From Pirellulaceae bacterium (GTDB taxonomy: Bacteria; Planctomycetota; Planctomycetia; Pirellulales; Pirellulaceae), in the NCBI GenBank assembly GCA_026004795.1, contig BPJV01000004.1:434001-498000 (forward strand): a stretch of 64,000 nucleotides of DNA, written 5' to 3'. The notes under the pieces are model-generated. The model was not told where the DNA came from. It did not search any database and saw only the letters and a list, made by a program, of their open reading frames with translations. Position numbers and translations under genes: made by a program. Shown in pieces: positions 1 to 64,000 of the stretch (position 1 is the stretch's first letter; each line of letters opens with the position of its first letter).

Positions 1-70
1 CCAGTTCAGCCAATTCGTGATACTGCTGCAGCAATCGTTCATCCACTCTGTTCTCGACAGAGACGTTCAT
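1..70 (-). CDS. N-terminal fragment of an unidentified protein
   Basis: An ATG on the minus strand at 68-70 opens a frame that runs off the left edge of the window. The 23 visible residues begin MNVSVENRVDER and are polar and probably helical. No signal peptide or recognisable motif is visible and no strong Shine-Dalgarno sequence precedes the ATG. It is co-directional with the sulfite-oxidase-like gene whose stop lies 46 bases upstream of this ATG, so the two could be co-transcribed. Family cannot be assigned from so little sequence. Confidence 0.5.
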   Translation of the reverse strand, partial: MNVSVENRVDERLLQQYHELAEL

Positions 71-116
71 AAAGGATTCCGATCGGGAGGAGACGACTGG
101 CGACTCTCGTCACCGG

Positions 117-1328
117 CTACTGAACGTTGATGGGCAGCCGGAACCAACTGTTCTGCAGGTAGCCTTTCGCATTCCAGGCAATGCGGGGCGGCATGAACTC
201 ACCGGTCGAATCACTGGCGCGGCAAATCAGCTCCTTCGTCTCCGGCGTTACTTCCACTTCCGCCCTCCACAACCGCCAACAGTAGGGGAGCTCTTCTCCC
301 ACCAATTCAGCCATTACCCATCCTCTGCCGCCATCGGCCGACACCCAGACCTCGCGGACGCGCGAGTCACGCTTGCCTGAAGGTAACACATAGCCGGCTA
401 CCTCTAAAGGACCAGCAGGAACGGTCATCCCCGCCTCCGGCTTGCCGATGGCCGCGTTGATCGGATAGCGATAGATGGGGCCCGCTTCTGCCCAAGCTAG
501 TGGAGAGGTATCGGTCACCACTTTGTACGCCTCCGCCACATAATGGTTCGGCGACGGGTGCTCCGCCAGGCTCACACGCCCTAACCACTTCACACTGCGC
601 GCCCCAATGTAACCGGGGACGATGGCGCGCAGCGGAAAGCCATGGTCTTCCGACAACGGTTCGCCATTCATTTTGGTGACCAACAAGGCCCCCAGTCCGT
701 CGTCGGCATCGATCGCTTTCTCGATGGGAATGGAAGCCCCAAAGGGAATCGTGCCCTCACCGTGCGGAACCGCGTCCAGGCCCTCCAGCCACACATGACG
801 GGCCTGATCAGCAACCCCCACATCATTCAATACATCGGCCAGCGCTACTCCCGTCCAAGTCGCATTGCCAATCGCTCCTGCTTCCCACTGAACACCACCG
901 ACCGGCGCCTGCTGATTGAACTCTGCACGTCGATTGCCGGCACAGGTGAGGGTAGCGGTGATCGTGCGTTCTGGATACCGCTGCAAATCCTCCAGCCGCA
1001 ATTCGGTCACCCGATCGACCATGCCGTCGATTTTCAACCGATACTGCTGCGGATCGATGCGAGGATTTGGTGCGTGAGAGCGAATATAGAAGAACTTGGT
1101 GGGGGTAATCCACGACTGGATCAAATCCGACAACTTCGGTTCGGCATTCCGCGGCTCGGTACTACGAAAAATCAGCTCCTTCTCCGTCGCCCCGGGCTGC
1201 TGCGTGGCGGCACGGCCGCGCCGGATCGGCAGGACCCCCACGATTAATAGTCCGCCCCCGGCCAACGCTTGCCGCCTGGAAATCATCAACTTAGTAGATT
1301 TTTTATTAGATCGCTGTTGGTTGCTCAT
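117..1328 (-). CDS. TAT-exported sulfite oxidase-like molybdopterin oxidoreductase
   Basis: Predicted periplasmic molybdenum enzyme of the sulfite oxidase superfamily, which oxidises sulfite (or a related substrate) and passes electrons to a cytochrome. The 403-residue product starts with a twin-arginine signal (SRRQALAGGG around residues 17-26), as expected for export of a folded Mo-cofactor protein. The Mo-ligating cysteine is Cys129 in the motif TLTCAGNRR, characteristic of the true sulfite oxidase branch rather than of nitrate reductase. The C-terminal third matches the Mo-co dimerisation domain (EVWVSADGG, CWRLW, ICRASDSTG). The first candidate start is a GTG at 1337; I prefer the ATG at 1328. 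No haem-binding partner gene is adjacent, so the electron acceptor is unknown. Family call is strong; substrate is inference. Confidence 0.88.
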   Translation of the reverse strand: MSNQQRSNKKSTKLMISRRQALAGGGLLIVGVLPIRRGRAATQQPGATEKELIFRSTEPRNAEPKLSDLIQSWITPTKFFYIRSHAPNPRIDPQQYRLKIDGMVDRVTELRLEDLQRYPERTITATLTCAGNRRAEFNQQAPVGGVQWEAGAIGNATWTGVALADVLNDVGVADQARHVWLEGLDAVPHGEGTIPFGASIPIEKAIDADDGLGALLVTKMNGEPLSEDHGFPLRAIVPGYIGARSVKWLGRVSLAEHPSPNHYVAEAYKVVTDTSPLAWAEAGPIYRYPINAAIGKPEAGMTVPAGPLEVAGYVLPSGKRDSRVREVWVSADGGRGWVMAELVGEELPYCWRLWRAEVEVTPETKELICRASDSTGEFMPPRIAWNAKGYLQNSWFRLPINVQ

Positions 1329-2013
1329 CTGCTGCACTGGCTCAAATCGACAAACGACCGCTCGGCATCCGCATCAGCACCGACCGCCGATCGTGTGAGG
1401 TGTGGAAAACATGGATTCGGATGGGCATCGGGTCCGTTTCCCTAACCAACCCGGCGAGCGATTCCTGATCCGGGCGCCGCTCCCCAATCCCGGCGCCGCC
1501 CAGGCGTCGCCGAACCGTCATTATATCGTACGCTTCGCTAGCGCGCATTGAAGGCGGTTGAGAAGGTAAATTCGCTTTCCTCCATATGTCCGTATTCCTC
1601 GACGATCCGCGTGTTCGCCCCTGGCAGGCTATCGTTGTCTCTTGCCAGTGGTCTGCTCCGCCCCTTTTTCCGCCACCGGCACTACGTCCTCGATGTCCCA
1701 CGGCCCGATCCTGCGGCAGCGCCTCCACGCGTATCCGATGTACTGATCCGTAGGGGAAAATGGGTCGATTGCCACGGTCGGCTGTTAAGCGACTGGGGCT
1801 ACGCATCCTCCGCCAAGTCAAACTGAGTTCACTTTGGCCGCTGTCGGGACCCCGGCCGGTAATGTAGTCATGCGGGCAGCGGGCGCGGGATGGCGCGCAT
1901 GCCGGACGAAAAAAGGTATTGGTGGCGACCGGCCGCCGGTGTTACGATTGCCCACGAGCGCTACCGCGCTGAGAATCCCGTGTACAGCGATGATCGATCA
2001 AGGATGGAACGCT
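1329..2013. other. Intergenic region between divergent genes
   Basis: This stretch separates the divergent sulfite-oxidase-like and HtrA genes and must hold both promoters. Several open frames cross it, on both strands, but they lack signal peptides, recognisable motifs or good ribosome sites and have proline/arginine-rich compositions typical of non-coding GC-rich DNA. No clear hairpin or repeat was found. Confidence 0.4.
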
Positions 2014-3174
2014 ATGTTCGTGGACTCAAGCTGCCGATCCGCGATGGCTCATGCAATTGCGGTCGTCGCGTCAGTGATATCATTCTGGATGCCGATGAAC
2101 GCGAAGGCGCAAACAGCCCTGCGGACGGAAACGGAACTCCTGTCTCCCTTCCCACGGGAACCGCTTTCCGTCCCTAGCCTGGGAGAATTCCTTCTTCCCG
2201 AGGAGCAGGTAGCGATCTCCGTATACGAACGTGCCAACCGTGGTGTCGTGCACATCAATACCCGTTCGGTGGGAATGGCGGCATTCCTGCAAGTCGCCGT
2301 ACGCGAGGGAAGCGGCAGCGGTTCGGTGATCGACAAAACGGGCTTGATCTTGACCAATCAACATGTCATTGACGGGGCCAAAGAGATCCGGGTAAGTCTC
2401 GCAGGAGGTCATTCCTACGCCGCCCGTCTCGTGGGGGAGGATCCGGATACCGATATCGCCGTGTTGAAGATCGATGCGCCGCCCGAGGAACTGGTCCCCA
2501 TTCCGTGGGGCGATTCGGAATCGTTGCGCGTGGGACAACGCATCTATGCCATCGGCAATCCGTTCGGTTTGGAGCGATCGATGTCCACCGGCATGGTCTC
2601 CAGCTTGAATCGCCAAATTCCTTCCAAGCGTGGTCGAGCCATGCGTTCCCTCATCCAAATCGACGCGTCGATCAACCAAGGAAACTCAGGGGGGCCGCTG
2701 CTCAACACGCGGGGAGAGCTGATCGGAATGACGACGGCCATCGTGAGCAGCGACGGCGACAGTGCCGGAGTCGGCTTTGCCGTGCCGGTGAGCACAATTC
2801 GCCGAATCGTCCCCAAACTGATTGCTCATGGACGAGTCATCCGACCGGCGATTGGAATCCGCCGAGTGTATGAAACGGAGCGCGGCCTGCTGGTGGTCGA
2901 TGTCGTGCCGGGAGGCCCGGCAGATCAAGCCGGCGTACGTGGCTTTCGCGTCATCACCAAGGCTTTTCGTCAAGGGCCTTACCACTACACCGAATCTTCA
3001 CTGGATACCTCTGCCGCGGACCTGATCACTGCCATCAATGGTCAACCGGTGCGTTCGGCCGACCAGATGCTGGCCATCATCGAGGAGAAGGAACCGGGCA
3101 CGACGGTGCAATTGACCATTGTTCGCGGCGAGGCAACCATTCAACTCCCCGTCGTTCTGGGGCAATCTCAGTGA
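2014..3174 (+). CDS. HtrA/DegP-type serine protease with one PDZ domain
   Basis: Envelope quality-control protease of the trypsin-like HtrA family, degrading or refolding misfolded periplasmic proteins. The 386-residue product has a signal peptide (MAHAIAVVASVISFW.. ending near residue 33), then the protease domain with catalytic triad His117 (TNQHVI), Asp147 (DTDIAV) and Ser225 (QGNSGGPL). One PDZ domain follows from about residue 270 to the end, with the peptide-binding region near RPAIGIRR. The open frame extends upstream to a TTG at 1834, but an AAGGA sequence nine bases before the ATG at 2014 and the signal peptide just after it favour the later start; ATG 1990 and 2044 are alternatives. 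It has no partner genes in operon; the next gene is a transporter 340 bases downstream. Confidence 0.92.
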   Translation: MFVDSSCRSAMAHAIAVVASVISFWMPMNAKAQTALRTETELLSPFPREPLSVPSLGEFLLPEEQVAISVYERANRGVVHINTRSVGMAAFLQVAVREGSGSGSVIDKTGLILTNQHVIDGAKEIRVSLAGGHSYAARLVGEDPDTDIAVLKIDAPPEELVPIPWGDSESLRVGQRIYAIGNPFGLERSMSTGMVSSLNRQIPSKRGRAMRSLIQIDASINQGNSGGPLLNTRGELIGMTTAIVSSDGDSAGVGFAVPVSTIRRIVPKLIAHGRVIRPAIGIRRVYETERGLLVVDVVPGGPADQAGVRGFRVITKAFRQGPYHYTESSLDTSAADLITAINGQPVRSADQMLAIIEEKEPGTTVQLTIVRGEATIQLPVVLGQSQ

Positions 3175-3513
3175 TGCCATGTTGCCTCCACATGCGGCCT
3201 ACTTCCTTACAGAACGATCGACCCCTGCGGATGTGGTCCGTGCGGTCCATTGTCCGCATGGAGACGCGGTCGACGGGGCGGGGGCGTGGCAGCAGCAAAT
3301 GCGGAACCGGTGCGGCGATCTCGACTTGGAGCTTGGCCTTTTCTAGCATTTTCCCTAGCGTTACGCTGGTGGCTCATGGATCGATCCTCGGCAAAGGCGG
3401 CCGAGTTGGTTTCCTGACCACGACTGAACTGGTCGAATCGCCGCATCGGTTGCGGCACCAACAAGCCACCGGCAGCGCGTTTGGAACGAACTACATCCGT
3501 AAGGGCTCAACGC
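3175..3513. other. Intergenic region after htrA
   Basis: No supportable gene. Around 3229-3270 two GC-rich complementary stretches (TGCGGA / TCCGCA) could form an imperfect hairpin that may end the protease transcript, but no T-tract follows. An alternative TTG start for the next gene lies at 3481. Confidence 0.3.
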
Positions 3514-5682
3514 ATGGCATCGACAGCTTCATCAGCCACTTCCCGCATCGATCCGACTCAGTTACCCACTGTTTTCGGTCATCCGACCGGGTTGTACACC
3601 CTGTTTTTCGCCGAGATGTGGGAGCGATTCTCCTATTATGGCATGCGGGCTCTTCTCGTACTGTACATGATCAAGGGGTTTCTCGGCTTTGGTGATACCG
3701 ATGCCAACGCGGTCTACGGCGCGTACACGGCGTTGGTTTACATGACGCCCTTCTTCGGCGGTCTGATCGCGGATCGGTTGCTGGGCCGGCGAACGAGTGT
3801 GATCATTGGTGGGCTGCTGATGGCGGCAGGTCATCTATTGATGACGATCGAAACAGAGCTGGCTTTTTTTTCGGCCTTGGGGTTGCTAATCGCTGGCAAC
3901 GGCTTTTTCAAACCGAATATCTCGTCCATGGTGGGCGAGATGTATCCGGAGGGGAGCAGCAAACGCGATGGTGGATTTACGATTTTCTACATCGGCATCA
4001 ATCTCGGTGCCGCCATGGCTCCGTTGCTATGCGGCTACATCGGCGAAACCTACGGCTGGCATTACGGTTTCGGATTGGCGACGGTTGGCATGTTGGTCGG
4101 CGTAGCCATTTTTGCTGCCCCCACGCGATTGACTCAGGCGATGATTTTCATCACCGCTCTGGCCAGCGCGATACTCATGCTGCGCTACAACGCCGGTGAT
4201 CTGTTCTCGCTGCTGTTCAACTACTTCGTCGTCGCAGCATTGGTTGTCTCCGCCTGCACCGCGCTGTTGGCCCTCAATCGTGGCGGTTTGCCGACCGAAC
4301 TGGGACGTCCTCCGCAACCGGAGGCCTTTCAACGCAACTTGATTCTCGTGCTGGTGGGGACCGCCATCTCTATCCCCATTTTCGTTATTCTGGTTTCCGG
4401 ATTGTCTGTTCTACCAGGCTTTCACGACCAGGTGACGCTGATTCCCGAAGCATGGGTGGCGGACCTGCATCAGAGCGAACACAAGCTGGTGCGTGGAATG
4501 GCTCAGTTTGTTGAGGAGGCAAGTCGTCCGGCCGGATTGGTGCTCATCATCGCTGGACTGATCGCGCTGATCTATCTCGTCAAAGAAGCATTCGGTCTGG
4601 AGAAGGTGGCACGAGAAAGGATGTTCGTCATTTTCGTGTTGACGTTCTTCTCCATTTGGTTCTGGGCATTTTTTGAGCAACAGGGTAGTTCGATCAACAA
4701 CTTTACCGATCGCAATATCGATCGCGTCAGCGAGCGGACGGTGGTCGACGAATCGATGGTGGGCAACAGCGTCGAACTGCGATTGGTCAACGACGCATCC
4801 TTGCAGGATTTGGATTTCCTCAGCCAGGAATATCTGGGGCACCGCAACGCCGCTGCCGATTTCCCACAGCGGTTGGAGGAGGCTATTCGCCGGGTGGAGT
4901 CACAAAAGGAAGCCACGAAGCAGTTGGCAGGCGAGCGGCTGGAGCGGTTGATCGCTCAGGTCACTGCCGAACCGGTGTTGACGATGACGGGGTTGACCTA
5001 CCTGCGAGAGATGGCGCGTGCCGATCAAGCCACGCTGGATGACAAGAAGCTTACTTGGGTCTACACCGCGGAGAGCGTAGGGCGATTGGGAATCGGTGGT
5101 TCCGAGATACCGGCATCGGTTTTTCAATCCGTCAATCCGATCTACATCATGCTCTTCGGACTGCTGCTGACGGCCCTGTGGGATTATTTGGGAGCGCGGG
5201 GGATGGAACCGAGCACGCCCTTCAAATTCTCATTGGGACTACTGCAGGTCGGCCTCGGCTTCGCCATGCTGTATTTTGGCGCCCAGTTCGCTGATGAAGA
5301 TGGCATGGTGGCGGCCCGCTGGCTGCTGTTGATGTATCTGTTGCTAACGACCGGAGAACTGTGCTTGTCGCCAGTTGGTTTGTCGATGGTCACCAAACTC
5401 TCGCCTCAGCGACTGGTGAGCACGGTCATGGGATCGTGGTTCTTAGCGACGGCATTTGCCCAGTTCCTCGCCGCCATCATTGCGCAGTTCGCCGCCGTCA
5501 ATGAAGGAGACAGCAATTTTATTCCGGTACCCAAGGAGACCGTGCACATCTACGGGGAGGTCTACAAGACGGTAGCCATCATGGCCGTCATCTGCGGACT
5601 GATCTGCTTGATGCTCACCCCCATTTTGCGAAAGTGGATGCACCTAGAGATGTTCCAGGAGGGGCCGGTGCAGGCCGATTGA
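3514..5682 (+). CDS. POT/PTR-family proton-coupled oligopeptide transporter
   Basis: Inner-membrane major facilitator of the proton-dependent oligopeptide transporter family, importing di- and tripeptides with protons. The family signature is at the N terminus: the first helix carries EMWERFSYYGMRALL, the ExxERFxYY proton-coupling motif, and a second PTR2 signature region lies near GNGFFKPNISSMVGEMY. At 722 residues it is about 200 longer than typical bacterial members. Most of the excess is a charged soluble insertion, roughly residues 395-535, between two membrane helices and flanked by FFEQQGSSINNF and QSVNPIYIMLFG. The helices after it continue normally (LSPVGLSMVTKLSP), so it is not a fusion error. 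Start: an upstream TTG (3481) is possible, but the ATG at 3514 is preceded by AAGGG and begins the conserved region sooner. Substrate is inferred from the family only. Confidence 0.9.
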   Translation: MASTASSATSRIDPTQLPTVFGHPTGLYTLFFAEMWERFSYYGMRALLVLYMIKGFLGFGDTDANAVYGAYTALVYMTPFFGGLIADRLLGRRTSVIIGGLLMAAGHLLMTIETELAFFSALGLLIAGNGFFKPNISSMVGEMYPEGSSKRDGGFTIFYIGINLGAAMAPLLCGYIGETYGWHYGFGLATVGMLVGVAIFAAPTRLTQAMIFITALASAILMLRYNAGDLFSLLFNYFVVAALVVSACTALLALNRGGLPTELGRPPQPEAFQRNLILVLVGTAISIPIFVILVSGLSVLPGFHDQVTLIPEAWVADLHQSEHKLVRGMAQFVEEASRPAGLVLIIAGLIALIYLVKEAFGLEKVARERMFVIFVLTFFSIWFWAFFEQQGSSINNFTDRNIDRVSERTVVDESMVGNSVELRLVNDASLQDLDFLSQEYLGHRNAAADFPQRLEEAIRRVESQKEATKQLAGERLERLIAQVTAEPVLTMTGLTYLREMARADQATLDDKKLTWVYTAESVGRLGIGGSEIPASVFQSVNPIYIMLFGLLLTALWDYLGARGMEPSTPFKFSLGLLQVGLGFAMLYFGAQFADEDGMVAARWLLLMYLLLTTGELCLSPVGLSMVTKLSPQRLVSTVMGSWFLATAFAQFLAAIIAQFAAVNEGDSNFIPVPKETVHIYGEVYKTVAIMAVICGLICLMLTPILRKWMHLEMFQEGPVQAD

Positions 5683-5704
5683 TCCCACAACTTGCCGCTT
5701 GTTT

Positions 5705-7159
5705 TCAAGCAAGGATGGGGGTGATCACCCGCCCGCCCACGTCTGTCAACCGGAATCGCCGACCCTGGAACCGATAGGTCAAACGTTCATGGTCGATTCC
5801 CAACAAGTGCAGAATCGTGGCTTGAAAGTCGTGCACGGTCACTCCATCGCGGACGACGTTGAAACCAAATTCATCCGATTCCCCGTAAGTGATCCCCGGC
5901 TTGATCCCGCCGCCGGCCATCCAAATGGTGAAGGCATACGGATGATGGTCGCGTCCCCAGCTCTGCGTCTCACTGATTTTGCCTTGAAGAAATGGAGTGC
6001 GACCAAACTCGCCCCCCCAAATCACCAGCGTATCATCGAGCAGGCCCCGTTGCTCCAAATCCTTGACCAGCGCGGCCGAAGGAGCGTCGGTATCGCGGCA
6101 TTGGATCTCTAGTTGAGTGTTCAGGTTCCGATGTTGGTCCCAACCGGCATGCATCAATTGGATGAAGCGGCAACCGCGTTCGGCCAGCCGCCGCGCGATC
6201 AGGCAGTTGTAGGCGTAGGAACCCTTGGTAGTAACGTCTGGTCCGTACATTTCCAACGTGGCTGCAGTTTCCGTCGACAAATCGGTCAATTCGGGAACCG
6301 ACGCCTGCATGCGGTAAGCCATCTCGTATTGAGCGATGCGAGTCGCCGTCTCCGGATCCCCCATTTCCTGTAGATGCAATTCATTGAGCGCCCGCAGGTC
6401 GCTTAGCATCGCGCGGCGGTGGGAGCGTGCCATACCGGGAGGATCGGAGAGGTACAACACCGGATCGCCGCTTCCCCGAAACTTCACCCCTTGGTGCACG
6501 GTCGGCAGAAAGCCGCTCCCCCAATAGTAGTCGTAGAAAATCTGGCCACAGGATGCCTCTTTGTCTCGGGACGTCATCGCCACGAAGGTGGGCAAATCTT
6601 CGTTCTCCGTTCCCAGCCCGTAGCTCAACCACGCCCCCATGCTGGGACGTCCCGGCCGTTCATCGCCGGTCAGGAAGTAGGTGATCGCCGGGGCATGATT
6701 CACCTGGGTAGTGTGCATCGATTTGATAAAACACAGCTTGTCCACGATGCTGGCGGTATGCGGCAGAAAATCGCTCACGGTGGCGCCGCTCTCTCCATGT
6801 TGGCGCAACCGGGCGATCGCTTGCAGGCAGGGGCGTTCGGTCTGCGTGCCCGTCATGGTACTGAATCGCTTGCCACCGACTACTGAATCGGGGATTTGCT
6901 GGCCATGCATCCGCTCGAGCATCGGCTTGTAATCGAACAAGTCGACGTGCGACGGCGCGCCGTTCTGCAGCAGGTAAATGACGCGGCGCGCCTTAGGGGC
7001 GAAGTGGGGCAGGTCCGGCAACCCGACCGAGCTGGATGCCAGGCTCCTTTCCTCCCGCCCCAGCAACGTGGACAAAGCGATCGCCCCCAACCCCACACTG
7101 CCGCGTGCCAACAGCGCTCGTCGCGTAACATGGCGACGTATTTGGTCCTCAGGCACCAT
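5705..7159 (-). CDS. DUF1501 domain protein, TAT-exported
   Basis: Member of the DUF1501 family, secreted proteins of the alkaline-phosphatase/sulfatase-like fold that are amplified in planctomycetes and nearly always sit beside a PSCyt1-DUF1549-DUF1553 gene. The 484-residue product opens with a twin-arginine signal (TRRALLARGSVGLGAIALS). Recognisable family motifs are HFAPKARRVIYLLQNGAPSH near residue 52, the central LPTFVAMTSRD, and the C-terminal WGGEFGRTPF and GRDHHPYAFTIWMAGGG. The start ATG at 7159 lies six bases after the stop of the upstream gene, so the two form an operon. The biochemical role is unknown; the usual guess is hydrolysis of sulfated or otherwise substituted polymers coupled to the cytochrome partner. 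It converges with the transporter gene, leaving only 22 bases between stops. Confidence 0.93.
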   Translation of the reverse strand: MVPEDQIRRHVTRRALLARGSVGLGAIALSTLLGREERSLASSSVGLPDLPHFAPKARRVIYLLQNGAPSHVDLFDYKPMLERMHGQQIPDSVVGGKRFSTMTGTQTERPCLQAIARLRQHGESGATVSDFLPHTASIVDKLCFIKSMHTTQVNHAPAITYFLTGDERPGRPSMGAWLSYGLGTENEDLPTFVAMTSRDKEASCGQIFYDYYWGSGFLPTVHQGVKFRGSGDPVLYLSDPPGMARSHRRAMLSDLRALNELHLQEMGDPETATRIAQYEMAYRMQASVPELTDLSTETAATLEMYGPDVTTKGSYAYNCLIARRLAERGCRFIQLMHAGWDQHRNLNTQLEIQCRDTDAPSAALVKDLEQRGLLDDTLVIWGGEFGRTPFLQGKISETQSWGRDHHPYAFTIWMAGGGIKPGITYGESDEFGFNVVRDGVTVHDFQATILHLLGIDHERLTYRFQGRRFRLTDVGGRVITPILA

Positions 7160-7165
7160 GGTTCC

Positions 7166-8470
7166 TTACTCCCGTGTCAACACTTCATCTAGATTGAGCA
7201 AGAGATTGCAAACGACCGTCAAGGCGGCATGGTCGATTGGATCGCCGAGCTCCACGCGCGAACTCTCGCCCACGGCCAGCAGCTGCCGCGCCTCCTCAGG
7301 CTGTTGCTGAAAACGTCGCCGCGAATCCTCCAGCCGCCGCCGCAGAATCTCCGTTTCCTCGCGGCGCGGCCAACGCGAGGTTACCAATCGGAATGCGTAT
7401 CGCAATCGCTCCTCGTCCGTTTTGCCGCCCTCGATGAGACAACGTTGGGCCATGGCCCGCGCACATTCGACCATCGCCGTTTCGTTCATCTCGGTCAACG
7501 CCTGGAGGGGCGTATTGGTGCGGGTCGGTCTCACTTCGCAGGTCTGCCTTTTCGCCGCATCGAAGAACATGGGAGGGCCCACGATGCGCCGCCAGAAGAC
7601 GTACAGACTGCGGCGGTAAAGCGCCTCGCCAGTATCGCGCTGGTAGCGGATCTTGCCGAACGTGGCCTCCGCCCACAGGCCATCGGGCTGGTAGGGTTTA
7701 ACCGGTGGACCACCAAATCGTGAACTCAGCAATCCCGCGGCGGCCAAGGCCTGGTCCCGCAACATCCAACTGGGTAATCGATAGCGAGGTCCACGCATCC
7801 ACCAACGATTCTCCGGGTCCAATTCGCCGGCCTCCGCGGGGACCGACGCACTCTGGCGGTAGGCACTACTGAGCACTATGTCGCGATGCAACTGCTTGAT
7901 ATCCCACCCGGATTCGATCAGCCTGGTGGCCAGCCAATCCAACAGCTCGGGGTGCGACGGTCGCTGTCCCTGGCTGCCGAAATCCTCCGCCGTCTCCACC
8001 AATCCTCTACCGAAAAACATCTGCCAATGACGGTTGACGATCACCCGCGCGGTCAACGGGTTGTGGGGCGAGATCAACCACTTGGCCAAGCGCAGTCGTG
8101 CCGGCTCCGGGCCATCGGGTAGTGGCGGCAATACGGCAGGCGTTCCCGCATGCACCTCCTGCAGCGGCTTCTGATAATCGCCCCGATGCAACACGAAGGT
8201 CGGTCGTCGCTCTGGCAGATCATCCATGACCATCACCCTAACAGCTTGCTTGGCGATTCCGTCCAGCTGTTCCTGTAGTTGTTGACGCCGCCGCTCCCAT
8301 GCATCCCACTGCTCCCAATGCTGGCGGCGATAATGCTGACGCAACAAGCGGCGCTGCGAACTGGTGCGCTGTGCGTCGGGCGTGCGGAGCGCCTCGGCAA
8401 TGTCGGCCGTCAATCCATACGGCAGTTCGCCGAGAACACGGAAGTAAAAAACCGCCAATGCCGCCCGCAT
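7166..8470 (-). CDS. C-terminal part of split PSCyt1-DUF1549-DUF1553 protein
   Basis: This frame encodes the DUF1553 half of the planctomycete cytochrome-type protein whose N-terminal half lies in another frame (8410-10239). Visible DUF1553 motifs include the region ARVIVNRHWQMFFGRGLVET, then DFGSQGQRPSHPELLDWLA and SSAYRQSA, followed by the WWMRGPRYRLPSWMLRDQAL block and the C-terminal QTCEVRPTRTNTPLQALTEM and FRLVTSRWPRREE. The product ends six bases before the DUF1501 start. An internal ATG at 8470 could start independent translation, but the region just inside it (GFYFRVLGELP) is plainly the continuation of the upstream domain, so I read this as one gene broken by frameshifts rather than two genes. 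See the frameshift entry for the exact positions. Confidence 0.8.
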   Translation of the reverse strand: MRAALAVFYFRVLGELPYGLTADIAEALRTPDAQRTSSQRRLLRQHYRRQHWEQWDAWERRRQQLQEQLDGIAKQAVRVMVMDDLPERRPTFVLHRGDYQKPLQEVHAGTPAVLPPLPDGPEPARLRLAKWLISPHNPLTARVIVNRHWQMFFGRGLVETAEDFGSQGQRPSHPELLDWLATRLIESGWDIKQLHRDIVLSSAYRQSASVPAEAGELDPENRWWMRGPRYRLPSWMLRDQALAAAGLLSSRFGGPPVKPYQPDGLWAEATFGKIRYQRDTGEALYRRSLYVFWRRIVGPPMFFDAAKRQTCEVRPTRTNTPLQALTEMNETAMVECARAMAQRCLIEGGKTDEERLRYAFRLVTSRWPRREETEILRRRLEDSRRRFQQQPEEARQLLAVGESSRVELGDPIDHAALTVVCNLLLNLDEVLTRE

Positions 8471-10239
8471 TTGCGATTTTTCACCAACAACTGATGCCTG
8501 CCGGCAGGCAGGTCGATCGTCACCTGCTCCTGATCGGCCGCCGCAGCACGGCGCGTGTCCTTCGCCACAACGAGTTGCCCGTCGATCCAAACCTTGATGC
8601 CGTCATCCGATCCCAACGATAGATGAAACGAGCGGGGGACTGCACAGAAGACTTCACGGAGGAAGTAGGTAGCGCCGACGGTGTCTGGCAAAGAATGGAC
8701 CACCCCGTCTGGGAGGTCAGGGGCGGCGACCCAGCGGGAACCATCGGAGGCGGCCGCCTGCGGATCGATGGGACCGGGTAACGTCTTCTCGGGGCCCAAA
8801 GGTTCGGCGAACACGCGCTCGGCAGGCACCGGGATAACATCGGTCCGGTACCACGTTCCCCAAGCGGACGGTGTACGGCGAGCGTCCAACTGCTGCCGCA
8901 TTTCGTCCTCCCACGATTGCTGATGACTGTCCAGCTCGGGAATATCGCTTTCCATCGCCTGCGTGACCCGATCCAGCTCCGCCCTCACCGTAGCCTGCCG
9001 CCGTCGCAACTGAGGGGATAAGTAGTCATACACCGGCGGCGTCTTGCCGCGCCCACTGCGGCCATCCTCGGAGGTGTTATTGAAGAACGCGAAGAATCGA
9101 TAATACTCCTCTTGGGTGAACGGGTCGAACTTATGATCGTGACAACGACAGCATGTAAACGTCAGCCCTAGCCACACGGTAGCCACGGTCTCCGTGCGAT
9201 CGAACACGTTTTCTACCCGTGTTTCTTCGGGAATACGCCCGCCTTCCCCATTGAACATGTGATTCCGATTGAATGCCGTGGCTACGATCTGTTCCGGAGT
9301 GGGCTGCGGCAGGAGATCTCCGGCAAGCAGCGTCACCGTGAACTCATCGAAGGGCAAGTTGTCGTTCAAAGCATCAACCAACCAATCCTTCCATGGCCAC
9401 ATCGACCGCGTGGGATCTCCCTGGAACCCATCGGTATCCGCATAGCGGCCGGCCTCGAGCCATTCCCAAGCCATGCGTTGTCCGTAGGCGGGCGAAGCCA
9501 ACAGACGATCCACGACTTTTTCATAGGCATCCGGAGATTCGTCGCGCAAGAAAGCATCCAACTCGGCCGGTTGAGGCGGAAGGCCGGTCAAATCCAGCGT
9601 CAGACGTCGCAACAATTTCTCCCTACTGGCTTCCGGATTCGGTTGTAGCCCCTGCCGCTGAGCAGCATTGCGAAGGAAGGTGTCCACAGGTCCGCGGGAC
9701 CAGCCGCTGGCGTCCAGCGGCGGCAGCGGTCGCTCTGGAGCCACGAAGGCCCAATGCGGCGACCACGGTGCCCCCTGCTCGATCCAGCGACGGAGCACCT
9801 GACGCTGGGCGTCGGTTAGCCCAAGTTTGGCTTCGGGAGGAGGCATGCGGACCGTCGGATCCTCCGCCGAAATCCGCCTCCATAGTTCACTCTCGTCAAG
9901 TTTTCCCGGAACAACAGCTTGGTATCCTCCCAAATCGGCCGTCCACCCGGCAGGAGAATCCAATCGCAAGTCCGCCGCTCGCGTCTCTTCGTCCGGGCCG
10001 TGGCAATAGACGCACTTGTCGCTCAAGATGGGGCGAACGTCACGATCAAAATCGATCACGTCGCTCGCTTGTGTGCGGATGGGCCAAAGCAGGCACACCG
10101 CGACGCACCATCGGACCATCGCCAGCCGCCAACGGTGCTGACGCCAACGTCGACTCACCAGCGACAACCAGCGTGTCGCCTGTTCAAGCCATACACAGAA
10201 ATCTACGCGGCCGGATGCCGATCGCATGGTCACAACCAT
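8410..10239 (-). CDS. N-terminal part of split PSCyt1-DUF1549-DUF1553 protein
   Basis: N-terminal 609-residue frame of a Planctomycete cytochrome protein. After an N-terminal hydrophobic segment (MVRWCVAVCLLW, from about residue 41) comes the PSCyt1 domain with a haem-binding CVYCH (VRPILSDKCVYCHGPDE). The DUF1549 domain follows (DTFLRNAAQRQGLQPNPEAS, RRLTLDLTGLPP, YADTDGFQGD) with a second CRCH motif in TFTCCRCHDHKFDP. A PA14-like segment ends the frame (SLGSDDGIKVWIDGQLV). The frame then breaks at the run near 8477; the last ~24 residues are out of frame and should be ignored. Such proteins are exported and are thought to pass electrons or act on polymers together with a DUF1501 partner, here directly downstream. 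The true start may be ATG 10239, 10227 or 10119; no strong ribosome site discriminates. Confidence 0.82.
   Translation of the reverse strand: MVVTMRSASGRVDFCVWLEQATRWLSLVSRRWRQHRWRLAMVRWCVAVCLLWPIRTQASDVIDFDRDVRPILSDKCVYCHGPDEETRAADLRLDSPAGWTADLGGYQAVVPGKLDESELWRRISAEDPTVRMPPPEAKLGLTDAQRQVLRRWIEQGAPWSPHWAFVAPERPLPPLDASGWSRGPVDTFLRNAAQRQGLQPNPEASREKLLRRLTLDLTGLPPQPAELDAFLRDESPDAYEKVVDRLLASPAYGQRMAWEWLEAGRYADTDGFQGDPTRSMWPWKDWLVDALNDNLPFDEFTVTLLAGDLLPQPTPEQIVATAFNRNHMFNGEGGRIPEETRVENVFDRTETVATVWLGLTFTCCRCHDHKFDPFTQEEYYRFFAFFNNTSEDGRSGRGKTPPVYDYLSPQLRRRQATVRAELDRVTQAMESDIPELDSHQQSWEDEMRQQLDARRTPSAWGTWYRTDVIPVPAERVFAEPLGPEKTLPGPIDPQAAASDGSRWVAAPDLPDGVVHSLPDTVGATYFLREVFCAVPRSFHLSLGSDDGIKVWIDGQLVVAKDTRRAAAADQEQVTIDLPAGRHQLLVKNRKCGRHWRFFTSVFSANCRMD
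8446..8481 (-). other. Double frameshift site: two one-base homopolymer excesses
   Basis: Two homopolymers 25 bases apart each appear one base too long for the gene that crosses them: on the plus strand five T at 8477-8481 and six A at 8446-8451. Read on the minus strand, frame one gives ..HQLLVK, the 25-base segment between the runs reads IANAGGIGG in a third frame, and the frame after the second run gives FYFRVLGELP. Removing one base from each run restores the continuous peptide LLVKIANAGGIGGFYFRV, which has the expected glycine-rich pattern at the end of the PA14-like region. Sequencing or assembly error is the simplest explanation; a real pseudogene or ribosomal slippage is possible. Confidence 0.8.
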
Positions 10240-10558
10240 CGTCTCGACTTATTCGGGTGGGTAAGGATGGCAGGTAGGAAGGAAAGGCGATTCGATACCA
10301 GCCGTCGGTTTGGCCGGCTGGCGCACCGGGCATACCGATTTCTCGGGATCCGCCGGCAGGATGGTGAATTCCACACGGGAGTCGATCAAAAAACCCCTGA
10401 AGCCATTTTAACGGACTCCAGGGGGATGGTGTTGCCAGCGGTCTGCTGCACCGCATGGTCATGGCCAGCCATTCGTCTGCGCTCGCGGTGGACGAACTCG
10501 TGGGCTGGCAATGCAGCAACCAACGAGGCCCAAGCGTTGCCAACGCGGCTCTCCAAGA
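10240..10558. other. Intergenic region holding a terminator
   Basis: No gene is supported here. The stretch separates two co-directional minus-strand genes and contains the intrinsic terminator described at 10388-10425, so the cytochrome gene downstream must have its own promoter in the last ~150 bases before its start; I could not pick out a convincing one. Confidence 0.4.
10388..10425 (-). terminator. Rho-independent terminator of the two-module metal-binding gene
   Basis: Read on the minus strand, a nine-pair stem (CCCCTGGAG with CTTCAGGGG, one G-U pair) encloses a 13-base loop and is followed at once by six T. It lies about 135 bases after the stop codon of the gene ending at 10559 and isolates it from the cytochrome gene beyond. 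Confidence 0.75.
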
Positions 10559-11035
10559 TTACTCGTCACTCTTCACCGGAGCAAATTTTCCCTTCTTGAA
10601 CGCCTCTTCACCGAACAATTTCGTCAGCTTTTCGTCGTCGCTGAGCTGTTCTGCTTTCCCTTTACAATTGTTGCAGCAGAAAGCGATCTTTGCTCCGTTG
10701 ACTTCAATGGCTGTCGAAGCGTTTAGCTTACCGCCGGAAAAGGGGCAGGCGCCTTGCTCATACTGTTTCGTAGCCACCAACTGATGATTGGCGCGCGGTG
10801 CGACTTTCGCCTTGCCCTCGTCATCCAACGCTTTGAACTTGGCCTGACAATTGCCACAGCAGAAATAAACTTTCCCTTCTTTCCACTCGGCTGCCTTATC
10901 TTCCTTGGCATTCGCCTTGGGATTCATGACGCATTTTGCGCCCTCCAAAGCAACTTTGTCGGCCGCCACTGCCAGGCCGGCGGCAATTGCCAACAGCCCT
11001 AACATCATGGGAAGCGAGTTACGTATGCGGGACAT
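10559..11035 (-). CDS. Small secreted protein with two TRASH/YHS-like metal-binding modules
   Basis: A 158-residue exported protein built of two similar cysteine-rich modules. The signal peptide (MMLGLLAIAAGLAVAA) ends near residue 25. Module one has Cys35 (KCVMNPKA) and a FCCGNC cluster at 59-63; module two has Cys97 (CPFSGGK) and FCCNNC at 120-124. The spacing C..x24..CCxxC resembles YHS/TRASH domains, which bind copper or other thiophilic metals; the binding role is inferred. Start choice is firm: the sequence AAGGAGGTCTCT immediately precedes the ATG at 11035, an ideal ribosome site, although the open frame extends upstream to 11512. It is a monocistronic unit with its own terminator at 10388-10425. 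Lysine-rich composition outside the cysteine clusters suggests a soluble periplasmic protein. Confidence 0.85.
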   Translation of the reverse strand: MSRIRNSLPMMLGLLAIAAGLAVAADKVALEGAKCVMNPKANAKEDKAAEWKEGKVYFCCGNCQAKFKALDDEGKAKVAPRANHQLVATKQYEQGACPFSGGKLNASTAIEVNGAKIAFCCNNCKGKAEQLSDDEKLTKLFGEEAFKKGKFAPVKSDE

Positions 11036-11510
11036 AGAGACCTCCTTCATTTGTGATGTCAACCCTTGCCGCAACCGAGCGACACAATGCCGCAGGCTCG
11101 ACATGCTTCCTTTGTAGATCAAGCGGGCTCCGATTTCAAGCACCTGGCGCGGGTGCATCTCCTGACGTGCGGCACGCGATGAGGTAGCCTGACCTTTGAT
11201 GCTCAAGATGGTATGGCAGCGCCGAACGCCGCCCGGGGATAGGGTTCCGTTCGTTCTTCTGACGCGACCCAATGGGAAGAAGCACCGAGGCAGCGATCCA
11301 TTGCGCCGATGGCACCAAGTGATCGAGGCCCAGGGGATCGTTTTCACAGCCTGGGATTTGCATTGGCGAAGGAAGGTAACTACTCTAACAAGCTGCTGCG
11401 GCGGCACCGATTCCAGGTGGCGGGCTGTCATGACAATGGCACGATAATGTCTCCGCCCAGCCTTGCCTTCAATCGCTGTTTGGTCATCGAATTTCTCCCT
11501 CGTACCCACC
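11036..11510. other. Intergenic region between divergent genes
   Basis: Divergent promoter region for the small metal-binding protein (minus) and the DUF1080 protein (plus). Open frames here are extensions of the two flanking genes or their shadows. No repeat, hairpin with T-tract or convincing promoter was identified. Confidence 0.35.
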
Positions 11511-12653
11511 ATGGAAATACAGGCTCTTTCTATGCAGTTGAATCCTGCCTGCCCTCTGCTGAAGAATCCACGGATGTTCCTTTTGTCTTGGCGTGTCGCG
11601 TGGATCGCCGCCAGCGTCGTGCTAGTGCTGGAGAATCCACTCCTGGCCCAACGCCACGATGCATCGAACGCGGCCGAGCAGGTGGTGTGGACGAATCCCC
11701 CGGAAGACGATCCGGATTTTCAATTGATGGGGGAGTACGTGGGAGAGGTGACGCGATCTGAAGACGCACGGGAGAAGCTCGGGCTTCAGATCCGCGCGAT
11801 CGGCCATCGCCGCTTTGAAGCGCTCGCCTATCCCGGCGGACTTCCTGGCGAAGAAGGGTTTCGCAACGAGCCTGCATCGCTGACCGGGCAACGCAGTGAG
11901 CGTTTCTTGGTTCTGGGCGGTGCGGAATTTGCAATTCTGGTCCATCCCCGCCACTGCCTGGTCATCGGACAACAAGGAGAACAGTTGGGGCGTCTGGAAC
12001 GAGTGCGGCGCGTGAGCCCCACCTTGCATGCTCCTCCTCCACCCCACGCCACCGTCCTTTTTGATGGTAGCGGAACCGAGCAGTTTACCGTGGCCAAGAT
12101 GACCGCCGACGGGCTTCTATTGGCAGGGGCCGACGTGAAGCCCATGTTCCAGGACTTCAATATGCATGTCGAATTTCGTGTCCCCTTCATGCCTCTGGCC
12201 GATGGGCAGGCGCGCGGCAATAGCGGTTGTTATTTGCAAAGCCGTTATGAGGTCCAGATTCTTGATTCCTTCGCCCTGATCCCACAGTTCAATGATTGCA
12301 GCAGTCTCTATCGATTCAAAGCGCCCGATGTGAACATGTGTTTCCCGCCGTTGCAGTGGCAAACCTACGACATCGTGTTCACGGCACCTCGATGGGCGGC
12401 CGATGGCTCAAAGCTCCGTAATGCCCGCATCACGGTATGGCACAATGGCGTCAAAACGCAGGATGACGTGGAGCTGCCGAACAAGACCGGCGCTGGGAAA
12501 CCCGAAGAGCCCACCCTGCTGCCCATTCGCTTGCAAGACCACGGCAACCCAGTCGTCTATCGAAACATCTGGATCATTGATCGTGGACTGCATGTGGGCG
12601 AGTTTCCCGTCTATCCTCCCACAGAAGAACCCCCGGCGCCACCGGTCGATTAA
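11511..12653 (+). CDS. Secreted DUF1080 (3-keto-disaccharide hydrolase-like) protein
   Basis: Exported protein whose C-terminal half is a DUF1080 domain, a concanavalin-like beta sandwich very abundant in planctomycetes and linked to 3-keto-sugar hydrolysis in some members. A signal segment is visible at MFLLSWRVAWIAASVVLVL. Residues ~45-175 form an N-terminal region (DDPDFQLMGEYVGEV) that recurs before DUF1080 in this phylum but has no known function. DUF1080 starts near ATVLFDGSGTEQF and carries the typical FNMHVEFRVPFMP, GNSGCYLQSRYEVQILDSF and the C-terminal LQDHGNPVVYRNIWI. The frame extends upstream to a TTG at 11463; ATG 11511, 11532 and 11574 are candidates and none has a strong ribosome site. 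Single gene, followed by a hairpin shared with the convergent gene. Confidence 0.85.
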   Translation: MEIQALSMQLNPACPLLKNPRMFLLSWRVAWIAASVVLVLENPLLAQRHDASNAAEQVVWTNPPEDDPDFQLMGEYVGEVTRSEDAREKLGLQIRAIGHRRFEALAYPGGLPGEEGFRNEPASLTGQRSERFLVLGGAEFAILVHPRHCLVIGQQGEQLGRLERVRRVSPTLHAPPPPHATVLFDGSGTEQFTVAKMTADGLLLAGADVKPMFQDFNMHVEFRVPFMPLADGQARGNSGCYLQSRYEVQILDSFALIPQFNDCSSLYRFKAPDVNMCFPPLQWQTYDIVFTAPRWAADGSKLRNARITVWHNGVKTQDDVELPNKTGAGKPEEPTLLPIRLQDHGNPVVYRNIWIIDRGLHVGEFPVYPPTEEPPAPPVD

Positions 12654-12971
12654 CCCACAGCGATCGCCATGCTTGCTGGTGGCAGGTAACCTCGGTATTG
12701 GTGGCAGGGACGCTGATGAGCGGCCCGGTTTCCGGTCCTCATATTGCCATCAGAGGTGCCCAGGCGGGCTGGTGCAAGAGCAACTCGTTCTCCGGCCAGC
12801 ACGGCGAGAAAGGGATACGTACTGCTTCTACTCGAGCAACCCCTTCTTGTTTACCGCGTTTGATTCCCCAACGATCGTCATGGGGGAATGAGCTGACTTG
12901 AGGGGGGCCATGCACCTGTGGCAGCTTCCCACGCTGCCACAGGTCAGCCGATCAATGCTCGTCGCGAACAA
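12654..12971. other. Intergenic region between convergent genes
   Basis: No gene is supported. Apart from the inverted repeat at 12914-12944 I see nothing structured here. Confidence 0.4.
12914..12944. terminator. Perfect 11-bp inverted repeat between convergent genes
   Basis: ACCTGTGGCAG at 12914-12924 and its exact complement CTGCCACAGGT at 12934-12944 enclose a nine-base loop. It sits between the stops of two convergent genes (12653 and 12972), where a bidirectional terminator is expected. It lacks a clear T-tract on either side, so function as an intrinsic terminator is inferred from position and stem strength only. Confidence 0.5.
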
Positions 12972-14255
12972 TCAGCGGGATACATCGTAACAGAGCACTC
13001 GATTGTCTTCGCGCAGGTACAGTTTTCCATCGAGAACCACCGGATGCGCCCAACTGGGGCGATTTCCAGTCCCCGGCACCTTGAAGGCGCTCAGCTCCTC
13101 GAATGCTTCGGGCGATGCCTTGGCAATACTCATCGTTCCATCAGCATAGTGGAGGAACAACTTGCCATCGGCCGCCACCACGCTGGCCGATTCACGCCCC
13201 GATCCTCGTCCCTTCCATACGACTTCGCCGGTAAGCAGTTTGGCGCAGAAGGGGATACCGCGGGCATCGGTGTCGCCGTAGATGTAGTCGCCTAGACGCA
13301 CCACGCCACCATGCTTGTTCTGCAGATCTTGTTTGTTGGGATAAATCTCCTCGATAGCAATGTCTCCTTGATCCCGAGGAATCTGACGTAGCAGAGCGCC
13401 CCCCAGGCCATAGCCGGCAGTAAAAAATACCAGGTCACCATGCACGATGGGGGTGGGGATGACGGCTGTTGTCTTGGGAATATCATAGGTCCATAGTAGT
13501 TTTCCATCCGATGCGCGAACGCCCATCGCGCCACTACCGGTGGTTTGCACGTAGACTTCCGTACCGGCTACGGAGACTTTGACAATCGAGGCATGCCCTG
13601 CGCCGCGATCTTCCGGCCGCTGGCATGACCAGATCAGTTCTCCCGTGCGCTTGTCCAGGGCTACCATCGTGTTTTCCGGTCCGCCCGGCGTGCAAATCAA
13701 TCGGTCTCCATCAATGGTCGGCGACTCGCTGTAGCCCCAGCTATCGGCCTTCTTGCCGTTCAGGTCTTCCATCAGATGACGCCGCCATACTTCCTCACCT
13801 TGATTGGTAAAACAAATCAATTCACCGAACGCGGTCATGGCATAGACATTGTCGCCATCGATTGTCGGCGTGCTGCGCGCACTTTGCCATGACTCGCGTC
13901 CCTCGTTCCAGGCCGGCCCCGTACGCGCTTTCCACAGAAGCTTGCCCGTGGAACGGTCCAAACAAATCAGGAACTCGTCGGTGGTCGATTCCTCTGGCAA
14001 GGTATCTCCCATCGTGAGTGCCCGCTGTTGGTCCAAGGCTACCGATGAGTATCCGCGGCCAATGCCGGTGGCTTCCCAAACCAATGGTGGACCGTCTTGC
14101 GGCCATTGATCGGCCAGTTGCTCCCCTTCTGCCACCGCCGTGCGATCGGGACCTCGAAAGGTAGGCCACGTTTTCGCCCCCTCATCGGCCCGAACACACC
14201 TGCCCATCGCCGCAACCGATAAACAAAAACATGCAACAACCAGGACACGTCTCAT
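12972..14255 (-). CDS. Secreted PQQ-like beta-propeller protein
   Basis: A 427-residue exported beta-propeller of the PQQ-binding-like (outer membrane BamB-type) repeat superfamily. The signal peptide is MRRVLVVACFCLSVAAMG. The mature part starts TWPTFRGPDRTAVAEGEQLA, the usual opening of planctomycete members, and contains repeats with the pattern DRSTGKLLWKARTG, DKRTGELIWSCQ, ASDGKLLWTYD and LLTGEVVWKG. No quinone-dehydrogenase catalytic residues are evident, so it is more likely a scaffold or binding protein than an enzyme. The open frame reaches a TTG at 14270, but GAGGAG precedes the ATG at 14255 by eight bases, so I use that start. It is a single gene converging on the DUF1080 gene. Confidence 0.88.
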   Translation of the reverse strand: MRRVLVVACFCLSVAAMGRCVRADEGAKTWPTFRGPDRTAVAEGEQLADQWPQDGPPLVWEATGIGRGYSSVALDQQRALTMGDTLPEESTTDEFLICLDRSTGKLLWKARTGPAWNEGRESWQSARSTPTIDGDNVYAMTAFGELICFTNQGEEVWRRHLMEDLNGKKADSWGYSESPTIDGDRLICTPGGPENTMVALDKRTGELIWSCQRPEDRGAGHASIVKVSVAGTEVYVQTTGSGAMGVRASDGKLLWTYDIPKTTAVIPTPIVHGDLVFFTAGYGLGGALLRQIPRDQGDIAIEEIYPNKQDLQNKHGGVVRLGDYIYGDTDARGIPFCAKLLTGEVVWKGRGSGRESASVVAADGKLFLHYADGTMSIAKASPEAFEELSAFKVPGTGNRPSWAHPVVLDGKLYLREDNRVLCYDVSR

Positions 14256-14460
14256 CCGTACTCTCCTCAATGATTAGCGCTAGTACAATCAGTTATCCCG
14301 CAGGCCACGGCTTATCATACGGTATGGAAACGGTGGCGAGAAGTAATGCCCACGGCGTCTGTCGAGGCGGCTGGTTCGGCGTACCGTATGGTGCTCGCAC
14401 GCTGCTTCTCCAGATCGTGAACTACGTCGTTTCTTAGAAGCAACATGCATCGGAATGCGA

Positions 14461-16308
14461 TCACAACCGGGATAAAGCTGTCACTATCGTGCGTTCAAGT
14501 TGCGAAATCGTCAGGTCGTTTTTGCAAAGATACCTGGCCGCGCCAGCTTGCAGGCATGCCTGAGCAAACTCGGGGTCGTTGACGCCGGAGACGGCAAGGA
14601 TGGGAATGTCCATGCCGCCCATCCGCAGCCGCGAGATCGTTTCCGTACCGAAACTATCGGGGAGATGAAGATCGGTGATCAACAGATCGAATTCATGATC
14701 GCTGCCTGCCCAGGAGACGGCTTCGGCGAGGGAATGCGCGAGGTGGAGGTCGATCGCCTTGTTCATGCGGCGCAGCATTTCCACCGTCAAGTACATATCG
14801 TCTTCATCGTCCTCGACAACAAGAATGCCAATCGGTCGTACTGTCGATCCGGGAAGGAGCGAATCCAGCCGGTCGATCAGTGCGTTCATCCCTGGCAACC
14901 GCCGGTCCGCATCCCGACAACACATCGCTTGGATAGTTGCCAACACCTCGTCGGGAACACCGTCGATCGGTGCGGGCAAAATCGGACACGGGGACCGAAG
15001 GGCGGCCAACAGGGCGCGCCAATCCCCGGTGCCCATGAGCGGATGTCCGGCCATCAGGTAGTACCATGTCGCTCCTAGGCCGAACATGTCGGTTGCCGGT
15101 GAGAAACCACTCTTGCCCCAGGCTTGTTCAGGTGCCATGAATTCGACGGTGCCAGCCAGCGTCGGGGATGATGGCTCTGCCTGCGCAATTTCCATGGCCA
15201 ACTGAGCCAATCCCAAGTCGATCAACTTTACGTGATCGTCACGATGCAAGATGATGTTCGCCGGTTTGACATCGCGGTGCAGAATGCCGCGGCTGTGAGT
15301 ATGTTCAAGCGCTGCAGCAACTTGACGTACCAGCTCGGTGGCTTGCATCCAAGGAAATGGGCCGTCTCGTTGCATGCGTTCATGAAGGCTAGGCCCTTGA
15401 AGCAGTTCCATGACAAAGTAAGGTATGCCCTGATGTTCTCCGTAATCATAGCAGACGACGATGTTGGGATGAGCCAGTTGCATCAGGTTGCGCAACTCAC
15501 GGCGCAGGCGAGCATCGGACTGACGGTGCCGCAATATTTTCAACGCGACACTCGGGCCACCGGCCAGAGGCTTCGCTTGAAAGACCATCCCCTCGCCACC
15601 CATCCCCAACTGACGTTCCAATTGATAGACTCCGATAGTGTTGGGAGGCCGCCATGGCGGGGGCCCACTGGTGGATCCCCGCGAGGTGGGGCTCTCCGGG
15701 GAAGATAGGATCGAGCGAATCAGTTGCACCTCGCTGTCGGTGAACCGTTCGGCAGCCCGCAACCGCTGCTCCACGGCCTGCCAAGGAATGCGGTCGCTGC
15801 GCCCGCGTTGCTTCCTCTCCTCACCGCATGGCGACAGCACAGCACTCGGCGCTTGCACTTCGGTCAATTGGTCGACCTCCTCAGCTGGGGAGTCGTCGTC
15901 CACCTCTCGGTCGCCTTGTGGCGTGGAGCATGCCTGGTGGATCTCTTCGGCCAGTCCCCGCGTTTCGCCACTTGCAATAACCGTGCCCTCAAGGATGTCG
16001 ATCGCGGTGAGACCACCCCTGGCATCAGCAGGAGCGGATGTTCTTTTTTTATGACGCGGACAAGAGACACGTGGCCACCCACGGCTCAACTCCCCTTGGG
16101 CTTCGGACTCCCTGGCGCGGTCAACTATCTGCGCCGCGCGTCGACGAACTCCCGTCCGCCGTCTCCTTGCATGCAGTCGCGATGCTCCCCAACCGCACAA
16201 CACACCGAGAAAGAACAATCCGAGAGCTCCACCGACTGACAACGAATACCATGCCAGACTCAGCGCGATAGCGCTTGCGATGACGGAGGCGACGGCAATC
16301 GACCGCAT
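14461..16308 (-). CDS. Membrane Ser/Thr protein kinase fused to a response-regulator receiver domain
   Basis: A 615-residue hybrid signalling protein. Two membrane helices occupy residues ~4-42, followed by a polar linker. A Hanks-type kinase domain spans ~225-485: glycine loop GMGGEGMVF, ATP-anchoring Lys257 (VALKILR), catalytic loop HRDVKPAN with Asp346, metal-binding Asp364 in IDLG in place of the usual DFG, and the MAPEQ motif. A CheY-like receiver domain fills ~493-615 with acidic pocket ILVVEDDEDD, phospho-acceptor Asp546 (LLITDLHLP) and conserved Lys596. All residues needed for both activities are present. The orientation suggests that the receiver, phosphorylated by a histidine kinase, controls the Ser/Thr kinase. 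It is divergent from a PAS histidine kinase 281 bases away, a candidate partner. The ATG at 16308 is the only sensible start. Confidence 0.92.
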   Translation of the reverse strand: MRSIAVASVIASAIALSLAWYSLSVGGALGLFFLGVLCGWGASRLHARRRRTGVRRRAAQIVDRARESEAQGELSRGWPRVSCPRHKKRTSAPADARGGLTAIDILEGTVIASGETRGLAEEIHQACSTPQGDREVDDDSPAEEVDQLTEVQAPSAVLSPCGEERKQRGRSDRIPWQAVEQRLRAAERFTDSEVQLIRSILSSPESPTSRGSTSGPPPWRPPNTIGVYQLERQLGMGGEGMVFQAKPLAGGPSVALKILRHRQSDARLRRELRNLMQLAHPNIVVCYDYGEHQGIPYFVMELLQGPSLHERMQRDGPFPWMQATELVRQVAAALEHTHSRGILHRDVKPANIILHRDDHVKLIDLGLAQLAMEIAQAEPSSPTLAGTVEFMAPEQAWGKSGFSPATDMFGLGATWYYLMAGHPLMGTGDWRALLAALRSPCPILPAPIDGVPDEVLATIQAMCCRDADRRLPGMNALIDRLDSLLPGSTVRPIGILVVEDDEDDMYLTVEMLRRMNKAIDLHLAHSLAEAVSWAGSDHEFDLLITDLHLPDSFGTETISRLRMGGMDIPILAVSGVNDPEFAQACLQAGAARYLCKNDLTISQLERTIVTALSRL

Positions 16309-16589
16309 GATAGTTGCTCGCCAAAGCGAGCGTGTTGGGGAGCCTACTGGTTCGCCACTCCACGAACGGCATATCGGGAGGTACTAAGATGGAACAGCAC
16401 TTGAAAGGTACGCGAGGGTAGCGCATCAGCCATCTCGGCTGGTGCCACTTGGTGCGCCTCGGACCCTTCTTTCGTAATTATCCAAGGCATGACGGTGGAA
16501 AACAACCAATGTGGGCGATACGATGTAGGTTGACATGAGGGAATCTAGTCGTGTTGCACGCAATTTGCTGCTAGCTAGGAACAGCCGAA

Positions 16590-18203
16590 ATGGATGACGC
16601 ATCGCAACCGACGGATATCCGGCTGACTTCCTGGCAATTGCAACGGTTGCTCGACTCAGCAGCCGAAGGCATTTACGGTGTGGACACGCGGGGAAACTGT
16701 ACGTTCGCCAATGCCGCCTGTGTTCGCCTGCTGCGATATGGCAGTGCGGAGGAACTGCTTGGCCGCAATATGCATGCCCTCATTCACCCCCGCCACGCCG
16801 ATGGCACGGAGTGTCCCGGCGACCAGTGCGCGATCGGCCGGGCTTATCAGCAGGGAGACCAGGTTCATGTTGAGAATGAGGTTTTTTTCCGCTCCGATGG
16901 CACGTCTTTCCCGGTAGAGTACTGGTCGTATCCCATTTGGGGAGAGCGGGGGATTGAAGGGGCCGTCGTTAGCTTTGTCGACATCTCGGACCGAGTCGAA
17001 GCCAACCGAGAACGAGCGGCGCAAGCGGCTCAGTTGGAGCGCCGCTTGGCCGAAAGCGATGATGTGTTGCGGGAAACTCGCGATCGCCTGGCTCTGGCAC
17101 TCGAGTACGGCAATATCGGTCTGTGGGATTGGAACACCGTCACCAATCAGGTGTATTACTCCTCGACGACGAAAACGCAGCTCGGGTATCCGCCCGATGC
17201 TCCGTGGAGTGATTTTTCGGATTGGGAAAGTCGCTTGCACCCCGACGATCATGACGAAGCGGTAGCACGCGTCCAAGCCTACCTCACCAATCCCCAGGTT
17301 GGTTACCATACGATTTTCCGCTTGCGCTGCTTGGATGGCAGTTATCGTTGGATTCAGTCGCAAGGGAAGGCCCAATTCGATGCAGCGCAACGACCGTTGC
17401 GCATGATCGGCGTGCATGTCGACATCACGGAGCACGTCGAACTGGAGGAAAGACTGCAGCGTGCCAATTCTCAGCTCCAGGAGTCGATTGCCGCTCTCTC
17501 CCGTAAGAACGAGGAGCTGAATCAATTCGCGTACCTAGCATCGCACGATCTCCAAGCTCCATTGCGCAGCATCGTCGGCTTTGCCGAGTTGATGTTGGAC
17601 GAATCGGCTGCTGCCGCAGACGGTACGGCCCGCGAGTACCTGGACCGCATCATCCGCAGTGCCAAGCGAATGCGAGCACTAATCGAGGACTTGTTGCAAC
17701 TGTCACGACTGGAATCCAAACAGTTGGAGTGGCAAGAGGTCGAGGTCTCCCAGATCGTGCACGAGCTGCTGCAAGAACGTGCAGCGGAATTACAGCAAAT
17801 TGGCGCAACGGTTGACGTTGGCCCCCTTCCCGTCGTCTCCGGTGACCCACGGCAATTGCGTCAGCTATTTCAGAACTTGATCGACAATGCGATCAAGTAC
17901 CGAGACTTGAATCGCCCCTTGGAGATTAGGATCCACGGGGAAGAGTCACCGAGTGAGTATCGTATCGCGGTAGTCGATAATGGGCTTGGCATTGACGAGG
18001 AGTATCACGAAGAGATTTTCAAGATCTTTCGCCGACTCCACGTGCATGGCGATCGTCCGGGCACGGGCATCGGCCTGGCGATCTGCCGCAAAATCGTCGA
18101 TCGACATGGCGGCAAGATCTTGGTGCGGTCCAACAATGGCAGCGGAACAGAGTTTACCATTGTGTTGCCTAAGCCGCCTTCAACGTGTGCCACCGTAGCA
18201 TAG
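16590..18203 (+). CDS. Soluble PAS-PAS sensor histidine kinase
   Basis: A 537-residue cytoplasmic histidine kinase. The first PAS domain (~13-135) ends in a PAC-like motif (GAVVSFVDISDR); its CPGDQCAIG segment holds Cys75 and Cys80. A short coiled coil (~137-165) leads to a second PAS fold (~167-285; WDWNTVTNQVYYS, SYRWIQSQGKA). A second coil precedes the dimerisation domain with phospho-acceptor His319 in LASHDLQAPLRSIVGF. The ATPase domain shows the N box (NLIDNAIKYRD), the G1 box (VDNGLGI) and the G2 box (GTGIGLAICRKIVDRHGG). The H-box and F-box resemble phytochrome-type kinases but there is no GAF or chromophore domain. A response regulator follows 11 bases downstream, so the pair forms a two-component operon. 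No transmembrane segment is present, so the signal is intracellular. Confidence 0.94.
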   Translation: MDDASQPTDIRLTSWQLQRLLDSAAEGIYGVDTRGNCTFANAACVRLLRYGSAEELLGRNMHALIHPRHADGTECPGDQCAIGRAYQQGDQVHVENEVFFRSDGTSFPVEYWSYPIWGERGIEGAVVSFVDISDRVEANRERAAQAAQLERRLAESDDVLRETRDRLALALEYGNIGLWDWNTVTNQVYYSSTTKTQLGYPPDAPWSDFSDWESRLHPDDHDEAVARVQAYLTNPQVGYHTIFRLRCLDGSYRWIQSQGKAQFDAAQRPLRMIGVHVDITEHVELEERLQRANSQLQESIAALSRKNEELNQFAYLASHDLQAPLRSIVGFAELMLDESAAAADGTAREYLDRIIRSAKRMRALIEDLLQLSRLESKQLEWQEVEVSQIVHELLQERAAELQQIGATVDVGPLPVVSGDPRQLRQLFQNLIDNAIKYRDLNRPLEIRIHGEESPSEYRIAVVDNGLGIDEEYHEEIFKIFRRLHVHGDRPGTGIGLAICRKIVDRHGGKILVRSNNGSGTEFTIVLPKPPSTCATVA

Positions 18204-18214
18204 TAAAGGAGTTC

Positions 18215-18673
18215 ATGGTGAGTTTGGTACGTCAGGAAGCTGCACGCTATAAGATTCTGCTGGTAGAAGACAGTGAGGATGATGCCCTGATCACGCAGAA
18301 GGCGTTGCAGCGTGCCCAGGTGCCTGCCCGCGTTCAGTGGGTCAAGAGCGGAGAGGAATGCCTTGCCTTCCTGCGCCAGAATCCTCCTTACCAGGATGCG
18401 GAGCGTCCCGATCTGGTGCTCTTGGATCTGAAGCTGCCGTTGATGGATGGCCGCGCGGTGATGCGAGAGATCGTGATCGATCCCGAACTCCAAACGATTC
18501 CGGTGATCGTTCTCAGCACCTCCCAAGCGCCCGATGATATCGCTGATATGTACCGCCTGCGATGCAACTCCTACATCGTGAAGTCCATGGAGTTCGCGGC
18601 CTTCGTGCGCACGATCAGTGTTTGTTCCCAATATTGGTTTGGGGCGGTCGAATTGCCAGTTGTCGATGCCTGA
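18215..18673 (+). CDS. Rcp1-type single-domain response regulator
   Basis: A 152-residue stand-alone receiver domain, the likely phosphotransfer partner of the preceding histidine kinase. Acidic pocket is LLVEDSEDD (18-24), phospho-acceptor Asp71 in LVLLDLKLPLMDG, conserved Thr/Ser in VLSTSQ and Lys123 in YIVKS. The extended loop after the acidic pocket and the FLRQNPPY segment are typical of the Rcp1 subfamily that pairs with phytochrome-type kinases. There is no output domain, so it must act by binding another protein; the receiver-kinase fusion across the divergent promoter region is one possible target. AAAGGAG just upstream of the ATG at 18215 fixes the start, although the frame opens earlier. 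Confidence 0.92.
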   Translation: MVSLVRQEAARYKILLVEDSEDDALITQKALQRAQVPARVQWVKSGEECLAFLRQNPPYQDAERPDLVLLDLKLPLMDGRAVMREIVIDPELQTIPVIVLSTSQAPDDIADMYRLRCNSYIVKSMEFAAFVRTISVCSQYWFGAVELPVVDA

Positions 18674-18995
18674 CCTCGGCGCCCAGGCACGTGTCCCGGC
18701 GACAACGGTATCCTTAGTTGGCGGAGAAGGGGGCCGGCGCTACCGGGGGGCAGTCGGCTGGTCTCTCCCATCGGAGCGGAAACCGTCGAGAGGGGGGCTC
18801 GCTGGCGACTTGCCACTGATGAGCAGGAGGATGAATACGGCAGTTACCGCACACGGATTTCTAGGTCGCATTCTCATCTCCGCGGGGCAAAGGCTATAAT
18901 CCGCTCTTCCGAGTGCAGCGGAGCGTCCGGTTGCCGATGCACGTGTGGTCGGTAGTCGGTACGCACGCGCAACGCTCCGATGGGAGCACTGATCC
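18674..18995. other. Intergenic region upstream of signal peptidase
   Basis: No supportable gene. Holds the promoter-like sequence at 18871-18900. The first 200 bases are GC-rich without a clear terminator hairpin for the response regulator. Confidence 0.4.
18871..18900 (+). promoter_or_regulatory. Sigma70-like promoter for the signal peptidase operon
   Basis: TTCTCA (18871-18876) and a perfect TATAAT (18895-18900) are separated by 18 bases, about 95 bases upstream of the signal peptidase start. The -10 box is consensus and stands out in GC-rich DNA; the -35 box matches four of six positions. Transcription from here would cover lepB and lptB. Confidence 0.5.
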
Positions 18996-20984
18996 ATGGT
19001 TACTGCGGCTTTCCGTCGCCTTCTTGACTCGTACATCCTGGCCATTATGAGCACCTCTACTGCATTGCCGCTTCCTCAAGATCGTCCACAGCCGACGCGG
19101 GAGACGGTGGAATCGATCATCGTCGCGTTCATACTCGCCTTCCTATTCCGAGCCTTCGTCGCCGAGGCGTTCGTCATTCCCACCGGTTCGATGGCCCCCA
19201 CGTTGATGGGCGCCCATAAAGATCTTTCCTGCGTCCACTGCGGCATGCCTTATCAGGCCAGCGCGAGTGCGGAGTTCGATTCCGACACCGGAGCACTGAC
19301 CAAGCAAAAGACGGTGGCCAGCATGTGTGCCAACTGTCGGGGGCTCAACAAATACGATTTTCGCCATAATCCCAATCACGCCACCTTCTCCGGTGACCGG
19401 ATCCTGGTCAGCAAATTCGACTACGTCTTCTCAGAGCCGGAGCGGTGGGATGTATTCGTCTTCAAATACCCGCGCGAAGCGAGGATGAACTACATCAAGC
19501 GCTTGGTGGGATTGCCGGGGGAGCGGTTATTGATACGTGAGGGCGACGTGTATCTCTCACCTCTGGAAGGGACGGCATCATGGACCATTGCCAGGAAGCC
19601 TCCTCATAAGATCCGCGCCATGCGGCAGATCGTCTTCGACACCGAGCACGTACCGGCAAAATTGATCCAAGCGGGGTGGCCAGGTTCGTGGCAGCCCTGG
19701 GGGGGCGACGTCGACGATCGCGCGTCGGGATGGGTGATAGAGAGGTCGCCCGATCGGTGGACCGCGCGGCTGCGACCTACACCGCAAACGACCTTCTTGC
19801 GCTATTTTCACAAGGTATTGGATGTACCTCATTGGGAAGCATTTATCGACGGTGGCACTCTGCCCGAGATATCCCCCTACCATTCGCGTCTGATCACCGA
19901 TTACCTGGCCTACAATTCGCGCATCACCGTTTCACCGGCCGATGCTATCTTCGACTGGAAAACACCGGCTTGGGGGCGATTCTTGCCTTCTTTTCTGGCC
20001 CCTGGACCGAAGTGGGTACTCTCCGAGGAGGTTCCTGAGGAGAAGACCGCGTTCGATGCGGCGGTGGAACGCGGCGTTCCCATGGCCTCTGGCTACGCCG
20101 CTTTGCCCGACGGCCTACACTGGGTCGGTGATCTATGTGGCCAATTCGATGTAGAGGTCGTTTCAGCGGAAGGAACGCTGGTGCTCGATCTCGTCGAATT
20201 CGGCATCCATTACCGCGTGGAGATTGATGTGGCCTCGGGTGAGGCCAAGATGGTAGCATTGGATGGCGCCCGAAAACTGCCCCTTTTCGAGGAGAATCCC
20301 GAGACGACGGGGCGCACGACGTTGCGCGGGCCGGGGCGATATTGCGTGGAGTTCGCCAACTTTGATGATAGTCTGGTCCTGTGGATCGACGGAGACGTGG
20401 TGCACTTCGACCATTCCACCGAGTACGACTCTCGGCAGTTTCGCCCTGGGGACGACCGTCGCCCCTACTGGTCGGAAGAAGATCCTCTGGATGCTGCACC
20501 GGTCGGTATCGGTGGCAGGAATATCGACATGACCGTGCGTCGCGCCCGAGTCTACCGTGACGTTTATTACATCGCCATCCAACGAATCGCTGGTTCCGGA
20601 CAGTATTCGGCGCTGAACTACACCGACTACGACATGCGTACCAACCTGGCAGCGCGCAACGATATCGTGCTCGACCCACAGGTCAGAGCGCAGTTGCATT
20701 CCGATGCCGAGGCAGTGTTCGCCGTGTATGGTCAACCGCAGTGGTGGGAACAAACGAAGCTGTTTTCACTGCGCGGTACGCGCGAGTTCGAGCTGCGTGA
20801 GGGAGAGTATTTTCCCATGGGAGACAATAGTGCAGAAAGTTCTGACGCGCGCGCTTGGGTCGGCCATCATTATGTAGAGCAACGCTTCCTCTTGGGCAAA
20901 GCACTGTTGATTTTTTGGCCGCACACGTGGAACACACCGGTACCCTACACTCCGAATCTTCAACGGATGAGGTTGATTCGCTAG
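18996..20984 (+). CDS. lepB: Signal peptidase I with zinc-ribbon-like and large extra domain
   Basis: Membrane serine protease that cleaves signal peptides from exported proteins. One N-terminal membrane helix (~39-58) is followed by the catalytic serine box (VIPTGSMAPTL, Ser65) and the catalytic lysine box (NYIKRLVGLPGE, Lys168). Box D is GDNSAESSDAR and box E is LLGKALLIFWP. At 662 residues it is over twice the usual length. Two insertions explain this: a cysteine pair region between Ser65 and the next box (Cys79/82 and Cys111/114, zinc-ribbon-like), and about 400 residues between the lysine box and box D. The latter includes a beta-rich segment resembling a LamG/DUF1080 sandwich (DDSLVLWIDGDVVHFDH). 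The start ATG 18996 has GGAG at a suitable distance; ATG 19047 is an alternative. LptB follows 36 bases downstream. Confidence 0.9.
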   Translation: MVTAAFRRLLDSYILAIMSTSTALPLPQDRPQPTRETVESIIVAFILAFLFRAFVAEAFVIPTGSMAPTLMGAHKDLSCVHCGMPYQASASAEFDSDTGALTKQKTVASMCANCRGLNKYDFRHNPNHATFSGDRILVSKFDYVFSEPERWDVFVFKYPREARMNYIKRLVGLPGERLLIREGDVYLSPLEGTASWTIARKPPHKIRAMRQIVFDTEHVPAKLIQAGWPGSWQPWGGDVDDRASGWVIERSPDRWTARLRPTPQTTFLRYFHKVLDVPHWEAFIDGGTLPEISPYHSRLITDYLAYNSRITVSPADAIFDWKTPAWGRFLPSFLAPGPKWVLSEEVPEEKTAFDAAVERGVPMASGYAALPDGLHWVGDLCGQFDVEVVSAEGTLVLDLVEFGIHYRVEIDVASGEAKMVALDGARKLPLFEENPETTGRTTLRGPGRYCVEFANFDDSLVLWIDGDVVHFDHSTEYDSRQFRPGDDRRPYWSEEDPLDAAPVGIGGRNIDMTVRRARVYRDVYYIAIQRIAGSGQYSALNYTDYDMRTNLAARNDIVLDPQVRAQLHSDAEAVFAVYGQPQWWEQTKLFSLRGTREFELREGEYFPMGDNSAESSDARAWVGHHYVEQRFLLGKALLIFWPHTWNTPVPYTPNLQRMRLIR

Positions 20985-21020
20985 CCGAGATCTCTTTGCC
21001 AGTAAGGAAGGAATCCTTCG

Positions 21021-21905
21021 ATGAGCGTGCTGGAAGTCAAAGGACTGGAGAAAACCTACGGACGGCGCAAAGTGGTCAAAGGGATTAGCATGCGCGTCGA
21101 GACGGCGGAGATTGTCGGCCTGCTAGGCCCCAATGGGGCGGGAAAGTCGACCAGCTTCAAGATGACTTGTGGATTGGTGAAGCCCGATCGCGGTAGCGTG
21201 TACCTTTCCAACATCGAGGTCACCCGGTGGCCGCTTTATCGACGCGCTGCAGAAGGAAAAATGGGCTACCTGGCTCAAGAGTCAAGCGTTTTCAGGAAAC
21301 TGACCGTTGAACAAAACATCGCCGCATTGCTCGAATTACTGGGGGTGTCCTATCGCGAACGCAAGCGTCGCACGCAAGAGTTGTTAGAGCAATTCGAAAT
21401 CGCTCACTTGCGAAAAAGCAAAGCAGCGAAGTTGTCTGGAGGCGAACGCCGGCGCTTGGAGATCGCCCGCTGTCTGGTTTCCGATCCGCGCATCATCATG
21501 CTCGATGAGCCGTTTGCCGGGATCGACCCCATTACCGTGCAACACATCCAACAGATAATTGCGCGGTTGAGAGAGCGAGGCATCGCCATCCTCATTACCG
21601 ATCACGCGGCACGAGAGATTCTGCAAACCGTGGATCGTTGCTATGTCATCAGTAAAGGCGAGGTGATGTGCGAAGGGACACCGAGTGAAGTCCTGCAACA
21701 TCCCGATGTCCGCAACGAGTATCTGGGGGATATCGGTGACGAGGCAGCGCTGTTGCGTGGTCGCACATCGGCAGTGGCGGTGGCCGCGACGACTGGCTCC
21801 GTCCCGCCGGACTCCCCCCACGTATCGCCTACTCCACCAACTGCCGGTCTTACGTCAGGCGGCCCGCGTCGTCGCGCCGCGCGGCGTCGGGTGACGGACA
21901 TTTAA
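21021..21905 (+). CDS. lptB: LPS export ABC transporter ATPase LptB
   Basis: Cytoplasmic ATPase of the lipopolysaccharide export complex LptB2FG. The 294-residue product has Walker A GPNGAGKST (36-44), Q-loop YLAQESSVF, signature LSGGERRRLEIAR (138-150), Walker B IIMLDEP and the switch histidine in LITDHAARE. The signature and the FRKLTVEQNI block are diagnostic of LptB rather than of amino-acid transporter ATPases. The domain ends near residue 240; the remaining ~55 residues are a proline/threonine- and arginine-rich tail absent from E. coli LptB. A good ribosome site (AAGGAAGG) precedes the ATG. It follows signal peptidase I in an apparent envelope-biogenesis operon. The other Lpt genes are not in the window. 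Confidence 0.92.
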   Translation: MSVLEVKGLEKTYGRRKVVKGISMRVETAEIVGLLGPNGAGKSTSFKMTCGLVKPDRGSVYLSNIEVTRWPLYRRAAEGKMGYLAQESSVFRKLTVEQNIAALLELLGVSYRERKRRTQELLEQFEIAHLRKSKAAKLSGGERRRLEIARCLVSDPRIIMLDEPFAGIDPITVQHIQQIIARLRERGIAILITDHAAREILQTVDRCYVISKGEVMCEGTPSEVLQHPDVRNEYLGDIGDEAALLRGRTSAVAVAATTGSVPPDSPHVSPTPPTAGLTSGGPRRRAARRRVTDI

Positions 21906-22270
21906 GATCTTTGGCGATCCGCCATGCGGGAGCGATGGCCGAAACGCTTCCCCACTACGAAGAACCGACTCGGGGTTCGGGTTGCGTTGGTCTGGACACG
22001 TCTGTTGGTACCTACCGCTCGGTCGATCGCCTCACGCAGCACGGTCAGCCCTGGGGCGACGAGCGATGCGCGCGGACAGAGGACCACGCGATGCGTAGAG
22101 CGACACCATGGGTCGGCCGGACCGACACCTTCAACCATCCATGAGACGTTCGCCGCAGCTCGATGCGCGGTACTGGGGACACAAGCAAAGGCCACTGATA
22201 GCGACATGCCGACGAGGTAGAATTAAATGGCTCATGGCAAGCTTGTCACCAAAGGGATGGGATCGAGGCG
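21906..22270. other. Intergenic region after lptB
   Basis: No supportable gene; overlapping arginine-rich open frames are shadows. A short hairpin (GTCGG / CCGAC, 22112-22126) is present without a T-tract. The promoter of the next gene should lie here. Confidence 0.35.
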
Positions 22271-23971
22271 TTGAGTTTTTTGGCTGGTGATAAACAATCG
22301 GACACCAATCCCGAGGATCAGGGATCACCGGGCGGGGCCGCGCGCGGACCACGGACCAGCCTCCCCGCAAGCTCGTCGCACGAAGCACACGCCGGTGCCC
22401 ATCTATCCGCCACCGATAGCGAGCCGCCTGCAACCAGAAAGGGAGAGGGTGGCAGGCCCGCGGACGCTAAGCGGGACCGCGTCCCCAGCTGGCTAGGAAT
22501 CCTCCTGTGGCGTCTCTTTCCCGAGGGGCACATCGAGCGTCATCGATTCCCGGCGGTCTTGGTGAGCTTCATTGTGCACCTGACTCTGCTGCTGGTGCTC
22601 GCCCTGCTCAGTCCCCGATGGGGACTACGCTCCGGACGCCCTCAAGCCGACTTGACCGTTGTTGGTCCAGCGGACCGGACGGCTCAGCCCTCGGAGCTAC
22701 AGATGATGGCTGAAAGTCCAGCGGCGCCTGATTTGCCAGATAGTGCGCTAGAGATGCGTTCGACGACTACTGTCAGCGACCGATCGGAGGATGCTGCCGA
22801 GGTGATTCGCCAGTTGCTCGACCAGAACGGAGAGCAGCCTGCGCAGCCACAATCGCTACATGCCTCTCTCTTCGATGCGGTCGATTTGCGGGTGGCCACG
22901 CGTTTCCGCTCCACGGGTATCGAGGGGCGAGCCGTGCAGCGGCGGCGGGACGTCGCTTTAGCACGGGGAGGGACTGTTGCCAGTGAAGCGGCCGTCGAGC
23001 GCGCCCTGGCGTGGCTCGCCGAACACCAGATGCCCAATGGTAGCTGGTCCTTGGTTCACGATCGCGGGCCATGCCAAGGACGCTGTGGTAATCCCGGATC
23101 ACCGCAACGTTTCGAACCGGCGGCGACCGGCTTGAGCTTGCTGGCATTCCTCGGGGCCGGTTATACCCATCGCGAGGGGAAGTACCGTGATACGGTCCGC
23201 AAAGGTATCTACTACTTATTGCAAGTAATGGAAGAGACACCTCTGGGAGGCAGCTTTCTCTATCAGTGCGATCGTGGCATGTACAACCACGGCATCGCTG
23301 CGTTTGCGTTGTGCGAAGCCTACCAGATGACGCACGATCCTGATTTGCAAAAGGCTGCTCAGGCAGCGATCAATTACAGCATCGCTGCTCAGCACTACCA
23401 TGGTTCCTGGGGCTACCTTCCCCAGCAACCAGGCGATCTGACCATCAGTGGATGGCACATCATGGCGCTGAAAAGCGCTCAGGCGGCGGAACTGGCCATT
23501 GCCGATACCACGATCATGCGCTTGGGGCACTTCCTGGATTCGCAACAAGACGACGATCCGGTGTTTTACGGCTATCGTGAGCGAGGTAAGAACCGCGTAT
23601 GCACGTCGATCGGCAACCTCGTTCGCTTGTTTTTGGGGCGATCGCCCAGCGATCCTCTAGCGCTGCAGGCTGCTGACTACATTCAGCGTCAGGGGCCTTC
23701 CTACGACGACATCTATTTCAACTACTATGCCACTCTGCTACTGTTCCATATGGGCGGTGGGCATTGGGAGCAATGGAACCCGCGCATGCGCGACTTTCTG
23801 ATCAGCACGCAGGCTACCCGCGGCCATGAGGCGGGAAGCTGGTACTTCGACAATCACTTCGGTAGTCAGGGAGGCCGATTGTATACCACCGCCATGGCCA
23901 CGATGACGTTAGAAATCTACTATCGATACTCTCCTCTGTACCAACAGACGGATGAGGACTTTCGTCTGTGA
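22271..23971 (+). CDS. Squalene-cyclase/prenyltransferase-like repeat protein with membrane anchor
   Basis: A 566-residue protein of unknown role. Residues 1-75 are polar and disordered-looking, then a single membrane helix (AVLVSFIVHLTLLLVLALL, ~90-110) probably anchors it. After a polar linker the C-terminal ~320 residues form the alpha-alpha barrel of the squalene cyclase/prenyltransferase superfamily, with repeats such as ERALAWLAEHQMPNGSWSLV, AATGLSLLAFLGAGYT and YLPQQPGDLTISGWHIMALK. The DxDD cyclase motif is not seen, so terpene cyclisation is unlikely. These proteins are common in planctomycetes and may act as binding domains. Only TTG 22271 and later GTG/TTG codons are available as starts before the membrane helix, so TTG is chosen. 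A glycosyltransferase follows 13 bases downstream. Confidence 0.8.
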   Translation: MSFLAGDKQSDTNPEDQGSPGGAARGPRTSLPASSSHEAHAGAHLSATDSEPPATRKGEGGRPADAKRDRVPSWLGILLWRLFPEGHIERHRFPAVLVSFIVHLTLLLVLALLSPRWGLRSGRPQADLTVVGPADRTAQPSELQMMAESPAAPDLPDSALEMRSTTTVSDRSEDAAEVIRQLLDQNGEQPAQPQSLHASLFDAVDLRVATRFRSTGIEGRAVQRRRDVALARGGTVASEAAVERALAWLAEHQMPNGSWSLVHDRGPCQGRCGNPGSPQRFEPAATGLSLLAFLGAGYTHREGKYRDTVRKGIYYLLQVMEETPLGGSFLYQCDRGMYNHGIAAFALCEAYQMTHDPDLQKAAQAAINYSIAAQHYHGSWGYLPQQPGDLTISGWHIMALKSAQAAELAIADTTIMRLGHFLDSQQDDDPVFYGYRERGKNRVCTSIGNLVRLFLGRSPSDPLALQAADYIQRQGPSYDDIYFNYYATLLLFHMGGGHWEQWNPRMRDFLISTQATRGHEAGSWYFDNHFGSQGGRLYTTAMATMTLEIYYRYSPLYQQTDEDFRL

Positions 23972-23984
23972 AGCTCCGCCATCG

Positions 23985-24692
23985 ATGATTTCCATTATCA
24001 CCCCAGCTCACAATGAAGCCGAATTCATTGAACCTGGTTTGCAGGCCGTCCAGGAGGCTGCCAAGCGGGTCGATGAGCCGGTAGAACACATCGTCGTGCT
24101 CAATCGCTGCACCGATGCGACGCAGGAGATTGCCCAACGTTATGGCGCCCGCCTGGTATTCGAGGACGCGAAGAACTTGAGCGTGATTCGCAACGCCGGC
24201 GCTCGGGCCGCGCAGGGGGAGATCCTGGTGACGATCGATGCCGACAGCCGCATGTCGCCGGGTATGTTAGCAGAAGTGCGTCGTAGGCTGGACAGTGGGC
24301 GATACATCGGTGGCGGCACGATGATCTACCCCGAACGATGGTCACTGGGGATCCTCTGCAGTGCCTTGGTCGTGGCACCGTACCTCCTCTGGCAAGGCGT
24401 TAGCTGTGGGATGTTCTGGTGCTTTAAACACGATTTCGAAGCCATCGGTGGATTCGATCCACGGTTGCTCAGTGTCGAAGATGTCGATTTCGGGCGCCGC
24501 CTTCGCGCCCTCGGCCGCCAACAGGGAAAGCGTTACGGCACGATCGTCAATGAGTACATCGTCACTTCGTGTCGCAAGTTCGACACGTTCGGCGATTGGT
24601 ATTTCGTGCGCCAACCGTGGACTGCCTATCGAATTATCCGTGGGGATCGCCAGGCCGTCGATTCCTACTTTTATGACCAACGCAATGCCTAG
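23985..24692 (+). CDS. Family 2 glycosyltransferase
   Basis: A 235-residue GT-A fold glycosyltransferase, likely adding a sugar to a lipid or polysaccharide at the inner face of the membrane. It begins with the nucleotide-binding motif MISIITPAHNEAEFI, continues with IVVLNRCTDATQEIA and NLSVIRNAGARAAQGEI, and has the metal-binding TIDADSRM (DxD-like). A hydrophobic stretch (SLGILCSALVVAPYLLWQ) could associate with the membrane, and the acceptor-side motif VEDVDFGRRL is present. The frame is open from an ATG at 23952 that would overlap the previous gene, but the conserved start of the fold is the ATG at 23985. It lies 13 bases after the cyclase-like gene, suggesting one transcript. Donor and acceptor unknown. 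Confidence 0.88.
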   Translation: MISIITPAHNEAEFIEPGLQAVQEAAKRVDEPVEHIVVLNRCTDATQEIAQRYGARLVFEDAKNLSVIRNAGARAAQGEILVTIDADSRMSPGMLAEVRRRLDSGRYIGGGTMIYPERWSLGILCSALVVAPYLLWQGVSCGMFWCFKHDFEAIGGFDPRLLSVEDVDFGRRLRALGRQQGKRYGTIVNEYIVTSCRKFDTFGDWYFVRQPWTAYRIIRGDRQAVDSYFYDQRNA

Positions 24693-24721
24693 GCGGGGGC
24701 GTGCTGCCGAAGCGCCCGGAA

Positions 24722-25876
24722 TCACAAATCCAGCGAATCGAGTTGATCGAGCAGGTCATCGAGCTGGTCCGCATGACCGCCCTGCTGGCCATCCTGTTTC
24801 TTTTGTTGGATACGTTCGCGAATTCCCACCGTCATGCCTACCGCCTGACGACCGGCTAGCAACAGCTGCTCATCGCGTTCCCGTGCGGCGACGGCGATGG
24901 GATCCTCATCGGTTTCTGGCGCACCGAAGAGTTTAGAAAGGTCGATCTTCAATCCATCGTGCGTCACCGGCGCTCCGGCGATCGCCGGCGTTTTGTGTTG
25001 GGGAAAGATGATGGCGTTTTCCGGGCAGACCCGACTGCACGCCGGACAGCCCTTGCGACAATTGTCCGCCTGTTCAACCTTGATCGTCTCCTGACCATCG
25101 ATCCCGTAGACGCCGAACAAACAAAAGTCAATGCACTCCATGCAGTTGGTGCATCGGCTGTAATCGATCACCGGATACCAACGCCGCCCCGGATGTTCGT
25201 CGATCACCACCTTGCTCGTTTCGCCGAAAAGGGTGAACTCCTGGTCTGCCTGGTTGGCGGGGCTGCCGACGTACGTGTCGTTGGTCGGATTGGCCATGCG
25301 TGCCAGCAGGTCAAAGGTAAGCGGCGCGCGAGAGGATTCCGCATCCGCTGGCGGGGTTGGTGTGACCGCATGGTTGTCGCTGGACGCCGATCCGGCGGCT
25401 TGATCGGCCTCGACCAGCGAGCGGATGCGCTCGATCTCTGCCAGAAAATCAGCCACTTGGGTGCTAGCGCGAAAATCAAGACTGAAGATCCTCCGCGACG
25501 GTAACTGCAGGCCGTCCAAGACACGGGGAACCGCTCCGTCATCGTCGCCGCTCGGCTCTGGTTCCGATAGCTCTTCGTCTTCCTCGCCATACCTCAGTTC
25601 CGTGTCCCCCACTTGCCCTCGCACGCCGTTGCGGTCCAGCACCCAATGGGCAGCGCGGGCGAAAAGCCAACTAACCACCACCAAGTCGGTAGGGATAAGC
25701 CGCAGTTGGCGGTATGTTTCGCTGTGAGGCGGTAGATCGTAGAGGTGGGGGACCTGCAGGACGCCCACGTTCTCCAACATCGCGGCCCCCTCAGCGACTC
25801 CTTGCTCCAACTGACGTTTCTCCGGGTTCCGACTTTGCCCCGCCGAAATAACGACGGTAAGAGTTGGTCTAGGCAT
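24722..25876 (-). CDS. 2x[4Fe-4S] ferredoxin-domain protein of the radical SAM/lipoyl operon
   Basis: A 384-residue cytoplasmic iron-sulfur protein. The clusters are bound by Cys242, 245, 248 and 252 (RCTNCMECIDFC) and by Cys273, 277, 280 and 284 (CRKGCPACSRVCP), a two-cluster bacterial ferredoxin arrangement with an extended CxxxC spacing in the second set. Residues 1-150 form a domain I cannot assign (LENVGVLQVPHLYDLPPHSE), followed by an acidic linker and proline-rich segment. The C terminus ends in glutamine/aspartate-rich sequence. Its ATG overlaps the end of the lipoyl-protein gene by eight bases, implying translational coupling. By position it should supply or accept electrons for the radical SAM enzyme and/or the lipoyl protein; this is inference. 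Confidence 0.85.
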   Translation of the reverse strand: MPRPTLTVVISAGQSRNPEKRQLEQGVAEGAAMLENVGVLQVPHLYDLPPHSETYRQLRLIPTDLVVVSWLFARAAHWVLDRNGVRGQVGDTELRYGEEDEELSEPEPSGDDDGAVPRVLDGLQLPSRRIFSLDFRASTQVADFLAEIERIRSLVEADQAAGSASSDNHAVTPTPPADAESSRAPLTFDLLARMANPTNDTYVGSPANQADQEFTLFGETSKVVIDEHPGRRWYPVIDYSRCTNCMECIDFCLFGVYGIDGQETIKVEQADNCRKGCPACSRVCPENAIIFPQHKTPAIAGAPVTHDGLKIDLSKLFGAPETDEDPIAVAARERDEQLLLAGRQAVGMTVGIRERIQQKKQDGQQGGHADQLDDLLDQLDSLDL

Positions 25877-26330
25877 TGGCTTGTCCCTTGATGGTGCGCT
25901 GTGCGACTTCCCATGCCGAATCGAGGTGTTTCAGGTATTCCTCAGGCGATAACAGTTGCTCGGCGACACATTCCAATTCGAACATCCAGCCTGCTCCGTA
26001 CTTGTCCAGGTTGATCGCCGTGGGATCATCTAACAGGGATTCGTTTACTGCCGTCACTCGACCGGCCACCGGTGCGTATAAACTGCTTTCGGCTTTTTTG
26101 CTTTCGATCGACCCAATCTCCTGTTTGGAGGACAATTGCATGCCCTCCGCAATCTGCAGGTCGAAAAAGTAGACATCTTGCAACAACCGCACGGCGTACG
26201 CGGAAAGTCCGAAGCGCACGATGCCTGCGGTACGCTGCTGCCCCCACATATGATTCTTGGCGTACCGGCGGTCACGGGGAAACTCTGCAGCGTATTGGCC
26301 CATCATGAACACCAACGGGTCGGCGCTCAT
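25869..26330 (-). CDS. GcvH-like lipoyl-domain protein
   Basis: A 153-residue protein of the glycine-cleavage H family. The lipoyl-attachment hairpin is IGSIESKKAESSLYAPVAGR, placing the candidate lipoyl lysine at Lys79 (adjacent Lys78 is unusual). The surrounding pattern (GIVRFGLSAYAVRLLQDVYF, GAGWMFELE) follows GcvH closely, but the N-terminal ~25 residues (DPLVFMMGQYAAEFPRDRRY) differ from the usual GcvH opening. No gcvT, gcvP or lipoate-ligase gene is nearby; instead it is locked between a radical SAM gene (four-base ATGA overlap) and a ferredoxin gene (eight-base overlap). That context argues for a role other than glycine cleavage, as a swinging-arm carrier for another redox or sulfur chemistry. 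The annotation as GcvH-like is firm, the role is not. Confidence 0.85.
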   Translation of the reverse strand: MSADPLVFMMGQYAAEFPRDRRYAKNHMWGQQRTAGIVRFGLSAYAVRLLQDVYFFDLQIAEGMQLSSKQEIGSIESKKAESSLYAPVAGRVTAVNESLLDDPTAINLDKYGAGWMFELECVAEQLLSPEEYLKHLDSAWEVAQRTIKGQANA

Positions 26331-27631
26331 GTGTAACGTACTCCCTGGAACTGCGGTTCAAAGAAGGCCGGAAGCATGGCGTCGACGCGGAGCAACCCCT
26401 CCATGGTCAAGCGTACTTGATGGTCGTCGCGACGAACCCAACCTTCCTCTTCGTACTCCCGCCAGACAGCGTCATACTCCTCCCACACATCGACCGCGAA
26501 TTTGCTCAAGAAGTATTCGCGATCGACCCAGCCGCGTTTGAGCAACAGGATCAGCTCACGAATCATCCGCTGACGGTGCGTGGGCGTGTAGGCACGTCCC
26601 AAAGGAAGTCGTCCCTCGGCGAGCATCCCGATATACTGCTGCCATTCGGCGACATTCTGATAGTGCACCCCGTTGATATGCCCGAACGAAGCGATTCCAG
26701 TGGCCAACAGATCCGATCCTTGCCACAGATTGTCGCGATAACTGAAGCTGACTTTGTTGGGATCTTTGATCATCGTGTAGGCCGAACTTTGGACATAGCC
26801 TGCCTCGGCAAGTTGCTCGAAAGCATACCGCACCCACGCGCGCTTGGTGGGCCAATCGGCCACTGGCGATTCCTGATGCTGTTGGAGAATGCCCTCGGAA
26901 TAAACGGTATTGAACGGCAGCTCCATTTGGTAGATCGTCACCGACTCGGGCGACAATTCCAACGTCCGCCGCACATTCTCCCGCCAATTGTCCCAGGTTT
27001 CCCCCACCATGCCGGCGATCAAATCGATGTTGACGTTGGGAAAATCGGCGGCGACGATCCACTCCCAGGCGCGATACACCTCCTTCGATAGATGCGCCCG
27101 ACCATTCTCTTCGAGAATGGCATCGTTGAAATTCTCCACCCCAAGACTCAGACGGGTGACGCCCAGATCTTTCAGGGTATGCACCTTGGTTTCGCTGAGC
27201 GTGCCCGGTTCGCACTCGAAGGTCACCTCCTCGGCATGATCCCAATTGATATTCGCCCGCAAGCGATCGACCAGGCTGGTCAACTGCTTGGGAGAGAGAA
27301 AACTCGGTGTACCACCACCGAAGTAGACGAAGCGAAAGGGGCGACCACCCATGGCCGGTTGACGGCTAACCAGCTCGATTTCGCGACACAAGGACTGAAC
27401 GTACGTCTCGATCTCCGTCGAGTTCTTTCCGGTGAACACTTTGAAGTAGCAAAACTTGCATCGCTTGCGACAAAAAGGGATATGCAAGTAGAGACCGAGA
27501 GGTACCTCGCCCGGCTCGCTCGCCAAAGCTTTCTCCACGTCGGCAAGCAGTTCCCGTTTCCACTGCGAATAGGGCGGGTAGTTGGAGATGAAGTAGCTGC
27601 CAACCTCTGTCTTGGTCGCTTCTGTGCTCAT
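26327..27631 (-). CDS. HemW/HemN-like radical SAM enzyme
   Basis: A 434-residue radical SAM protein of the coproporphyrinogen III oxidase-like family. The [4Fe-4S]-SAM site is Cys54, Cys58 and Cys61 in HIPFCRKRCKFCYFK, followed by the glycine motif FVYFGGGTPSFL and the VTFECEPGTLSETK and RLSLGVENF strands typical of HemN/HemW. True HemN uses CxxxCxxCxC; here the residue after the third cysteine is Tyr-Phe, closer to HemW or HutW. Haem oxidase activity is therefore doubtful. The first ATG-proximal ribosome site (GAAGAAGA) supports ATG 27631; an upstream extension to 27667 is less likely. Its stop shares ATGA with the lipoyl-protein start, and the propeller gene ends 17 bases upstream, so it is the middle gene of a five-gene operon. 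Confidence 0.87.
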   Translation of the reverse strand: MSTEATKTEVGSYFISNYPPYSQWKRELLADVEKALASEPGEVPLGLYLHIPFCRKRCKFCYFKVFTGKNSTEIETYVQSLCREIELVSRQPAMGGRPFRFVYFGGGTPSFLSPKQLTSLVDRLRANINWDHAEEVTFECEPGTLSETKVHTLKDLGVTRLSLGVENFNDAILEENGRAHLSKEVYRAWEWIVAADFPNVNIDLIAGMVGETWDNWRENVRRTLELSPESVTIYQMELPFNTVYSEGILQQHQESPVADWPTKRAWVRYAFEQLAEAGYVQSSAYTMIKDPNKVSFSYRDNLWQGSDLLATGIASFGHINGVHYQNVAEWQQYIGMLAEGRLPLGRAYTPTHRQRMIRELILLLKRGWVDREYFLSKFAVDVWEEYDAVWREYEEEGWVRRDDHQVRLTMEGLLRVDAMLPAFFEPQFQGVRYT

Positions 27632-27648
27632 GATTCTTCTTCGCTTGT

Positions 27649-28854
27649 TTATTTCGCGCCAAAGCAAAACACGGTTCCGCGATCACTGGCCAGCACCAGC
27701 CGGCCGTCGGCTATCGCCGGCGATCCCAGGAATGCCCCTTTCACCTCGGTCATCCACACTTGGTCGCCCGTCTTCAAGTCTAACCGAATGATCCTTCCGT
27801 CGGCAGCCGCCACGATCACACTTTGGCCGGCGATGACGGGGGAGGCATCGGCGCGTTTACGCAGCACGTGGACCCACCGCACCGATCCGTCAGCAGTATT
27901 CAGGGCGAAAACCCGTTTGTGACGACTGGCCGCCACGAGGATCCCATCGGTCACCGCCGCCGAATTGCGAAATTCCTCGGACAACTGCGGATCGTGGAAT
28001 CGCCACAACGGCTCCCGCTTGCCCACTTCAAAACAAAATATTTCACCGGCATAAGTCGGTACATAGACGCGGTTATCCACAATCGCGGGCGTGCTACCGG
28101 TCGGCGCGTCGATGGGAATCGGCGCGTCGGCCGCTTGGCCATCGCGTACATCGACGATGTGCAGGAACGAATCGCAACCACCAAGAAACGTCTTCGTATC
28201 GGCCAGTGTTGGAGCACACCGTAGTTGGTCTCCCGTCTCGTACTTCCATCGCAACATCCCTTGATCGCGGCTGACGCAGTACAAGGTGCCGTTCTGCGAG
28301 GTGAACAAGATGGAATCCTGGAAGGCATTGGGGGACGCGTCGATCTCCATGTCCGCCTCGTAAACCCACATTTCCTCTCCGGTAGCCGGATCCAAAGCGT
28401 GGAACCTTCCGTCTTGATCGCCGAGGTAGAGCCGGCCATGGAAATATCCCGGTGTGGCGACAAATCCAGTGTCGAACTGCTTTTCCCAGCGAACTGCACC
28501 ATCGGCCAGCGCCAACGCCGCCACCCTCCCCTCGGTATCGGCGACATAAACCACCCCTTGCACGACGATGGGGCCCCCCTCAAAGCCCAAGCCACCGAAC
28601 TCTCGCTGCCACAGCAATTCCAGTCGATCAGGCAACGCCTCGTCCGTAGCCCCAGTGCCTTGCGGATTCCCCCCTGCCACGGGCCAGTCGTCCGCCCGAC
28701 CATGCGGCACCAGCGCGCCGAAAACGGCCGCAACGACCGCCAGCCACACTGGGACCACAAACACCGTGCGTCGACGCCTACCGCGGCACGCTCCACCACT
28801 ACGCGGCGCGGACCACCGGTCCCGACCGCAGTTTATAGCAATTCGTTGCATCAT
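27649..28854 (-). CDS. Secreted PQQ-like beta-propeller protein (operon member)
   Basis: A 401-residue exported propeller. The hydrophobic core of the signal peptide is VFVVPVWLAVVAAVFGALV after an arginine-rich N terminus. The mature protein begins DDWPVAGGNPQGTGAT and shows repeated PQQ-like blades: ALADGAVRWEKQF, DPATGEEMWVYEA, SRDQGMLRWKYETG, NTADGSVRWVHV and DLKTGDQVWMTE. It ends in a blade closing with FCFGAK. No catalytic motif is visible. The open frame extends to 28938, but its ATG at 28854 overlaps the dehydrogenase stop as ATGA, so I take that start (ATG 28863 is an alternative). It is the only exported member of the operon, which is odd beside cytoplasmic iron-sulfur enzymes. Confidence 0.85.
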   Translation of the reverse strand: MMQRIAINCGRDRWSAPRSGGACRGRRRRTVFVVPVWLAVVAAVFGALVPHGRADDWPVAGGNPQGTGATDEALPDRLELLWQREFGGLGFEGGPIVVQGVVYVADTEGRVAALALADGAVRWEKQFDTGFVATPGYFHGRLYLGDQDGRFHALDPATGEEMWVYEADMEIDASPNAFQDSILFTSQNGTLYCVSRDQGMLRWKYETGDQLRCAPTLADTKTFLGGCDSFLHIVDVRDGQAADAPIPIDAPTGSTPAIVDNRVYVPTYAGEIFCFEVGKREPLWRFHDPQLSEEFRNSAAVTDGILVAASRHKRVFALNTADGSVRWVHVLRKRADASPVIAGQSVIVAAADGRIIRLDLKTGDQVWMTEVKGAFLGSPAIADGRLVLASDRGTVFCFGAK

Positions 28855-30023
28855 GTCCTGCATTGTTCGAAGGTTCGGGAGTATAGATCTCGGAATTGAT
28901 CCGTCGTCAACGGCCGTGGATTGAAATTCCCGGTCCATTGTCGTGCCGCGTCGCTCGCCAATTGCTCCAAGTCATCCACGGCGACACCCAATCCATCGAG
29001 GCTCGTCTCCAAACCGGACAGCTCGATCAACCGACGCACATAACGGGCCAGCGACTCTACGGCCTCTCCACTATCACACTGCATTCCCAAAGGCGTATGG
29101 GCCACTTCGCGCCACAATTCCGCATAGTAATCTCCCACCACATGGCCATTGAAGCGAATCACCTCCGGCAACATCACGCCCACCGCCTGACCGTGGGTAA
29201 TACCGTAATGTGCTGTTAAAGGATTGGCCAAGGCATGCGCCGCTCCGAGCATACTCGTCTCGATAGCCAATCCCGAGAAGAACGCGCCCAATTGCATCAT
29301 GCCACGCGCTTCAATGTCTTGCCCGTCCTCGAGGACTCGCGGAAACCCTTGACTCAACAACCGCCATGCTTGACGACTGTAGCACTCGCTCAGGGCGTTG
29401 CGGCGACGGCAAACGTGAGATTCTACGGCATGGGAAATGGCATCGACGCCCGTCAATGCGGTGACTCGGGATGGTTGCGTAACCGTCAAATGTGGGTCGA
29501 GCAGGGCGATACGACAGGCGGCGCGTTGGTCACCGCAAGCCATCTTGGCATGCGTCTGAGGATGGCTGATCAGAGCAAAGGACTGCGCCTCACTGCCGGT
29601 GCCTGCAGTCGTCGGTACGGCGATCATGGGCAGCATGGGACCGGTCGCTTTGCCCACGCCCCAATAATCCTCCATCTGGCCGCCGCAGGAGTAAACGAAG
29701 TTGATTCCTTTGGCGCAGTCCATCGAGCTGCCGCCCCCCAATCCGACGAGCAAGTCCGGCTGGAATTGTTGCGCATGCTCGGTTCCGGCCTCCACGTCGT
29801 CACTCGTAGGGTTCTCATGAACGTCCAAGAAGGATTCGACAACCAAGCCAGCAGCGGTCAATGAGTCGACAGCCCGCTGATGGTGGCCAGCCGCCACCAC
29901 CCCTCGATCGCTGACCACGAGAACTCGCGTTCCACCCAATCCCGCCGCTAACTCACCCAAACGATCAATCCCATGGGGTTGGAAAACCAAACGCGTCCGG
30001 TGCTGAAAATCAATCGCATCCAT
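28851..30023 (-). CDS. Iron-containing (group III) alcohol dehydrogenase
   Basis: A 390-residue cytoplasmic NAD(P)-dependent alcohol dehydrogenase of the iron-activated family. The nucleotide-binding region has VGLGGGSSMDCAKGINF, and AVPTTAGTGSEAQSFA follows. The metal-site region includes TALTGVDAISHAVES, GAAHALANPLTA and GITHGQAVGVMLP, carrying the conserved Asp and His ligands. Start ATG at 30023 opens directly into the conserved N terminus (FQFKPHGIDRL-like). It is the first gene of the minus-strand operon, with the next gene overlapping its stop. The substrate could be an aldehyde, an alcohol or a polyol; nothing in the sequence decides. An isolated gene encoding a haem protein lies 118 bases upstream on the same strand. 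Confidence 0.9.
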   Translation of the reverse strand: MDAIDFQHRTRLVFQPHGIDRLGELAAGLGGTRVLVVSDRGVVAAGHHQRAVDSLTAAGLVVESFLDVHENPTSDDVEAGTEHAQQFQPDLLVGLGGGSSMDCAKGINFVYSCGGQMEDYWGVGKATGPMLPMIAVPTTAGTGSEAQSFALISHPQTHAKMACGDQRAACRIALLDPHLTVTQPSRVTALTGVDAISHAVESHVCRRRNALSECYSRQAWRLLSQGFPRVLEDGQDIEARGMMQLGAFFSGLAIETSMLGAAHALANPLTAHYGITHGQAVGVMLPEVIRFNGHVVGDYYAELWREVAHTPLGMQCDSGEAVESLARYVRRLIELSGLETSLDGLGVAVDDLEQLASDAARQWTGNFNPRPLTTDQFRDLYSRTFEQCRT

Positions 30024-30141
30024 AAATGGTCAACTTCGTTTCGAATCGGATTAGTCATTGTTGAAGCCCGTGTGCGGCCTGGTATCGTGGGCGGACTTCC
30101 GCATGCTGAGGCCACGGAGCATTTCCAGCCATGAACACGCC

Positions 30142-31491
30142 TCAGGGAGTCACGAATCCATCAGGCGTACCCGGGATCAAGTCATTTTCGGCCGATCCCG
30201 GCGGTTGTTGCAAGCACAAGAAAGCCAACAAATCGAGGAACTCCTGTTCGGTCATCTGTTGCTCCACTCCCTCCGGCATCAGACTTTTCGTACTCAACTT
30301 CATCATCTCGATCTCATCGCGGGGAAACTCGATCACCTTTCCACCCTGTACTTTCAAACGCACGTAGTCGTCATCCTCCTCAACCAGTAACCCGGTGACG
30401 ACTTCACCATCTAGGGTTAACACCGTTCTCGCTTGGAAGGCTTCGCCGATCACCAAACTTGGGTCCAAAATATTGGAAACCAACTGTTCCAAACTTCCCC
30501 GTCCATTGCGGTCAATCGGAGGCCCGACCTCGTATCCCACTCCATGCAATCGATGGCATTGAGAGCAGACGCGCACGTAGACGGCCTGTCCTCGGGTGAC
30601 CGATCCGGTGGCACCGGAGGCGATACGGCGCAATGTTTGCTGAACCAGTTCTCGACGCGAACGATCGTCCTGCGTTCGGATCACGCCCCAGATGCCGCGG
30701 ATGGCTGCTGCCATCTGCGCATCCTCCACGGCCGACCATTTTCGCAGTTGGTTGGGGTTCACCAGATCCCTATCCGCCGGGTGATCGGCCAACAACGCCA
30801 ACAATCCGGCCATCGTTTCCCGCTTCGAGGTCATGGGTTCGATCACCGCAGTCTTTGTGCCTGCTGGCAGTCGAGCCCAGTTGGCTTTCAACCAGCTTGT
30901 AGTCTGCTCGGGCCGTTGCTCGATGCCGGCCAGCAGCATCGCCTGCACCGCGTCGGCGATCTCCGGGGTGGACTGCCGGCCAATCCATTGGTCAAGCATC
31001 GCCAGGGCATCATCCACACAGCGAATGAACCAGATCTGCCCCAAATAGTCGGGGACGGAATGCCCCTGTTCAACCAAACGCTCGATCGCTTCTCCAGCCG
31101 TCGAGCACTGATTGCCCGTCTCGCTGATTGTCAACAGCACCGCCACGGCCACACGGTATCGCGGGTCCGCCGCCCCACCGGTGCTGACCAACAATTCCAT
31201 CTGTTCGCGCAACGGAGAGAGGTCCGTGGCCGCCTGCGCTAGCTGGCGTCGCTGCACGGCCGTTCTCAAGATGCGCTCTAGCGTCGTTGCGCTGCTGGCC
31301 GGATTGGTGTCCCACAACAGTTTGGCAATGCGCACAGCGGCAGAAAAACTAACCGATCGCTCTTGCTCCTCTTGCCCCCTGCCATGGGGAGCAAGGTTGA
31401 AGGGCCAGCCGCCGCAGGAGAGAACCAGGGCGATCAACCCCATGGTTGTCACCCGTGATAGGGGAAAAAATACGCGAACATTTCGGGTCAT
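30142..31491 (-). CDS. Exported PVC-type haem-binding protein
   Basis: A 449-residue secreted protein. The signal segment (VTTMGLIALVLSCGGW) follows a basic N terminus. Residues ~40-300 are helical and repeat-like (RRELVQQTLRRIASG at the end). A c-type haem site CSQCHRLHG near residue 309 starts the C-terminal module that characterises the PVC superfamily: EVGPPIDRNGRGSLEQLVSN, DPSLVIGEAFQARTV, LDGEVVTGLLVEEDDDYVRL and the closing MTEQEFLDLLAFL. It often accompanies membrane-bound dehydrogenase propellers; here the ADH-propeller operon lies directly downstream on the same strand. ATG 31491 is chosen because GAGG precedes it and the signal peptide begins there; the longer frame to 31629 is not supported. 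Confidence 0.86.
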   Translation of the reverse strand: MTRNVRVFFPLSRVTTMGLIALVLSCGGWPFNLAPHGRGQEEQERSVSFSAAVRIAKLLWDTNPASSATTLERILRTAVQRRQLAQAATDLSPLREQMELLVSTGGAADPRYRVAVAVLLTISETGNQCSTAGEAIERLVEQGHSVPDYLGQIWFIRCVDDALAMLDQWIGRQSTPEIADAVQAMLLAGIEQRPEQTTSWLKANWARLPAGTKTAVIEPMTSKRETMAGLLALLADHPADRDLVNPNQLRKWSAVEDAQMAAAIRGIWGVIRTQDDRSRRELVQQTLRRIASGATGSVTRGQAVYVRVCSQCHRLHGVGYEVGPPIDRNGRGSLEQLVSNILDPSLVIGEAFQARTVLTLDGEVVTGLLVEEDDDYVRLKVQGGKVIEFPRDEIEMMKLSTKSLMPEGVEQQMTEQEFLDLLAFLCLQQPPGSAENDLIPGTPDGFVTP

Positions 31492-31729
31492 AGACAGCCT
31501 CGCATTAGACGAACGCGCAGCAGGCTGACCTGTCTGCGGTGGGAAACAACCAAGAGGTGCAGGTCCTCTCGTTTGGGGGATAATAATCGGTGGGGACCGT
31601 TGGATGTCAGCGGCAGGATGGTATACCATACCTATTATGCGTTGAGATTCGGCGGGACGCTACCTGCTGGCATTGTCGCAGTCAACGATACCTGGCGAAA
31701 GATCGTTGCCGGCAAGAAGGAGGGTTGGT

Positions 31730-32986
31730 ATGGGGACTTCTATCCACTACCGTTGGTTTTCGTGCGTCTGTGGGACCATCCTCATTCTCGGCGTTCCTGT
31801 GAGCCCCCATCGTGCGTTATGGGCACAGGATGACAAACTGGAATTCAGTGAGCCGCAGAATGTGCGTTCGGCCGTTTTCGCCGGAGGCTGCTTCTGGTGC
31901 ACGGAAACCGATTTCGAGAAGCTACCTGGGGTGCACCAAGTCGTTTCCGGATATACCGGTGGACGTTCCACCAATCCCACCTACGAAACATATGCCGCTA
32001 GCGGCCATCGGGAAGCGGTCTTCGTCATCTACGACCCGCAGCAGATCACCTTCTCTGGCTTGGTCGAGTACTTCCTCAAACATATCGATCCAACCGACGG
32101 CGAGGGCCAGTTTCGGGACCGCGGCCCGCAGTACCGACCGGCCATCTATTATGCCGATCCCACCGAAAAGGCCTCAGCGGTCAAGGTGATGCAAGCCATT
32201 GAAAAAATGAAGGTCTTCTCCGGCAAACGCTTGCATGTGGCCATCGAACCACGCCAGCCATTTTATCCTGCCGAAGATTATCACCAGGACTTCCACACCA
32301 AGAACCCGTTGAAATACCAGGCATACCGTGCCCAATCGGGTCGTGATCCGTTTCTGTGGCAGCATTGGGGACCGCGAGCCGCGCAATTGGAGTTGGCCGA
32401 AGCATTTCCGCCGGGAACCCAGGCGGCAGCCAGCCTCGAAGAAACGTTGCGCCGCGCCCACGCGAAATGGGCGCAGTTCAAGAAGCCCAGTCCTCTCGAG
32501 TTGAAACGGCGGTTGAATCCGATGCAATACAAAGTTACCCAGGAGGACGATACGGAGCCTGCCTTCCGTAACGCCTATTGGAACAACAAACGCGAGGGGA
32601 TTTATATCGACGTCGTGTCCGGGGAGCCTCTGTTCAGTTCTCTCGACAAGTACGACTCGGGAACCGGCTGGCCGTCCTTTGTCAAACCCATTACGCCGGA
32701 TGCAGTTACTTACCACGCAGACCGCCACTTATTCTATGTACGTACGGAGGTCCGTTCACGTTTCGCCGATTCGCATCTGGGCCATGTCTTCGACGATGGA
32801 CCACCGGAACGAGGAGGAAAACGCTATTGCATGAATTCGGCAGCGTTGCGTTTCATTCCCAAGGAGCAACTTGCCGATGAGGGCTACGCCGAGTTTCTCA
32901 AGTTGTTCACCGAAAGAGATCTCACCGCAGATCCGATGGCCGCGGGCTTGCCGACCTCGTTACCGCCACCGGATCAGCGACCATGA
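31730..32986 (+). CDS. msrAB: Secreted MsrA-MsrB methionine sulfoxide reductase fusion
   Basis: Bifunctional enzyme repairing both methionine-S- and R-sulfoxide in exported proteins. The 418-residue product has a signal segment ([16 protein letters not shown]), then MsrA with the catalytic [21 protein letters not shown] and the [13 protein letters not shown] motif. A linker of ~60 residues leads to MsrB from residue ~285: [24 protein letters not shown] and the catalytic cysteine in [14 protein letters not shown]. The MsrB part lacks the zinc-binding cysteine pairs found in the most common MsrB form. AAGGAGGG six bases before ATG 31730 fixes the start, though the frame extends to 31673. It faces away from the haem gene and is probably monocistronic. 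Confidence 0.93.
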
Positions 32987-33111
32987 AGGCGCGGTGCGTC
33001 CGCGGAAAGCGTCGCCACTGTATTTGGGGAAATGGCATGTTGCGCCGTCCTCGGCCGTGACAGCCCGTACCCCGGTTGGCTCGCTGTTTCGTGTGCACGG
33101 GCACAAGGAGG

Positions 33112-34254
33112 ATGCCTAACTTGTTCATATCTATCGGTAGCATTGCCGTCCTGTCTCGTGGTAGGATCGCACCACTGCGGTACCCGACGGCCCCCAGAAA
33201 ACGGTCATGGCATTTTCTTCCAGTAGTGCTGCTTGCCGGCTCCGTTTGGCTTTGGCAGGCGTGCTGCTCCCCCAACGCCGCCCGGTCTCAAGAGGTTTGG
33301 AACGTCCCAGAGGAAACCACCGTGCAGGAACATGCGGACCAACGGCCCACGGCACTGAATATTCCGCTTCCCACATTGGGGGGCAAGCAGTTGTGGACTG
33401 ACCACCGTTGGCATATGGGCTGGCGTTTGCAACAGAATGCGCTAACCGGACATTGGCGAGTTCTCGATCGGCGTAACATTCGCCGAGCTTGGGGAACGCG
33501 GCGGGCCTGTGAACGAATTCTTCAGCAGCAGGCTCCTTCCATGGACCTACCTGATAAGCATGCCATCATTCTCCTGCACGGGCTCATGCGTTCCGCCTCC
33601 TCGATGCAGCCTCTTGAACAGCGGTTGGTGCAGGAGCGCATGGGGACTCCGATCCTCTTTTCCTACGCCAGCAGTCGTCATCCCGTCTCGGCTCACGCGT
33701 TGGCTCTGCGTGAACTGGTGGAAGGATTACCACCGGACTGTCGTCTAAGTTTCGTCGGTCACAGTCTGGGGAATATCGTGGTTCGCCACGCCATCGGGGA
33801 TTGGCAAAAGCAGGCTGCCCGGCCAATCCTCAACCGTATCGAGAACGTTGTGATGCTGGGCCCACCAAATCAAGGTGCAGTGATCGCTCGTAAACTGTCC
33901 CGCATCGGCATCTTTTCGACGATCGTCGGTCGCAGTGGTATCGAACTGGGGCCTGCCTGGGAAGAGTTCGCGGAACATCTGGCGATCCCACCCTGCCGTT
34001 TCGGCATCATCGCCGGCAACGTAGAAGAACGCCTGCCCAAGAATCCTCTACTTCCTTCTCATGGCGATTTGATCGTCACCGTCGACGAAGCCCGGTTGGA
34101 GGGAGCAGCGGACTTTATGGAAGTCCCCTGTATGCATACGTGGTTGATGAACGATGCTGCCGTTCAGGATGCTGTCGTGCAGTTCCTCCGCTTGGGAAAA
34201 TTTAGTGCCGGGGGGCCAACCACGCCGGAGGAGCATGGACCGGAGGACGAGTGA
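33112..34254 (+). CDS. Lipase-type alpha/beta hydrolase
   Basis: A ~380-residue esterase or lipase of the alpha/beta hydrolase fold. It starts with a basic region and a hydrophobic signal or anchor (HFLPVVLLAGSVWLWQACC, whose cysteines could mark a lipoprotein). Fold motifs are the oxyanion region AIILLHGLMRSASSM and the nucleophile elbow FVGHSLGNIVVRHA with the catalytic serine. The late VTVDEARLEGAADFMEVPCM and HTWLMND segments may provide acid and histidine. Start is ambiguous: AAGGAGG directly abuts ATG 33112, too close for normal initiation, and is ideally placed for TTG 33121; TTG 33076 is a longer possibility. The alcohol dehydrogenase gene begins four bases after its stop, so the two are co-transcribed. 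Confidence 0.82.
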   Translation: MPNLFISIGSIAVLSRGRIAPLRYPTAPRKRSWHFLPVVLLAGSVWLWQACCSPNAARSQEVWNVPEETTVQEHADQRPTALNIPLPTLGGKQLWTDHRWHMGWRLQQNALTGHWRVLDRRNIRRAWGTRRACERILQQQAPSMDLPDKHAIILLHGLMRSASSMQPLEQRLVQERMGTPILFSYASSRHPVSAHALALRELVEGLPPDCRLSFVGHSLGNIVVRHAIGDWQKQAARPILNRIENVVMLGPPNQGAVIARKLSRIGIFSTIVGRSGIELGPAWEEFAEHLAIPPCRFGIIAGNVEERLPKNPLLPSHGDLIVTVDEARLEGAADFMEVPCMHTWLMNDAAVQDAVVQFLRLGKFSAGGPTTPEEHGPEDE

Positions 34255-34257
34255 ATC

Positions 34258-35289
34258 ATGAAAGCGATGATCCTGGAGAAGATCCAAACATTGACGCCGA
34301 CCTCCCGGCCACTGCGCTTGGTGGAGTTGCCCGATCCGCAACCGGGGCCCGACGAGGTGCGACTTCGCGTTCGTGCCTGCGGGGTATGTCACACTGAGTT
34401 GGACGAGATCGAAGGGCGCACCCCGCCACCAACCTTACCGATGGTTCTCGGTCATGAAGTAATCGGCGTGGTCGATCGGGTCGGTAGCCAGGTGACACGG
34501 CTGCAGGTGGGCCAGCGTGTGGGAGTAGGATGGATTCATCACTCCGACGGAACACCCCAGGAAAACCTCAGTCCCGCCTTTCGGGCTACTGGTCGTGATG
34601 CCCCCGGTGGCTATGCGGAATGGATGACAGTCCCAGAAGAATACGCCTTTGCGATTCCTTCTCACCTCTCCGATGTCCACGCCGCACCGTTGATGTGCGC
34701 CGGTGCCATCGGCTACCGCGCACTACGGCTCACCGGCATCGACGACGGCCAGCGTCTTGGTTTGACCGGTTTCGGCGGCAGCGCTCATCTAGTGCTGCAA
34801 TTTGTAAAACAGCGAATGCCAAACACCGAGATCTACGTATTTGCGCGTGACGCTCAGTCGCGGCAGTTCGCACTAGATCTCGGCGCCTCGTGGGCAGGAC
34901 CGACGGAAAGCCGGACACCAGTTTCCCTGGATGCGATTATCGACACCACACCGGCCTGGACTCCCATCGTATGGGCGCTGCGCAACCTCGCGCCGGGAGG
35001 GCGATTGGTGATCAATGCCATCCGGAAAGAGGCGCATGATAAGGAGGCTCTACTGAAGCTAAACTACCACGATGACCTGTGGATGGAGCGTGAGATCAAA
35101 TCGGTTGCCAACATTACGCGGTATGATATTGCGGATTATCTCACCGCCTTGGAGCACGTGGATATTCGTCCCCACGTCCAGACCTATCACCTCGAACAGG
35201 CGAACGATGCCTTGGTGGATCTAAAGTTCAAGCCCGTACGTGGTGCGAAAGTGCTGGTCATCGATCCGTCTCCCACCTCGCCGGGTTGA
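34258..35289 (+). CDS. Zinc-type alcohol dehydrogenase lacking the structural zinc site
   Basis: A 343-residue medium-chain dehydrogenase. The catalytic zinc ligands are Cys44 (CGVCHTE), His66 (VLGHEVIG) and Cys147 (LMCAGAIGYRAL), and the nucleotide fold follows at LGLTGFGGSAHLVLQF (the GxGxxA pattern is altered). In the lobe where most relatives carry four cysteines for a structural zinc, this protein reads GWIHHSDGTPQENLSPAF with no cysteine at all. It begins three bases after the lipase stop, in an operon. A plausible but unproven role is oxidation of the alcohol released by the esterase. It converges on the PDZ gene, with six bases between the stops. Confidence 0.88.
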   Translation: MKAMILEKIQTLTPTSRPLRLVELPDPQPGPDEVRLRVRACGVCHTELDEIEGRTPPPTLPMVLGHEVIGVVDRVGSQVTRLQVGQRVGVGWIHHSDGTPQENLSPAFRATGRDAPGGYAEWMTVPEEYAFAIPSHLSDVHAAPLMCAGAIGYRALRLTGIDDGQRLGLTGFGGSAHLVLQFVKQRMPNTEIYVFARDAQSRQFALDLGASWAGPTESRTPVSLDAIIDTTPAWTPIVWALRNLAPGGRLVINAIRKEAHDKEALLKLNYHDDLWMEREIKSVANITRYDIADYLTALEHVDIRPHVQTYHLEQANDALVDLKFKPVRGAKVLVIDPSPTSPG

Positions 35290-35295
35290 TGCCAG

Positions 35296-36510
35296 TTATC
35301 GCCCCGTGTTCATCTTTTGGGCTTGTTGGTACAACTGCTTTAACAGTTCGGTACGCGAGTATCGCAACTCGGCAAACCGCCGCATCCACTGTTCATGCTC
35401 GGCCGCCGATGGTGGCCGCTTGACGATTTCCTCGAAGACGCGGTCCAGCCACACCGCGTTGTTGTTCCCGGCCGCATCATAGTATTCTTGGCTGGCCATC
35501 AACTCCAACGGAAGCTCTTGCAGCTTGCGTTCGATTCCTGGGATCGTACGCAAGGCCGCCAACTCCAGCAATTTGGGCTCTCGACCCAAATAATGCCGAT
35601 AGATGGCGATGATCTGTTCGTCGATGGCGTTGAAGTTGGGATATCCCGCTGTCACTACGTTCGACGGCGTGTTGTTTACCAGTTCCGTGGGAAGCGGGGC
35701 TAACTGCAGCGTTACCTCGCGCGGATTTCCCTGCGTCAAGATACGCACCGGTTGCGGGGTGTCCATAATGGTACGGCCATTGGAAGTAACGTAGGCACGG
35801 ACCTGGTAGACATCGGTGGGGAAAATGAACGCCGGGTCATAAGCGATTTCAAAAGGAATGGTCGTCGCACCGTTGGGACGCAGTCGAACTTGTCCATTTC
35901 GAACTTGATAATAAGGGCGGGTAACATTTTCGATTTGCACTGTAATCACCGCATCCGGTGGCAAGGACGTTCGCCCGGTAAGTACCAGAGTTCCGCGTAA
36001 CAGCGATTCGGCGTTGTCCAACTGCACGCGAACATGGGCCAAACGTAAGGTGCGATGGTCCTGGACCACCATGCCCACCACACCGGTCTCGGTGGCCCGC
36101 AGGTTGATCTCTTCGCTCAAGTCGTATAAACGTCCTTCGATCATGCCGACCTGGTAACCGCCGACGGCGACGATGATATCCTCCGCCTCGATCCGCGCGC
36201 GGTCAGCGGCCGAGCCTGCCTGGACCTCCTTGACAACCACCCCGACTTCTGTGTTCTCTCCGCGCACGCCCAACCGCCATTTTCGCTGCGGATTGTTGGA
36301 CAGCCAATTCGTCGACCCCCAGCCCATCGCGCCGCTGGACGCCGCACTGGCATTGCCATTGTCTCGCCATCGAGCGACGCCATCGGCATTGTTTTGCCCC
36401 CACGCGCTGGCCGGCAGAAGCACCAGCAGGCCGCAGCATGCCAGGCGATGCCACAACGAGCGGATAGGGCACCACAACCTCGGTATTTCGTAGCACTGGG
36501 TGGCAGTCAT
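35296..36510 (-). CDS. Secreted PDZ protein with YbaY-like and DUF4214-like regions
   Basis: A 404-residue exported protein of unknown function. Signal peptide HRLACCGLLVLLPASAWG (~20-38). A PDZ-like region spans ~75-160 (KWRLGVRGENTEVGVVV, AGSAADRARIEAEDIIVAVG). Next, about residues 165-280, a beta-rich segment resembles the YbaY/META-type lipoprotein domain (LRGTLVLTGRTSLPPDAV, TVQIENVTRPYYQ, VYQVRAYVTSNGR). The last ~110 residues are helical and recall DUF4214 (IIAIYRHYLGREPKLLELAA). AAGGA lies eight bases before ATG 36510. The domain order suggests a calcium- or protein-binding surface component. Neighbour on the same strand is a PstS-like gene 128 bases upstream; no operon is evident. 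Confidence 0.75.
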   Translation of the reverse strand: MTATQCYEIPRLWCPIRSLWHRLACCGLLVLLPASAWGQNNADGVARWRDNGNASAASSGAMGWGSTNWLSNNPQRKWRLGVRGENTEVGVVVKEVQAGSAADRARIEAEDIIVAVGGYQVGMIEGRLYDLSEEINLRATETGVVGMVVQDHRTLRLAHVRVQLDNAESLLRGTLVLTGRTSLPPDAVITVQIENVTRPYYQVRNGQVRLRPNGATTIPFEIAYDPAFIFPTDVYQVRAYVTSNGRTIMDTPQPVRILTQGNPREVTLQLAPLPTELVNNTPSNVVTAGYPNFNAIDEQIIAIYRHYLGREPKLLELAALRTIPGIERKLQELPLELMASQEYYDAAGNNNAVWLDRVFEEIVKRPPSAAEHEQWMRRFAELRYSRTELLKQLYQQAQKMNTGR

Positions 36511-36638
36511 GACGACATCCTTGTTCGCTGAAAACGACTAACAAAACTTGACCAATCCATCCACTTGCCGCCCCTCGTCGGGCGTGGCCCCAGCAATCCC
36601 TATCACGGTTCGCCTGGCCCGGCAGAATCAATCGCCGC

Positions 36639-37643
36639 TCAGTGCAGCGATGGAGCCCCCAATTTTTGCATTTCCGCCCGCAGGAGGGGCAGGTCTACAG
36701 GAAAAAAGCCGACCAAGACGGCTTCCGCCTGGCCAGATTGTCCCAATGCGTACTTCACGAATTCTCTCGCCGCCAGAGCGTCTGGGCCTTGCTGGCCCAA
36801 ATCGATGACCAACGTCAGTGGTCTGGTCAGCGGGTACTGGCCGGTCAGGATAGCATGGTCGTCACTGGGGACGACACGTCCGCCAGCGACCAATTGCAAT
36901 CGCTTCACCCCTTTCCCCTGGGATCGCACGCCACAGATGGCGATGGCCAACGGATCCTTCGCCACGACTTCAAGCACTTCTGCGTTGGAAACATGAGCGG
37001 ACATGCCCGGCCGCAGCTCACTCGATTGAAACACAAAGTCGGCGAGGAACTGTTGCGTGCCACTGTTCTCCACGCGCGAGATGACGTGAATCGGACGATC
37101 GGCCCAAGGACCGCTGGCCCCCATGATGGACCAGGTTAGCCCTTCCTTTGGTCCGTCCATGGTGAAGACCGCCCGTAGCTGCTCCCCCGAGATCGATGCG
37201 ACGGGATTGGAAGCATGAACAAAGACCCCCAACGCCTCACGGGCAACCACAAAGGCGGTGGGGTTCTTCCATCCCGCTTGACGCAGTTCCGCGAGTTCTT
37301 CCTCGGTTACCGGTCGCGATATCATTCCTACCGCTGTCGGCTGCTTCTTCAGAACATCCAAGGTTGCCTCGGCCCCGCGACCGTTGATGATCACCTGGGC
37401 CTGTGGGTGAAACTGGCGAAACCCATTGGCCCACCCATGTGCCATAGCATCCATGCTGGTCGAACCGAACACATGCACTGTCCCGGCTGCTGCGTGCGAT
37501 GGCCGGTAGGGATCGATGCGTTGCAGCAGCGCGGTCAGCTCCTCGAGCGATCCCAGTCCTGCCCCCTGCCCAAAACCGCTTACTGGATACTGCCAACCGG
37601 CCACCAACAGGCCCATCAGACTGAGCCATCTCAGCGCGCTCAT
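36639..37643 (-). CDS. PstS-like phosphate-binding protein (orphan)
   Basis: A 334-residue periplasmic solute-binding protein of the PstS-like family, which captures phosphate or another small anion. The signal peptide is ALRWLSLMGLLVAGWQYPVSG. Family markers are HVFGSTSMDAMAHGWANGF near the N terminus, the NGRGAEATLDVL stretch, IGMISRPVTEEE-like (VGMISRPVTEEE) and the LGVFVHASNPVASISGEQ block, followed by SGTQQFLADFVF-like (ENSGTQQFLADF). No pstC, pstA or pstB gene is in the window, so it may work with a distant transporter or as a sensor. AAAGGAG nine bases upstream supports the ATG at 37643, one codon after a GTG at 37646. Confidence 0.85.
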   Translation of the reverse strand: MSALRWLSLMGLLVAGWQYPVSGFGQGAGLGSLEELTALLQRIDPYRPSHAAAGTVHVFGSTSMDAMAHGWANGFRQFHPQAQVIINGRGAEATLDVLKKQPTAVGMISRPVTEEELAELRQAGWKNPTAFVVAREALGVFVHASNPVASISGEQLRAVFTMDGPKEGLTWSIMGASGPWADRPIHVISRVENSGTQQFLADFVFQSSELRPGMSAHVSNAEVLEVVAKDPLAIAICGVRSQGKGVKRLQLVAGGRVVPSDDHAILTGQYPLTRPLTLVIDLGQQGPDALAAREFVKYALGQSGQAEAVLVGFFPVDLPLLRAEMQKLGAPSLH

Positions 37644-38120
37644 CACCCAACACTCCTTTGATTCGAGCGGATGTCCTCTTCACCTTTTCGCCATTCTACG
37701 CAATTGGCCTGCTCAATGCGATTCCAATTTTTTCCCCGAACTGCACCTTGTCTGAGGGCGTGTCATGGTGGTGACGCTGGACCAAGGAGCCCCTTCGGTC
37801 AACTTCGTTACGCGCGCGACCGACCGTATGGGGCCAGCGATCGGAACAGGACGCTCAGCTACGTAACCGGTCAGCGAAACTTTCCCACCCTTGGTAAAAG
37901 CGGAACGTTTCGTCCTACGTGGTAAACAGGGCAATTCAAGGCCTTGGAGCACGGAAGTGGCAGCGATGCAAGAACGGGATGGAGGGCGACGGAAAGGAAA
38001 ATTCTGCTGAATCGATACAACCTTCCTCGTCGATACAACAAGTACACCAGGTTTCCCGTACGTTTATGGGTAAGCCCATCGTCGAGTGAACGCATTCCTT
38101 CAGATCAGGGGCGGAACGCC
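37644..38120. other. Intergenic region between divergent genes
   Basis: Divergent promoter space for the PstS-like gene and the large surface protein. The frame of the latter is open back to 37944 but that N-terminal extension lacks conserved features. AT-rich patches occur around 37725-37740 and 37990-38045; no definite promoter is claimed. Confidence 0.35.
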
Positions 38121-41021
38121 ATGGTCCATCGTTGCTCCGGTACGACTGTCCGAGCTTTTCCTTCCGTTTGTCTAACGGTCGCTTTCATCGTGCTGCCCAT
38201 GACCAGTAGCTTGAGGGCGCAGACGCGAGCCATTCCGGCGAGAAGCGTCCCCCAGGGCCACATTGACGGGGGAGCCGGAGGGTTGCTTGATCAATTGAGA
38301 ATGTTGCCAGCAAAGGCAGCACAAATCATCGTGGGGGAAACGCATCACCACCAGGCTGCGGCTGATCGAGCAACCACACCGTCGCATGGCTCGTCCGTCC
38401 CCATAGATCAGTCCCGCAGCGATGCGACAACAAGAACATCGGGACGATCCGCCATTGCTTCGACGGATGCGGCGAAAGATGCTGCGCGGGGAAGTTCATC
38501 CACGCTAAGAAGCACCAGCAGATCCATGCGGCCCATCGCCTCGCCGTCTCGTACCGATCGGTATGCTGGGCCGACCGAGGGAGCGCGCATGTCGGTACGC
38601 GCCGACGGACGGCCGGGCTCCGCGCGTCAGCCAGTTGCCCCGACAAGAGGCCAAAGCGATCCCCCAGGGGAAGCCCCCTACCGGCGGAATCGCTTCCTCG
38701 AGAGCAGCAGGCGCGATGAACCTATGCCTCCGTCGACGGCCGCGGTCTTACGCTTTTCTGATACAGATACCAACGAACGGCAACAGGAATCTCTGCCGAC
38801 ACGCGAAGCGGCTGACGAAAAGGACGAAACGACAGCAAGCACCCAAACGGCAGCCGACGACGAGTATGTCGCCGAGCCGCCTCGCGTATCACGCATACCA
38901 TTGCCCCAAGGGCCTCAATCGAAAACGAGCAGTAGTTCCCGAAGTATCCCGGGACGTTTGGCGGCCGCTTCGTTGGAGACATCAGCCGTACGGCGAGAGA
39001 TTCAACGAGGCATGGAGACGCTGGCCGAAGACGTCGGGGGGCGAGGCAGCGAAGTGACGGTTGCGCCAGAGCGGTCAACTCCCCTGCGGAGTGATTTATC
39101 CTCCGCCGAGTCCCCGGGCATGGAACACGTGCCGTCGCCCGCGGAATCGACGCCATCGGCCCCTCCCGCTGCTGCTGCACCGCTGCAGAGGGAGGCGGGA
39201 AGAAGCGGAAACGTGTCATCGGACGAAGGTGCTTCCCCCCGCCAAGGAACGACGGGACAGGCCGCGGACCAGGACCAGATGGCTCAGCTTCCCTCGCTGC
39301 CGAGCCTATCCTCTGATGCTCAGTTCGGCGATGCCAGCTCTTCCGACGACCCCGGCGAGCCTGATGGACAGGACGATGGAGATTCTTCGTTCCTCTCATC
39401 ATTGCCGCAAACCGCCGCGCCGTCGCCGGAGGATCGATTGGCAGAACAAGCAACTGCCCAGCCACAGGCGCTGACTTCCAAATCGGACGGCATGCGGACA
39501 ACAGCTCATGGTCCGCCGAGTTTCACGGACAGCTCCGCCAGCGAGCCATCCGCGGCGAGTGCTCGCATCGCCCGTGCGGATATCGCGACGGCACGCATCG
39601 TACCCAATGAGTTGCGGGCCAACACGCAGATCGCCTTGACCGTACCCCGATTCACTGCCCGCCTGGTTGGTCCGGGGGAAGTGGTCGTTGGCCAGCCTAC
39701 CGACTATCGACTCGTGGTGACCAACGAGGACGCTGGGGTATTGAGCAACGTGATCATCGAGTTGCCGATGCCTGAGGGAATCCGCGCCACCTACGGCGAT
39801 CCGACGCACGGAACGGCAGACGTCGTATCCGCGGAACAGGAAGCCACCAGGCTGCAATGGCGCGTGCAGGAGCTGGGCTCGGGGCAGATCGCTTCGTTGC
39901 CACTACGACTGATCGCCATCAGCCCGCATCGATTCGACATGGCGTTGCAGTGCAAGCTTGAACCGTTCACCGGCGTCATGGCGTTAGACGTCCAAAGCCC
40001 TCAGCTGGAGATGCAGTTGAGCGGACCGCAGCGCGCCGAATTCCGTATTCCCGCCAATTACCTGATTACCTTGCGCAACACCGGAAAAGCGACAGCGAAA
40101 GACGTGAGGGTGGAGCTTGATGCTCAGCCGTACGGGAAGAGCCACGCGGTGATCGACGAGATCGCTCCCGGAGACCAGCAGACGCTGGAGCTTGCGCTGA
40201 CGTTCGAAAAGGCGGGCATGGTCACTCTGCTAGCCGACGCCGTGGTGATGGGCCGCCGGCAGGCGAGCAGCAAACTGGAGGTGGCCGTTTCGCGTCCCGT
40301 GCTATCGGCAAAGATTTCTACCCCACCGGTGGCTCACCATAGCAGCGAGATTCCGTGCGTGGTGGTACTGGAAAATCGTGGCGACGCGCCGGCGCGTGAA
40401 CTATTGGTCGAACTGTCGCTTCCTCCGGCGGCGGATCTGTCGGCGCTGCCGTCCGCTGGCGATCTGGAAATTCGCGGGCACACCGTTGTAAAACGGCTGG
40501 AACTATTGCCTGGCGGCGAGCAGGTGAGCATGCAGTTGCCGCTTCGCTTGACCGCCGAGGGTGAGCACCTTGCGTCGGTGAAAGTTACCGACGCAACCGG
40601 TAGTTCGGCGGAGGCTCGTTCGGTCACTCATGTGCAAGCCGTTGTGGATTTGAAGCTCCAGGTGACCGACCCGATGGCGCCCGCACCGGTTGGTACGCCG
40701 GTCGTGTACGAACTACAGGTAGCCAATCGGGGGTCCAAAGCAGCGGAGAATGTGCGCGTGATCGCCCAGTTCTCCGAGGGCATCGAACCTACCTCCGGTG
40801 ACGGCCATCCTGCCCGGGTGGTGCCAGGCCAGGTATTGTTCTCGCCCATCGAACGGATCGCCCCGGGCGAAACCCGCGTGCTGAAGGTTCAAGCCGTGGC
40901 CCAACAGGGCGGTGTTCATCGCTTCCGCGCTGAAGTGCGCGGGGAGGAGGACATTCGCTTGGTGCAGGAGGAATCGACACGGTTTCTTCAGATCGCGAGC
41001 GAGCCAGGGGAACTTCGCTAA
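38121..41021 (+). CDS. Large exported protein with low-complexity region and DUF11-like repeats
   Basis: A 966-residue secreted, probably cell-surface protein. The signal peptide is FPSVCLTVAFIVLPMTSSL. Residues ~35-500 are low-complexity, rich in Ser, Thr, Arg, Gln, Asp and Pro, and probably unfolded. The last ~430 residues consist of about four immunoglobulin-like repeats of the DUF11/CARDB type, each opening with patterns such as PTDYRLVVTNEDAGVLSNV, ANYLITLRNTGKATAKDV, IPCVVVLENRGDAPARELLV and VVYELQVANRGSKAAENV. Similar stalk proteins occur in planctomycete cell envelopes. The start ATG 38121, just ahead of the signal peptide and preceded by GGGGCGGA, is preferred over the open frame start at 37944. 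The gene is a single transcription unit; function is not known. Confidence 0.82.
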   Translation: MVHRCSGTTVRAFPSVCLTVAFIVLPMTSSLRAQTRAIPARSVPQGHIDGGAGGLLDQLRMLPAKAAQIIVGETHHHQAAADRATTPSHGSSVPIDQSRSDATTRTSGRSAIASTDAAKDAARGSSSTLRSTSRSMRPIASPSRTDRYAGPTEGARMSVRADGRPGSARQPVAPTRGQSDPPGEAPYRRNRFLESSRRDEPMPPSTAAVLRFSDTDTNERQQESLPTREAADEKDETTASTQTAADDEYVAEPPRVSRIPLPQGPQSKTSSSSRSIPGRLAAASLETSAVRREIQRGMETLAEDVGGRGSEVTVAPERSTPLRSDLSSAESPGMEHVPSPAESTPSAPPAAAAPLQREAGRSGNVSSDEGASPRQGTTGQAADQDQMAQLPSLPSLSSDAQFGDASSSDDPGEPDGQDDGDSSFLSSLPQTAAPSPEDRLAEQATAQPQALTSKSDGMRTTAHGPPSFTDSSASEPSAASARIARADIATARIVPNELRANTQIALTVPRFTARLVGPGEVVVGQPTDYRLVVTNEDAGVLSNVIIELPMPEGIRATYGDPTHGTADVVSAEQEATRLQWRVQELGSGQIASLPLRLIAISPHRFDMALQCKLEPFTGVMALDVQSPQLEMQLSGPQRAEFRIPANYLITLRNTGKATAKDVRVELDAQPYGKSHAVIDEIAPGDQQTLELALTFEKAGMVTLLADAVVMGRRQASSKLEVAVSRPVLSAKISTPPVAHHSSEIPCVVVLENRGDAPARELLVELSLPPAADLSALPSAGDLEIRGHTVVKRLELLPGGEQVSMQLPLRLTAEGEHLASVKVTDATGSSAEARSVTHVQAVVDLKLQVTDPMAPAPVGTPVVYELQVANRGSKAAENVRVIAQFSEGIEPTSGDGHPARVVPGQVLFSPIERIAPGETRVLKVQAVAQQGGVHRFRAEVRGEEDIRLVQEESTRFLQIASEPGELR

Positions 41022-41256
41022 GGGGAGCTTGCACGGCATCGGCGAGCCAGGACAATTGACCGTCGGTTCGACAGCTATCAAGCTGACGCAGCGCCCAAAC
41101 CGTGTTGGTCGACAGCGAGTATCAACTGGCTCGCCGCGCGCGCTCGGATCTCGGTTCCAGGGGGCCGTCGGCTTCCGATAATGGCGTCCGCGGTACCCGC
41201 GTGCCGACCGCCGACCGCCAGCCCAATCCGTTTTTGCACTGCGGGGCGTGCCGATC

Positions 41257-42063
41257 ATGCTTGAGTGTCGTTTAGTTCGTGAGCCCACGGTCCCGCTGGA
41301 AGCGGAAGTGCTTTGTCCGGACGTCGTCGAGGGGAAGGACCTCGATGCCATTCGCGCGTTGCGTCTCTTTCATGGCAAACGCCCCTGCACGGTCGGCGAC
41401 TTTTTTGAGGTCACCGGCGCGCCGAGCGACCGCCTGCGGATTGTCGGAGACTTAAAGAAGGTACGCTGGATTGGGCGGTCCATGACCAAGGGGTCCATAG
41501 AGATCACTGGCGATGTGGGGATGCACTTGGGTGCCCACATGAAGGGGGGAACCATCCACGTCCGCGGCAATGTCAGTGATTGGTTGGGGGCGGAAATGCG
41601 TGGCGGCTTGATCGTGGTGCACGGAGACGCCGGTGGCCAAGTCGGCGCCGCCTATCGAGGGGATCGCTTCGGCATGAACCGGGGGACGATTTGGGTCCGT
41701 GGAAACGCCGGTCTGGAAGTCGGTATGCGGATGCGTCGCGGCCTGATCGTCATCGGCGGCATGGTAAGGGACTTCGCTGGCCTGGAAATGAAGGGGGGCA
41801 CCCTGGTGTTGTTAGGCGGGGCCGAATTGCGGACTGGTGCGTGGATGCGACGCGGCACGATCATTGCGCTCCATCCCATCAAATTGATGCCCACTTTTCG
41901 TCCCTCGGGCACCTACTCTCCCACCTTCCTAGCGGTTCTCACTCGCTACCTACGATCGCTGGATGTCGATCTGCCGGTCGATTTGTCCGCGCACATCTAC
42001 CAGCGATGGATCGGCGACTCGGCGGCGCTGGGCAAGGGTGAACTGTTCTTATTAGCCCGCTGA
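41257..42063 (+). CDS. fhcC: Formylmethanofuran dehydrogenase subunit C homologue
   Basis: A 268-residue right-handed beta-helix protein of the FmdC/FhcC family, the non-catalytic subunit of the formyltransferase/hydrolase complex in tetrahydromethanopterin-linked C1 transfer. The repeat GxxGxxMxxGxI is displayed many times (GMHLGAHMKGGTIHVRGN, GAEMRGGLIVVHGDAG, GMRMRRGLIVIGGM, GLEMKGGTLVLLGG). Length and start match the family. Planctomycetes are known to carry this C1 pathway, in which FhcC binds FhcA, B and D. None of those genes is in the window, so this copy is detached from its complex. A GTG at 41248 is a second start candidate; ATG 41257 fits the family N terminus (LECRLVREPTVPLEAE). 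Confidence 0.9.
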   Translation: MLECRLVREPTVPLEAEVLCPDVVEGKDLDAIRALRLFHGKRPCTVGDFFEVTGAPSDRLRIVGDLKKVRWIGRSMTKGSIEITGDVGMHLGAHMKGGTIHVRGNVSDWLGAEMRGGLIVVHGDAGGQVGAAYRGDRFGMNRGTIWVRGNAGLEVGMRMRRGLIVIGGMVRDFAGLEMKGGTLVLLGGAELRTGAWMRRGTIIALHPIKLMPTFRPSGTYSPTFLAVLTRYLRSLDVDLPVDLSAHIYQRWIGDSAALGKGELFLLAR

Positions 42064-42628
42064 AGTGGCCATCTAACCCCCGTGATTGGCCGGCGTTCCT
42101 GTTGCGCAAGCGAGAGGGAACGGCCTTCCTCGCGCCGTTTGCGCGACCGTGGATTCTGTCGCACGAGGGCCCGGCAAGAGATGCTGGCGGCGGCAGACCA
42201 TGCTGGAGAGGCACGTGGTAAGTGAGCGTTTGGGCACACCTGTGCCAGTGCGGGGGCACAGGCAGCGCGCGTCATCGCACACCGGCAACCACAGATTTGA
42301 TAGGTCGGCCCCTCGAGGCGCTGCCCCTTGCGTCCGGGCTCCTGGGCGAATGTCCTTTGTCCGGGAACTAGAGGCGTCGAAAAACCCCGTCAGCAGGAAA
42401 CTACCTGTGGCAAGATGTCTCAGGTGGTGCAACCCGGCGTTTTCTCAGCCTAATTCGCCCTCATTGGCATTCCATCTGCAATCAGTGCGCTCGCGTGGGA
42501 TCGTCGTCCGGTGAGTGTGGCGCACCGGCTGGGGAATCCTGTTTTCGACAGGCAACCGCTGGAGGTCGGTGCTTTCCCTTTTTGGGGAGAGTGCTTGTTC
42601 TTTTTTGCAATGGAAAGCCCGCTGAGCC
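42064..42628. other. Long leader/promoter region of the cbb3 oxidase locus
   Basis: A 565-base non-coding stretch between fhcC and ccoNO. A hairpin (CGTTCC / GGAACG, 42094-42122) follows fhcC, and a second one with a T-tract sits just before ccoNO (42572-42606). I looked for an FNR-type TTGAT-N4-ATCAA palindrome and did not find one. Open frames here are shadows. Confidence 0.4.
42572..42606 (+). terminator. Leader hairpin with T-tract just upstream of ccoNO
   Basis: CTTTCCC (42572-42578) pairs with GGGAGAG (42585-42591, one G-U pair), loop six bases, and a T-rich run follows (42595-42606, ending in six T). It is 22 bases before the ccoNO start, so it lies in the 5' untranslated leader or ends an upstream transcript. 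The stem is short; an attenuator role is only a possibility. Confidence 0.35.
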
Positions 42629-44977
42629 ATGAGTGTAGAACCAATGCCTTCACAGGAGACCGACATCACCGTGCAAGCCAGCGCGGAGGGGGAAGGGGTC
42701 ATCGAGGAGTTTTCGTATGATGACCAGATCGTGCGATGGTTCGTCGCTGCCACCATTTTCTGGGGTCTGGTGGCGACGTTGGCTGGAGTCGTGGTGGCCG
42801 TTCTGTTGATTCTGCCGGGGCTGACCGACGGTTGGCCATGGTTAAGCTTTGCTAGATTGCGGCCGGTGCATACCAACGCGGCCATCTTTGCCTTCGCTGG
42901 CAACGCGATTTTCGCTGCCGTCTATTACAGCACGCAGCGTCTGTGCAAGGCGCGGATGTGGAGTGACCTGCTGAGCCGTCTTCATTTTTGGGGATGGCAG
43001 GCGATCATTGTGGCGGCTGCCGTGACCTTGCCGCTAGGGATCACGCAAAGCAAAGAGTATGCCGAGCTGGAGTGGCCGATCGACGTGGCTATCGCCGTCG
43101 TATGGTTGCTCATCTTCGGCACGAACTTCATGATGACGTTGATTCGTCGTCGCGAGCGTCACATGTATGTGGCGTTATGGTTTTACATTGCGACGATCGT
43201 CACTGTTGCCGTGCTTCATGTGCTCAATAATCTGGTGCTCCCCAGTGGGTTGTTCCATAGTTACCCCATCTACGCCGGCGTGCAGGATGCGTTCATGCAG
43301 TGGTGGTATGGTCACAATGCGGTGGCGTTCTTCTTGACCACTCCCTTCCTGGGGCTGATGTACTACTTCCTGCCGAAAGCGGCGGAGCGGCCGGTCTTCA
43401 GTTATCGGCTGAGCATCATTCACTTCTGGTCACTGGTGTTCATCTACATATGGGCAGGGCCGCATCACCTGCATTACACTTCGTTGCCGGAGTGGGCGAG
43501 CACGTTGGGCATGCTGTTCAGCGTCATGTTGTGGATGCCCAGTTGGGGAGGCATGATCAACGGCCTGCTGACACTGCGGGGAGCATGGCACAAAGTGGCC
43601 GCCGATCCGATTCTCAAGTTCTTTGTCGTGGGGGTGACCTTCTACGGAATGGCCACGTTCGAAGGCCCATTGCTTAGCGTCAAGAGCGTCAATGCGCTGA
43701 GCCACTATACCGACTGGACGATCGCCCATGTGCACTCCGGTGCATTGGGTTGGAATGGTTTTATGACCTTCGGGATGCTTTATTGGTTGTTGCCTCGTTT
43801 ATTCCAGGCTCCGTTGTGGAGCAAGCGGTTGATGGGGATGCATTTTTGGACGGGAACCATTGGTATTCTGCTGTACATCATTCCGATCTATGCTGCCGGG
43901 TTGATGCAAGGGTTGATGTGGCGCGCTATTGATGCGGATACCGGTGCGTTGATGTATCCGGACTTCGTGGAGACGACGCAATCGATCATCCCGTTGTGGG
44001 CGATTCGAGTCGTGGCGGGCGTGCTGTATGTTTCCGGCGTGATCATGCTGCTGATCAATGCCGTGATGACTTGGCTGCATCGACCGGCGACCTATGAAGT
44101 TCCTGTGTATCGCGCGCCGCGACTGGCCGCGACCTACGTGCAATCTCCGGAACGTCCGCGGAGCAAGCTGGAGGGGGCGCCGGTGCTGGAGTTGGCGAAG
44201 AAGCTGGATATCTGGGCGAGGATGGGGTGGCATCGCCGTTGGGAGCGTCTGCCAGTACGGTTTACCGTATTGGTGACAATTGCCGTGGTGGTCGCCTCGC
44301 TATTCGAGATCATTCCCACGTTCGTCATTCGCAGCAACGTACCCATGATCGCCAGCGTGCAACCCTATACGCCCTTGGAATTGGCCGGGCGGCAGATCTA
44401 CGTGCAGGAGGGGTGCTACAACTGCCATTCGCAACAGATTCGCCCGATGGTGGCGGAAACGAAACGGTATGGTGAGTACAGCAAGCCCGGGGAGTTCATC
44501 TACGATCGCCCCTTCCAGTGGGGAAGTCGTCGCATCGGACCCGACTTGGCGCGAGAGGGAGGTCGGCAAAGCAGCTTGTGGCATTGGCAGCACCTCGAGG
44601 ATCCGGAGCTGATTTCGGAAGGTTCGGTTATGCCCTCTTACAAACACTTGATCGAGCAGGATTTGAATTTCAAAGCCATCGGGCCGTTGGTGGAGACGGC
44701 GGCCAAGCTGGGAGCTCCCTACGACCGTGAGCTGAGTGAATGGGAGTCTATGGCCCGACGCCAGGCCGAAGAGATCACGGCCGATATCGTCCGCCAAGGG
44801 GGGCCTGCCAATGTCTATGAAAAGCAAGCCATCGCCTTGATCGCCTACCTCCAGCGCCTCGGTACCGACTACTTCAAGCCGGCTCCTGGCGATCAGATCG
44901 AGGGCGGAGAAAGCATAGAAGAAACAGCGGCCGCTACGGCGACCGTGCAGCCGCCTGCGGAGCAAGGAGACCGGTGA
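42629..44977 (+). CDS. ccoNO: cbb3-type cytochrome c oxidase, fused CcoN-CcoO subunits
   Basis: Catalytic subunit of the high-affinity terminal oxidase that reduces oxygen to water in the cytoplasmic membrane. The 782-residue protein joins two normally separate subunits. The CcoN part (to ~510) has about 12 helices and the histidines for haem b (PVHTNAAIFAFAGN), the CuB site (WWYGHNAVAFF, AGPHHLHYTSLP) and haem b3 (DWTIAHVHSGALGWN). A membrane segment at VRFTVLVTIAVVVASLF then leads to the CcoO part, with its c-haem motif GCYNCHSQQIRPM near residue 596 and the methionine-containing SEGSVMPSYKHL. The fusion is also seen in other planctomycete and Bacteroidetes oxidases. It is the first gene of the locus; its TGA overlaps the next ATG. 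Confidence 0.96.
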   Translation: MSVEPMPSQETDITVQASAEGEGVIEEFSYDDQIVRWFVAATIFWGLVATLAGVVVAVLLILPGLTDGWPWLSFARLRPVHTNAAIFAFAGNAIFAAVYYSTQRLCKARMWSDLLSRLHFWGWQAIIVAAAVTLPLGITQSKEYAELEWPIDVAIAVVWLLIFGTNFMMTLIRRRERHMYVALWFYIATIVTVAVLHVLNNLVLPSGLFHSYPIYAGVQDAFMQWWYGHNAVAFFLTTPFLGLMYYFLPKAAERPVFSYRLSIIHFWSLVFIYIWAGPHHLHYTSLPEWASTLGMLFSVMLWMPSWGGMINGLLTLRGAWHKVAADPILKFFVVGVTFYGMATFEGPLLSVKSVNALSHYTDWTIAHVHSGALGWNGFMTFGMLYWLLPRLFQAPLWSKRLMGMHFWTGTIGILLYIIPIYAAGLMQGLMWRAIDADTGALMYPDFVETTQSIIPLWAIRVVAGVLYVSGVIMLLINAVMTWLHRPATYEVPVYRAPRLAATYVQSPERPRSKLEGAPVLELAKKLDIWARMGWHRRWERLPVRFTVLVTIAVVVASLFEIIPTFVIRSNVPMIASVQPYTPLELAGRQIYVQEGCYNCHSQQIRPMVAETKRYGEYSKPGEFIYDRPFQWGSRRIGPDLAREGGRQSSLWHWQHLEDPELISEGSVMPSYKHLIEQDLNFKAIGPLVETAAKLGAPYDRELSEWESMARRQAEEITADIVRQGGPANVYEKQAIALIAYLQRLGTDYFKPAPGDQIEGGESIEETAAATATVQPPAEQGDR

Positions 44978-45159
44978 TGATCAAAGACTTGGTTTCTGCC
45001 TTACAACTGTCCACGTGCGCGGAGGTGGCGCTGAGCCTGTTTGTTATCTCGTTCGCCATGATCGTTTATGGAGCGTTCCGTTTATCCCGACGCTGTGCCG
45101 AGCATTGTGCGACGATCCCCCTAGAGGATGAACCGGTGAAGGAATTGACGCATGAGTAG
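44977..45159 (+). CDS. ccoQ: cbb3 oxidase small subunit CcoQ
   Basis: A 60-residue single-helix protein (EVALSLFVISFAMIVYGAF), the assembly-stabilising small subunit of the cbb3 oxidase. The ATG at 44977 overlaps the TGA of ccoNO (TGATG) and follows AAGGAGA, so translation is coupled; a GTG at 44974 is one codon earlier. The last eight bases overlap ccoP. Identification rests on size, single helix, polar tail and position between ccoO and ccoP, which is the standard gene order. Confidence 0.85.
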   Translation: MIKDLVSALQLSTCAEVALSLFVISFAMIVYGAFRLSRRCAEHCATIPLEDEPVKELTHE

Positions 45160-45787
45160 CGATGAAGTGCTGACCAATCACTCCTACGATGGTATCCAGG
45201 AATACGACAATCCCCTGCCGGGTTGGTGGAAGTGGACATTTGTGGGCACGGCCGTGTTCTCGGTGCTGTACTTCATGTACTACCACCTCGGGGCGCCCGG
45301 TCGCTCGATCTATGAACAGTACGATCGTGAGTTGGCGGAGGTGACACGGCTGCAGTTTCAAGAGATAGGCGAATTGCAGCCCACCGAAGCCACGATTCTG
45401 GAGTACATGGGAAAAGAGAACTGGCTGAAAATCGGCGAAGTCGTCTTCAAGACCCATTGTGCCTCCTGCCATGGTCGCCATGGTGAAGGGAAAGTGGGGC
45501 CCAATCTCACGGACGAGTTTTATAAGCACGTGCGCAAGCTGGAAGACATCGCCAGGGTGGTGCAAGACGGAGCCAATGCCGGTGCCATGCCTGCTTGGGG
45601 CAATCGATTGCACGTCAACGAGATCGTGCTCGTTTCCGCCTATGTCGCGTCTCTGCGAGGGACAAATGTCAGCGGTGGCAAATCCGCAGAGGGAAATCCT
45701 ATCCCTGCTTGGCCCTCCGCCGTAGCGTCGCATGAGCCGCAGACGAGCGCCGCTGAAGATACGTCCCCATCCGAGACGAGCGATTGA
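45152..45787 (+). CDS. ccoP: cbb3 oxidase cytochrome c subunit CcoP, single-haem form
   Basis: Electron-entry subunit of the cbb3 oxidase. The N-terminal YDGIQEYDNPLPGWWKWTF motif is diagnostic of CcoP and is followed by one membrane helix. After a linker (LGEVVF-like) comes one cytochrome c domain with CASCHGRHGEGKVGPNLTD and the methionine-bearing GAMPAWGNRLHVNEI. Only a single CxxCH is present in 211 residues, whereas the classical CcoP has two haems and about 300 residues. The start overlaps ccoQ by eight bases and has AAGGA upstream. The C-terminal tail is proline- and serine-rich and may be disordered. Confidence 0.95.
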   Translation: MSSDEVLTNHSYDGIQEYDNPLPGWWKWTFVGTAVFSVLYFMYYHLGAPGRSIYEQYDRELAEVTRLQFQEIGELQPTEATILEYMGKENWLKIGEVVFKTHCASCHGRHGEGKVGPNLTDEFYKHVRKLEDIARVVQDGANAGAMPAWGNRLHVNEIVLVSAYVASLRGTNVSGGKSAEGNPIPAWPSAVASHEPQTSAAEDTSPSETSD

Positions 45788-45875
45788 TGGCTGCCACGCC
45801 TCCACGCTTTACGTTTTCCATGCCGACGGAGAGACCTGACACAATCGACCGCGTGATCCATCTGCAGGATGACCC

Positions 45876-47360
45876 ATGAACATGTCCACACTCGACCGAG
45901 CGGCAAGCGATACGGAGGGGCCGATGCTCGAGCCGCCGGACCGCGTTCTCAGCACGCTGGACCGGGACGGCAAGCGGCGGTGGTTGTATCCGCGATTGGC
46001 CAAGGGGCGGTGGTGGCGCCGCCGTCGTGCTTTGGCCTATGTGTTGATGGTGATCTTCGTCATCGTGCCTTATTTAAAGGTCGATGGACGGCCGGTCCTG
46101 CGGCTGGACATCGCAGCGCGGCAATTCACCGTCTGGGGCGAAACATTTCTACCGACCGACACGCTGCTGCTCGCCTTGCTCATCTTGTCGGTGTTCGTAA
46201 CCATCGTGCTGTTCACTGCAGTGACTGGACGTGTGTGGTGCGGTTGGGCCTGTCCGCAGACGGTATACATGGAGTTTCTCTTCCGTCCCCTTGATCGCCT
46301 GTTCGAAGGCACGGTCGGGAAAGGGGGCACCCCCAAACGGGAGCTATCCCTGCCGCTGCAGGCAGCTCGGTTGTTGGTGTATGTGCTGCTAAATATGTTT
46401 CTCGCGCACACGTTTCTAGCCTACTTCGTGGGACCGGAGAAGCTTGCCCTGTGGATCCGCAGTTCTCCGTGGGAGCATCCCTTGGGCTTCCTGGTCATGA
46501 TCACCACGACGGGGCTGCTGACCTATGACTTCTACTTCTTCCGCGAGCAAACTTGTCTGATCGCTTGTCCCTACGGCCGTTTTCAATCGGTGATGCTCGA
46601 CCGGCACTCGTTGATCGTGGCCTACGACCACACGCGTGGGGAGCCACGTGCCAAGGGGCGTCATAAGAATCGGCACTCGTGGTTATTGTCCCAGCGCACC
46701 TCGCCCGAGACGACCAGCGGGGCGCCCGCACTGCCGGTGATTGGGGATTGCGTCGACTGCTATCAGTGTGTTCGTGTATGCCCAACGGGGATCGACATTC
46801 GTGATGGATTGCAGATGGAGTGCATCAACTGCACTCAATGCATTGATGCGTGTGACGAAGTGATGCACCGTGTCGGGCTGCCGCCGGGCTTGATCCGATA
46901 CTCGTCGCAAAGCGCACTGGAGGGAGGTCGTCCACGTTGGCTGCGAGCACGTACGTTGATCTACCCGCTGATTCTGATCGCCCTGTTGACAGGATTCGGA
47001 TTCTCGCTGTCCACGCGGCGCGGCCTCGATGTCCGCGTCGTGCGTGGGAAAGGGGCGCCATTTGTGAACTATCAACCTGGACGCGTCCTGAACAACTTCT
47101 ACGTGCGGATTGTCAGCCGAACCCATGCAACGCGTCGCTACGACTTGGCGATCTTGCGGCCAGCGGATGCTCGTCTGGAGATCGTCGAACCGGAGTTGTT
47201 GGAGGTGCCTCCCGCGGACTCGGTCCTGGCCCCCATTCGCATCGATTTTCCCACGTGGATTACCTTTGGCGATGGCCAGGAAACAGTAGAACTCCGCGTA
47301 AGCGATGACGTCGGCAACGAGCGAACGGTCAACTTTCGATTGGTGGGGCCAAAACAATGA
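45876..47360 (+). CDS. ccoG: Membrane ferredoxin-type assembly protein CcoG (RdxA/FixG)
   Basis: A 494-residue membrane protein used in cbb3 maturation, probably reducing copper for CcoI-mediated supply. Five membrane helices are evident, including LAYVLMVIFVIVPYLKV and TLLLALLILSVFVTIVLFTA. After the helix pair, CGWACPQTVYMEFLFRPLDR marks the family. The ferredoxin-type part binds two clusters through CVDCYQCVRVCP and CINCTQCIDACDEVMHRVG. A periplasmic immunoglobulin-like domain ends the protein, as in FixG. AGGATGACCC lies just before ATG 45876. Its stop region overlaps fixH by four bases (ATGA), so both come from one transcript. Confidence 0.94.
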   Translation: MNMSTLDRAASDTEGPMLEPPDRVLSTLDRDGKRRWLYPRLAKGRWWRRRRALAYVLMVIFVIVPYLKVDGRPVLRLDIAARQFTVWGETFLPTDTLLLALLILSVFVTIVLFTAVTGRVWCGWACPQTVYMEFLFRPLDRLFEGTVGKGGTPKRELSLPLQAARLLVYVLLNMFLAHTFLAYFVGPEKLALWIRSSPWEHPLGFLVMITTTGLLTYDFYFFREQTCLIACPYGRFQSVMLDRHSLIVAYDHTRGEPRAKGRHKNRHSWLLSQRTSPETTSGAPALPVIGDCVDCYQCVRVCPTGIDIRDGLQMECINCTQCIDACDEVMHRVGLPPGLIRYSSQSALEGGRPRWLRARTLIYPLILIALLTGFGFSLSTRRGLDVRVVRGKGAPFVNYQPGRVLNNFYVRIVSRTHATRRYDLAILRPADARLEIVEPELLEVPPADSVLAPIRIDFPTWITFGDGQETVELRVSDDVGNERTVNFRLVGPKQ

Positions 47361-47890
47361 GTGGGACAAATGCAATTTCCAGTGATAGAGAACACGTCGA
47401 TACGGCGACCGAGCGGCGTGCGCGACGACGCTGGTTAAGCATTATTGTGGGGCTGCTGGCGTTGCAGATCGCCATCGGCGTAGGTTCGATCGTGCTGGCG
47501 GTACGCGATCCGACCGTAGCGGTAACTCCCAATTACTATGAACGAGCAGTCAACTGGGATGTTACCCGCCGCGCACGCCTCCGCACGCTGCAGTTGGGCT
47601 GGAAAATCGATTACGTCGTGTTGGCACCGGAGAAGCATGCATCGCAACGTGAGCTGCGGGTTTTCGTCCGTACGGCGGACGACCAGCCGGTGGCGGAACT
47701 CCAGTTGTTCGGGCAGGCGTTCCATCACGCACGGGGCAACGAGATCCATCAACTGCAATTCGACGAGATCGAGGCCGGCGTGTATCAGGCTGATGTACCG
47801 ATCGTGCAAGGCGGCCTGTGGCAAATCGAGCTGCGCATGGAGGGAAGCGCTGGTGTGGCCGCCGATGCTCGCACCTTGACGGTACAATGA
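47357..47890 (+). CDS. ccoH: cbb3 assembly protein CcoH/FixH family
   Basis: A 177-residue membrane protein with one helix (LSIIVGLLALQIAIGVGSIVL) and a periplasmic beta domain. The juxtamembrane NYYERAVNWD is the FixH signature. It is required for cbb3 stability in other bacteria. ATG 47357 overlaps the ccoG stop (ATGA). An orphan universal stress protein gene follows 57 bases downstream. Confidence 0.88.
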   Translation: MSGTNAISSDREHVDTATERRARRRWLSIIVGLLALQIAIGVGSIVLAVRDPTVAVTPNYYERAVNWDVTRRARLRTLQLGWKIDYVVLAPEKHASQRELRVFVRTADDQPVAELQLFGQAFHHARGNEIHQLQFDEIEAGVYQADVPIVQGGLWQIELRMEGSAGVAADARTLTVQ

Positions 47891-47947
47891 CGCTTCTCGA
47901 TCGTTCACCCTCACTGATGGTATGTCACGACGAACAGGAGATGCTCG

Positions 47948-48397
47948 ATGGCTTGGGAATTGGAGAAGCCGATATTGGTGCCGTTCGATTTTTCTGAACA
48001 TGCATGTGCATCAGTAGATGCTGCCCTGCGCATCGCCACTGCACCAACGCAGATTCATGTGTTGCATGTACTACCCTACCTGGTACCTTCGGAACCGGGC
48101 GTGGTATGGGGCACGGTGGATGACGACAGCCGCATTCGTCATGCTCTCGAGGCCATGGCGAAGGCGTTGCCGGAGCAACGGTATGGAAAGCTGTGCCTGG
48201 AAGTACAACTCGGTGATCCAGGAAAGGTCAGCGCCCGCCGCGCCGAAGAGATCGGGGCGGAGTTGATCATCGTGGGATCCCACGGTCGAACGGGCCTCAG
48301 TCGGTTTCTGCTCGGTTCGGTGGCCGAACGCGTTACGCGACTGGCACATTGTCCCGTGCTGGTGCTGAAGCTGCCAACGAAGAATACGAACCAATAG
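47948..48397 (+). CDS. Universal stress protein (UspA family)
   Basis: A 149-residue cytoplasmic nucleotide-binding-fold protein. It starts with the strand PILVPFDFSEHACASVDAAL and contains VHVLHVLPYLVPS and the ATP-binding-type SHGRTGLSRFLLGSVAERV motif (GxxGxx[ST]), then CPVLVLK. Family members are induced by stress or by oxygen limitation and often regulate respiration. GGAG is placed near ATG 47948. It lies inside the cbb3 locus, between ccoH and the SafE-like gene, with the same orientation. Confidence 0.9.
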   Translation: MAWELEKPILVPFDFSEHACASVDAALRIATAPTQIHVLHVLPYLVPSEPGVVWGTVDDDSRIRHALEAMAKALPEQRYGKLCLEVQLGDPGKVSARRAEEIGAELIIVGSHGRTGLSRFLLGSVAERVTRLAHCPVLVLKLPTKNTNQ

Positions 48398-48468
48398 AAC
48401 AGACGCTCCCCGAGGGCGTTAGGTAGATGAAACGTTACGCCAAGGGGTTGGTACGGAGCAGGTGACAC

Positions 48469-49455
48469 ATGTTGTGGTTCCTCACCGCGATAGTAACCGC
48501 CAGTTTGCTGGGGAGCCTGCACTGCATCGGCATGTGTGGTCCGCTGGCCTTGTGGGCGAGTGGGAGCGACCAGTTCCAGGCACCGGCGGTGCGCATCGCT
48601 ACGGCAGTCTACCATGGCGGACGAGCCGTTTGCTACATCGTGGTGGGGATAGCCGCGGGGTGGTTCGGCAAGGCGCTGAACTGGAGCGGTGAGGGAATGG
48701 GTGTTCCGACGATGGCCCTCCGTGTGGCCGGCGTGGTGCTCATGGTGGCCGGACTCGTGCGACTAGGGCGCAGTCCCCTGATGATCCATGTTTGGGCGCG
48801 CATGCGGCCGCGACGCCCTACCCCTACCGTTGCATCCCCCGCATCGAGAGGCGTGCTGCTGCAGGTTGCCAACCGAGTTCTGATAGCGTGGAGACCGATG
48901 ATTTTCCGCATGCCGTTGCTGTGGCGGGCCTTCCTCGTGGGACTGCTCACCGCGCTGTTGCCATGTGGTTGGCTGTACTTGTTCGCCATCGTGGCCATGT
49001 CGACCGGAAGCTGGCAGCATGGTGCCTCGGTGATGGTCGCCTTTTGGATCGGTACGCTTCCGGCACTTGTCACCTGGGTTGCCGGGGCCACATGGTTTCA
49101 ATCGCGGTTTCGTCGCACGGCACCGGTGGCTTTGGCAATTCTGATGTTGGGGGGCGGTGCCATGCTGCTCGGGAAGCAGACGAATCTGTCGGCGCCGCGT
49201 TGGCAGCGAATGCGAGCGGCAATTGATACGGCCTCCTCACCCACTGGAACATCCTTAGTGGCCGCCAAGAAGGACGCGTCCATTCCGCTCCCGGCCGCGA
49301 GTTGGTGGCAACGGGTTCGGCTTCTGCTGGGGATGCCCCTACCGTGCTGCGAAACGGACCACGATTTCTGGGAAGCGCCAACAGGCGAAGAAGTTCCAGC
49401 GTGCCCGCACTGTGTCGCTGGCGAAGCCAGGCCGATCGACGAGGGGCAGGAATGA
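48469..49455 (+). CDS. SafE/TauE-like membrane protein with cysteine-rich tail
   Basis: A 328-residue polytopic membrane protein of the sulfite exporter TauE/SafE-like (UrpA-type) family. It has the N-terminal signature SLLGSLHCIGMCGPLALW and a second family motif FLVGLLTALLPCGWLYLFA. Members occur regularly in cbb3 assembly loci and are thought to move copper or sulfur compounds; here the first is inferred from context. The tail, MPLPCCETDHDFW.. and EVPACPHCVAG, adds four cysteines after the last helix. ATG 49452 of ccoI lies within the stop, giving a four-base ATGA overlap. The gene sits between usp and ccoI. Confidence 0.86.
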   Translation: MLWFLTAIVTASLLGSLHCIGMCGPLALWASGSDQFQAPAVRIATAVYHGGRAVCYIVVGIAAGWFGKALNWSGEGMGVPTMALRVAGVVLMVAGLVRLGRSPLMIHVWARMRPRRPTPTVASPASRGVLLQVANRVLIAWRPMIFRMPLLWRAFLVGLLTALLPCGWLYLFAIVAMSTGSWQHGASVMVAFWIGTLPALVTWVAGATWFQSRFRRTAPVALAILMLGGGAMLLGKQTNLSAPRWQRMRAAIDTASSPTGTSLVAAKKDASIPLPAASWWQRVRLLLGMPLPCCETDHDFWEAPTGEEVPACPHCVAGEARPIDEGQE

Positions 49456-51950
49456 TGGCGGTGACCATGGAGCGCCAGCAGGCCTGCTCGACAACAGCCG
49501 GGGCTGACGCCCGACGGTGCTTGCACTGTGGGGAGCCGTGTACGGTAGTCGTAGTGGACGAACGGGGAAACGGTTTTTGCTGCGCTGGTTGCCAAGGAGC
49601 CTATGCCGTTATCTCGGGATTGGGGTTGCAAGATTTCTACGCATTGCGTCAGCATTCGCGGCGGTGGGGAGAGTGCCAACCGCCTCAACCGAGTGACGCC
49701 TACGAACCGTTCGATTCGCCCGAGTTTCTCGGCAACTCCGCCCCTCGGATGATCGGCGATGGGGTGTGCGAGAGTCGACTGGGCGTGGCGGGATTGCACT
49801 GCTCCGCCTGTGCCTGGCTGATCGAAAATGCGTTGCGGCGCGTACCGGGGATCCTCGCGGCGGAAGTGAATCTTCGCCGCCATACGTTGACCGTGCAATG
49901 GGAGTCGTCGCGGACGACGCTCAGCCACCTGGCGTGCCTCCTCGACCGGTTGGGCTACTCCCTCCATCCGTTGAACGATCAGCGATGGCAGGAGCTGGAC
50001 CGCGAGGGACGCCGTCTTTTGGCGCACATTGCCATGGCGGGATTCTTGGCGGCCAATGCCATGTGGATTGCCGTGGCGCTGTATGCCGCCGATTTTACTG
50101 GGATCGATCCGCGGCACCGGTATTTCCTCAACCTGGCCGGGATGGCTTTGGCGGCGGCAGCCGTGTGGTGGCCCGGCCGGCGGTTCCTGGTCGGCGCCGT
50201 AGCCGCGCTGCGCACCGGCACGCCCCACATGGATCTTCCCATCGCTGTGGGGCTCTCGATGGGTACAGTGGTCGGTGGTGTGCATGCGGTTCGTGGTGAG
50301 GGAGCCGTATATTTCGATTCCCTCAGCAGTCTGGTGTTCTTGCTGCTGCTCGGCCGCTGGTTGCAACATCATCAACAACAGCGAACCTCGCAGGCCATCG
50401 ACCTGCTCCTCCGCTTGACTCCGATGCACGCCACCGTTATTCGAACGGATGGGACTCGACGACAGGTGTTGGCCGACAGGTTGGCTCCTGGAGATCGCAT
50501 CTGCGTGCTGCCCGATCAGAGTATTCCCGTGGACGGCCGCATTGTCGCCGGCCAATCGGAAGTCGATCGCTCTCTGATGACCGGCGAAAGTGATCCCGTC
50601 GTGGTGCAGGAGGGCGACCGGGTATCGGCCGGTGAAATCAATTTGGGGCATGAGATCGAGGTGCACGTGGAAGCGGTCGGGCAGCAGACACGGGTGGGGC
50701 AGATCCTGCAATCGATCGACGCAGCCGCGTCGCAGCGGGCACCGATCGTTCTGTTGGCGGATCGAATGGGTGGGATCTTCGTGCTGACGGTCCTTGCATT
50801 GGCTGCCGCCACCTTGGTCTATTGGTGGAACGAGGATCGTCACGCGGCGGTCGAGCATGCCACGGCACTGCTCATTGTCGCCTGCCCCTGTGCTTTGGCC
50901 CTGGCCACCCCCTTGGCCTTGGCCCTTGCCGTGGGACGGGCCGCCAGGGGCCGTCTGTTCATCCGTGACGCGAACGTGCTGCAGCAGCTTTGCCGTCCTG
51001 GGCAGATGTGGTTCGATAAGACGGGAACGTTGACTCGCGGCAAACGGCGGGTGGCCCGCATGGAAGGGGCCATCCAATGGCTCGTCCCTACAGCCGCCTT
51101 GCAGCAGCATTGCCAGCATACGGTGGCGGCGGCGATCGTCGAGGAGGTGCGAAGGCGGGGGTGGGCGATCCCGGCCGTGGAACGCTTGGAACCCAAACAA
51201 CCTGGCGGTATGGCGGGGACGGTAAGCGGCTTGAGGATCGCATGCGGGTCCCGAGAGTATCTTTTATCGCAAGGAATTGATCTGGACGATAGGTGGCAGG
51301 AACGGGCGGAGCGGTTCGTCGACGAGGGGATGAGTCCCGTTTACGTTGCTGTCGAGGGGAAGATCGAACTGTTGATCGGTTTGGCCGACGCGCTGCGCCC
51401 GGAGGCTCGCGACGTCGTGATCGCCCTGCAGCAGCGTGGTTGGCAAGTGGGAATACTTTCCGGCGACCATCCACGCATTGTTCATCAAGTGGCAAGACGA
51501 ATGCAGATCGATCCGCACCACGCGCTCGGTGCGGCCACACCGGAGGACAAAGTGGAGATCGTGCGCAGGTCCTCCTCGATGCACACGGTTGTCATGGTGG
51601 GTGATGGCGCCAACGATGCAGCGGCGCTGGCGGCTGCCGATGTAGGCATTGCCGTTCGTGGTGGGGCACAAGCCAGCTTGGTGGCCGCACCGGTCTACGT
51701 GGGGACAGATGATCTCCGCTCGATTCTTTTTCTCATCGACGGAGCACGGGCCACGCATCGCCTCATCTATCGCACGTTTGGTATCGCGCTGGGGTATAAT
51801 GCGCTGGCGATCGCCTTGGCGTTTATCGGATGGATCACTCCGTTGGTGGCGGCGTTGATGATGCCGTTAAGTTCCTTGAGTGTCGTGGGAGGCACCATCC
51901 TTAGTCGGCACTTTCGCAGCACTTTCCAACTGGTGCAAGGGGGCGGATGA
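49452..51950 (+). CDS. ccoI: Copper-transporting P-type ATPase CcoI
   Basis: An 832-residue P1B-type ATPase that supplies copper for the cbb3 active site. The N-terminal part has a cysteine cluster (CLHCGEPC and FCCAGCQGAY), then an HMA domain with GLHCSACAWLIE. The copper motif in the membrane helix is CPCALALATPLAL (near residue 477). The phosphorylation motif is DKTGTLTRG (~521), the hinge GDGANDAAALAAADVGIAV is intact, and the TGES actuator loop appears as LMTGESDPV. The frame opens at 49302 but the ATGA overlap with the SafE-like gene and the start of the cysteine cluster identify 49452 as the start. The C-terminal residues are followed by ccoS in overlap. Confidence 0.95.
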   Translation: MMAVTMERQQACSTTAGADARRCLHCGEPCTVVVVDERGNGFCCAGCQGAYAVISGLGLQDFYALRQHSRRWGECQPPQPSDAYEPFDSPEFLGNSAPRMIGDGVCESRLGVAGLHCSACAWLIENALRRVPGILAAEVNLRRHTLTVQWESSRTTLSHLACLLDRLGYSLHPLNDQRWQELDREGRRLLAHIAMAGFLAANAMWIAVALYAADFTGIDPRHRYFLNLAGMALAAAAVWWPGRRFLVGAVAALRTGTPHMDLPIAVGLSMGTVVGGVHAVRGEGAVYFDSLSSLVFLLLLGRWLQHHQQQRTSQAIDLLLRLTPMHATVIRTDGTRRQVLADRLAPGDRICVLPDQSIPVDGRIVAGQSEVDRSLMTGESDPVVVQEGDRVSAGEINLGHEIEVHVEAVGQQTRVGQILQSIDAAASQRAPIVLLADRMGGIFVLTVLALAAATLVYWWNEDRHAAVEHATALLIVACPCALALATPLALALAVGRAARGRLFIRDANVLQQLCRPGQMWFDKTGTLTRGKRRVARMEGAIQWLVPTAALQQHCQHTVAAAIVEEVRRRGWAIPAVERLEPKQPGGMAGTVSGLRIACGSREYLLSQGIDLDDRWQERAERFVDEGMSPVYVAVEGKIELLIGLADALRPEARDVVIALQQRGWQVGILSGDHPRIVHQVARRMQIDPHHALGAATPEDKVEIVRRSSSMHTVVMVGDGANDAAALAAADVGIAVRGGAQASLVAAPVYVGTDDLRSILFLIDGARATHRLIYRTFGIALGYNALAIALAFIGWITPLVAALMMPLSSLSVVGGTILSRHFRSTFQLVQGGG

Positions 51951-52111
51951 TGAGCGTTTTGTATGTCGCTTTGCCGATCGCGATCCTCATGGGGGCGAGT
52001 GCGTTGGCCGCGTGTCTGTATTGCATTCACCATGGACAATTCGATGATATGGACACTCCGCCGTTGCGGATGCTCAACGAGGACCCTCCGGTGCGCACGC
52101 GCCGTCAGTAG
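51947..52111 (+). CDS. ccoS: cbb3 oxidase maturation protein CcoS
   Basis: A 54-residue membrane protein required for cofactor insertion into the cbb3 oxidase in other bacteria. It reads MMSVLYVALPIAILMG, one helix, then the family's CLYCIHHGQFDDMDTPPLRM, which is close to the CcoS consensus (GQFDDLDTP). The ATG at 51947 overlaps the ccoI stop as ATGA. It is the last gene of the cbb3 cluster and, being very short, is easily missed. Confidence 0.9.
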   Translation: MMSVLYVALPIAILMGASALAACLYCIHHGQFDDMDTPPLRMLNEDPPVRTRRQ

Positions 52112-52243
52112 TCGACCGGCTTGGAGGCGAGGATCGGACACGGTGATTCGACACGGCGTTGCCCAGCGATCCCGTTGGCAACAGCATGGGCCTGGAACGG
52201 ATGATGGTACCGCACAGTACGCAAGCGTTGAGACACAGCATCG

Positions 52244-52834
52244 ATGACCAAACAGCCTACCGATGAAGAGAAGATCCAACAGCTGGATTTAGCCCTGGAG
52301 CATGTGTTCCGTGGGATCGACCAACGACTTATTCAACGACTGAAGGAGGAAGCGTCCTCGGAGCAATCGCGGCGACTGCTGGTAGAGGCCGCGGGAATCG
52401 ATGATCCGCGGCTGATTGACGAACTGGCCGATTTGGGAGTCACCGTCTACGGGCTGGTTGCCCTCCGCCTCGTCCCCTTGGTATTGGTGGCGTGGGCAGA
52501 GGACGCCGTCGATATCCAGGAACGGCAGGCGATCCTGGATACGGCGCGGAGTTTTGGCATACGCGAGGGCTCGGTGGCCGATGCCCTGCTAGATTACTGG
52601 ATCCGGGTGCGGCCGACCCGCGAGTTGTTGGATGCCTGGAAGCGGCTCATCGAACGCGAGCTACGTCAGCTCTCTCCACGAGGTCGCCGCCATTTTATCG
52701 AGTTGACGCGCCAACAGATGGAACAAGTTGCCAAAGCGTCTGGAGGTCGCTGGGGGCTGGGGAAAATCTCGCCAGCCGAGCAGCGGATGATCGATGGCTT
52801 GCTGTACATCATGAACAAAGTCGCCAAGCAATGA
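52244..52834 (+). CDS. Helical hypothetical protein, possibly TerB-like
   Basis: A 196-residue acidic, all-helical protein with no signal peptide. The central segment (VALRLVPLVLVAWAEDAVDI, then QERQAILDTARSFGI) resembles a TerB-like helical fold, but I am not certain. The ribosome site is weak. It begins 132 bases after ccoS and is convergent with the next gene, with two bases between the stop codons. Function unknown. Confidence 0.65.
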   Translation: MTKQPTDEEKIQQLDLALEHVFRGIDQRLIQRLKEEASSEQSRRLLVEAAGIDDPRLIDELADLGVTVYGLVALRLVPLVLVAWAEDAVDIQERQAILDTARSFGIREGSVADALLDYWIRVRPTRELLDAWKRLIERELRQLSPRGRRHFIELTRQQMEQVAKASGGRWGLGKISPAEQRMIDGLLYIMNKVAKQ

Positions 52835-52836
52835 CG

Positions 52837-54504
52837 TCAGAAGACATCGATTCCTTTGACCAGTGAGCTGCCATGGGTGCTGGCGGCTCGAAAACAGCGG
52901 TAAGCGGCGTCGATCAACCGGTCCGAGGTGATCATCCCCAGAGGCGGGGCAACGCCAGCAACGCCGGCGAAATAATGGACATTGTAACCGCCAGACTCGT
53001 ATTGACCGCCGATCTTGTCGGCGACCAGTCCATCCAGCCCCTCGCGCAGGCCGTATGTTGCTTGGCCTCGTTCGACATCGACCAAAGCAACGATCAACTC
53101 GGCGTTGGCCGTCCAGTAGGCGCGCGGCATGGCGTGCGGAGCCAGATCGCGCAGGTACTCGACCAGTTTTTGTTGCCAAATGAGGTTCTTGCTCCCCTGC
53201 CGTGCCAGGCGCTCTTGAGTCTCCGGATCCAGCGGCTGCAACGCCAGCATGGCCAGACTAAGCGGTCGATCAGCCGTTTTGCATTGCTGCAATAGTTTGT
53301 TCAAAGAGCGTACGAGCAACGGATCATTGTGGCTGTGCATCTCGGCAATGAGCACTTTGGAGGCCCACCTTTCGCTGGGCGTCCCGGCAGTCGAATTCTT
53401 GATTCGTTCATCGTGCAGTTGTTGCTTTTGCTCGCACTGTCGCTTCTGCAGCAAATCGAACAGAGAAGGTGCCCCGGAAGAAGGCGACTTCGCTTCTTCC
53501 CCGTCACCGGCCGCGACCGCCATCCCCAGAGGCAGTTCCAGAGGTAGACGACAAGAGCTCGTACCAAGCAGCTCCAGCACGCGGTGGGAATGCGAAACCA
53601 CCTCATGCCACGGGATTGTCGTATCGACCCACGACCGCGGCAGAACAGGAGCCGCCGCGTGCGAGCCGAGCATGCCATGGGCAATCGTCCACAGGCTGGC
53701 AGGATGGCTCCAGTGATGGAGCTGGGAAACGTCGTGTAGCAATGTACTCAAGGGCATCTCGACCAACGCGTTTTGGGCTGGCGCATTTAGTTGATCCTCG
53801 TTCTCGCTATACTCCCAGACAAGATCGAGAGCGCGTCGGGCAATCCCCTCTAGGTGCAAGTTGAATCGACTTTCCAGCATCGCATGCGGCGGAGTCCCGA
53901 ACGATGCCGGTTCGTTCAATAGACTGACCAGTTCTTCACCAATCTCATGGCATAGCAGCAACAGGCACAACCATTCGGCCATACGTTGCCGAGCCACGCG
54001 GCTAGCCGTCGAGGCGTCGACATCGTCAGCAGCGCGATAAAGCGGCAGTAGGCTTATCAAGGCCCATTCTTGATTCGTGGCCCAACCGAATTGTTGTCCT
54101 TGCTTGTACAGAGCGGTCAGGATGGTTCCCAGCCCTTGTGCTTCTTCCGACTGGGCAGAGGTACTTGATTTCTCACCCAGATCGCCAAGCAGCAGCATTT
54201 CCAAAGCCGACTGCAGAGGCGGGTCGAGTTGGCCCCAAGACCGTATCGCCACGCGGCATTGGGGAGCGGTAAGATCGGACAACCAACGAAAAAACTTCCG
54301 CACCCGAGGACTGTGCTTCAAACAGCGGTGAACGATCGCAGCCTCGGGACAAACGCTCAGTTCCATATCGGGTGTTGTGGACATTTCAAATCTTATGGCA
54401 TGCACAGATACGAGGGACAGAAGCTGTTTGGGCAGCGACCAGGCAGTTTTTCCCTGTCGGGCGGCCGGGCCGTTATGGTTGACGGATTGCCGGTAGCGAG
54501 CCAT
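52837..54504 (-). CDS. Uncharacterised protein with a degenerate GGDEF-like C-terminal domain
   Basis: A 555-residue cytoplasmic protein. The N-terminal ~330 residues are helical and unrecognised, with several histidine-rich patches (HDVSQLHHWSHPAS) that could bind metal. After a charged linker (KRQCEQKQQLHDER), the last ~170 residues have the strand-helix order of a diguanylate cyclase fold (PLSLAMLALQPLDPE, AYWTANAELIVALVD, and the closing FAGVAGVAPP.. DAAYRCFRAA). The signature GGDEF is absent, so cyclase activity is unlikely; it may be a nucleotide or protein sensor. Start is uncertain: ATG 54504 has AAGGA immediately before it, and ATG 54384 begins a shorter form without a clear ribosome site. 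Confidence 0.68.
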   Translation of the reverse strand: MARYRQSVNHNGPAARQGKTAWSLPKQLLSLVSVHAIRFEMSTTPDMELSVCPEAAIVHRCLKHSPRVRKFFRWLSDLTAPQCRVAIRSWGQLDPPLQSALEMLLLGDLGEKSSTSAQSEEAQGLGTILTALYKQGQQFGWATNQEWALISLLPLYRAADDVDASTASRVARQRMAEWLCLLLLCHEIGEELVSLLNEPASFGTPPHAMLESRFNLHLEGIARRALDLVWEYSENEDQLNAPAQNALVEMPLSTLLHDVSQLHHWSHPASLWTIAHGMLGSHAAAPVLPRSWVDTTIPWHEVVSHSHRVLELLGTSSCRLPLELPLGMAVAAGDGEEAKSPSSGAPSLFDLLQKRQCEQKQQLHDERIKNSTAGTPSERWASKVLIAEMHSHNDPLLVRSLNKLLQQCKTADRPLSLAMLALQPLDPETQERLARQGSKNLIWQQKLVEYLRDLAPHAMPRAYWTANAELIVALVDVERGQATYGLREGLDGLVADKIGGQYESGGYNVHYFAGVAGVAPPLGMITSDRLIDAAYRCFRAASTHGSSLVKGIDVF

Positions 54505-54708
54505 TCCTTGTCAACTGTAGCTCGCAACTTGCGCTAGGTTCCAAATCACTTCCCCACAATTGACGGTCGTGTTGTTCGAGTGACAATCGTTCCGACGGTA
54601 GCAACTGTAGGGAGCCACCGCATGCCGCGAGGCTCGGTAGGTGGTCACGGATCAAGCAATGGCCCCGCTGACACTCCTGAAGTCCACTAGGGGAGAATTG
54701 CCAAACTC

Positions 54709-55419
54709 ATGTCGAAATTCGCTGTCATTCTTCCGGCGGCCGGACAAAGCCGCCGATTCAATCATCCGTTGGCCAAGAAAGTCTTCGTCTCGATTCGAGG
54801 TAAGCCGTTATGGTTGTATGCGGCCGAAGCCTTCTGTCAGCGTGCGGATGTCGTCCAGGTCTTGTTGGTGATCGCCGAAGCGGATAAAGATCTGTTCAAC
54901 GAGAGATTCGCTGCCAATGCCGCCATGTGGGGCATCCAGCCAGTCATTGGCGGTCCCACGCGCGCGGCGAGTGTTCGAAATGCATTGGAGCACGTCACGT
55001 CGGCGGCCGAGTTTGTCGCCGTCCACGATGCTGCCCGTCCATGCCTTGCCCCGGCATGGATCGACGCGGTATTCGCTCGCGCGGTGGAAACGGGAGCCGC
55101 CATCTTGGCAGAACCTTGCCCGGCGACCCTAAAGCGTGTCGACTCCGCAGGTCACATCGAAGCGACGGTGTCACGAGACGGAGTCTGGTTGGCGCAGACA
55201 CCACAGGTATTTCGTTGCGATTGGTTGAAGGATGCTTATGCGCGGGCGAGCAACTCCATGGAGGCGACCGATGAGGCATCGTTGGTCGAGGCACACCATC
55301 GAGTCGCCGTCGTGGAGGGCAGTTCCCTGAATATCAAGGTAACTCGTCCTGAGGACCTTAAATTGGCGGAGCTCGCCTTGCAGGCACTTCCTAAATCAGT
55401 AGGTTTTCCTTTCCAGTAG
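54709..55419 (+). CDS. ispD: 2-C-methyl-D-erythritol 4-phosphate cytidylyltransferase
   Basis: Cytoplasmic enzyme of the non-mevalonate isoprenoid pathway, transferring CMP from CTP to methylerythritol phosphate. The 236-residue product begins with the nucleotide-binding motif AVILPAAGQSRRF and contains KKVFVSIRGKPLW, the GGPTRAASVRNAL block and VHDAARPCL, all diagnostic of IspD; the C-terminal EASLVEAHHRVAVVEGSSLN and NIKVTRPEDL are also conserved. ispF is not adjacent. GGGGAG precedes the ATG by 14 bases. tyrS begins 115 bases downstream on the same strand. Confidence 0.95.
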   Translation: MSKFAVILPAAGQSRRFNHPLAKKVFVSIRGKPLWLYAAEAFCQRADVVQVLLVIAEADKDLFNERFAANAAMWGIQPVIGGPTRAASVRNALEHVTSAAEFVAVHDAARPCLAPAWIDAVFARAVETGAAILAEPCPATLKRVDSAGHIEATVSRDGVWLAQTPQVFRCDWLKDAYARASNSMEATDEASLVEAHHRVAVVEGSSLNIKVTRPEDLKLAELALQALPKSVGFPFQ

Positions 55420-55534
55420 GAGAGGCGAGACCACCGTGGAGTTCTACCGTCCAGCGAGTCCCTGCGGAGGCGGATTGGTACCGCCAGCGGATTAGGGACT
55501 GTTGTTTTCTCATCGCGTGAAAAACGATCTTGAT

Positions 55535-56824
55535 ATGGCGACCGATCACATTCTTGAGGAACTGCAGTGGCGCGGATTGATTCATCAGAGCACCGATCCC
55601 CAGGCACTGCGCCAATTGCTCAGTAAGCCGACGGTGGTTTACGCGGGGTTCGATCCGACGGCACCAAGTCTTCATTGCGGAAGCCTCCTGCCGCTGATGA
55701 TGTTGCGCCGCTTTCAGCAGTTCGGTCATCGTCCGATCGCGTTGGTGGGTGGGGCGACCGGAATGATCGGAGATCCCAGCGGTAGGAGTGAGGAAAGAGT
55801 CTTGCTGTCCGAGGAAACTCTGCAAGAAAACGTCGCTGGGTTGCAACGAACCATCGAACGTTTCTTGGACTTCGAGCACGGAGGTCTACTGGTCAACAAT
55901 TTTGATTGGATGAAGGAATGGAGTTACATCAGTTTCCTTCGCGACGTGGGTAAGAATTTTCCCATCAATGTGATGCTGGCCAAAGATTCGGTGAAATCTC
56001 GCCTGGAACGCGATGATGTAGGAATGAGCTACACCGAATTCAGTTACATGCTCCTTCAGGCATACGACTTTGTACATCTTCACCGCCAGTTCGACTGCAC
56101 CTTGCAGATAGGAGGGAGCGATCAGTGGGGGAACATCACTGCCGGTATTGACCTCGGAAGACGCATGCTCGGCGTGCAGTTGCACGGTTTGACCTGCCCT
56201 CTGTTGTTGACCAAGGATGGTCGAAAAATGGGGAAAACGGCTCAGGGAGCCGTGTGGTTGGATGCCCAGAGAACGAGTCCCTACGCCTTCTACCAGTACT
56301 GGGTGCGAGTCCATGACGACGACGTATTGATGTGCTTGCGGTATCTGACCGAAATCGAACAAGACGAGTATCGCGAACTGGAACGCGCCGTGAAGGAGGA
56401 ACCTCATCGCCGGGCAGCCCAAACACGCCTGGCGAGCTGGTTGACCGAATTCGTGCATGGGCCGGATGGCCTGCAGGCGGCCGAGCGGGCCCGCGAGGTG
56501 CTATTTGGAGCAGAGATCGCCGATTTGCAAGACGAACAACTCGTGGAAATATTTGCCGACGTGCCGGGGGCGGAAATCCCGACGGCTCAACTGCAAGAGG
56601 GCATCGCTCTGGCGGATGCTTTTGTAAGGGTCGGCTTGTGCAAGAGTAAGAGCGAAGCCAGGAGGATTGCCCAGCAGGGAGGTGCCTACGTCAATAACCG
56701 CCCGGTACCAGAAGATTACGTCATCACGCGAAATGATTTGGCAAGTCCGTCGATCATCGTGCTCCGCAGTGGAAAGAAGAAGTTTGGACTGCTAAAGCTG
56801 GCCGATACCCCGCTTCAGGTTTGA
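55535..56824 (+). CDS. tyrS: Tyrosyl-tRNA synthetase
   Basis: Class I aminoacyl-tRNA synthetase attaching tyrosine to its tRNA. The 429-residue product shows the HIGH-like site PTAPSLHCGSLLPLMML, the tyrosine-binding GGSDQWGNIT, the KMSKS counterpart KMGKTAQGAV, and a C-terminal S4 RNA-binding domain (SKSEARRIAQQGGAYVNN). The frame begins with TTG at 55502, but ATG 55535 starts the conserved MATDHILEELQWRGL. Length and architecture are normal for the bacterial TyrS with an S4 domain. It is downstream of ispD but separated by 115 bases. Confidence 0.97.
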   Translation: MATDHILEELQWRGLIHQSTDPQALRQLLSKPTVVYAGFDPTAPSLHCGSLLPLMMLRRFQQFGHRPIALVGGATGMIGDPSGRSEERVLLSEETLQENVAGLQRTIERFLDFEHGGLLVNNFDWMKEWSYISFLRDVGKNFPINVMLAKDSVKSRLERDDVGMSYTEFSYMLLQAYDFVHLHRQFDCTLQIGGSDQWGNITAGIDLGRRMLGVQLHGLTCPLLLTKDGRKMGKTAQGAVWLDAQRTSPYAFYQYWVRVHDDDVLMCLRYLTEIEQDEYRELERAVKEEPHRRAAQTRLASWLTEFVHGPDGLQAAERAREVLFGAEIADLQDEQLVEIFADVPGAEIPTAQLQEGIALADAFVRVGLCKSKSEARRIAQQGGAYVNNRPVPEDYVITRNDLASPSIIVLRSGKKKFGLLKLADTPLQV

Positions 56825-57170
56825 ATCATCGGCGTTCGTGTCGCGTTTCCGGGCAGGGACAACAACACCTCCTCGTGCAAGCAGGATCCGCCAGAACAGT
56901 AGCCCCTCGGCCTGCTTGCGGCGGCGTGACGGTCGCGCGATGCGTCGTCGCAAACCGCCCCCGAATCCAACCAGACCGCCGACGCTTGTCGTTCCCGCCC
57001 TTGCGGTCGGGGAGCGGGTGGCTGTGAGCGAAGCGATCACGGTATCCGCTACGCGGGAATCGGGCGCCACGAAGGTGCCAGTCGGGGGCCGGCGTCCCCC
57101 GAACTTGGAAGTACGGCCGCCGGCGTGTGAGCAGCCATCATTTCATGGTCGATGATTCGGCCAGCCGTCT
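56825..57170. other. Intergenic region after tyrS
   Basis: Convergent gene ends flank this stretch and no gene is supported. A stable hairpin (TCGGGGG at 57082-57088 with CCCCCGA at 57096-57102) could end one or both transcripts, although no T-tract follows. Confidence 0.4.
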
Positions 57171-57887
57171 CTATTCGGCCGCCAGCTTTTTCAGCCGGAT
57201 ATTCTTGAATCGAATCACCATGGCAGGGCCACGATGCAGCTGCAAGGCCAATACGCCTTCCTGCGAGGCATGGGGGGCTTGCTGATCAATCACTTCCGAC
57301 ATTAAAACGTCATTGACAAAATGGCGCAGGCGATTGCCCTGAGCGACAATTCGGTAATGATTCCAGCCATCGCTATGAATGTGCTTGGCCAATTCAGCGG
57401 GATCGCCGAACTGTTCGACATGCTTGTTGCCACTGGCATCGATCGTCACTCGCTGACCACGCTCGGCCAAGATGCCACGCCCCCGTTCCTCGTAATTGAT
57501 TCCCGTGTAGCGAAGCGTGGTGTCAATGTCCGCCTGGTATCCACCCACGATGAACTGTTCGTCGTCCAGTACTTTACTGCGGTATTGAATCCCCGAATTC
57601 CCGTCTTCGATCCGGTAATCCAACTGCAGTTCGAAGTCCGCCACGGTTCCTTCGTTCCATATTAAAAACGTGTTGAACTCGATCGGGTCCTCAGACGTCG
57701 TCCTACCCACGATGGCGCCGTCTTCCACGCTCCACAGTTTCGGGTTCCCCTTCCATCCGTTAAGGTCTTGGCCGTTGAACAGCTCCACGTATCCTTCTTC
57801 GGTCTGTCCGGCAGCAATCTGGCAGGTGACCAGCAACAGAAGGTTCCAAGCTAAAATACGCGGTACCATATGGCAGCACTTAGTCAT
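57171..57887 (-). CDS. Secreted DUF1080 domain protein
   Basis: A 238-residue exported beta-sandwich protein of the DUF1080 family. A signal peptide (LAWNLLLLVTCQIAAG) precedes the domain, which opens with YVELFNGQDLNGWKGNP, the defining motif, then VEDGAIVGR, NSGIQYRSKVLD, and the C-terminal LQLHRGPAMVIRFKNIRLK. Some DUF1080 members hydrolyse 3-keto-disaccharides, but no specific substrate can be assigned. AAGGAGT seven bases before ATG 57887 fixes the start, although the frame reaches 57971. It is a single gene with no obvious operon partners. Confidence 0.92.
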   Translation of the reverse strand: MTKCCHMVPRILAWNLLLLVTCQIAAGQTEEGYVELFNGQDLNGWKGNPKLWSVEDGAIVGRTTSEDPIEFNTFLIWNEGTVADFELQLDYRIEDGNSGIQYRSKVLDDEQFIVGGYQADIDTTLRYTGINYEERGRGILAERGQRVTIDASGNKHVEQFGDPAELAKHIHSDGWNHYRIVAQGNRLRHFVNDVLMSEVIDQQAPHASQEGVLALQLHRGPAMVIRFKNIRLKKLAAE

Positions 57888-58115
57888 GATGCGACTCCTT
57901 GAATGGTGAAAACAGAAATACCCGCTCGCCCCACTTCCGTCGGCCAGCCTTGTTGCGCAGAATCCCGACAAATGGATTCACCGGACCATCCCGAACGAGC
58001 TTCGGCAGAATTGGACGTGTCGCAAGTATACTTCGTTTTCGGCGGATGCTAAAGGATCACAGAAGGCAGTCGCCTTTTCACCTTGGTACTCGCTACGGCC
58101 CCGGACGCGATCACT

Positions 58116-59153
58116 ATGTTTTCAACTTACCATCAAACCTCCTGCCCAACCAGCGATTGCGAAATGGAGGAAATAGAGGAGGTCGAAGCGCAATCCGGCG
58201 CGAGCGTGCCGTTACTCGGCATGCTGACCTTAGGCGTGGTCGCGTGCTGTGGATTGGTTGCTCTACGAGATCTTTCCCCCGTGTGGGAACTAGGTGTGCA
58301 TTGGTCCCTGCATTATCTTTTCATCGCGTTGGCGATCTTGGTGATCGCATTCTATCGGGGGCATTGGCGGCAGGTTTCGATATTGAGTGCAGCATGCTGC
58401 TATCTCGGCTGGCTCACACAACCATGGTTGCTTCTAGCCCCAATCACCCTGGGGCCTGCCCATGGTCAAGGCGGCGAATTCTCTCGCCGCGCGCGGGTCG
58501 TCTCCTGGAACGTGTGGGAGGCGAACCGTCAGTTCGATGCTGTCCGCCAGTGGATCGAGAGCGAGGATCCGGATGTGATCGCGCTGTACGAAGTCGTGCC
58601 CGAGATGGATGCGGCATTGCAGTGGTTGCGAACTACCTATCCCTATCACCTGGAGCGTCCCGCCCACGGTGGAGCGGGAATTGCGGTCTATTCGCGGATT
58701 GCCGGCAGTCGGCTGCGGACCGAGGATTTTGGCTGGCCGAGGCAACCGGCGGTGGTGTTGGAGTTGCCCAGAGACGGTGAGGGCAACGAGCCGATGCAAC
58801 TGGTCGCCATGCATGCCCTCAGTCCGTTGCCGGTGTGGCGAACACGAATCCGCGACCAGCAATTGACTGCCCTCGCCAGGTGGGTGGCCAACCAGCGCGG
58901 CCCCATCTGCGTTTGCGGCGATTTGAATACTACGGCGTGGACATCCAGTTTTCAGCAACTGCGACAAGCCGGATTCCGCGATTCGCGGCATGGAAGCGGT
59001 AATTGGGCGAGTTGGCCAAGCCGACTGGGCTGGGCAGGTATTTCCATCGATCATGCCCTGTACACGCCGCAATGCCTCGTTACGGGAAGAACCGTCCACT
59101 ACAACGCGCTCGGTTCGGATCACTTCCCGGTACTGTTTACCTTGGCATACTGA
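58116..59153 (+). CDS. Membrane-anchored endonuclease/exonuclease/phosphatase-fold protein
   Basis: A 345-residue protein with about three N-terminal membrane helices (LLGMLTLGVVACCGLVAL, LFIALAILVIAFY, and QVSILSAACCYLGWL), then an EEP-fold catalytic domain outside or inside the membrane. Catalytic motifs are VVSWNVWEANRQFD, IALYEVVPEM, CVCGDLNTTAW and the closing GSDHFPVLFTL. Substrates could be nucleic acid or phospholipid headgroups. The open frame starts with TTG 58083; ATG 58116 and 58164 are candidates. It converges on ptsI, with 65 bases between the stops. Confidence 0.85.
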   Translation: MFSTYHQTSCPTSDCEMEEIEEVEAQSGASVPLLGMLTLGVVACCGLVALRDLSPVWELGVHWSLHYLFIALAILVIAFYRGHWRQVSILSAACCYLGWLTQPWLLLAPITLGPAHGQGGEFSRRARVVSWNVWEANRQFDAVRQWIESEDPDVIALYEVVPEMDAALQWLRTTYPYHLERPAHGGAGIAVYSRIAGSRLRTEDFGWPRQPAVVLELPRDGEGNEPMQLVAMHALSPLPVWRTRIRDQQLTALARWVANQRGPICVCGDLNTTAWTSSFQQLRQAGFRDSRHGSGNWASWPSRLGWAGISIDHALYTPQCLVTGRTVHYNALGSDHFPVLFTLAY

Positions 59154-59218
59154 CCTGCATCGCTGGTGCGACTTGCTGTCCGCAGGCCTCACGACGGCTA
59201 GCCCAAGCGGCCCCTCCA

Positions 59219-60985
59219 TCAGTCCATCAGCACGGGGCGCAAGGCGGGGGCAAGCCTTTCCAATTCCGCGGTGACCAGGCGGTGAATCCGCCGCGTGGTC
59301 TTCATCTTCTTGGCGGCTGTCAGCAATCGTCGCGCCTCCTCAAGGGAGACGTGAGCGGCCAATTCCTTGATCGTGGGAATAAAGGCGGGGCTCATGCTGA
59401 ACTGCCGCAGGCCCATGCCCAGCAAGAGTACGAATGCTTGTGGAGAAGCCGCCATTTCCCCACATAACGTCACCGGTGTTCGGCCGCGATTGCACACGCG
59501 TACCACACTTTCTAACACACGCAGGACGGCAGGGGCGAGAGGTTGGCACAGGTGACTGACACGAGGGTTATCGCGGTCTGCGGCCATCAGGTACTGAATC
59601 AAATCGTTCGATCCGATCGACACGAAGTCGACACTCGAGATCATTTCTTCGATCATCACCGCCGCCGCGGGGACCTCCAACATCATCCCCAGCGGCACGC
59701 GCGCAAACTCCTTGCCTTGCTCCGCCAATTGACGTTCCGCTCGTCGAACCATGGCTCGTAAACGCCGCAATTCCTCGATCGTGGTAACCATCGGAAACAG
59801 CAGCCGTACCTCGGGACGGGGCACCGTGGCAGTGGGTGCAGCCGCACGCAAAACGGCCCGGATTTGCGAGAGAAAGAACTCCGGATGCTCGAACGATAAC
59901 CGAATACTGCGCCACCCCATGAAAGGATTGGCCTCGCGGTTTTCCCGGCCCAAAAAGGGAACCGTCTTGTCGCCGCCGATATCCAGCGTACGTATGGTAC
60001 AGCGATGGTTGGGACTGGCAGCGACTACCCTGCGGTAGACATCCAACTGCTCCTCTTCCCCTGGTACGCTCGCATGGGTCAAATACAAGTACTCAGTCCG
60101 ATACAACCCCACCCCCGAAGCCCCCATGGCGGCGGCCGCTTCGGCATCTTGCGGACCGTTGATGTTGGCCAGTAGCTCGATGGTCGTCCCGTCGCGGGTA
60201 ACTGCGGGCGATTCCCGGTTGTGCGCCAGTTGATCGCGCAGGTCGAAGAACTCCCGTTCCAGCTTGCGATAAGCAGCCACCACCTCCGGATCGGGATTGA
60301 TCAATACGTGACCATCCCGACCGTCGACGACGAGCAAGTCGCCACTCTTGACTTGACGCAACACGCCGTCCACGCCACACACTGCGGGAATACCCCGACT
60401 GCGAGCAATGATGGCGGCGTGGCTTGTTTGACTACCCGACTGGGTCACGATCCCGTGAACCGGTTTGTCGCCAAGCATTACCACTTGGCTGGGGAGTAGT
60501 TCATCGGCCACCACAATCACTGGACCGGGAAGAACTTTCGAACCCTTCTCCAGCACCGGACTCAGATAAGCCGTTAACCGCTCCACGACGTCGCGGATGT
60601 CGGCCAGGCGTTCCTTCAAATACGGATCGTCTGCCTTCTCCAACAACCCGCGGTAATGCTCCACCAAGCGAGCTAGAGCAGCCGGAGCCGATAGACGCTC
60701 CGCTTGAATCCAACCGCGCACCTTGTCCACCAGCGCCGTGTCATGCAATATCGACTCGTGGACCGCGAATACCGCCGCCGCCTCTTTTCCGACCTGTTTT
60801 TCAACCTTTTCCTGCAGTCCGCGAAGATCGGCTATCGAGCGGCGGCGGGCATTCTCAAAACGTGCCAGCTCACCGGCGACTTCCTGCGGCGCTATGTGCA
60901 CCCGTTGAGGATCGACGAACACCTCATGGATGCAATAAGCATGTCCGACCGCTACTCCAGGCGATACTGGCACTCCTTTCCGCAT
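59219..60985 (-). CDS. ptsI: Phosphoenolpyruvate-protein phosphotransferase (PTS enzyme I)
   Basis: Cytoplasmic first enzyme of the phosphotransferase system, transferring phosphate from PEP to HPr. The 588-residue product starts KGVPVSPGVAVGHAY. Phospho-His189 lies in VTQSGSQTSHAAIIARS; the PEP-binding part has the family motifs GVGLYRTEYLYL and FVSIGSNDLIQYLMAADR; the catalytic cysteine is Cys508 in LCGEMAASPQA. No HPr (ptsH) or enzyme II gene is in the window, so it may serve a regulatory PTS. The frame opens with TTG 61003; ATG 60985 precedes the conserved N terminus and is chosen. Confidence 0.95.
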   Translation of the reverse strand: MRKGVPVSPGVAVGHAYCIHEVFVDPQRVHIAPQEVAGELARFENARRRSIADLRGLQEKVEKQVGKEAAAVFAVHESILHDTALVDKVRGWIQAERLSAPAALARLVEHYRGLLEKADDPYLKERLADIRDVVERLTAYLSPVLEKGSKVLPGPVIVVADELLPSQVVMLGDKPVHGIVTQSGSQTSHAAIIARSRGIPAVCGVDGVLRQVKSGDLLVVDGRDGHVLINPDPEVVAAYRKLEREFFDLRDQLAHNRESPAVTRDGTTIELLANINGPQDAEAAAAMGASGVGLYRTEYLYLTHASVPGEEEQLDVYRRVVAASPNHRCTIRTLDIGGDKTVPFLGRENREANPFMGWRSIRLSFEHPEFFLSQIRAVLRAAAPTATVPRPEVRLLFPMVTTIEELRRLRAMVRRAERQLAEQGKEFARVPLGMMLEVPAAAVMIEEMISSVDFVSIGSNDLIQYLMAADRDNPRVSHLCQPLAPAVLRVLESVVRVCNRGRTPVTLCGEMAASPQAFVLLLGMGLRQFSMSPAFIPTIKELAAHVSLEEARRLLTAAKKMKTTRRIHRLVTAELERLAPALRPVLMD

Positions 60986-62574
60986 TTTCTGCTCAATCCT
61001 CAAATACTAGCGTTACAACAAGCAGGACGCCTCATTCATGATAACGGTACATCTCTAAGATACGTTACTTCGGTACGAGCGCGGTGGTGAGGCAGAATGC
61101 CCCCCATTTGGGATGGCATCGCCGCCCCGCCGCCGAGGTGGTCAGTTAGCTGCAAAGCGCGGCCCCACCGAGCATGGTGCTACGCAATGTACCATGGCCA
61201 TCGCCGCGCAGTTAAGGCACCCCAGCAAAAACGACCGTGGTGATGGACACTGTTCCACGGACCCCCACTCTCACCGCCAAACCCTGCTCCGCCGGGGCCG
61301 AGCTGCGAGCCCATCCACCTGGTCAGGACAGACTCGGTGTCGATCCGCTGCCGCTGCGCCGGCCCAAGCACACCGCGACGAAGAAGCACCACACGGTTGG
61401 CGATGGGCCTGAAGGCAGCCCGCTCGCTGGCCGCACGAGGATGCCCCCAATCGTCCATGGGGCGAAACAAGGCCCGGTCCGGGACGCCACCGAACCGCCG
61501 ATTTCTATTGGAGGACCATCATCAAACGGCGTCCATGCCTGACGAATCCCCCATCTAGCCGTCCGCAAGGATAGCAACCGAACGGTGCGCGAAGCGATCA
61601 TCAACATCAAAGTCCACCGGGAAAAAGCAGGAGTAGAAAACAACAGCGAGGAATCAATATTAAAAACATGGTTTATTCATCGTCGTGTTCCAGTTAAAAG
61701 ACTCCCGCAGGTCGCTACCGGCGTCCAAGCCGTCTGCTGGCACAGGGGGTACAACTACCCAATCACCATCGAGAAACCTGTCGCTACCGCAAGCCATCGT
61801 TTTTTGTGGAAGCGCGGTCCCACATGACGACCGCATGGACTGCCAAGACCGAATCGACGCACGAGGCACGTCTTGAGGCCGAAGATATTCTCGACGCAGC
61901 GCTTTTTTCGTCGGCGTAGTTGGAGTAGTTGGAATTGCATTGCGACCGGCGAAGGAGGCCCGAGCATGGCGGTCTAACAGCCAATGGTGGGTGAGCCCCG
62001 GCGTGGGGAGTGAACTATCGATGCTGTCCTGGCCGAACTTAGCATAAGAGGCATGGATGCATGGGACTCACGAATCGGATTCCTCTGCCAACTAACCGGT
62101 GGTTCGTAGTGATGGGATGGGCCAACACCGTCGGTCTGGCTGTAAGAGTTTTTCGCCGTGCCCCAATCGATCACGAATGCACGATGGAGTTGTCGATCAC
62201 GTTATGGCAGATTGTCGGGTAGAAATTAAAGGGTGATGCGAGTTGGTGCGCCGATGAATCGAAACATTACAATCGCCTGGGTGACCATTGATGGAGCCGT
62301 GGGCATTGTGCTACAATGAAGGTGGTAATTGGAACCCCAGAGCAGCGACGGCTTGAGTTCCTTGACGATCACATCCCGTACATCAGTTATTGACGCAAGT
62401 AACTGACCCTCCCCCACCTTGGATCCTTCCTTCATTGAACATGGTTCAACGCATCCGGAAGATGTTGGATAATGCCGTCGCTGGCTAGCGATCGATGCCG
62501 AGCGTGTCCTGGATGCTAGACGTACGTCCTGGGGCATGCGGAACCACTAGAACGATGCAACTTTCCCTGAGGCG
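60986..62574. other. Gene-poor 1.6 kb region
   Basis: No open frame here has conserved motifs, a signal peptide or a good ribosome site; those present are short and cross in all frames. Base composition is lower in GC around 61620-61700. I looked for tRNA, RNase P RNA, tmRNA and SRP RNA signatures and for IS ends and direct repeats, without success. A promoter-like pair is at 62288-62317. Confidence 0.45.
62288..62317 (+). promoter_or_regulatory. Possible sigma70-like promoter
   Basis: TTGATG (62288-62293) and TACAAT (62312-62317), 18 bases apart, read toward the DUF1592-class gene that starts at 62575. A ~250-base leader would result. Match quality is moderate and no other support exists. 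Confidence 0.35.
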
Positions 62575-64000
62575 ATGGACACGATAGTGAACAGAGTGAA
62601 CGCAGCGCGATCGATTGCCGGCAGTTGTCACCGTCAAGCTCGAGGGATTGTTCTCGGCGCGGTTTTCGGTTGGCTGGCGATTGGCGCCCTGGGCGGTCCG
62701 GTTTACGGAGATGAGGGGCCAGAGGCTACCGGTTCTCGCCCTGATGCCTTGTTGTCCGTTTATTGTTACGACTGCCATACCGGCGATGGTGCTGAGGGCG
62801 GTGTGCAGCTTGACTTCCTGCAACGGACCGACGTGGATCTTTCCAATCACGTGGAGGTGATGGAGAAAGCGATCCGAGTTCTGCGGGAGCGTCAGATGCC
62901 ACCGGCCGATATGGACCAGCCCGATGACCGTGAGCGCGTGGCATTGTTGACTTGGATCGAGCAGCGGTTGCATTCCTTTGACTGTGGTGCGGTCCAGTCA
63001 CCGGGAAGGGTCACGCTGCGTCGGTTGAATCGTGCCGAATATAACAACACCGTGCGTGATCTTACGGGACTCGACTTGCAATTGGCGAACGATTTTCCCT
63101 CCGACGACGTGGGGCACGGATTCGACAACATTGGCGACGTCTTGACGATCCCTCCCATACTGATGGAGAAGTATGTGGATGCGGCGATGAAAATAGCGGA
63201 GAAAGTTGTTGCCGACGATCGAGCGCGTCGCCAGGTGTTTCCGTATCAGCCTGAAGGGGTCAAAGATACAACGCGGTTGATCGAATTCGCCCGGAACAAC
63301 ATCCGCCACTTTGGCCTTCGCGCCTTCCGCCGCCCGCTCACCGAAGCCGAGGAGCAGCGGTTTTTCGAATTCGCGCGATCTCGCTTCGAGGCCGGCGATC
63401 TGCCGGCGGTCGTCCAGCAGGCGATTATCGCCGCCATGCTTACCTCACCCGACTTCCTGTTTCACATGGAGCTGGCCCCCGACGAGGCTTACACCGACGG
63501 AATCCGTCGTTTGAATGATTTCGAGTTGGCCAATCGCTTGTCGTACTTTCTGTGGAGTTCCATGCCGGACGACGAGCTGTTCGAATTGGCAGGGGCGGGC
63601 AAATTGGGAACTCCGCAAGCGTTGACCGAGCAAGCCTTGCGGATGCTCCGAGACGAGAAATCGCAAGCGCTTGTGGAGAACTTTGCGGGGCAGTGGCTGC
63701 AGTTGAGACAGCTCGACCGCATCACCCCCGATCCGGAGCTTTTTCCTGATTTCGACAAAAGCTTGCGCGATGCTGCCCGCAAGGAAACCGAATTGTTATT
63801 TCGACACATCATGGTCAACGATCGCAGTGTGTTGGAATTGTTGAATGCCGACTACACGTTCGTCAATCAGCGATTGGCGAATCATTATGGAATTAGGGGA
63901 GTCGAGGAGAACGGCTTTGTCCGTGTGCAGTTGCCCAACCGGCGCGGCGTCTTGATGCACACCAGTATTCTCTTGATCACTTCAAATCCTACGCGAACTT
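62575..64000 (+). CDS. DUF1587/DUF1592 planctomycete cytochrome protein, truncated by window end
   Basis: At least 475 residues, with the C terminus beyond the window. A signal segment (GIVLGAVFGWLAIGALGG) is followed by a cytochrome domain with haem motif CYDCHTGDGAEGG (Cys64) and QMPPADMDQPDDRER. Next come DUF1587 (VTLRRLNRAEYNNTVRDLTG), DUF1595 (HFGLRAFRRPLTEAEEQRF) and DUF1592 (NDFELANRLSYFLWSSMPDD, QWLQLRQLD), then the start of DUF1588 (GVLMHTSILL). DUF1585 would be expected in the missing part. These exported proteins typify planctomycetes and usually pair with a DUF1552 or DUF1501 gene, which would lie just outside the window. The start is uncertain; ATG 62575 is followed by GTG 62587 in the same frame. 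Confidence 0.9.
   Translation, partial: MDTIVNRVNAARSIAGSCHRQARGIVLGAVFGWLAIGALGGPVYGDEGPEATGSRPDALLSVYCYDCHTGDGAEGGVQLDFLQRTDVDLSNHVEVMEKAIRVLRERQMPPADMDQPDDRERVALLTWIEQRLHSFDCGAVQSPGRVTLRRLNRAEYNNTVRDLTGLDLQLANDFPSDDVGHGFDNIGDVLTIPPILMEKYVDAAMKIAEKVVADDRARRQVFPYQPEGVKDTTRLIEFARNNIRHFGLRAFRRPLTEAEEQRFFEFARSRFEAGDLPAVVQQAIIAAMLTSPDFLFHMELAPDEAYTDGIRRLNDFELANRLSYFLWSSMPDDELFELAGAGKLGTPQALTEQALRMLRDEKSQALVENFAGQWLQLRQLDRITPDPELFPDFDKSLRDAARKETELLFRHIMVNDRSVLELLNADYTFVNQRLANHYGIRGVEENGFVRVQLPNRRGVLMHTSILLITSNPTRT

Follow-up and report, generated by a model that had tools for sequence, protein, structure and literature searches.

Lipoyl domains are known from 2-oxoacid dehydrogenases, from glycine cleavage and from sHdr sulfur oxidation, and we know of no role of lipoic acid in pathways that build isoprenoids or lipids. 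In sHdr sulfur oxidation, the lipoyl protein LbpA is GcvH-like and acts outside glycine cleavage, and two of its cysteines are strictly conserved, some archaeal LbpAs excepted (excerpts of PMC6067878). A fusion of DUF116 with a polyprenyl synthetase, of which Psta_0175 is an example, was noted earlier, with electron transfer guessed for DUF116 (excerpt of PMC5898192). Planctomycetes make hopanoids, and planctomycete isolates carry terpenoid clusters in which polyprenyl synthetases and terpene cyclases were flagged and which were read as carotenoid- or hopanoid-forming (excerpt of PMC8303584).

The operon analyzed here encodes a GcvH-type lipoyl protein (LIP), a radical SAM enzyme (RSAM), a ferredoxin-type protein (FER), an iron-containing alcohol dehydrogenase (ADH) and a beta-propeller protein. 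It lies in the window, by which we mean the whole stretch of 64,000 nucleotides that was analyzed. Our main reading, at a probability of about 0.5, is that the operon may be the junction of two modules in one planctomycete pathway for a cyclised isoprenoid or an isoprenoid-bearing lipid. LIP resembles LbpA in being a GcvH-type lipoyl protein outside glycine cleavage, but it is without the two LbpA cysteines described in the excerpts of PMC6067878, and its identified partners are isoprenoid and radical SAM genes. The DUF116 fusion is the same as that found among these partners, although the excerpt of PMC5898192 draws no link to LIP, FER, the cyclase or the radical SAM enzymes. The reported terpenoid clusters likewise hold polyprenyl synthetases and terpene cyclases, and the isolates include Adhaeretor mobilis (our locus L144); their reading is carotenoid or hopanoid, however, and the excerpt of PMC8303584 mentions no lipoyl protein or ferredoxin.

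Layout and conservation of the operon

All five genes were on the minus strand (24722–30023, read directly from the sequence; Table 1), and the five-gene operon described in an earlier note on this DNA was confirmed with its overlaps and gaps. Neighboring genes share an ATGA at the ADH–propeller junction (28854–28851) and at the RSAM–LIP junction (26330–26327), a gap of 17 bases separates the propeller gene from the RSAM ATG at 27631, and the LIP–FER overlap is eight bases long (25869–25876). The propeller ORF is most likely 28854–27649, as a start at 28938 would extend it into ADH. A longer ORF with a TTG start at 27667 was also seen for RSAM.

Table 1. Positions of the operon genes and of the predicted functional residues in the window
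Feature	Position	Strand	Description and basis
FER	24722..25876	-	384 aa; N-terminal alpha/beta domain and two-cluster (2[4Fe-4S]) ferredoxin domain; Fer4 Pfam matches
FER cluster-cysteine codons C242-C284 (eight Cys)	25025..25153	-	Sequence and invariant columns
LIP	25869..26330	-	153 aa; GcvH-type lipoyl-domain protein; GCV_H 84.9 bits; clade apart from GcvH
LIP Lys79 codon	26094..26096	-	Predicted lipoyl attachment lysine; invariant in alignments
RSAM	26327..27631	-	HemN-superfamily radical SAM enzyme, own subfamily; Radical_SAM match
RSAM cluster motif CX3CX2C (CRKRCKFC)	27449..27472	-	All Cys of the motif invariant in a 4- and a 51-sequence alignment
Propeller	27649..28854	-	PQQ-like beta-propeller protein, apparently exported; PQQ_2 138.7 bits
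ADH	28851..30023	-	Iron-containing alcohol dehydrogenase; Fe-ADH 154 bits

Related loci were collected in a single scan of species genomes, which returned at least 532 relatives, and the best 80 were used. RSAM, LIP and FER kept their order and strand in 51/80 of these loci, as anticipated for the trio in the earlier note, and all five genes were kept in 32/80; these are lower bounds, as several loci end at contig edges. The exact 4-base RSAM/LIP overlap was found in 28 of the 54 loci having both genes, again a lower bound because some LIP starts were set at the longest ORF. The conserved order and strand, together with this overlap, indicate that the operon is not a product of chance. By record title, 76 of the 80 loci were from a planctomycete group and 4 carried ‘bacterium’ alone. 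Many relatives had a longer operon with AMP-ligase-like and aldehyde-dehydrogenase-like genes upstream (identical seven-gene order in 24/80 loci); neither gene was found in the 64-kb window.

LIP, FER and RSAM compared with described families

LIP shares with GcvH the fold family, the E..KA motif and the attachment lysine, whose retention had been pointed out from the sequence: Lys79 aligned with the attachment lysine of the genome's own GcvH and was invariant in 59/59 LIP sequences. LIP is predicted to be lipoylated. Unlike GcvH, it has an additional C-terminal segment and stays under the curated equivalog cut-offs (TIGR00527, 86.1 of 115.85 bits; PRK01202, 100.4 of 117 bits), both of which the genome's real GcvH exceeds, and a tree of 27 LIP and 17 GcvH sequences split the two with support 100/99. 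BLAST searches of the window with the gcv genes of this genome as queries gave no gcvT or gcvP homologue, in line with their reported absence near LIP, and a complete gcvT-H-PA-PB set, for which a check had been proposed, was located elsewhere in the genome. This set and the tree split rule out LIP as the sole GcvH of the genome; on alignment and tree, LIP is a GcvH-type protein other than the glycine-cleavage GcvH.

The two-cluster ferredoxin assignment for FER held, with eight cluster cysteines (C242, 245, 248, 252; C273, 277, 280, 284) invariant in 49 FER sequences. Ferredoxin matches fell within residues 233–291 (Pfam Fer4_6, 27.9 bits for a cut-off of 25), and FER was under the cut-off of the dicluster ferredoxin models. 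In the predicted structure (mean pLDDT 69), the N-terminal domain was confident and the ferredoxin half poor; a Foldseek search with this model gave weak flavodoxin- and receiver-type folds, none with E ≤ 0.001, and a FER profile had no match in the PDB at E ≤ 0.01. Matches of FER to HdrA models were restricted to the ferredoxin half. The N-terminal domain of the window FER has no cysteine, and four cysteines were kept there in 0/80 related FER proteins. A separate protein, FerN, has four invariant cysteines and a ‘AACYPRAVKWLF’ stretch, which we take to be reminiscent of HdrA. For FerN and the FER N-terminal domain, no HdrA match was present among the best 50 of 935 Foldseek matches or in PDB profile, NCBIfam and Pfam searches, and kinship with HdrA was retained as a lead only.

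RSAM shows a Radical_SAM match and a HemN_C match slightly below its cut-off. As in the HemN/HemW/HutW superfamily, it has a CX3CX2C motif and matches over most of the protein, but it is below all the curated cut-offs (HutW/ChuW, the best, 196 of 400 bits; HemN 168 of 325; HemW 164 of 205), and its group is spread across the phylum and mostly adjoins ADH and often the propeller gene. STM4012 was also below its cut-off (191 bits). A different gene of the genome passes the HemW cut-off with 250 bits, which rules out RSAM as the genome's HemW; ‘HemW-like’, the label first given to it, was too narrow. At E ≤ 1e-60, RSAM was present in 60/294 Planctomycetota genomes. It occurred without FER in 11/294, with no LIP beside it there, and the proposed action of this enzyme on the lipoyl arm, or use of it, found no support. 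In these 11 genomes ADH was beside RSAM in 7 and the propeller gene in 6, for which reason ADH and the propeller look like partners of RSAM itself; of the remaining 4, two had RSAM on contigs only some 4 kb long, and the other two had neither gene nearby. ADH, a frequent RSAM neighbor, had no NCBIfam equivalog above cut-off. The propeller protein has a hydrophobic, signal-like N-terminus (judged by eye), and many distant loci had its gene close to those for RSAM and ADH.

Partner genes across Planctomycetota

Besides FER, the most constant companions of LIP were a CobW GTPase and a set of isoprenoid genes. FER was present in 69/294 Planctomycetota genomes and a fusion of DUF116 with a polyprenyl diphosphate synthase in 70/294, with FER in 68 (the 70 include two partial matches, in G277 and G098). 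A second radical SAM enzyme matched in 91 genomes at E ≤ 1e-25; counted at E ≤ 1e-90, it was in 59/294, all within the 69 FER genomes. CobW was found in 59/294 genomes (51 with FER, 8 without FER), and RSAM, counted for co-occurrence as the 60 genomes minus one weaker match (G275), in 59/294, of which 48 had FER. Within the FER genomes, CobW and RSAM agreed in 66/69, and LIP and CobW in 65/69. CobW was absent from 18 of the 69, LIP from 18 and RSAM from 21, with all three absent in 16. LIP was scored by strong matches (E ≤ 1e-34) plus matches beside FER or RSAM, so that its overlap with FER is partly by construction; G277 was scored positive with LIP about 3 kb away, and G076 negative, with CobW by FER. 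The FER genomes without these genes can dispense with the lipoyl part or have a replacement for it, though many of them are incomplete assemblies.

A squalene-cyclase-like protein was detected in 40/40 genomes with FER and in 0/40 without FER. The genomes for this comparison (40 of the 69 with FER and 40 of the other 225) were chosen by hand, mostly from better assemblies, and those without FER include the two that have the synthase. This cyclase shares the DXDD acid motif and SQHop_cyclase domains with the squalene-hopene cyclase family, as VPDxDDT in 14/14 sequences (VPDADDT in the copy of the window genome); the synthase has a HDDIED motif. The cyclase differs from that family in its scores, 113 of 323 and 82 of 431 bits at the curated squalene-cyclase cut-offs (the latter for hopene cyclase; window-genome copy 122 of 323), and in occurring where no squalene/phytoene synthase was detected. 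Such synthase genes were present in 51/69 FER genomes, in which squalene may therefore be a substrate; for the other 18, among them the window genome (96.8% complete), no SQS_PSY gene was detected. Squalene is thus unlikely as a universal substrate.

Distant loci brought these genes together. LIP, CobW, FerN, FER, the second radical SAM gene, the synthase, a toroid gene and the cyclase were contiguous in L058 and L044, and other distant loci were similar with slight changes of order. One locus (L122) groups AMP-ligase, ALDH, ADH, RSAM, LIP, FER, the second radical SAM gene, cyclase, synthase and a flavoenzyme; it had no CobW or toroid match and no propeller gene between ADH and RSAM. In the window genome the synthase, cyclase, second radical SAM gene, CobW and toroid gene are all present, dispersed. 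The structure model of the DUF116 fusion was poor (62.9). An incomplete assembly could hide a squalene/phytoene synthase of the window genome.

Candidate pathway and alternative readings

The proposed module A would comprise LIP, FER, the CobW-type GTPase, the second radical SAM enzyme, the DUF116-polyprenyl diphosphate synthase fusion, the squalene-cyclase-like class II cyclase and the small prenyltransferase-like toroid protein. Module B would hold RSAM, ADH and the propeller protein, joined elsewhere by AMP-ligase-like and aldehyde-dehydrogenase-like proteins, a geranylgeranyl-reductase/halogenase-like flavoenzyme, a glycosyltransferase and a LolD-type ABC ATPase. In this pathway, whose catalytic assignments all derive from family resemblance, the synthase would form a regular polyprenyl diphosphate, which the cyclase would protonate through its DXDD motif and so fold; the radical SAM enzymes would functionalise the cyclised product or an attached chain, with ADH and its neighbors carrying out alcohol and aldehyde steps. 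FER would be the source of low-potential electrons, and lipoylated LIP a dithiol or carrier arm, exchanging with FER and its partners either electrons or an intermediate bound as a thioester. We infer that A and B make one product and that this is a cyclised isoprenoid; as RSAM occurs in 11 and CobW in 8 genomes without FER, the modules may make different things. That LIP would be a dedicated lipoyl carrier for isoprenoid or lipid biosynthesis is offered tentatively and may well be wrong; its partners would be FER, CobW and both radical SAM enzymes, and the substrate a polyprenyl chain cyclised by the squalene-cyclase relative, in certain genomes without squalene.

Several other readings were weighed. 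The GCV_H domain and lysine would suit a spare glycine-cleavage H protein in an incidental neighborhood, but with a complete gcv set elsewhere, a separate clade under the GcvH cut-offs and a neighborhood conserved in many relatives, this has next to no likelihood. LbpA, being GcvH-like too (excerpts of PMC6067878), suggests sulfur transfer of the sHdr type, in which the LIP arm would carry sulfur and FER would be a stripped-down HdrA taking electrons. The four invariant cysteines and presumed HdrA-like stretch of FerN point the same way, as does a cysteine-desulfurase-like gene adjoining LIP in two distant loci; the homologue touched LIP in only these two among the loci searched, and a desulfurase link was rejected. 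The kinship with sulfur-oxidising LbpA suggested from the sequence failed one defining test, since no window-aligned column had more than 8 cysteines among 59 LIP sequences and both conserved cysteines (excerpts of PMC6067878) are thus missing, so that LIP was rejected as an LbpA/sHdr member. FerN matched HdrA neither in PDB sequences nor in NCBIfam or Pfam, the FER N-terminal domains are as cysteine-poor as given above, and the families identified beside LIP are isoprenoid and radical SAM genes; sulfur transfer is considered quite improbable. The families identified there included no shdr genes or sLpl/LipS. A self-contained trio, with RSAM acting on or by means of the lipoyl arm, FER giving electrons and isoprenoids playing no part, would account for the translational coupling of RSAM and LIP, the order kept in 51/80 loci and the joint presence of LIP and RSAM in G274, where FER is on a different contig. 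Distant families nevertheless have LIP with CobW, FER and isoprenoid genes and RSAM usually elsewhere, mostly with ADH, and RSAM occurs without FER in 11 genomes, which makes such a trio unlikely.

In a tetrapyrrole pathway, both radical SAM enzymes would have a porphyrin- or haem-like ring as substrate and CobW would deal with the metal; a prenyl tail like that of haem A or chlorophyll would be made and trimmed by the polyprenyl synthase together with the geranylgeranyl-reductase-like flavoenzyme. The closest curated families include HutW, HemN and HemW for RSAM and NirJ, AhbC and AhbD for the second radical SAM enzyme, a CobW family member is present, and the flavoenzyme weakly matches BchP/ChlP. 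The matches of the radical SAM enzymes and of the flavoenzyme all fall far short of cut-off, however, such chemistry offers no evident step for a cyclase whose DXDD motif is intact, and the scanned cluster genes, a part of the neighbors, held no tetrapyrrole methyltransferase, chelatase or synthase; we consider this reading rather improbable. Much doubt also attaches to a hopanoid-type triterpenoid, made from squalene by a divergent squalene-hopene cyclase and decorated by LIP, FER and the radical SAM enzymes. It agrees with the squalene/phytoene synthase genes of 51/69 FER genomes and with the hopanoids and the cluster readings reported for planctomycetes (excerpt of PMC8303584), yet the cyclase is far under the hopene-cyclase cut-off, 18/69 FER genomes, including that of the window, gave no squalene/phytoene synthase, and the partner in 68/69 is a polyprenyl synthase; the probability we assign is low.

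For the two-module isoprenoid pathway, no description of the gene set was found in open-licence PMC papers, and it is likely that there is a lipoyl-linked pathway which the papers searched do not describe. Of the first suggestion, the conserved trio, the distinction of LIP from GcvH and the likelihood of such a pathway stand, and neither outcome that the earlier note named as refuting was observed; the action of RSAM on the lipoyl arm found no support. Each part is from a known superfamily; what appears new is the gene set as a whole, including the lipoyl protein. By themselves, the polyprenyl synthase and the cyclase would probably be classed as a conventional terpenoid cluster (compare the excerpt of PMC8303584).

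If the reading is correct, lipoic acid would gain a novel type of function, DUF116 would belong to one pathway with the squalene-cyclase-like proteins of planctomycetes, and about a quarter of the sampled Planctomycetota (69/294 genomes with FER) would make an uncharacterised membrane or secreted terpenoid. To our knowledge, the origin of tricyclic polyprenoid fossils is still open, and if the product were a cyclised regular polyprenoid, planctomycetes would become a candidate biological source. In the species-genome scan, FER was found in cultured species including Blastopirellula marina DSM 3645 and Rhodopirellula baltica, so that the pathway is testable there.

The operon and its relatives

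The five minus-strand genes and the overlaps described in the earlier note were read in the sequence as stated there. By domain searches, ADH is an iron-containing alcohol dehydrogenase, the next product is a PQQ-like beta-propeller, RSAM is a radical SAM protein of the HemN superfamily, LIP has a GCV_H domain, and FER joins a two-cluster ferredoxin to an additional N-terminal domain. The label 'HemW-like' was dropped for RSAM, as its bit scores (HutW 196, STM4012 191, HemN 168, HemW 164) were each well under cut-off and a different gene of the genome passed the HemW cut-off; judged by these scores, RSAM is a distinct subfamily rather than HemW.

Species genomes were scanned with the FER alignment and the best 80 of at least 532 relatives were kept, their titles naming a planctomycete group (76) or only 'bacterium' (4). 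Among these best 80 loci, several of which end at contig borders, LIP-FER order was kept in 55 and the order of RSAM-LIP-FER, the trio whose conservation the earlier note asked about, in 51. All five genes kept their order in 32, and 24 showed a seven-gene order in which AMP-ligase-like and aldehyde-dehydrogenase-like (ALDH-like) genes lie upstream of ADH. The exact four-base RSAM/LIP overlap recurred in 28/54 loci holding both genes. FER lay on the opposite strand in three of the 80 loci (L128, L133, L143). Directly upstream of ADH the window has a cytochrome-c-domain protein; many relatives have AMP-ligase and ALDH genes there.

The window genome assembly (5.59 Mb, 96.8% complete) held a single further LIP/GcvH match, located in a gcvT, gcvH, gcvPA, gcvPB run in which each gene was above its own curated cut-off. 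LIP scored under the GcvH cut-offs, and a tree of 27 LIP and 17 GcvH sequences (gcvP or gcvT homologues near 14/17 of these GcvH genes) split the two groups with support of 100/99. On these three grounds LIP was rejected as the GcvH of the genome, and as its sole GcvH, the possibility raised in the earlier note. Lys79, the predicted lipoyl attachment site, was invariant (59/59 LIP sequences). LbpA, the lipoate-binding protein of sulfur oxidation, has conserved cysteines (criterion from PMC6067878); these were found in no window-aligned column of the 59-sequence LIP alignment.

Co-occurrence of FER with synthase and cyclase genes

Across 294 Planctomycetota genomes, FER was present in 69 and a DUF116-polyprenyl synthase fusion in 70, both together in 68. 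A second radical SAM protein was found in 59, every one within the FER set, and CobW GTPase and RSAM in 59 each (51 and 48 with FER, respectively). In 80 chosen genomes, a squalene-cyclase-like protein was present in 40/40 with FER and 0/40 without. Fisher p-values overstate independence, as the genomes are related and many assemblies incomplete; despite this, the near one-to-one FER/synthase/cyclase pattern over many families is still strong. Within the 69 FER genomes, CobW and RSAM were both present in 48, both absent in 18 and disagreeing in 3, and LIP and CobW presence agreed in 65, LIP presence being partly scored from adjacency to FER or RSAM. CobW was missing from 18, LIP from 18, RSAM from 21 and all three from 16, so a minimal pathway version lacking the lipoyl part may exist.

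In several distant loci (e.g. L058, L044), LIP, CobW, FER, the second radical SAM gene and FerN, a small protein homologous to the FER N-domain, adjoin one another, together with the synthase fusion, the cyclase and a small prenyltransferase-like toroid; in other distant FER loci the order differs or members are missing. A FerN-domain profile (14 sequences) matched in 31/31 FER loci examined, fused or stand-alone. Stand-alone FerN carries four invariant cysteines (CxC..C..C, 6 sequences), kept in 0/80 related FER proteins. This pattern recalls the HdrA N-terminus; kinship with HdrA was sought and confirmed by no search. The cyclase motif VPDxDDT was kept in 14/14 and the synthase retains its first aspartate-rich motif; the window-genome copies of both keep these motifs too. 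Read by eye, the toroid lacks a conserved cysteine or histidine where protein prenyltransferases bind zinc.

In the window genome CobW, the second radical SAM gene, the synthase, the cyclase and the toroid are all present but scattered, and DUF116 occurs once, within the fusion. Synthase fusions also lie outside the cluster in G087, which keeps RSAM but showed none of FER, CobW, the cyclase and the second radical SAM protein, and, as a second copy, in G105.

Locations of features in the window, the window genome and related loci
Feature	Location	Strand
Five-gene operon	window, 24722-30023	-
Signal-peptidase-like protein	window, 18996-20984	+
Toroid-repeat protein	window, 22271-23971	+
GT2 glycosyltransferase	window, 23952-24692	
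Cytochrome-c-domain protein	window, 30142-31629	-
MsrA-MsrB fusion	window, 31673-32986	+
CobW	contig 4, 70 kb	
Synthase and cyclase	contig 4, ~628-633 kb	
Second radical SAM	contig 11	
Toroid	contig 2	
Stand-alone FerN	L058, 9615-9968	
Stand-alone FerN	L062, 9651-10049	
Synthase fusion outside cluster (G087)	L085, 8622-10469	
Synthase fusion outside cluster (G105)	L086, 7554-9470	

The RSAM-ADH cluster

In distant families RSAM is mostly found with ADH, often with the propeller, flanked by AMP-ligase-like and ALDH-like genes, a geranylgeranyl-reductase/halogenase-type flavoenzyme, a GT4 glycosyltransferase and a LolD-type ABC ATPase; L217 additionally has a thioesterase and a PaaK/FlxY-like ligase. 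Such clusters (L208-L227) apparently form a lipid or natural-product pathway in their own right. They also hold a 185-aa protein of no assigned family. RSAM clusters occur in non-FER genomes too: over 11 RSAM regions, ADH was beside RSAM in 7 and the propeller in 6, the remainder being two on ~4 kb contigs and two with neither gene. The two gene sets meet in Pirellulales, and L122 has AMP-ligase, ALDH, ADH, RSAM, LIP, FER, second radical SAM, cyclase, synthase and flavoenzyme side by side. This adjacency is taken as evidence for a single pathway, with the caution that RSAM also occurs without LIP.

Proposed pathway and published readings

The observation and its novelty stood, but the favoured function moves away from that of a lipoyl/sulfur-style redox trio. 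Gene content, conserved motifs and co-occurrence are observed, and from them we infer a planctomycete isoprenoid/lipid pathway that includes the lipoyl protein. A polyprenyl chain would be synthesized, cyclized in a proton-started reaction, tailored by radical SAM enzymes and carried through ADH/ALDH steps. LIP could be a dithiol relay linking FER to a partner, a role favoured by its constant association with FER and CobW. It could equally be a carrier to which an acyl group or another intermediate is bound as a thioester, a role favoured by its coupling to RSAM and, in Pirellulales, to the AMP-ligase-like gene.

The main published alternative is that such clusters form carotenoids or hopanoids, the interpretation that PMC8303584 gives for four planctomycete isolates whose terpenoid clusters carry polyprenyl synthetases and terpene cyclases. 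Squalene/phytoene synthase (PF00494) was present in 51/69 FER genomes; none was found in the window genome or 17 other FER genomes, including two at 99% completeness (G057, G200). Squalene is therefore unlikely as the general substrate if the cyclase reaction is identical everywhere, and the fused synthase would be the natural source of the cyclase's substrate. If the product is a cyclized regular polyprenoid, planctomycetes would be candidates for a biological source behind tricyclic polyprenoid fossils.

No paper describing this gene set was found in open-licence full texts. The fusion of DUF116 with a polyprenyl synthetase is described in PMC5898192, with Psta_0175 of Pirellula staleyi as the named case and a suggested electron-transfer role for DUF116; passages of PMC8692599 contain nothing specific. 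A word search of the PMC10332631 main text returned neither planctomycetes nor DUF116.

Directly beside the operon and next to the GT2 glycosyltransferase gene, a long protein has squalene-cyclase-like toroid repeats (weak Pfam matches); when the related loci were mapped by BLAST with it among the queries, no gene there had it as best match. Elsewhere, the window encodes a methionine sulfoxide reductase fusion and a 662-aa protein with by-eye likeness to signal peptidase I with long insertions.
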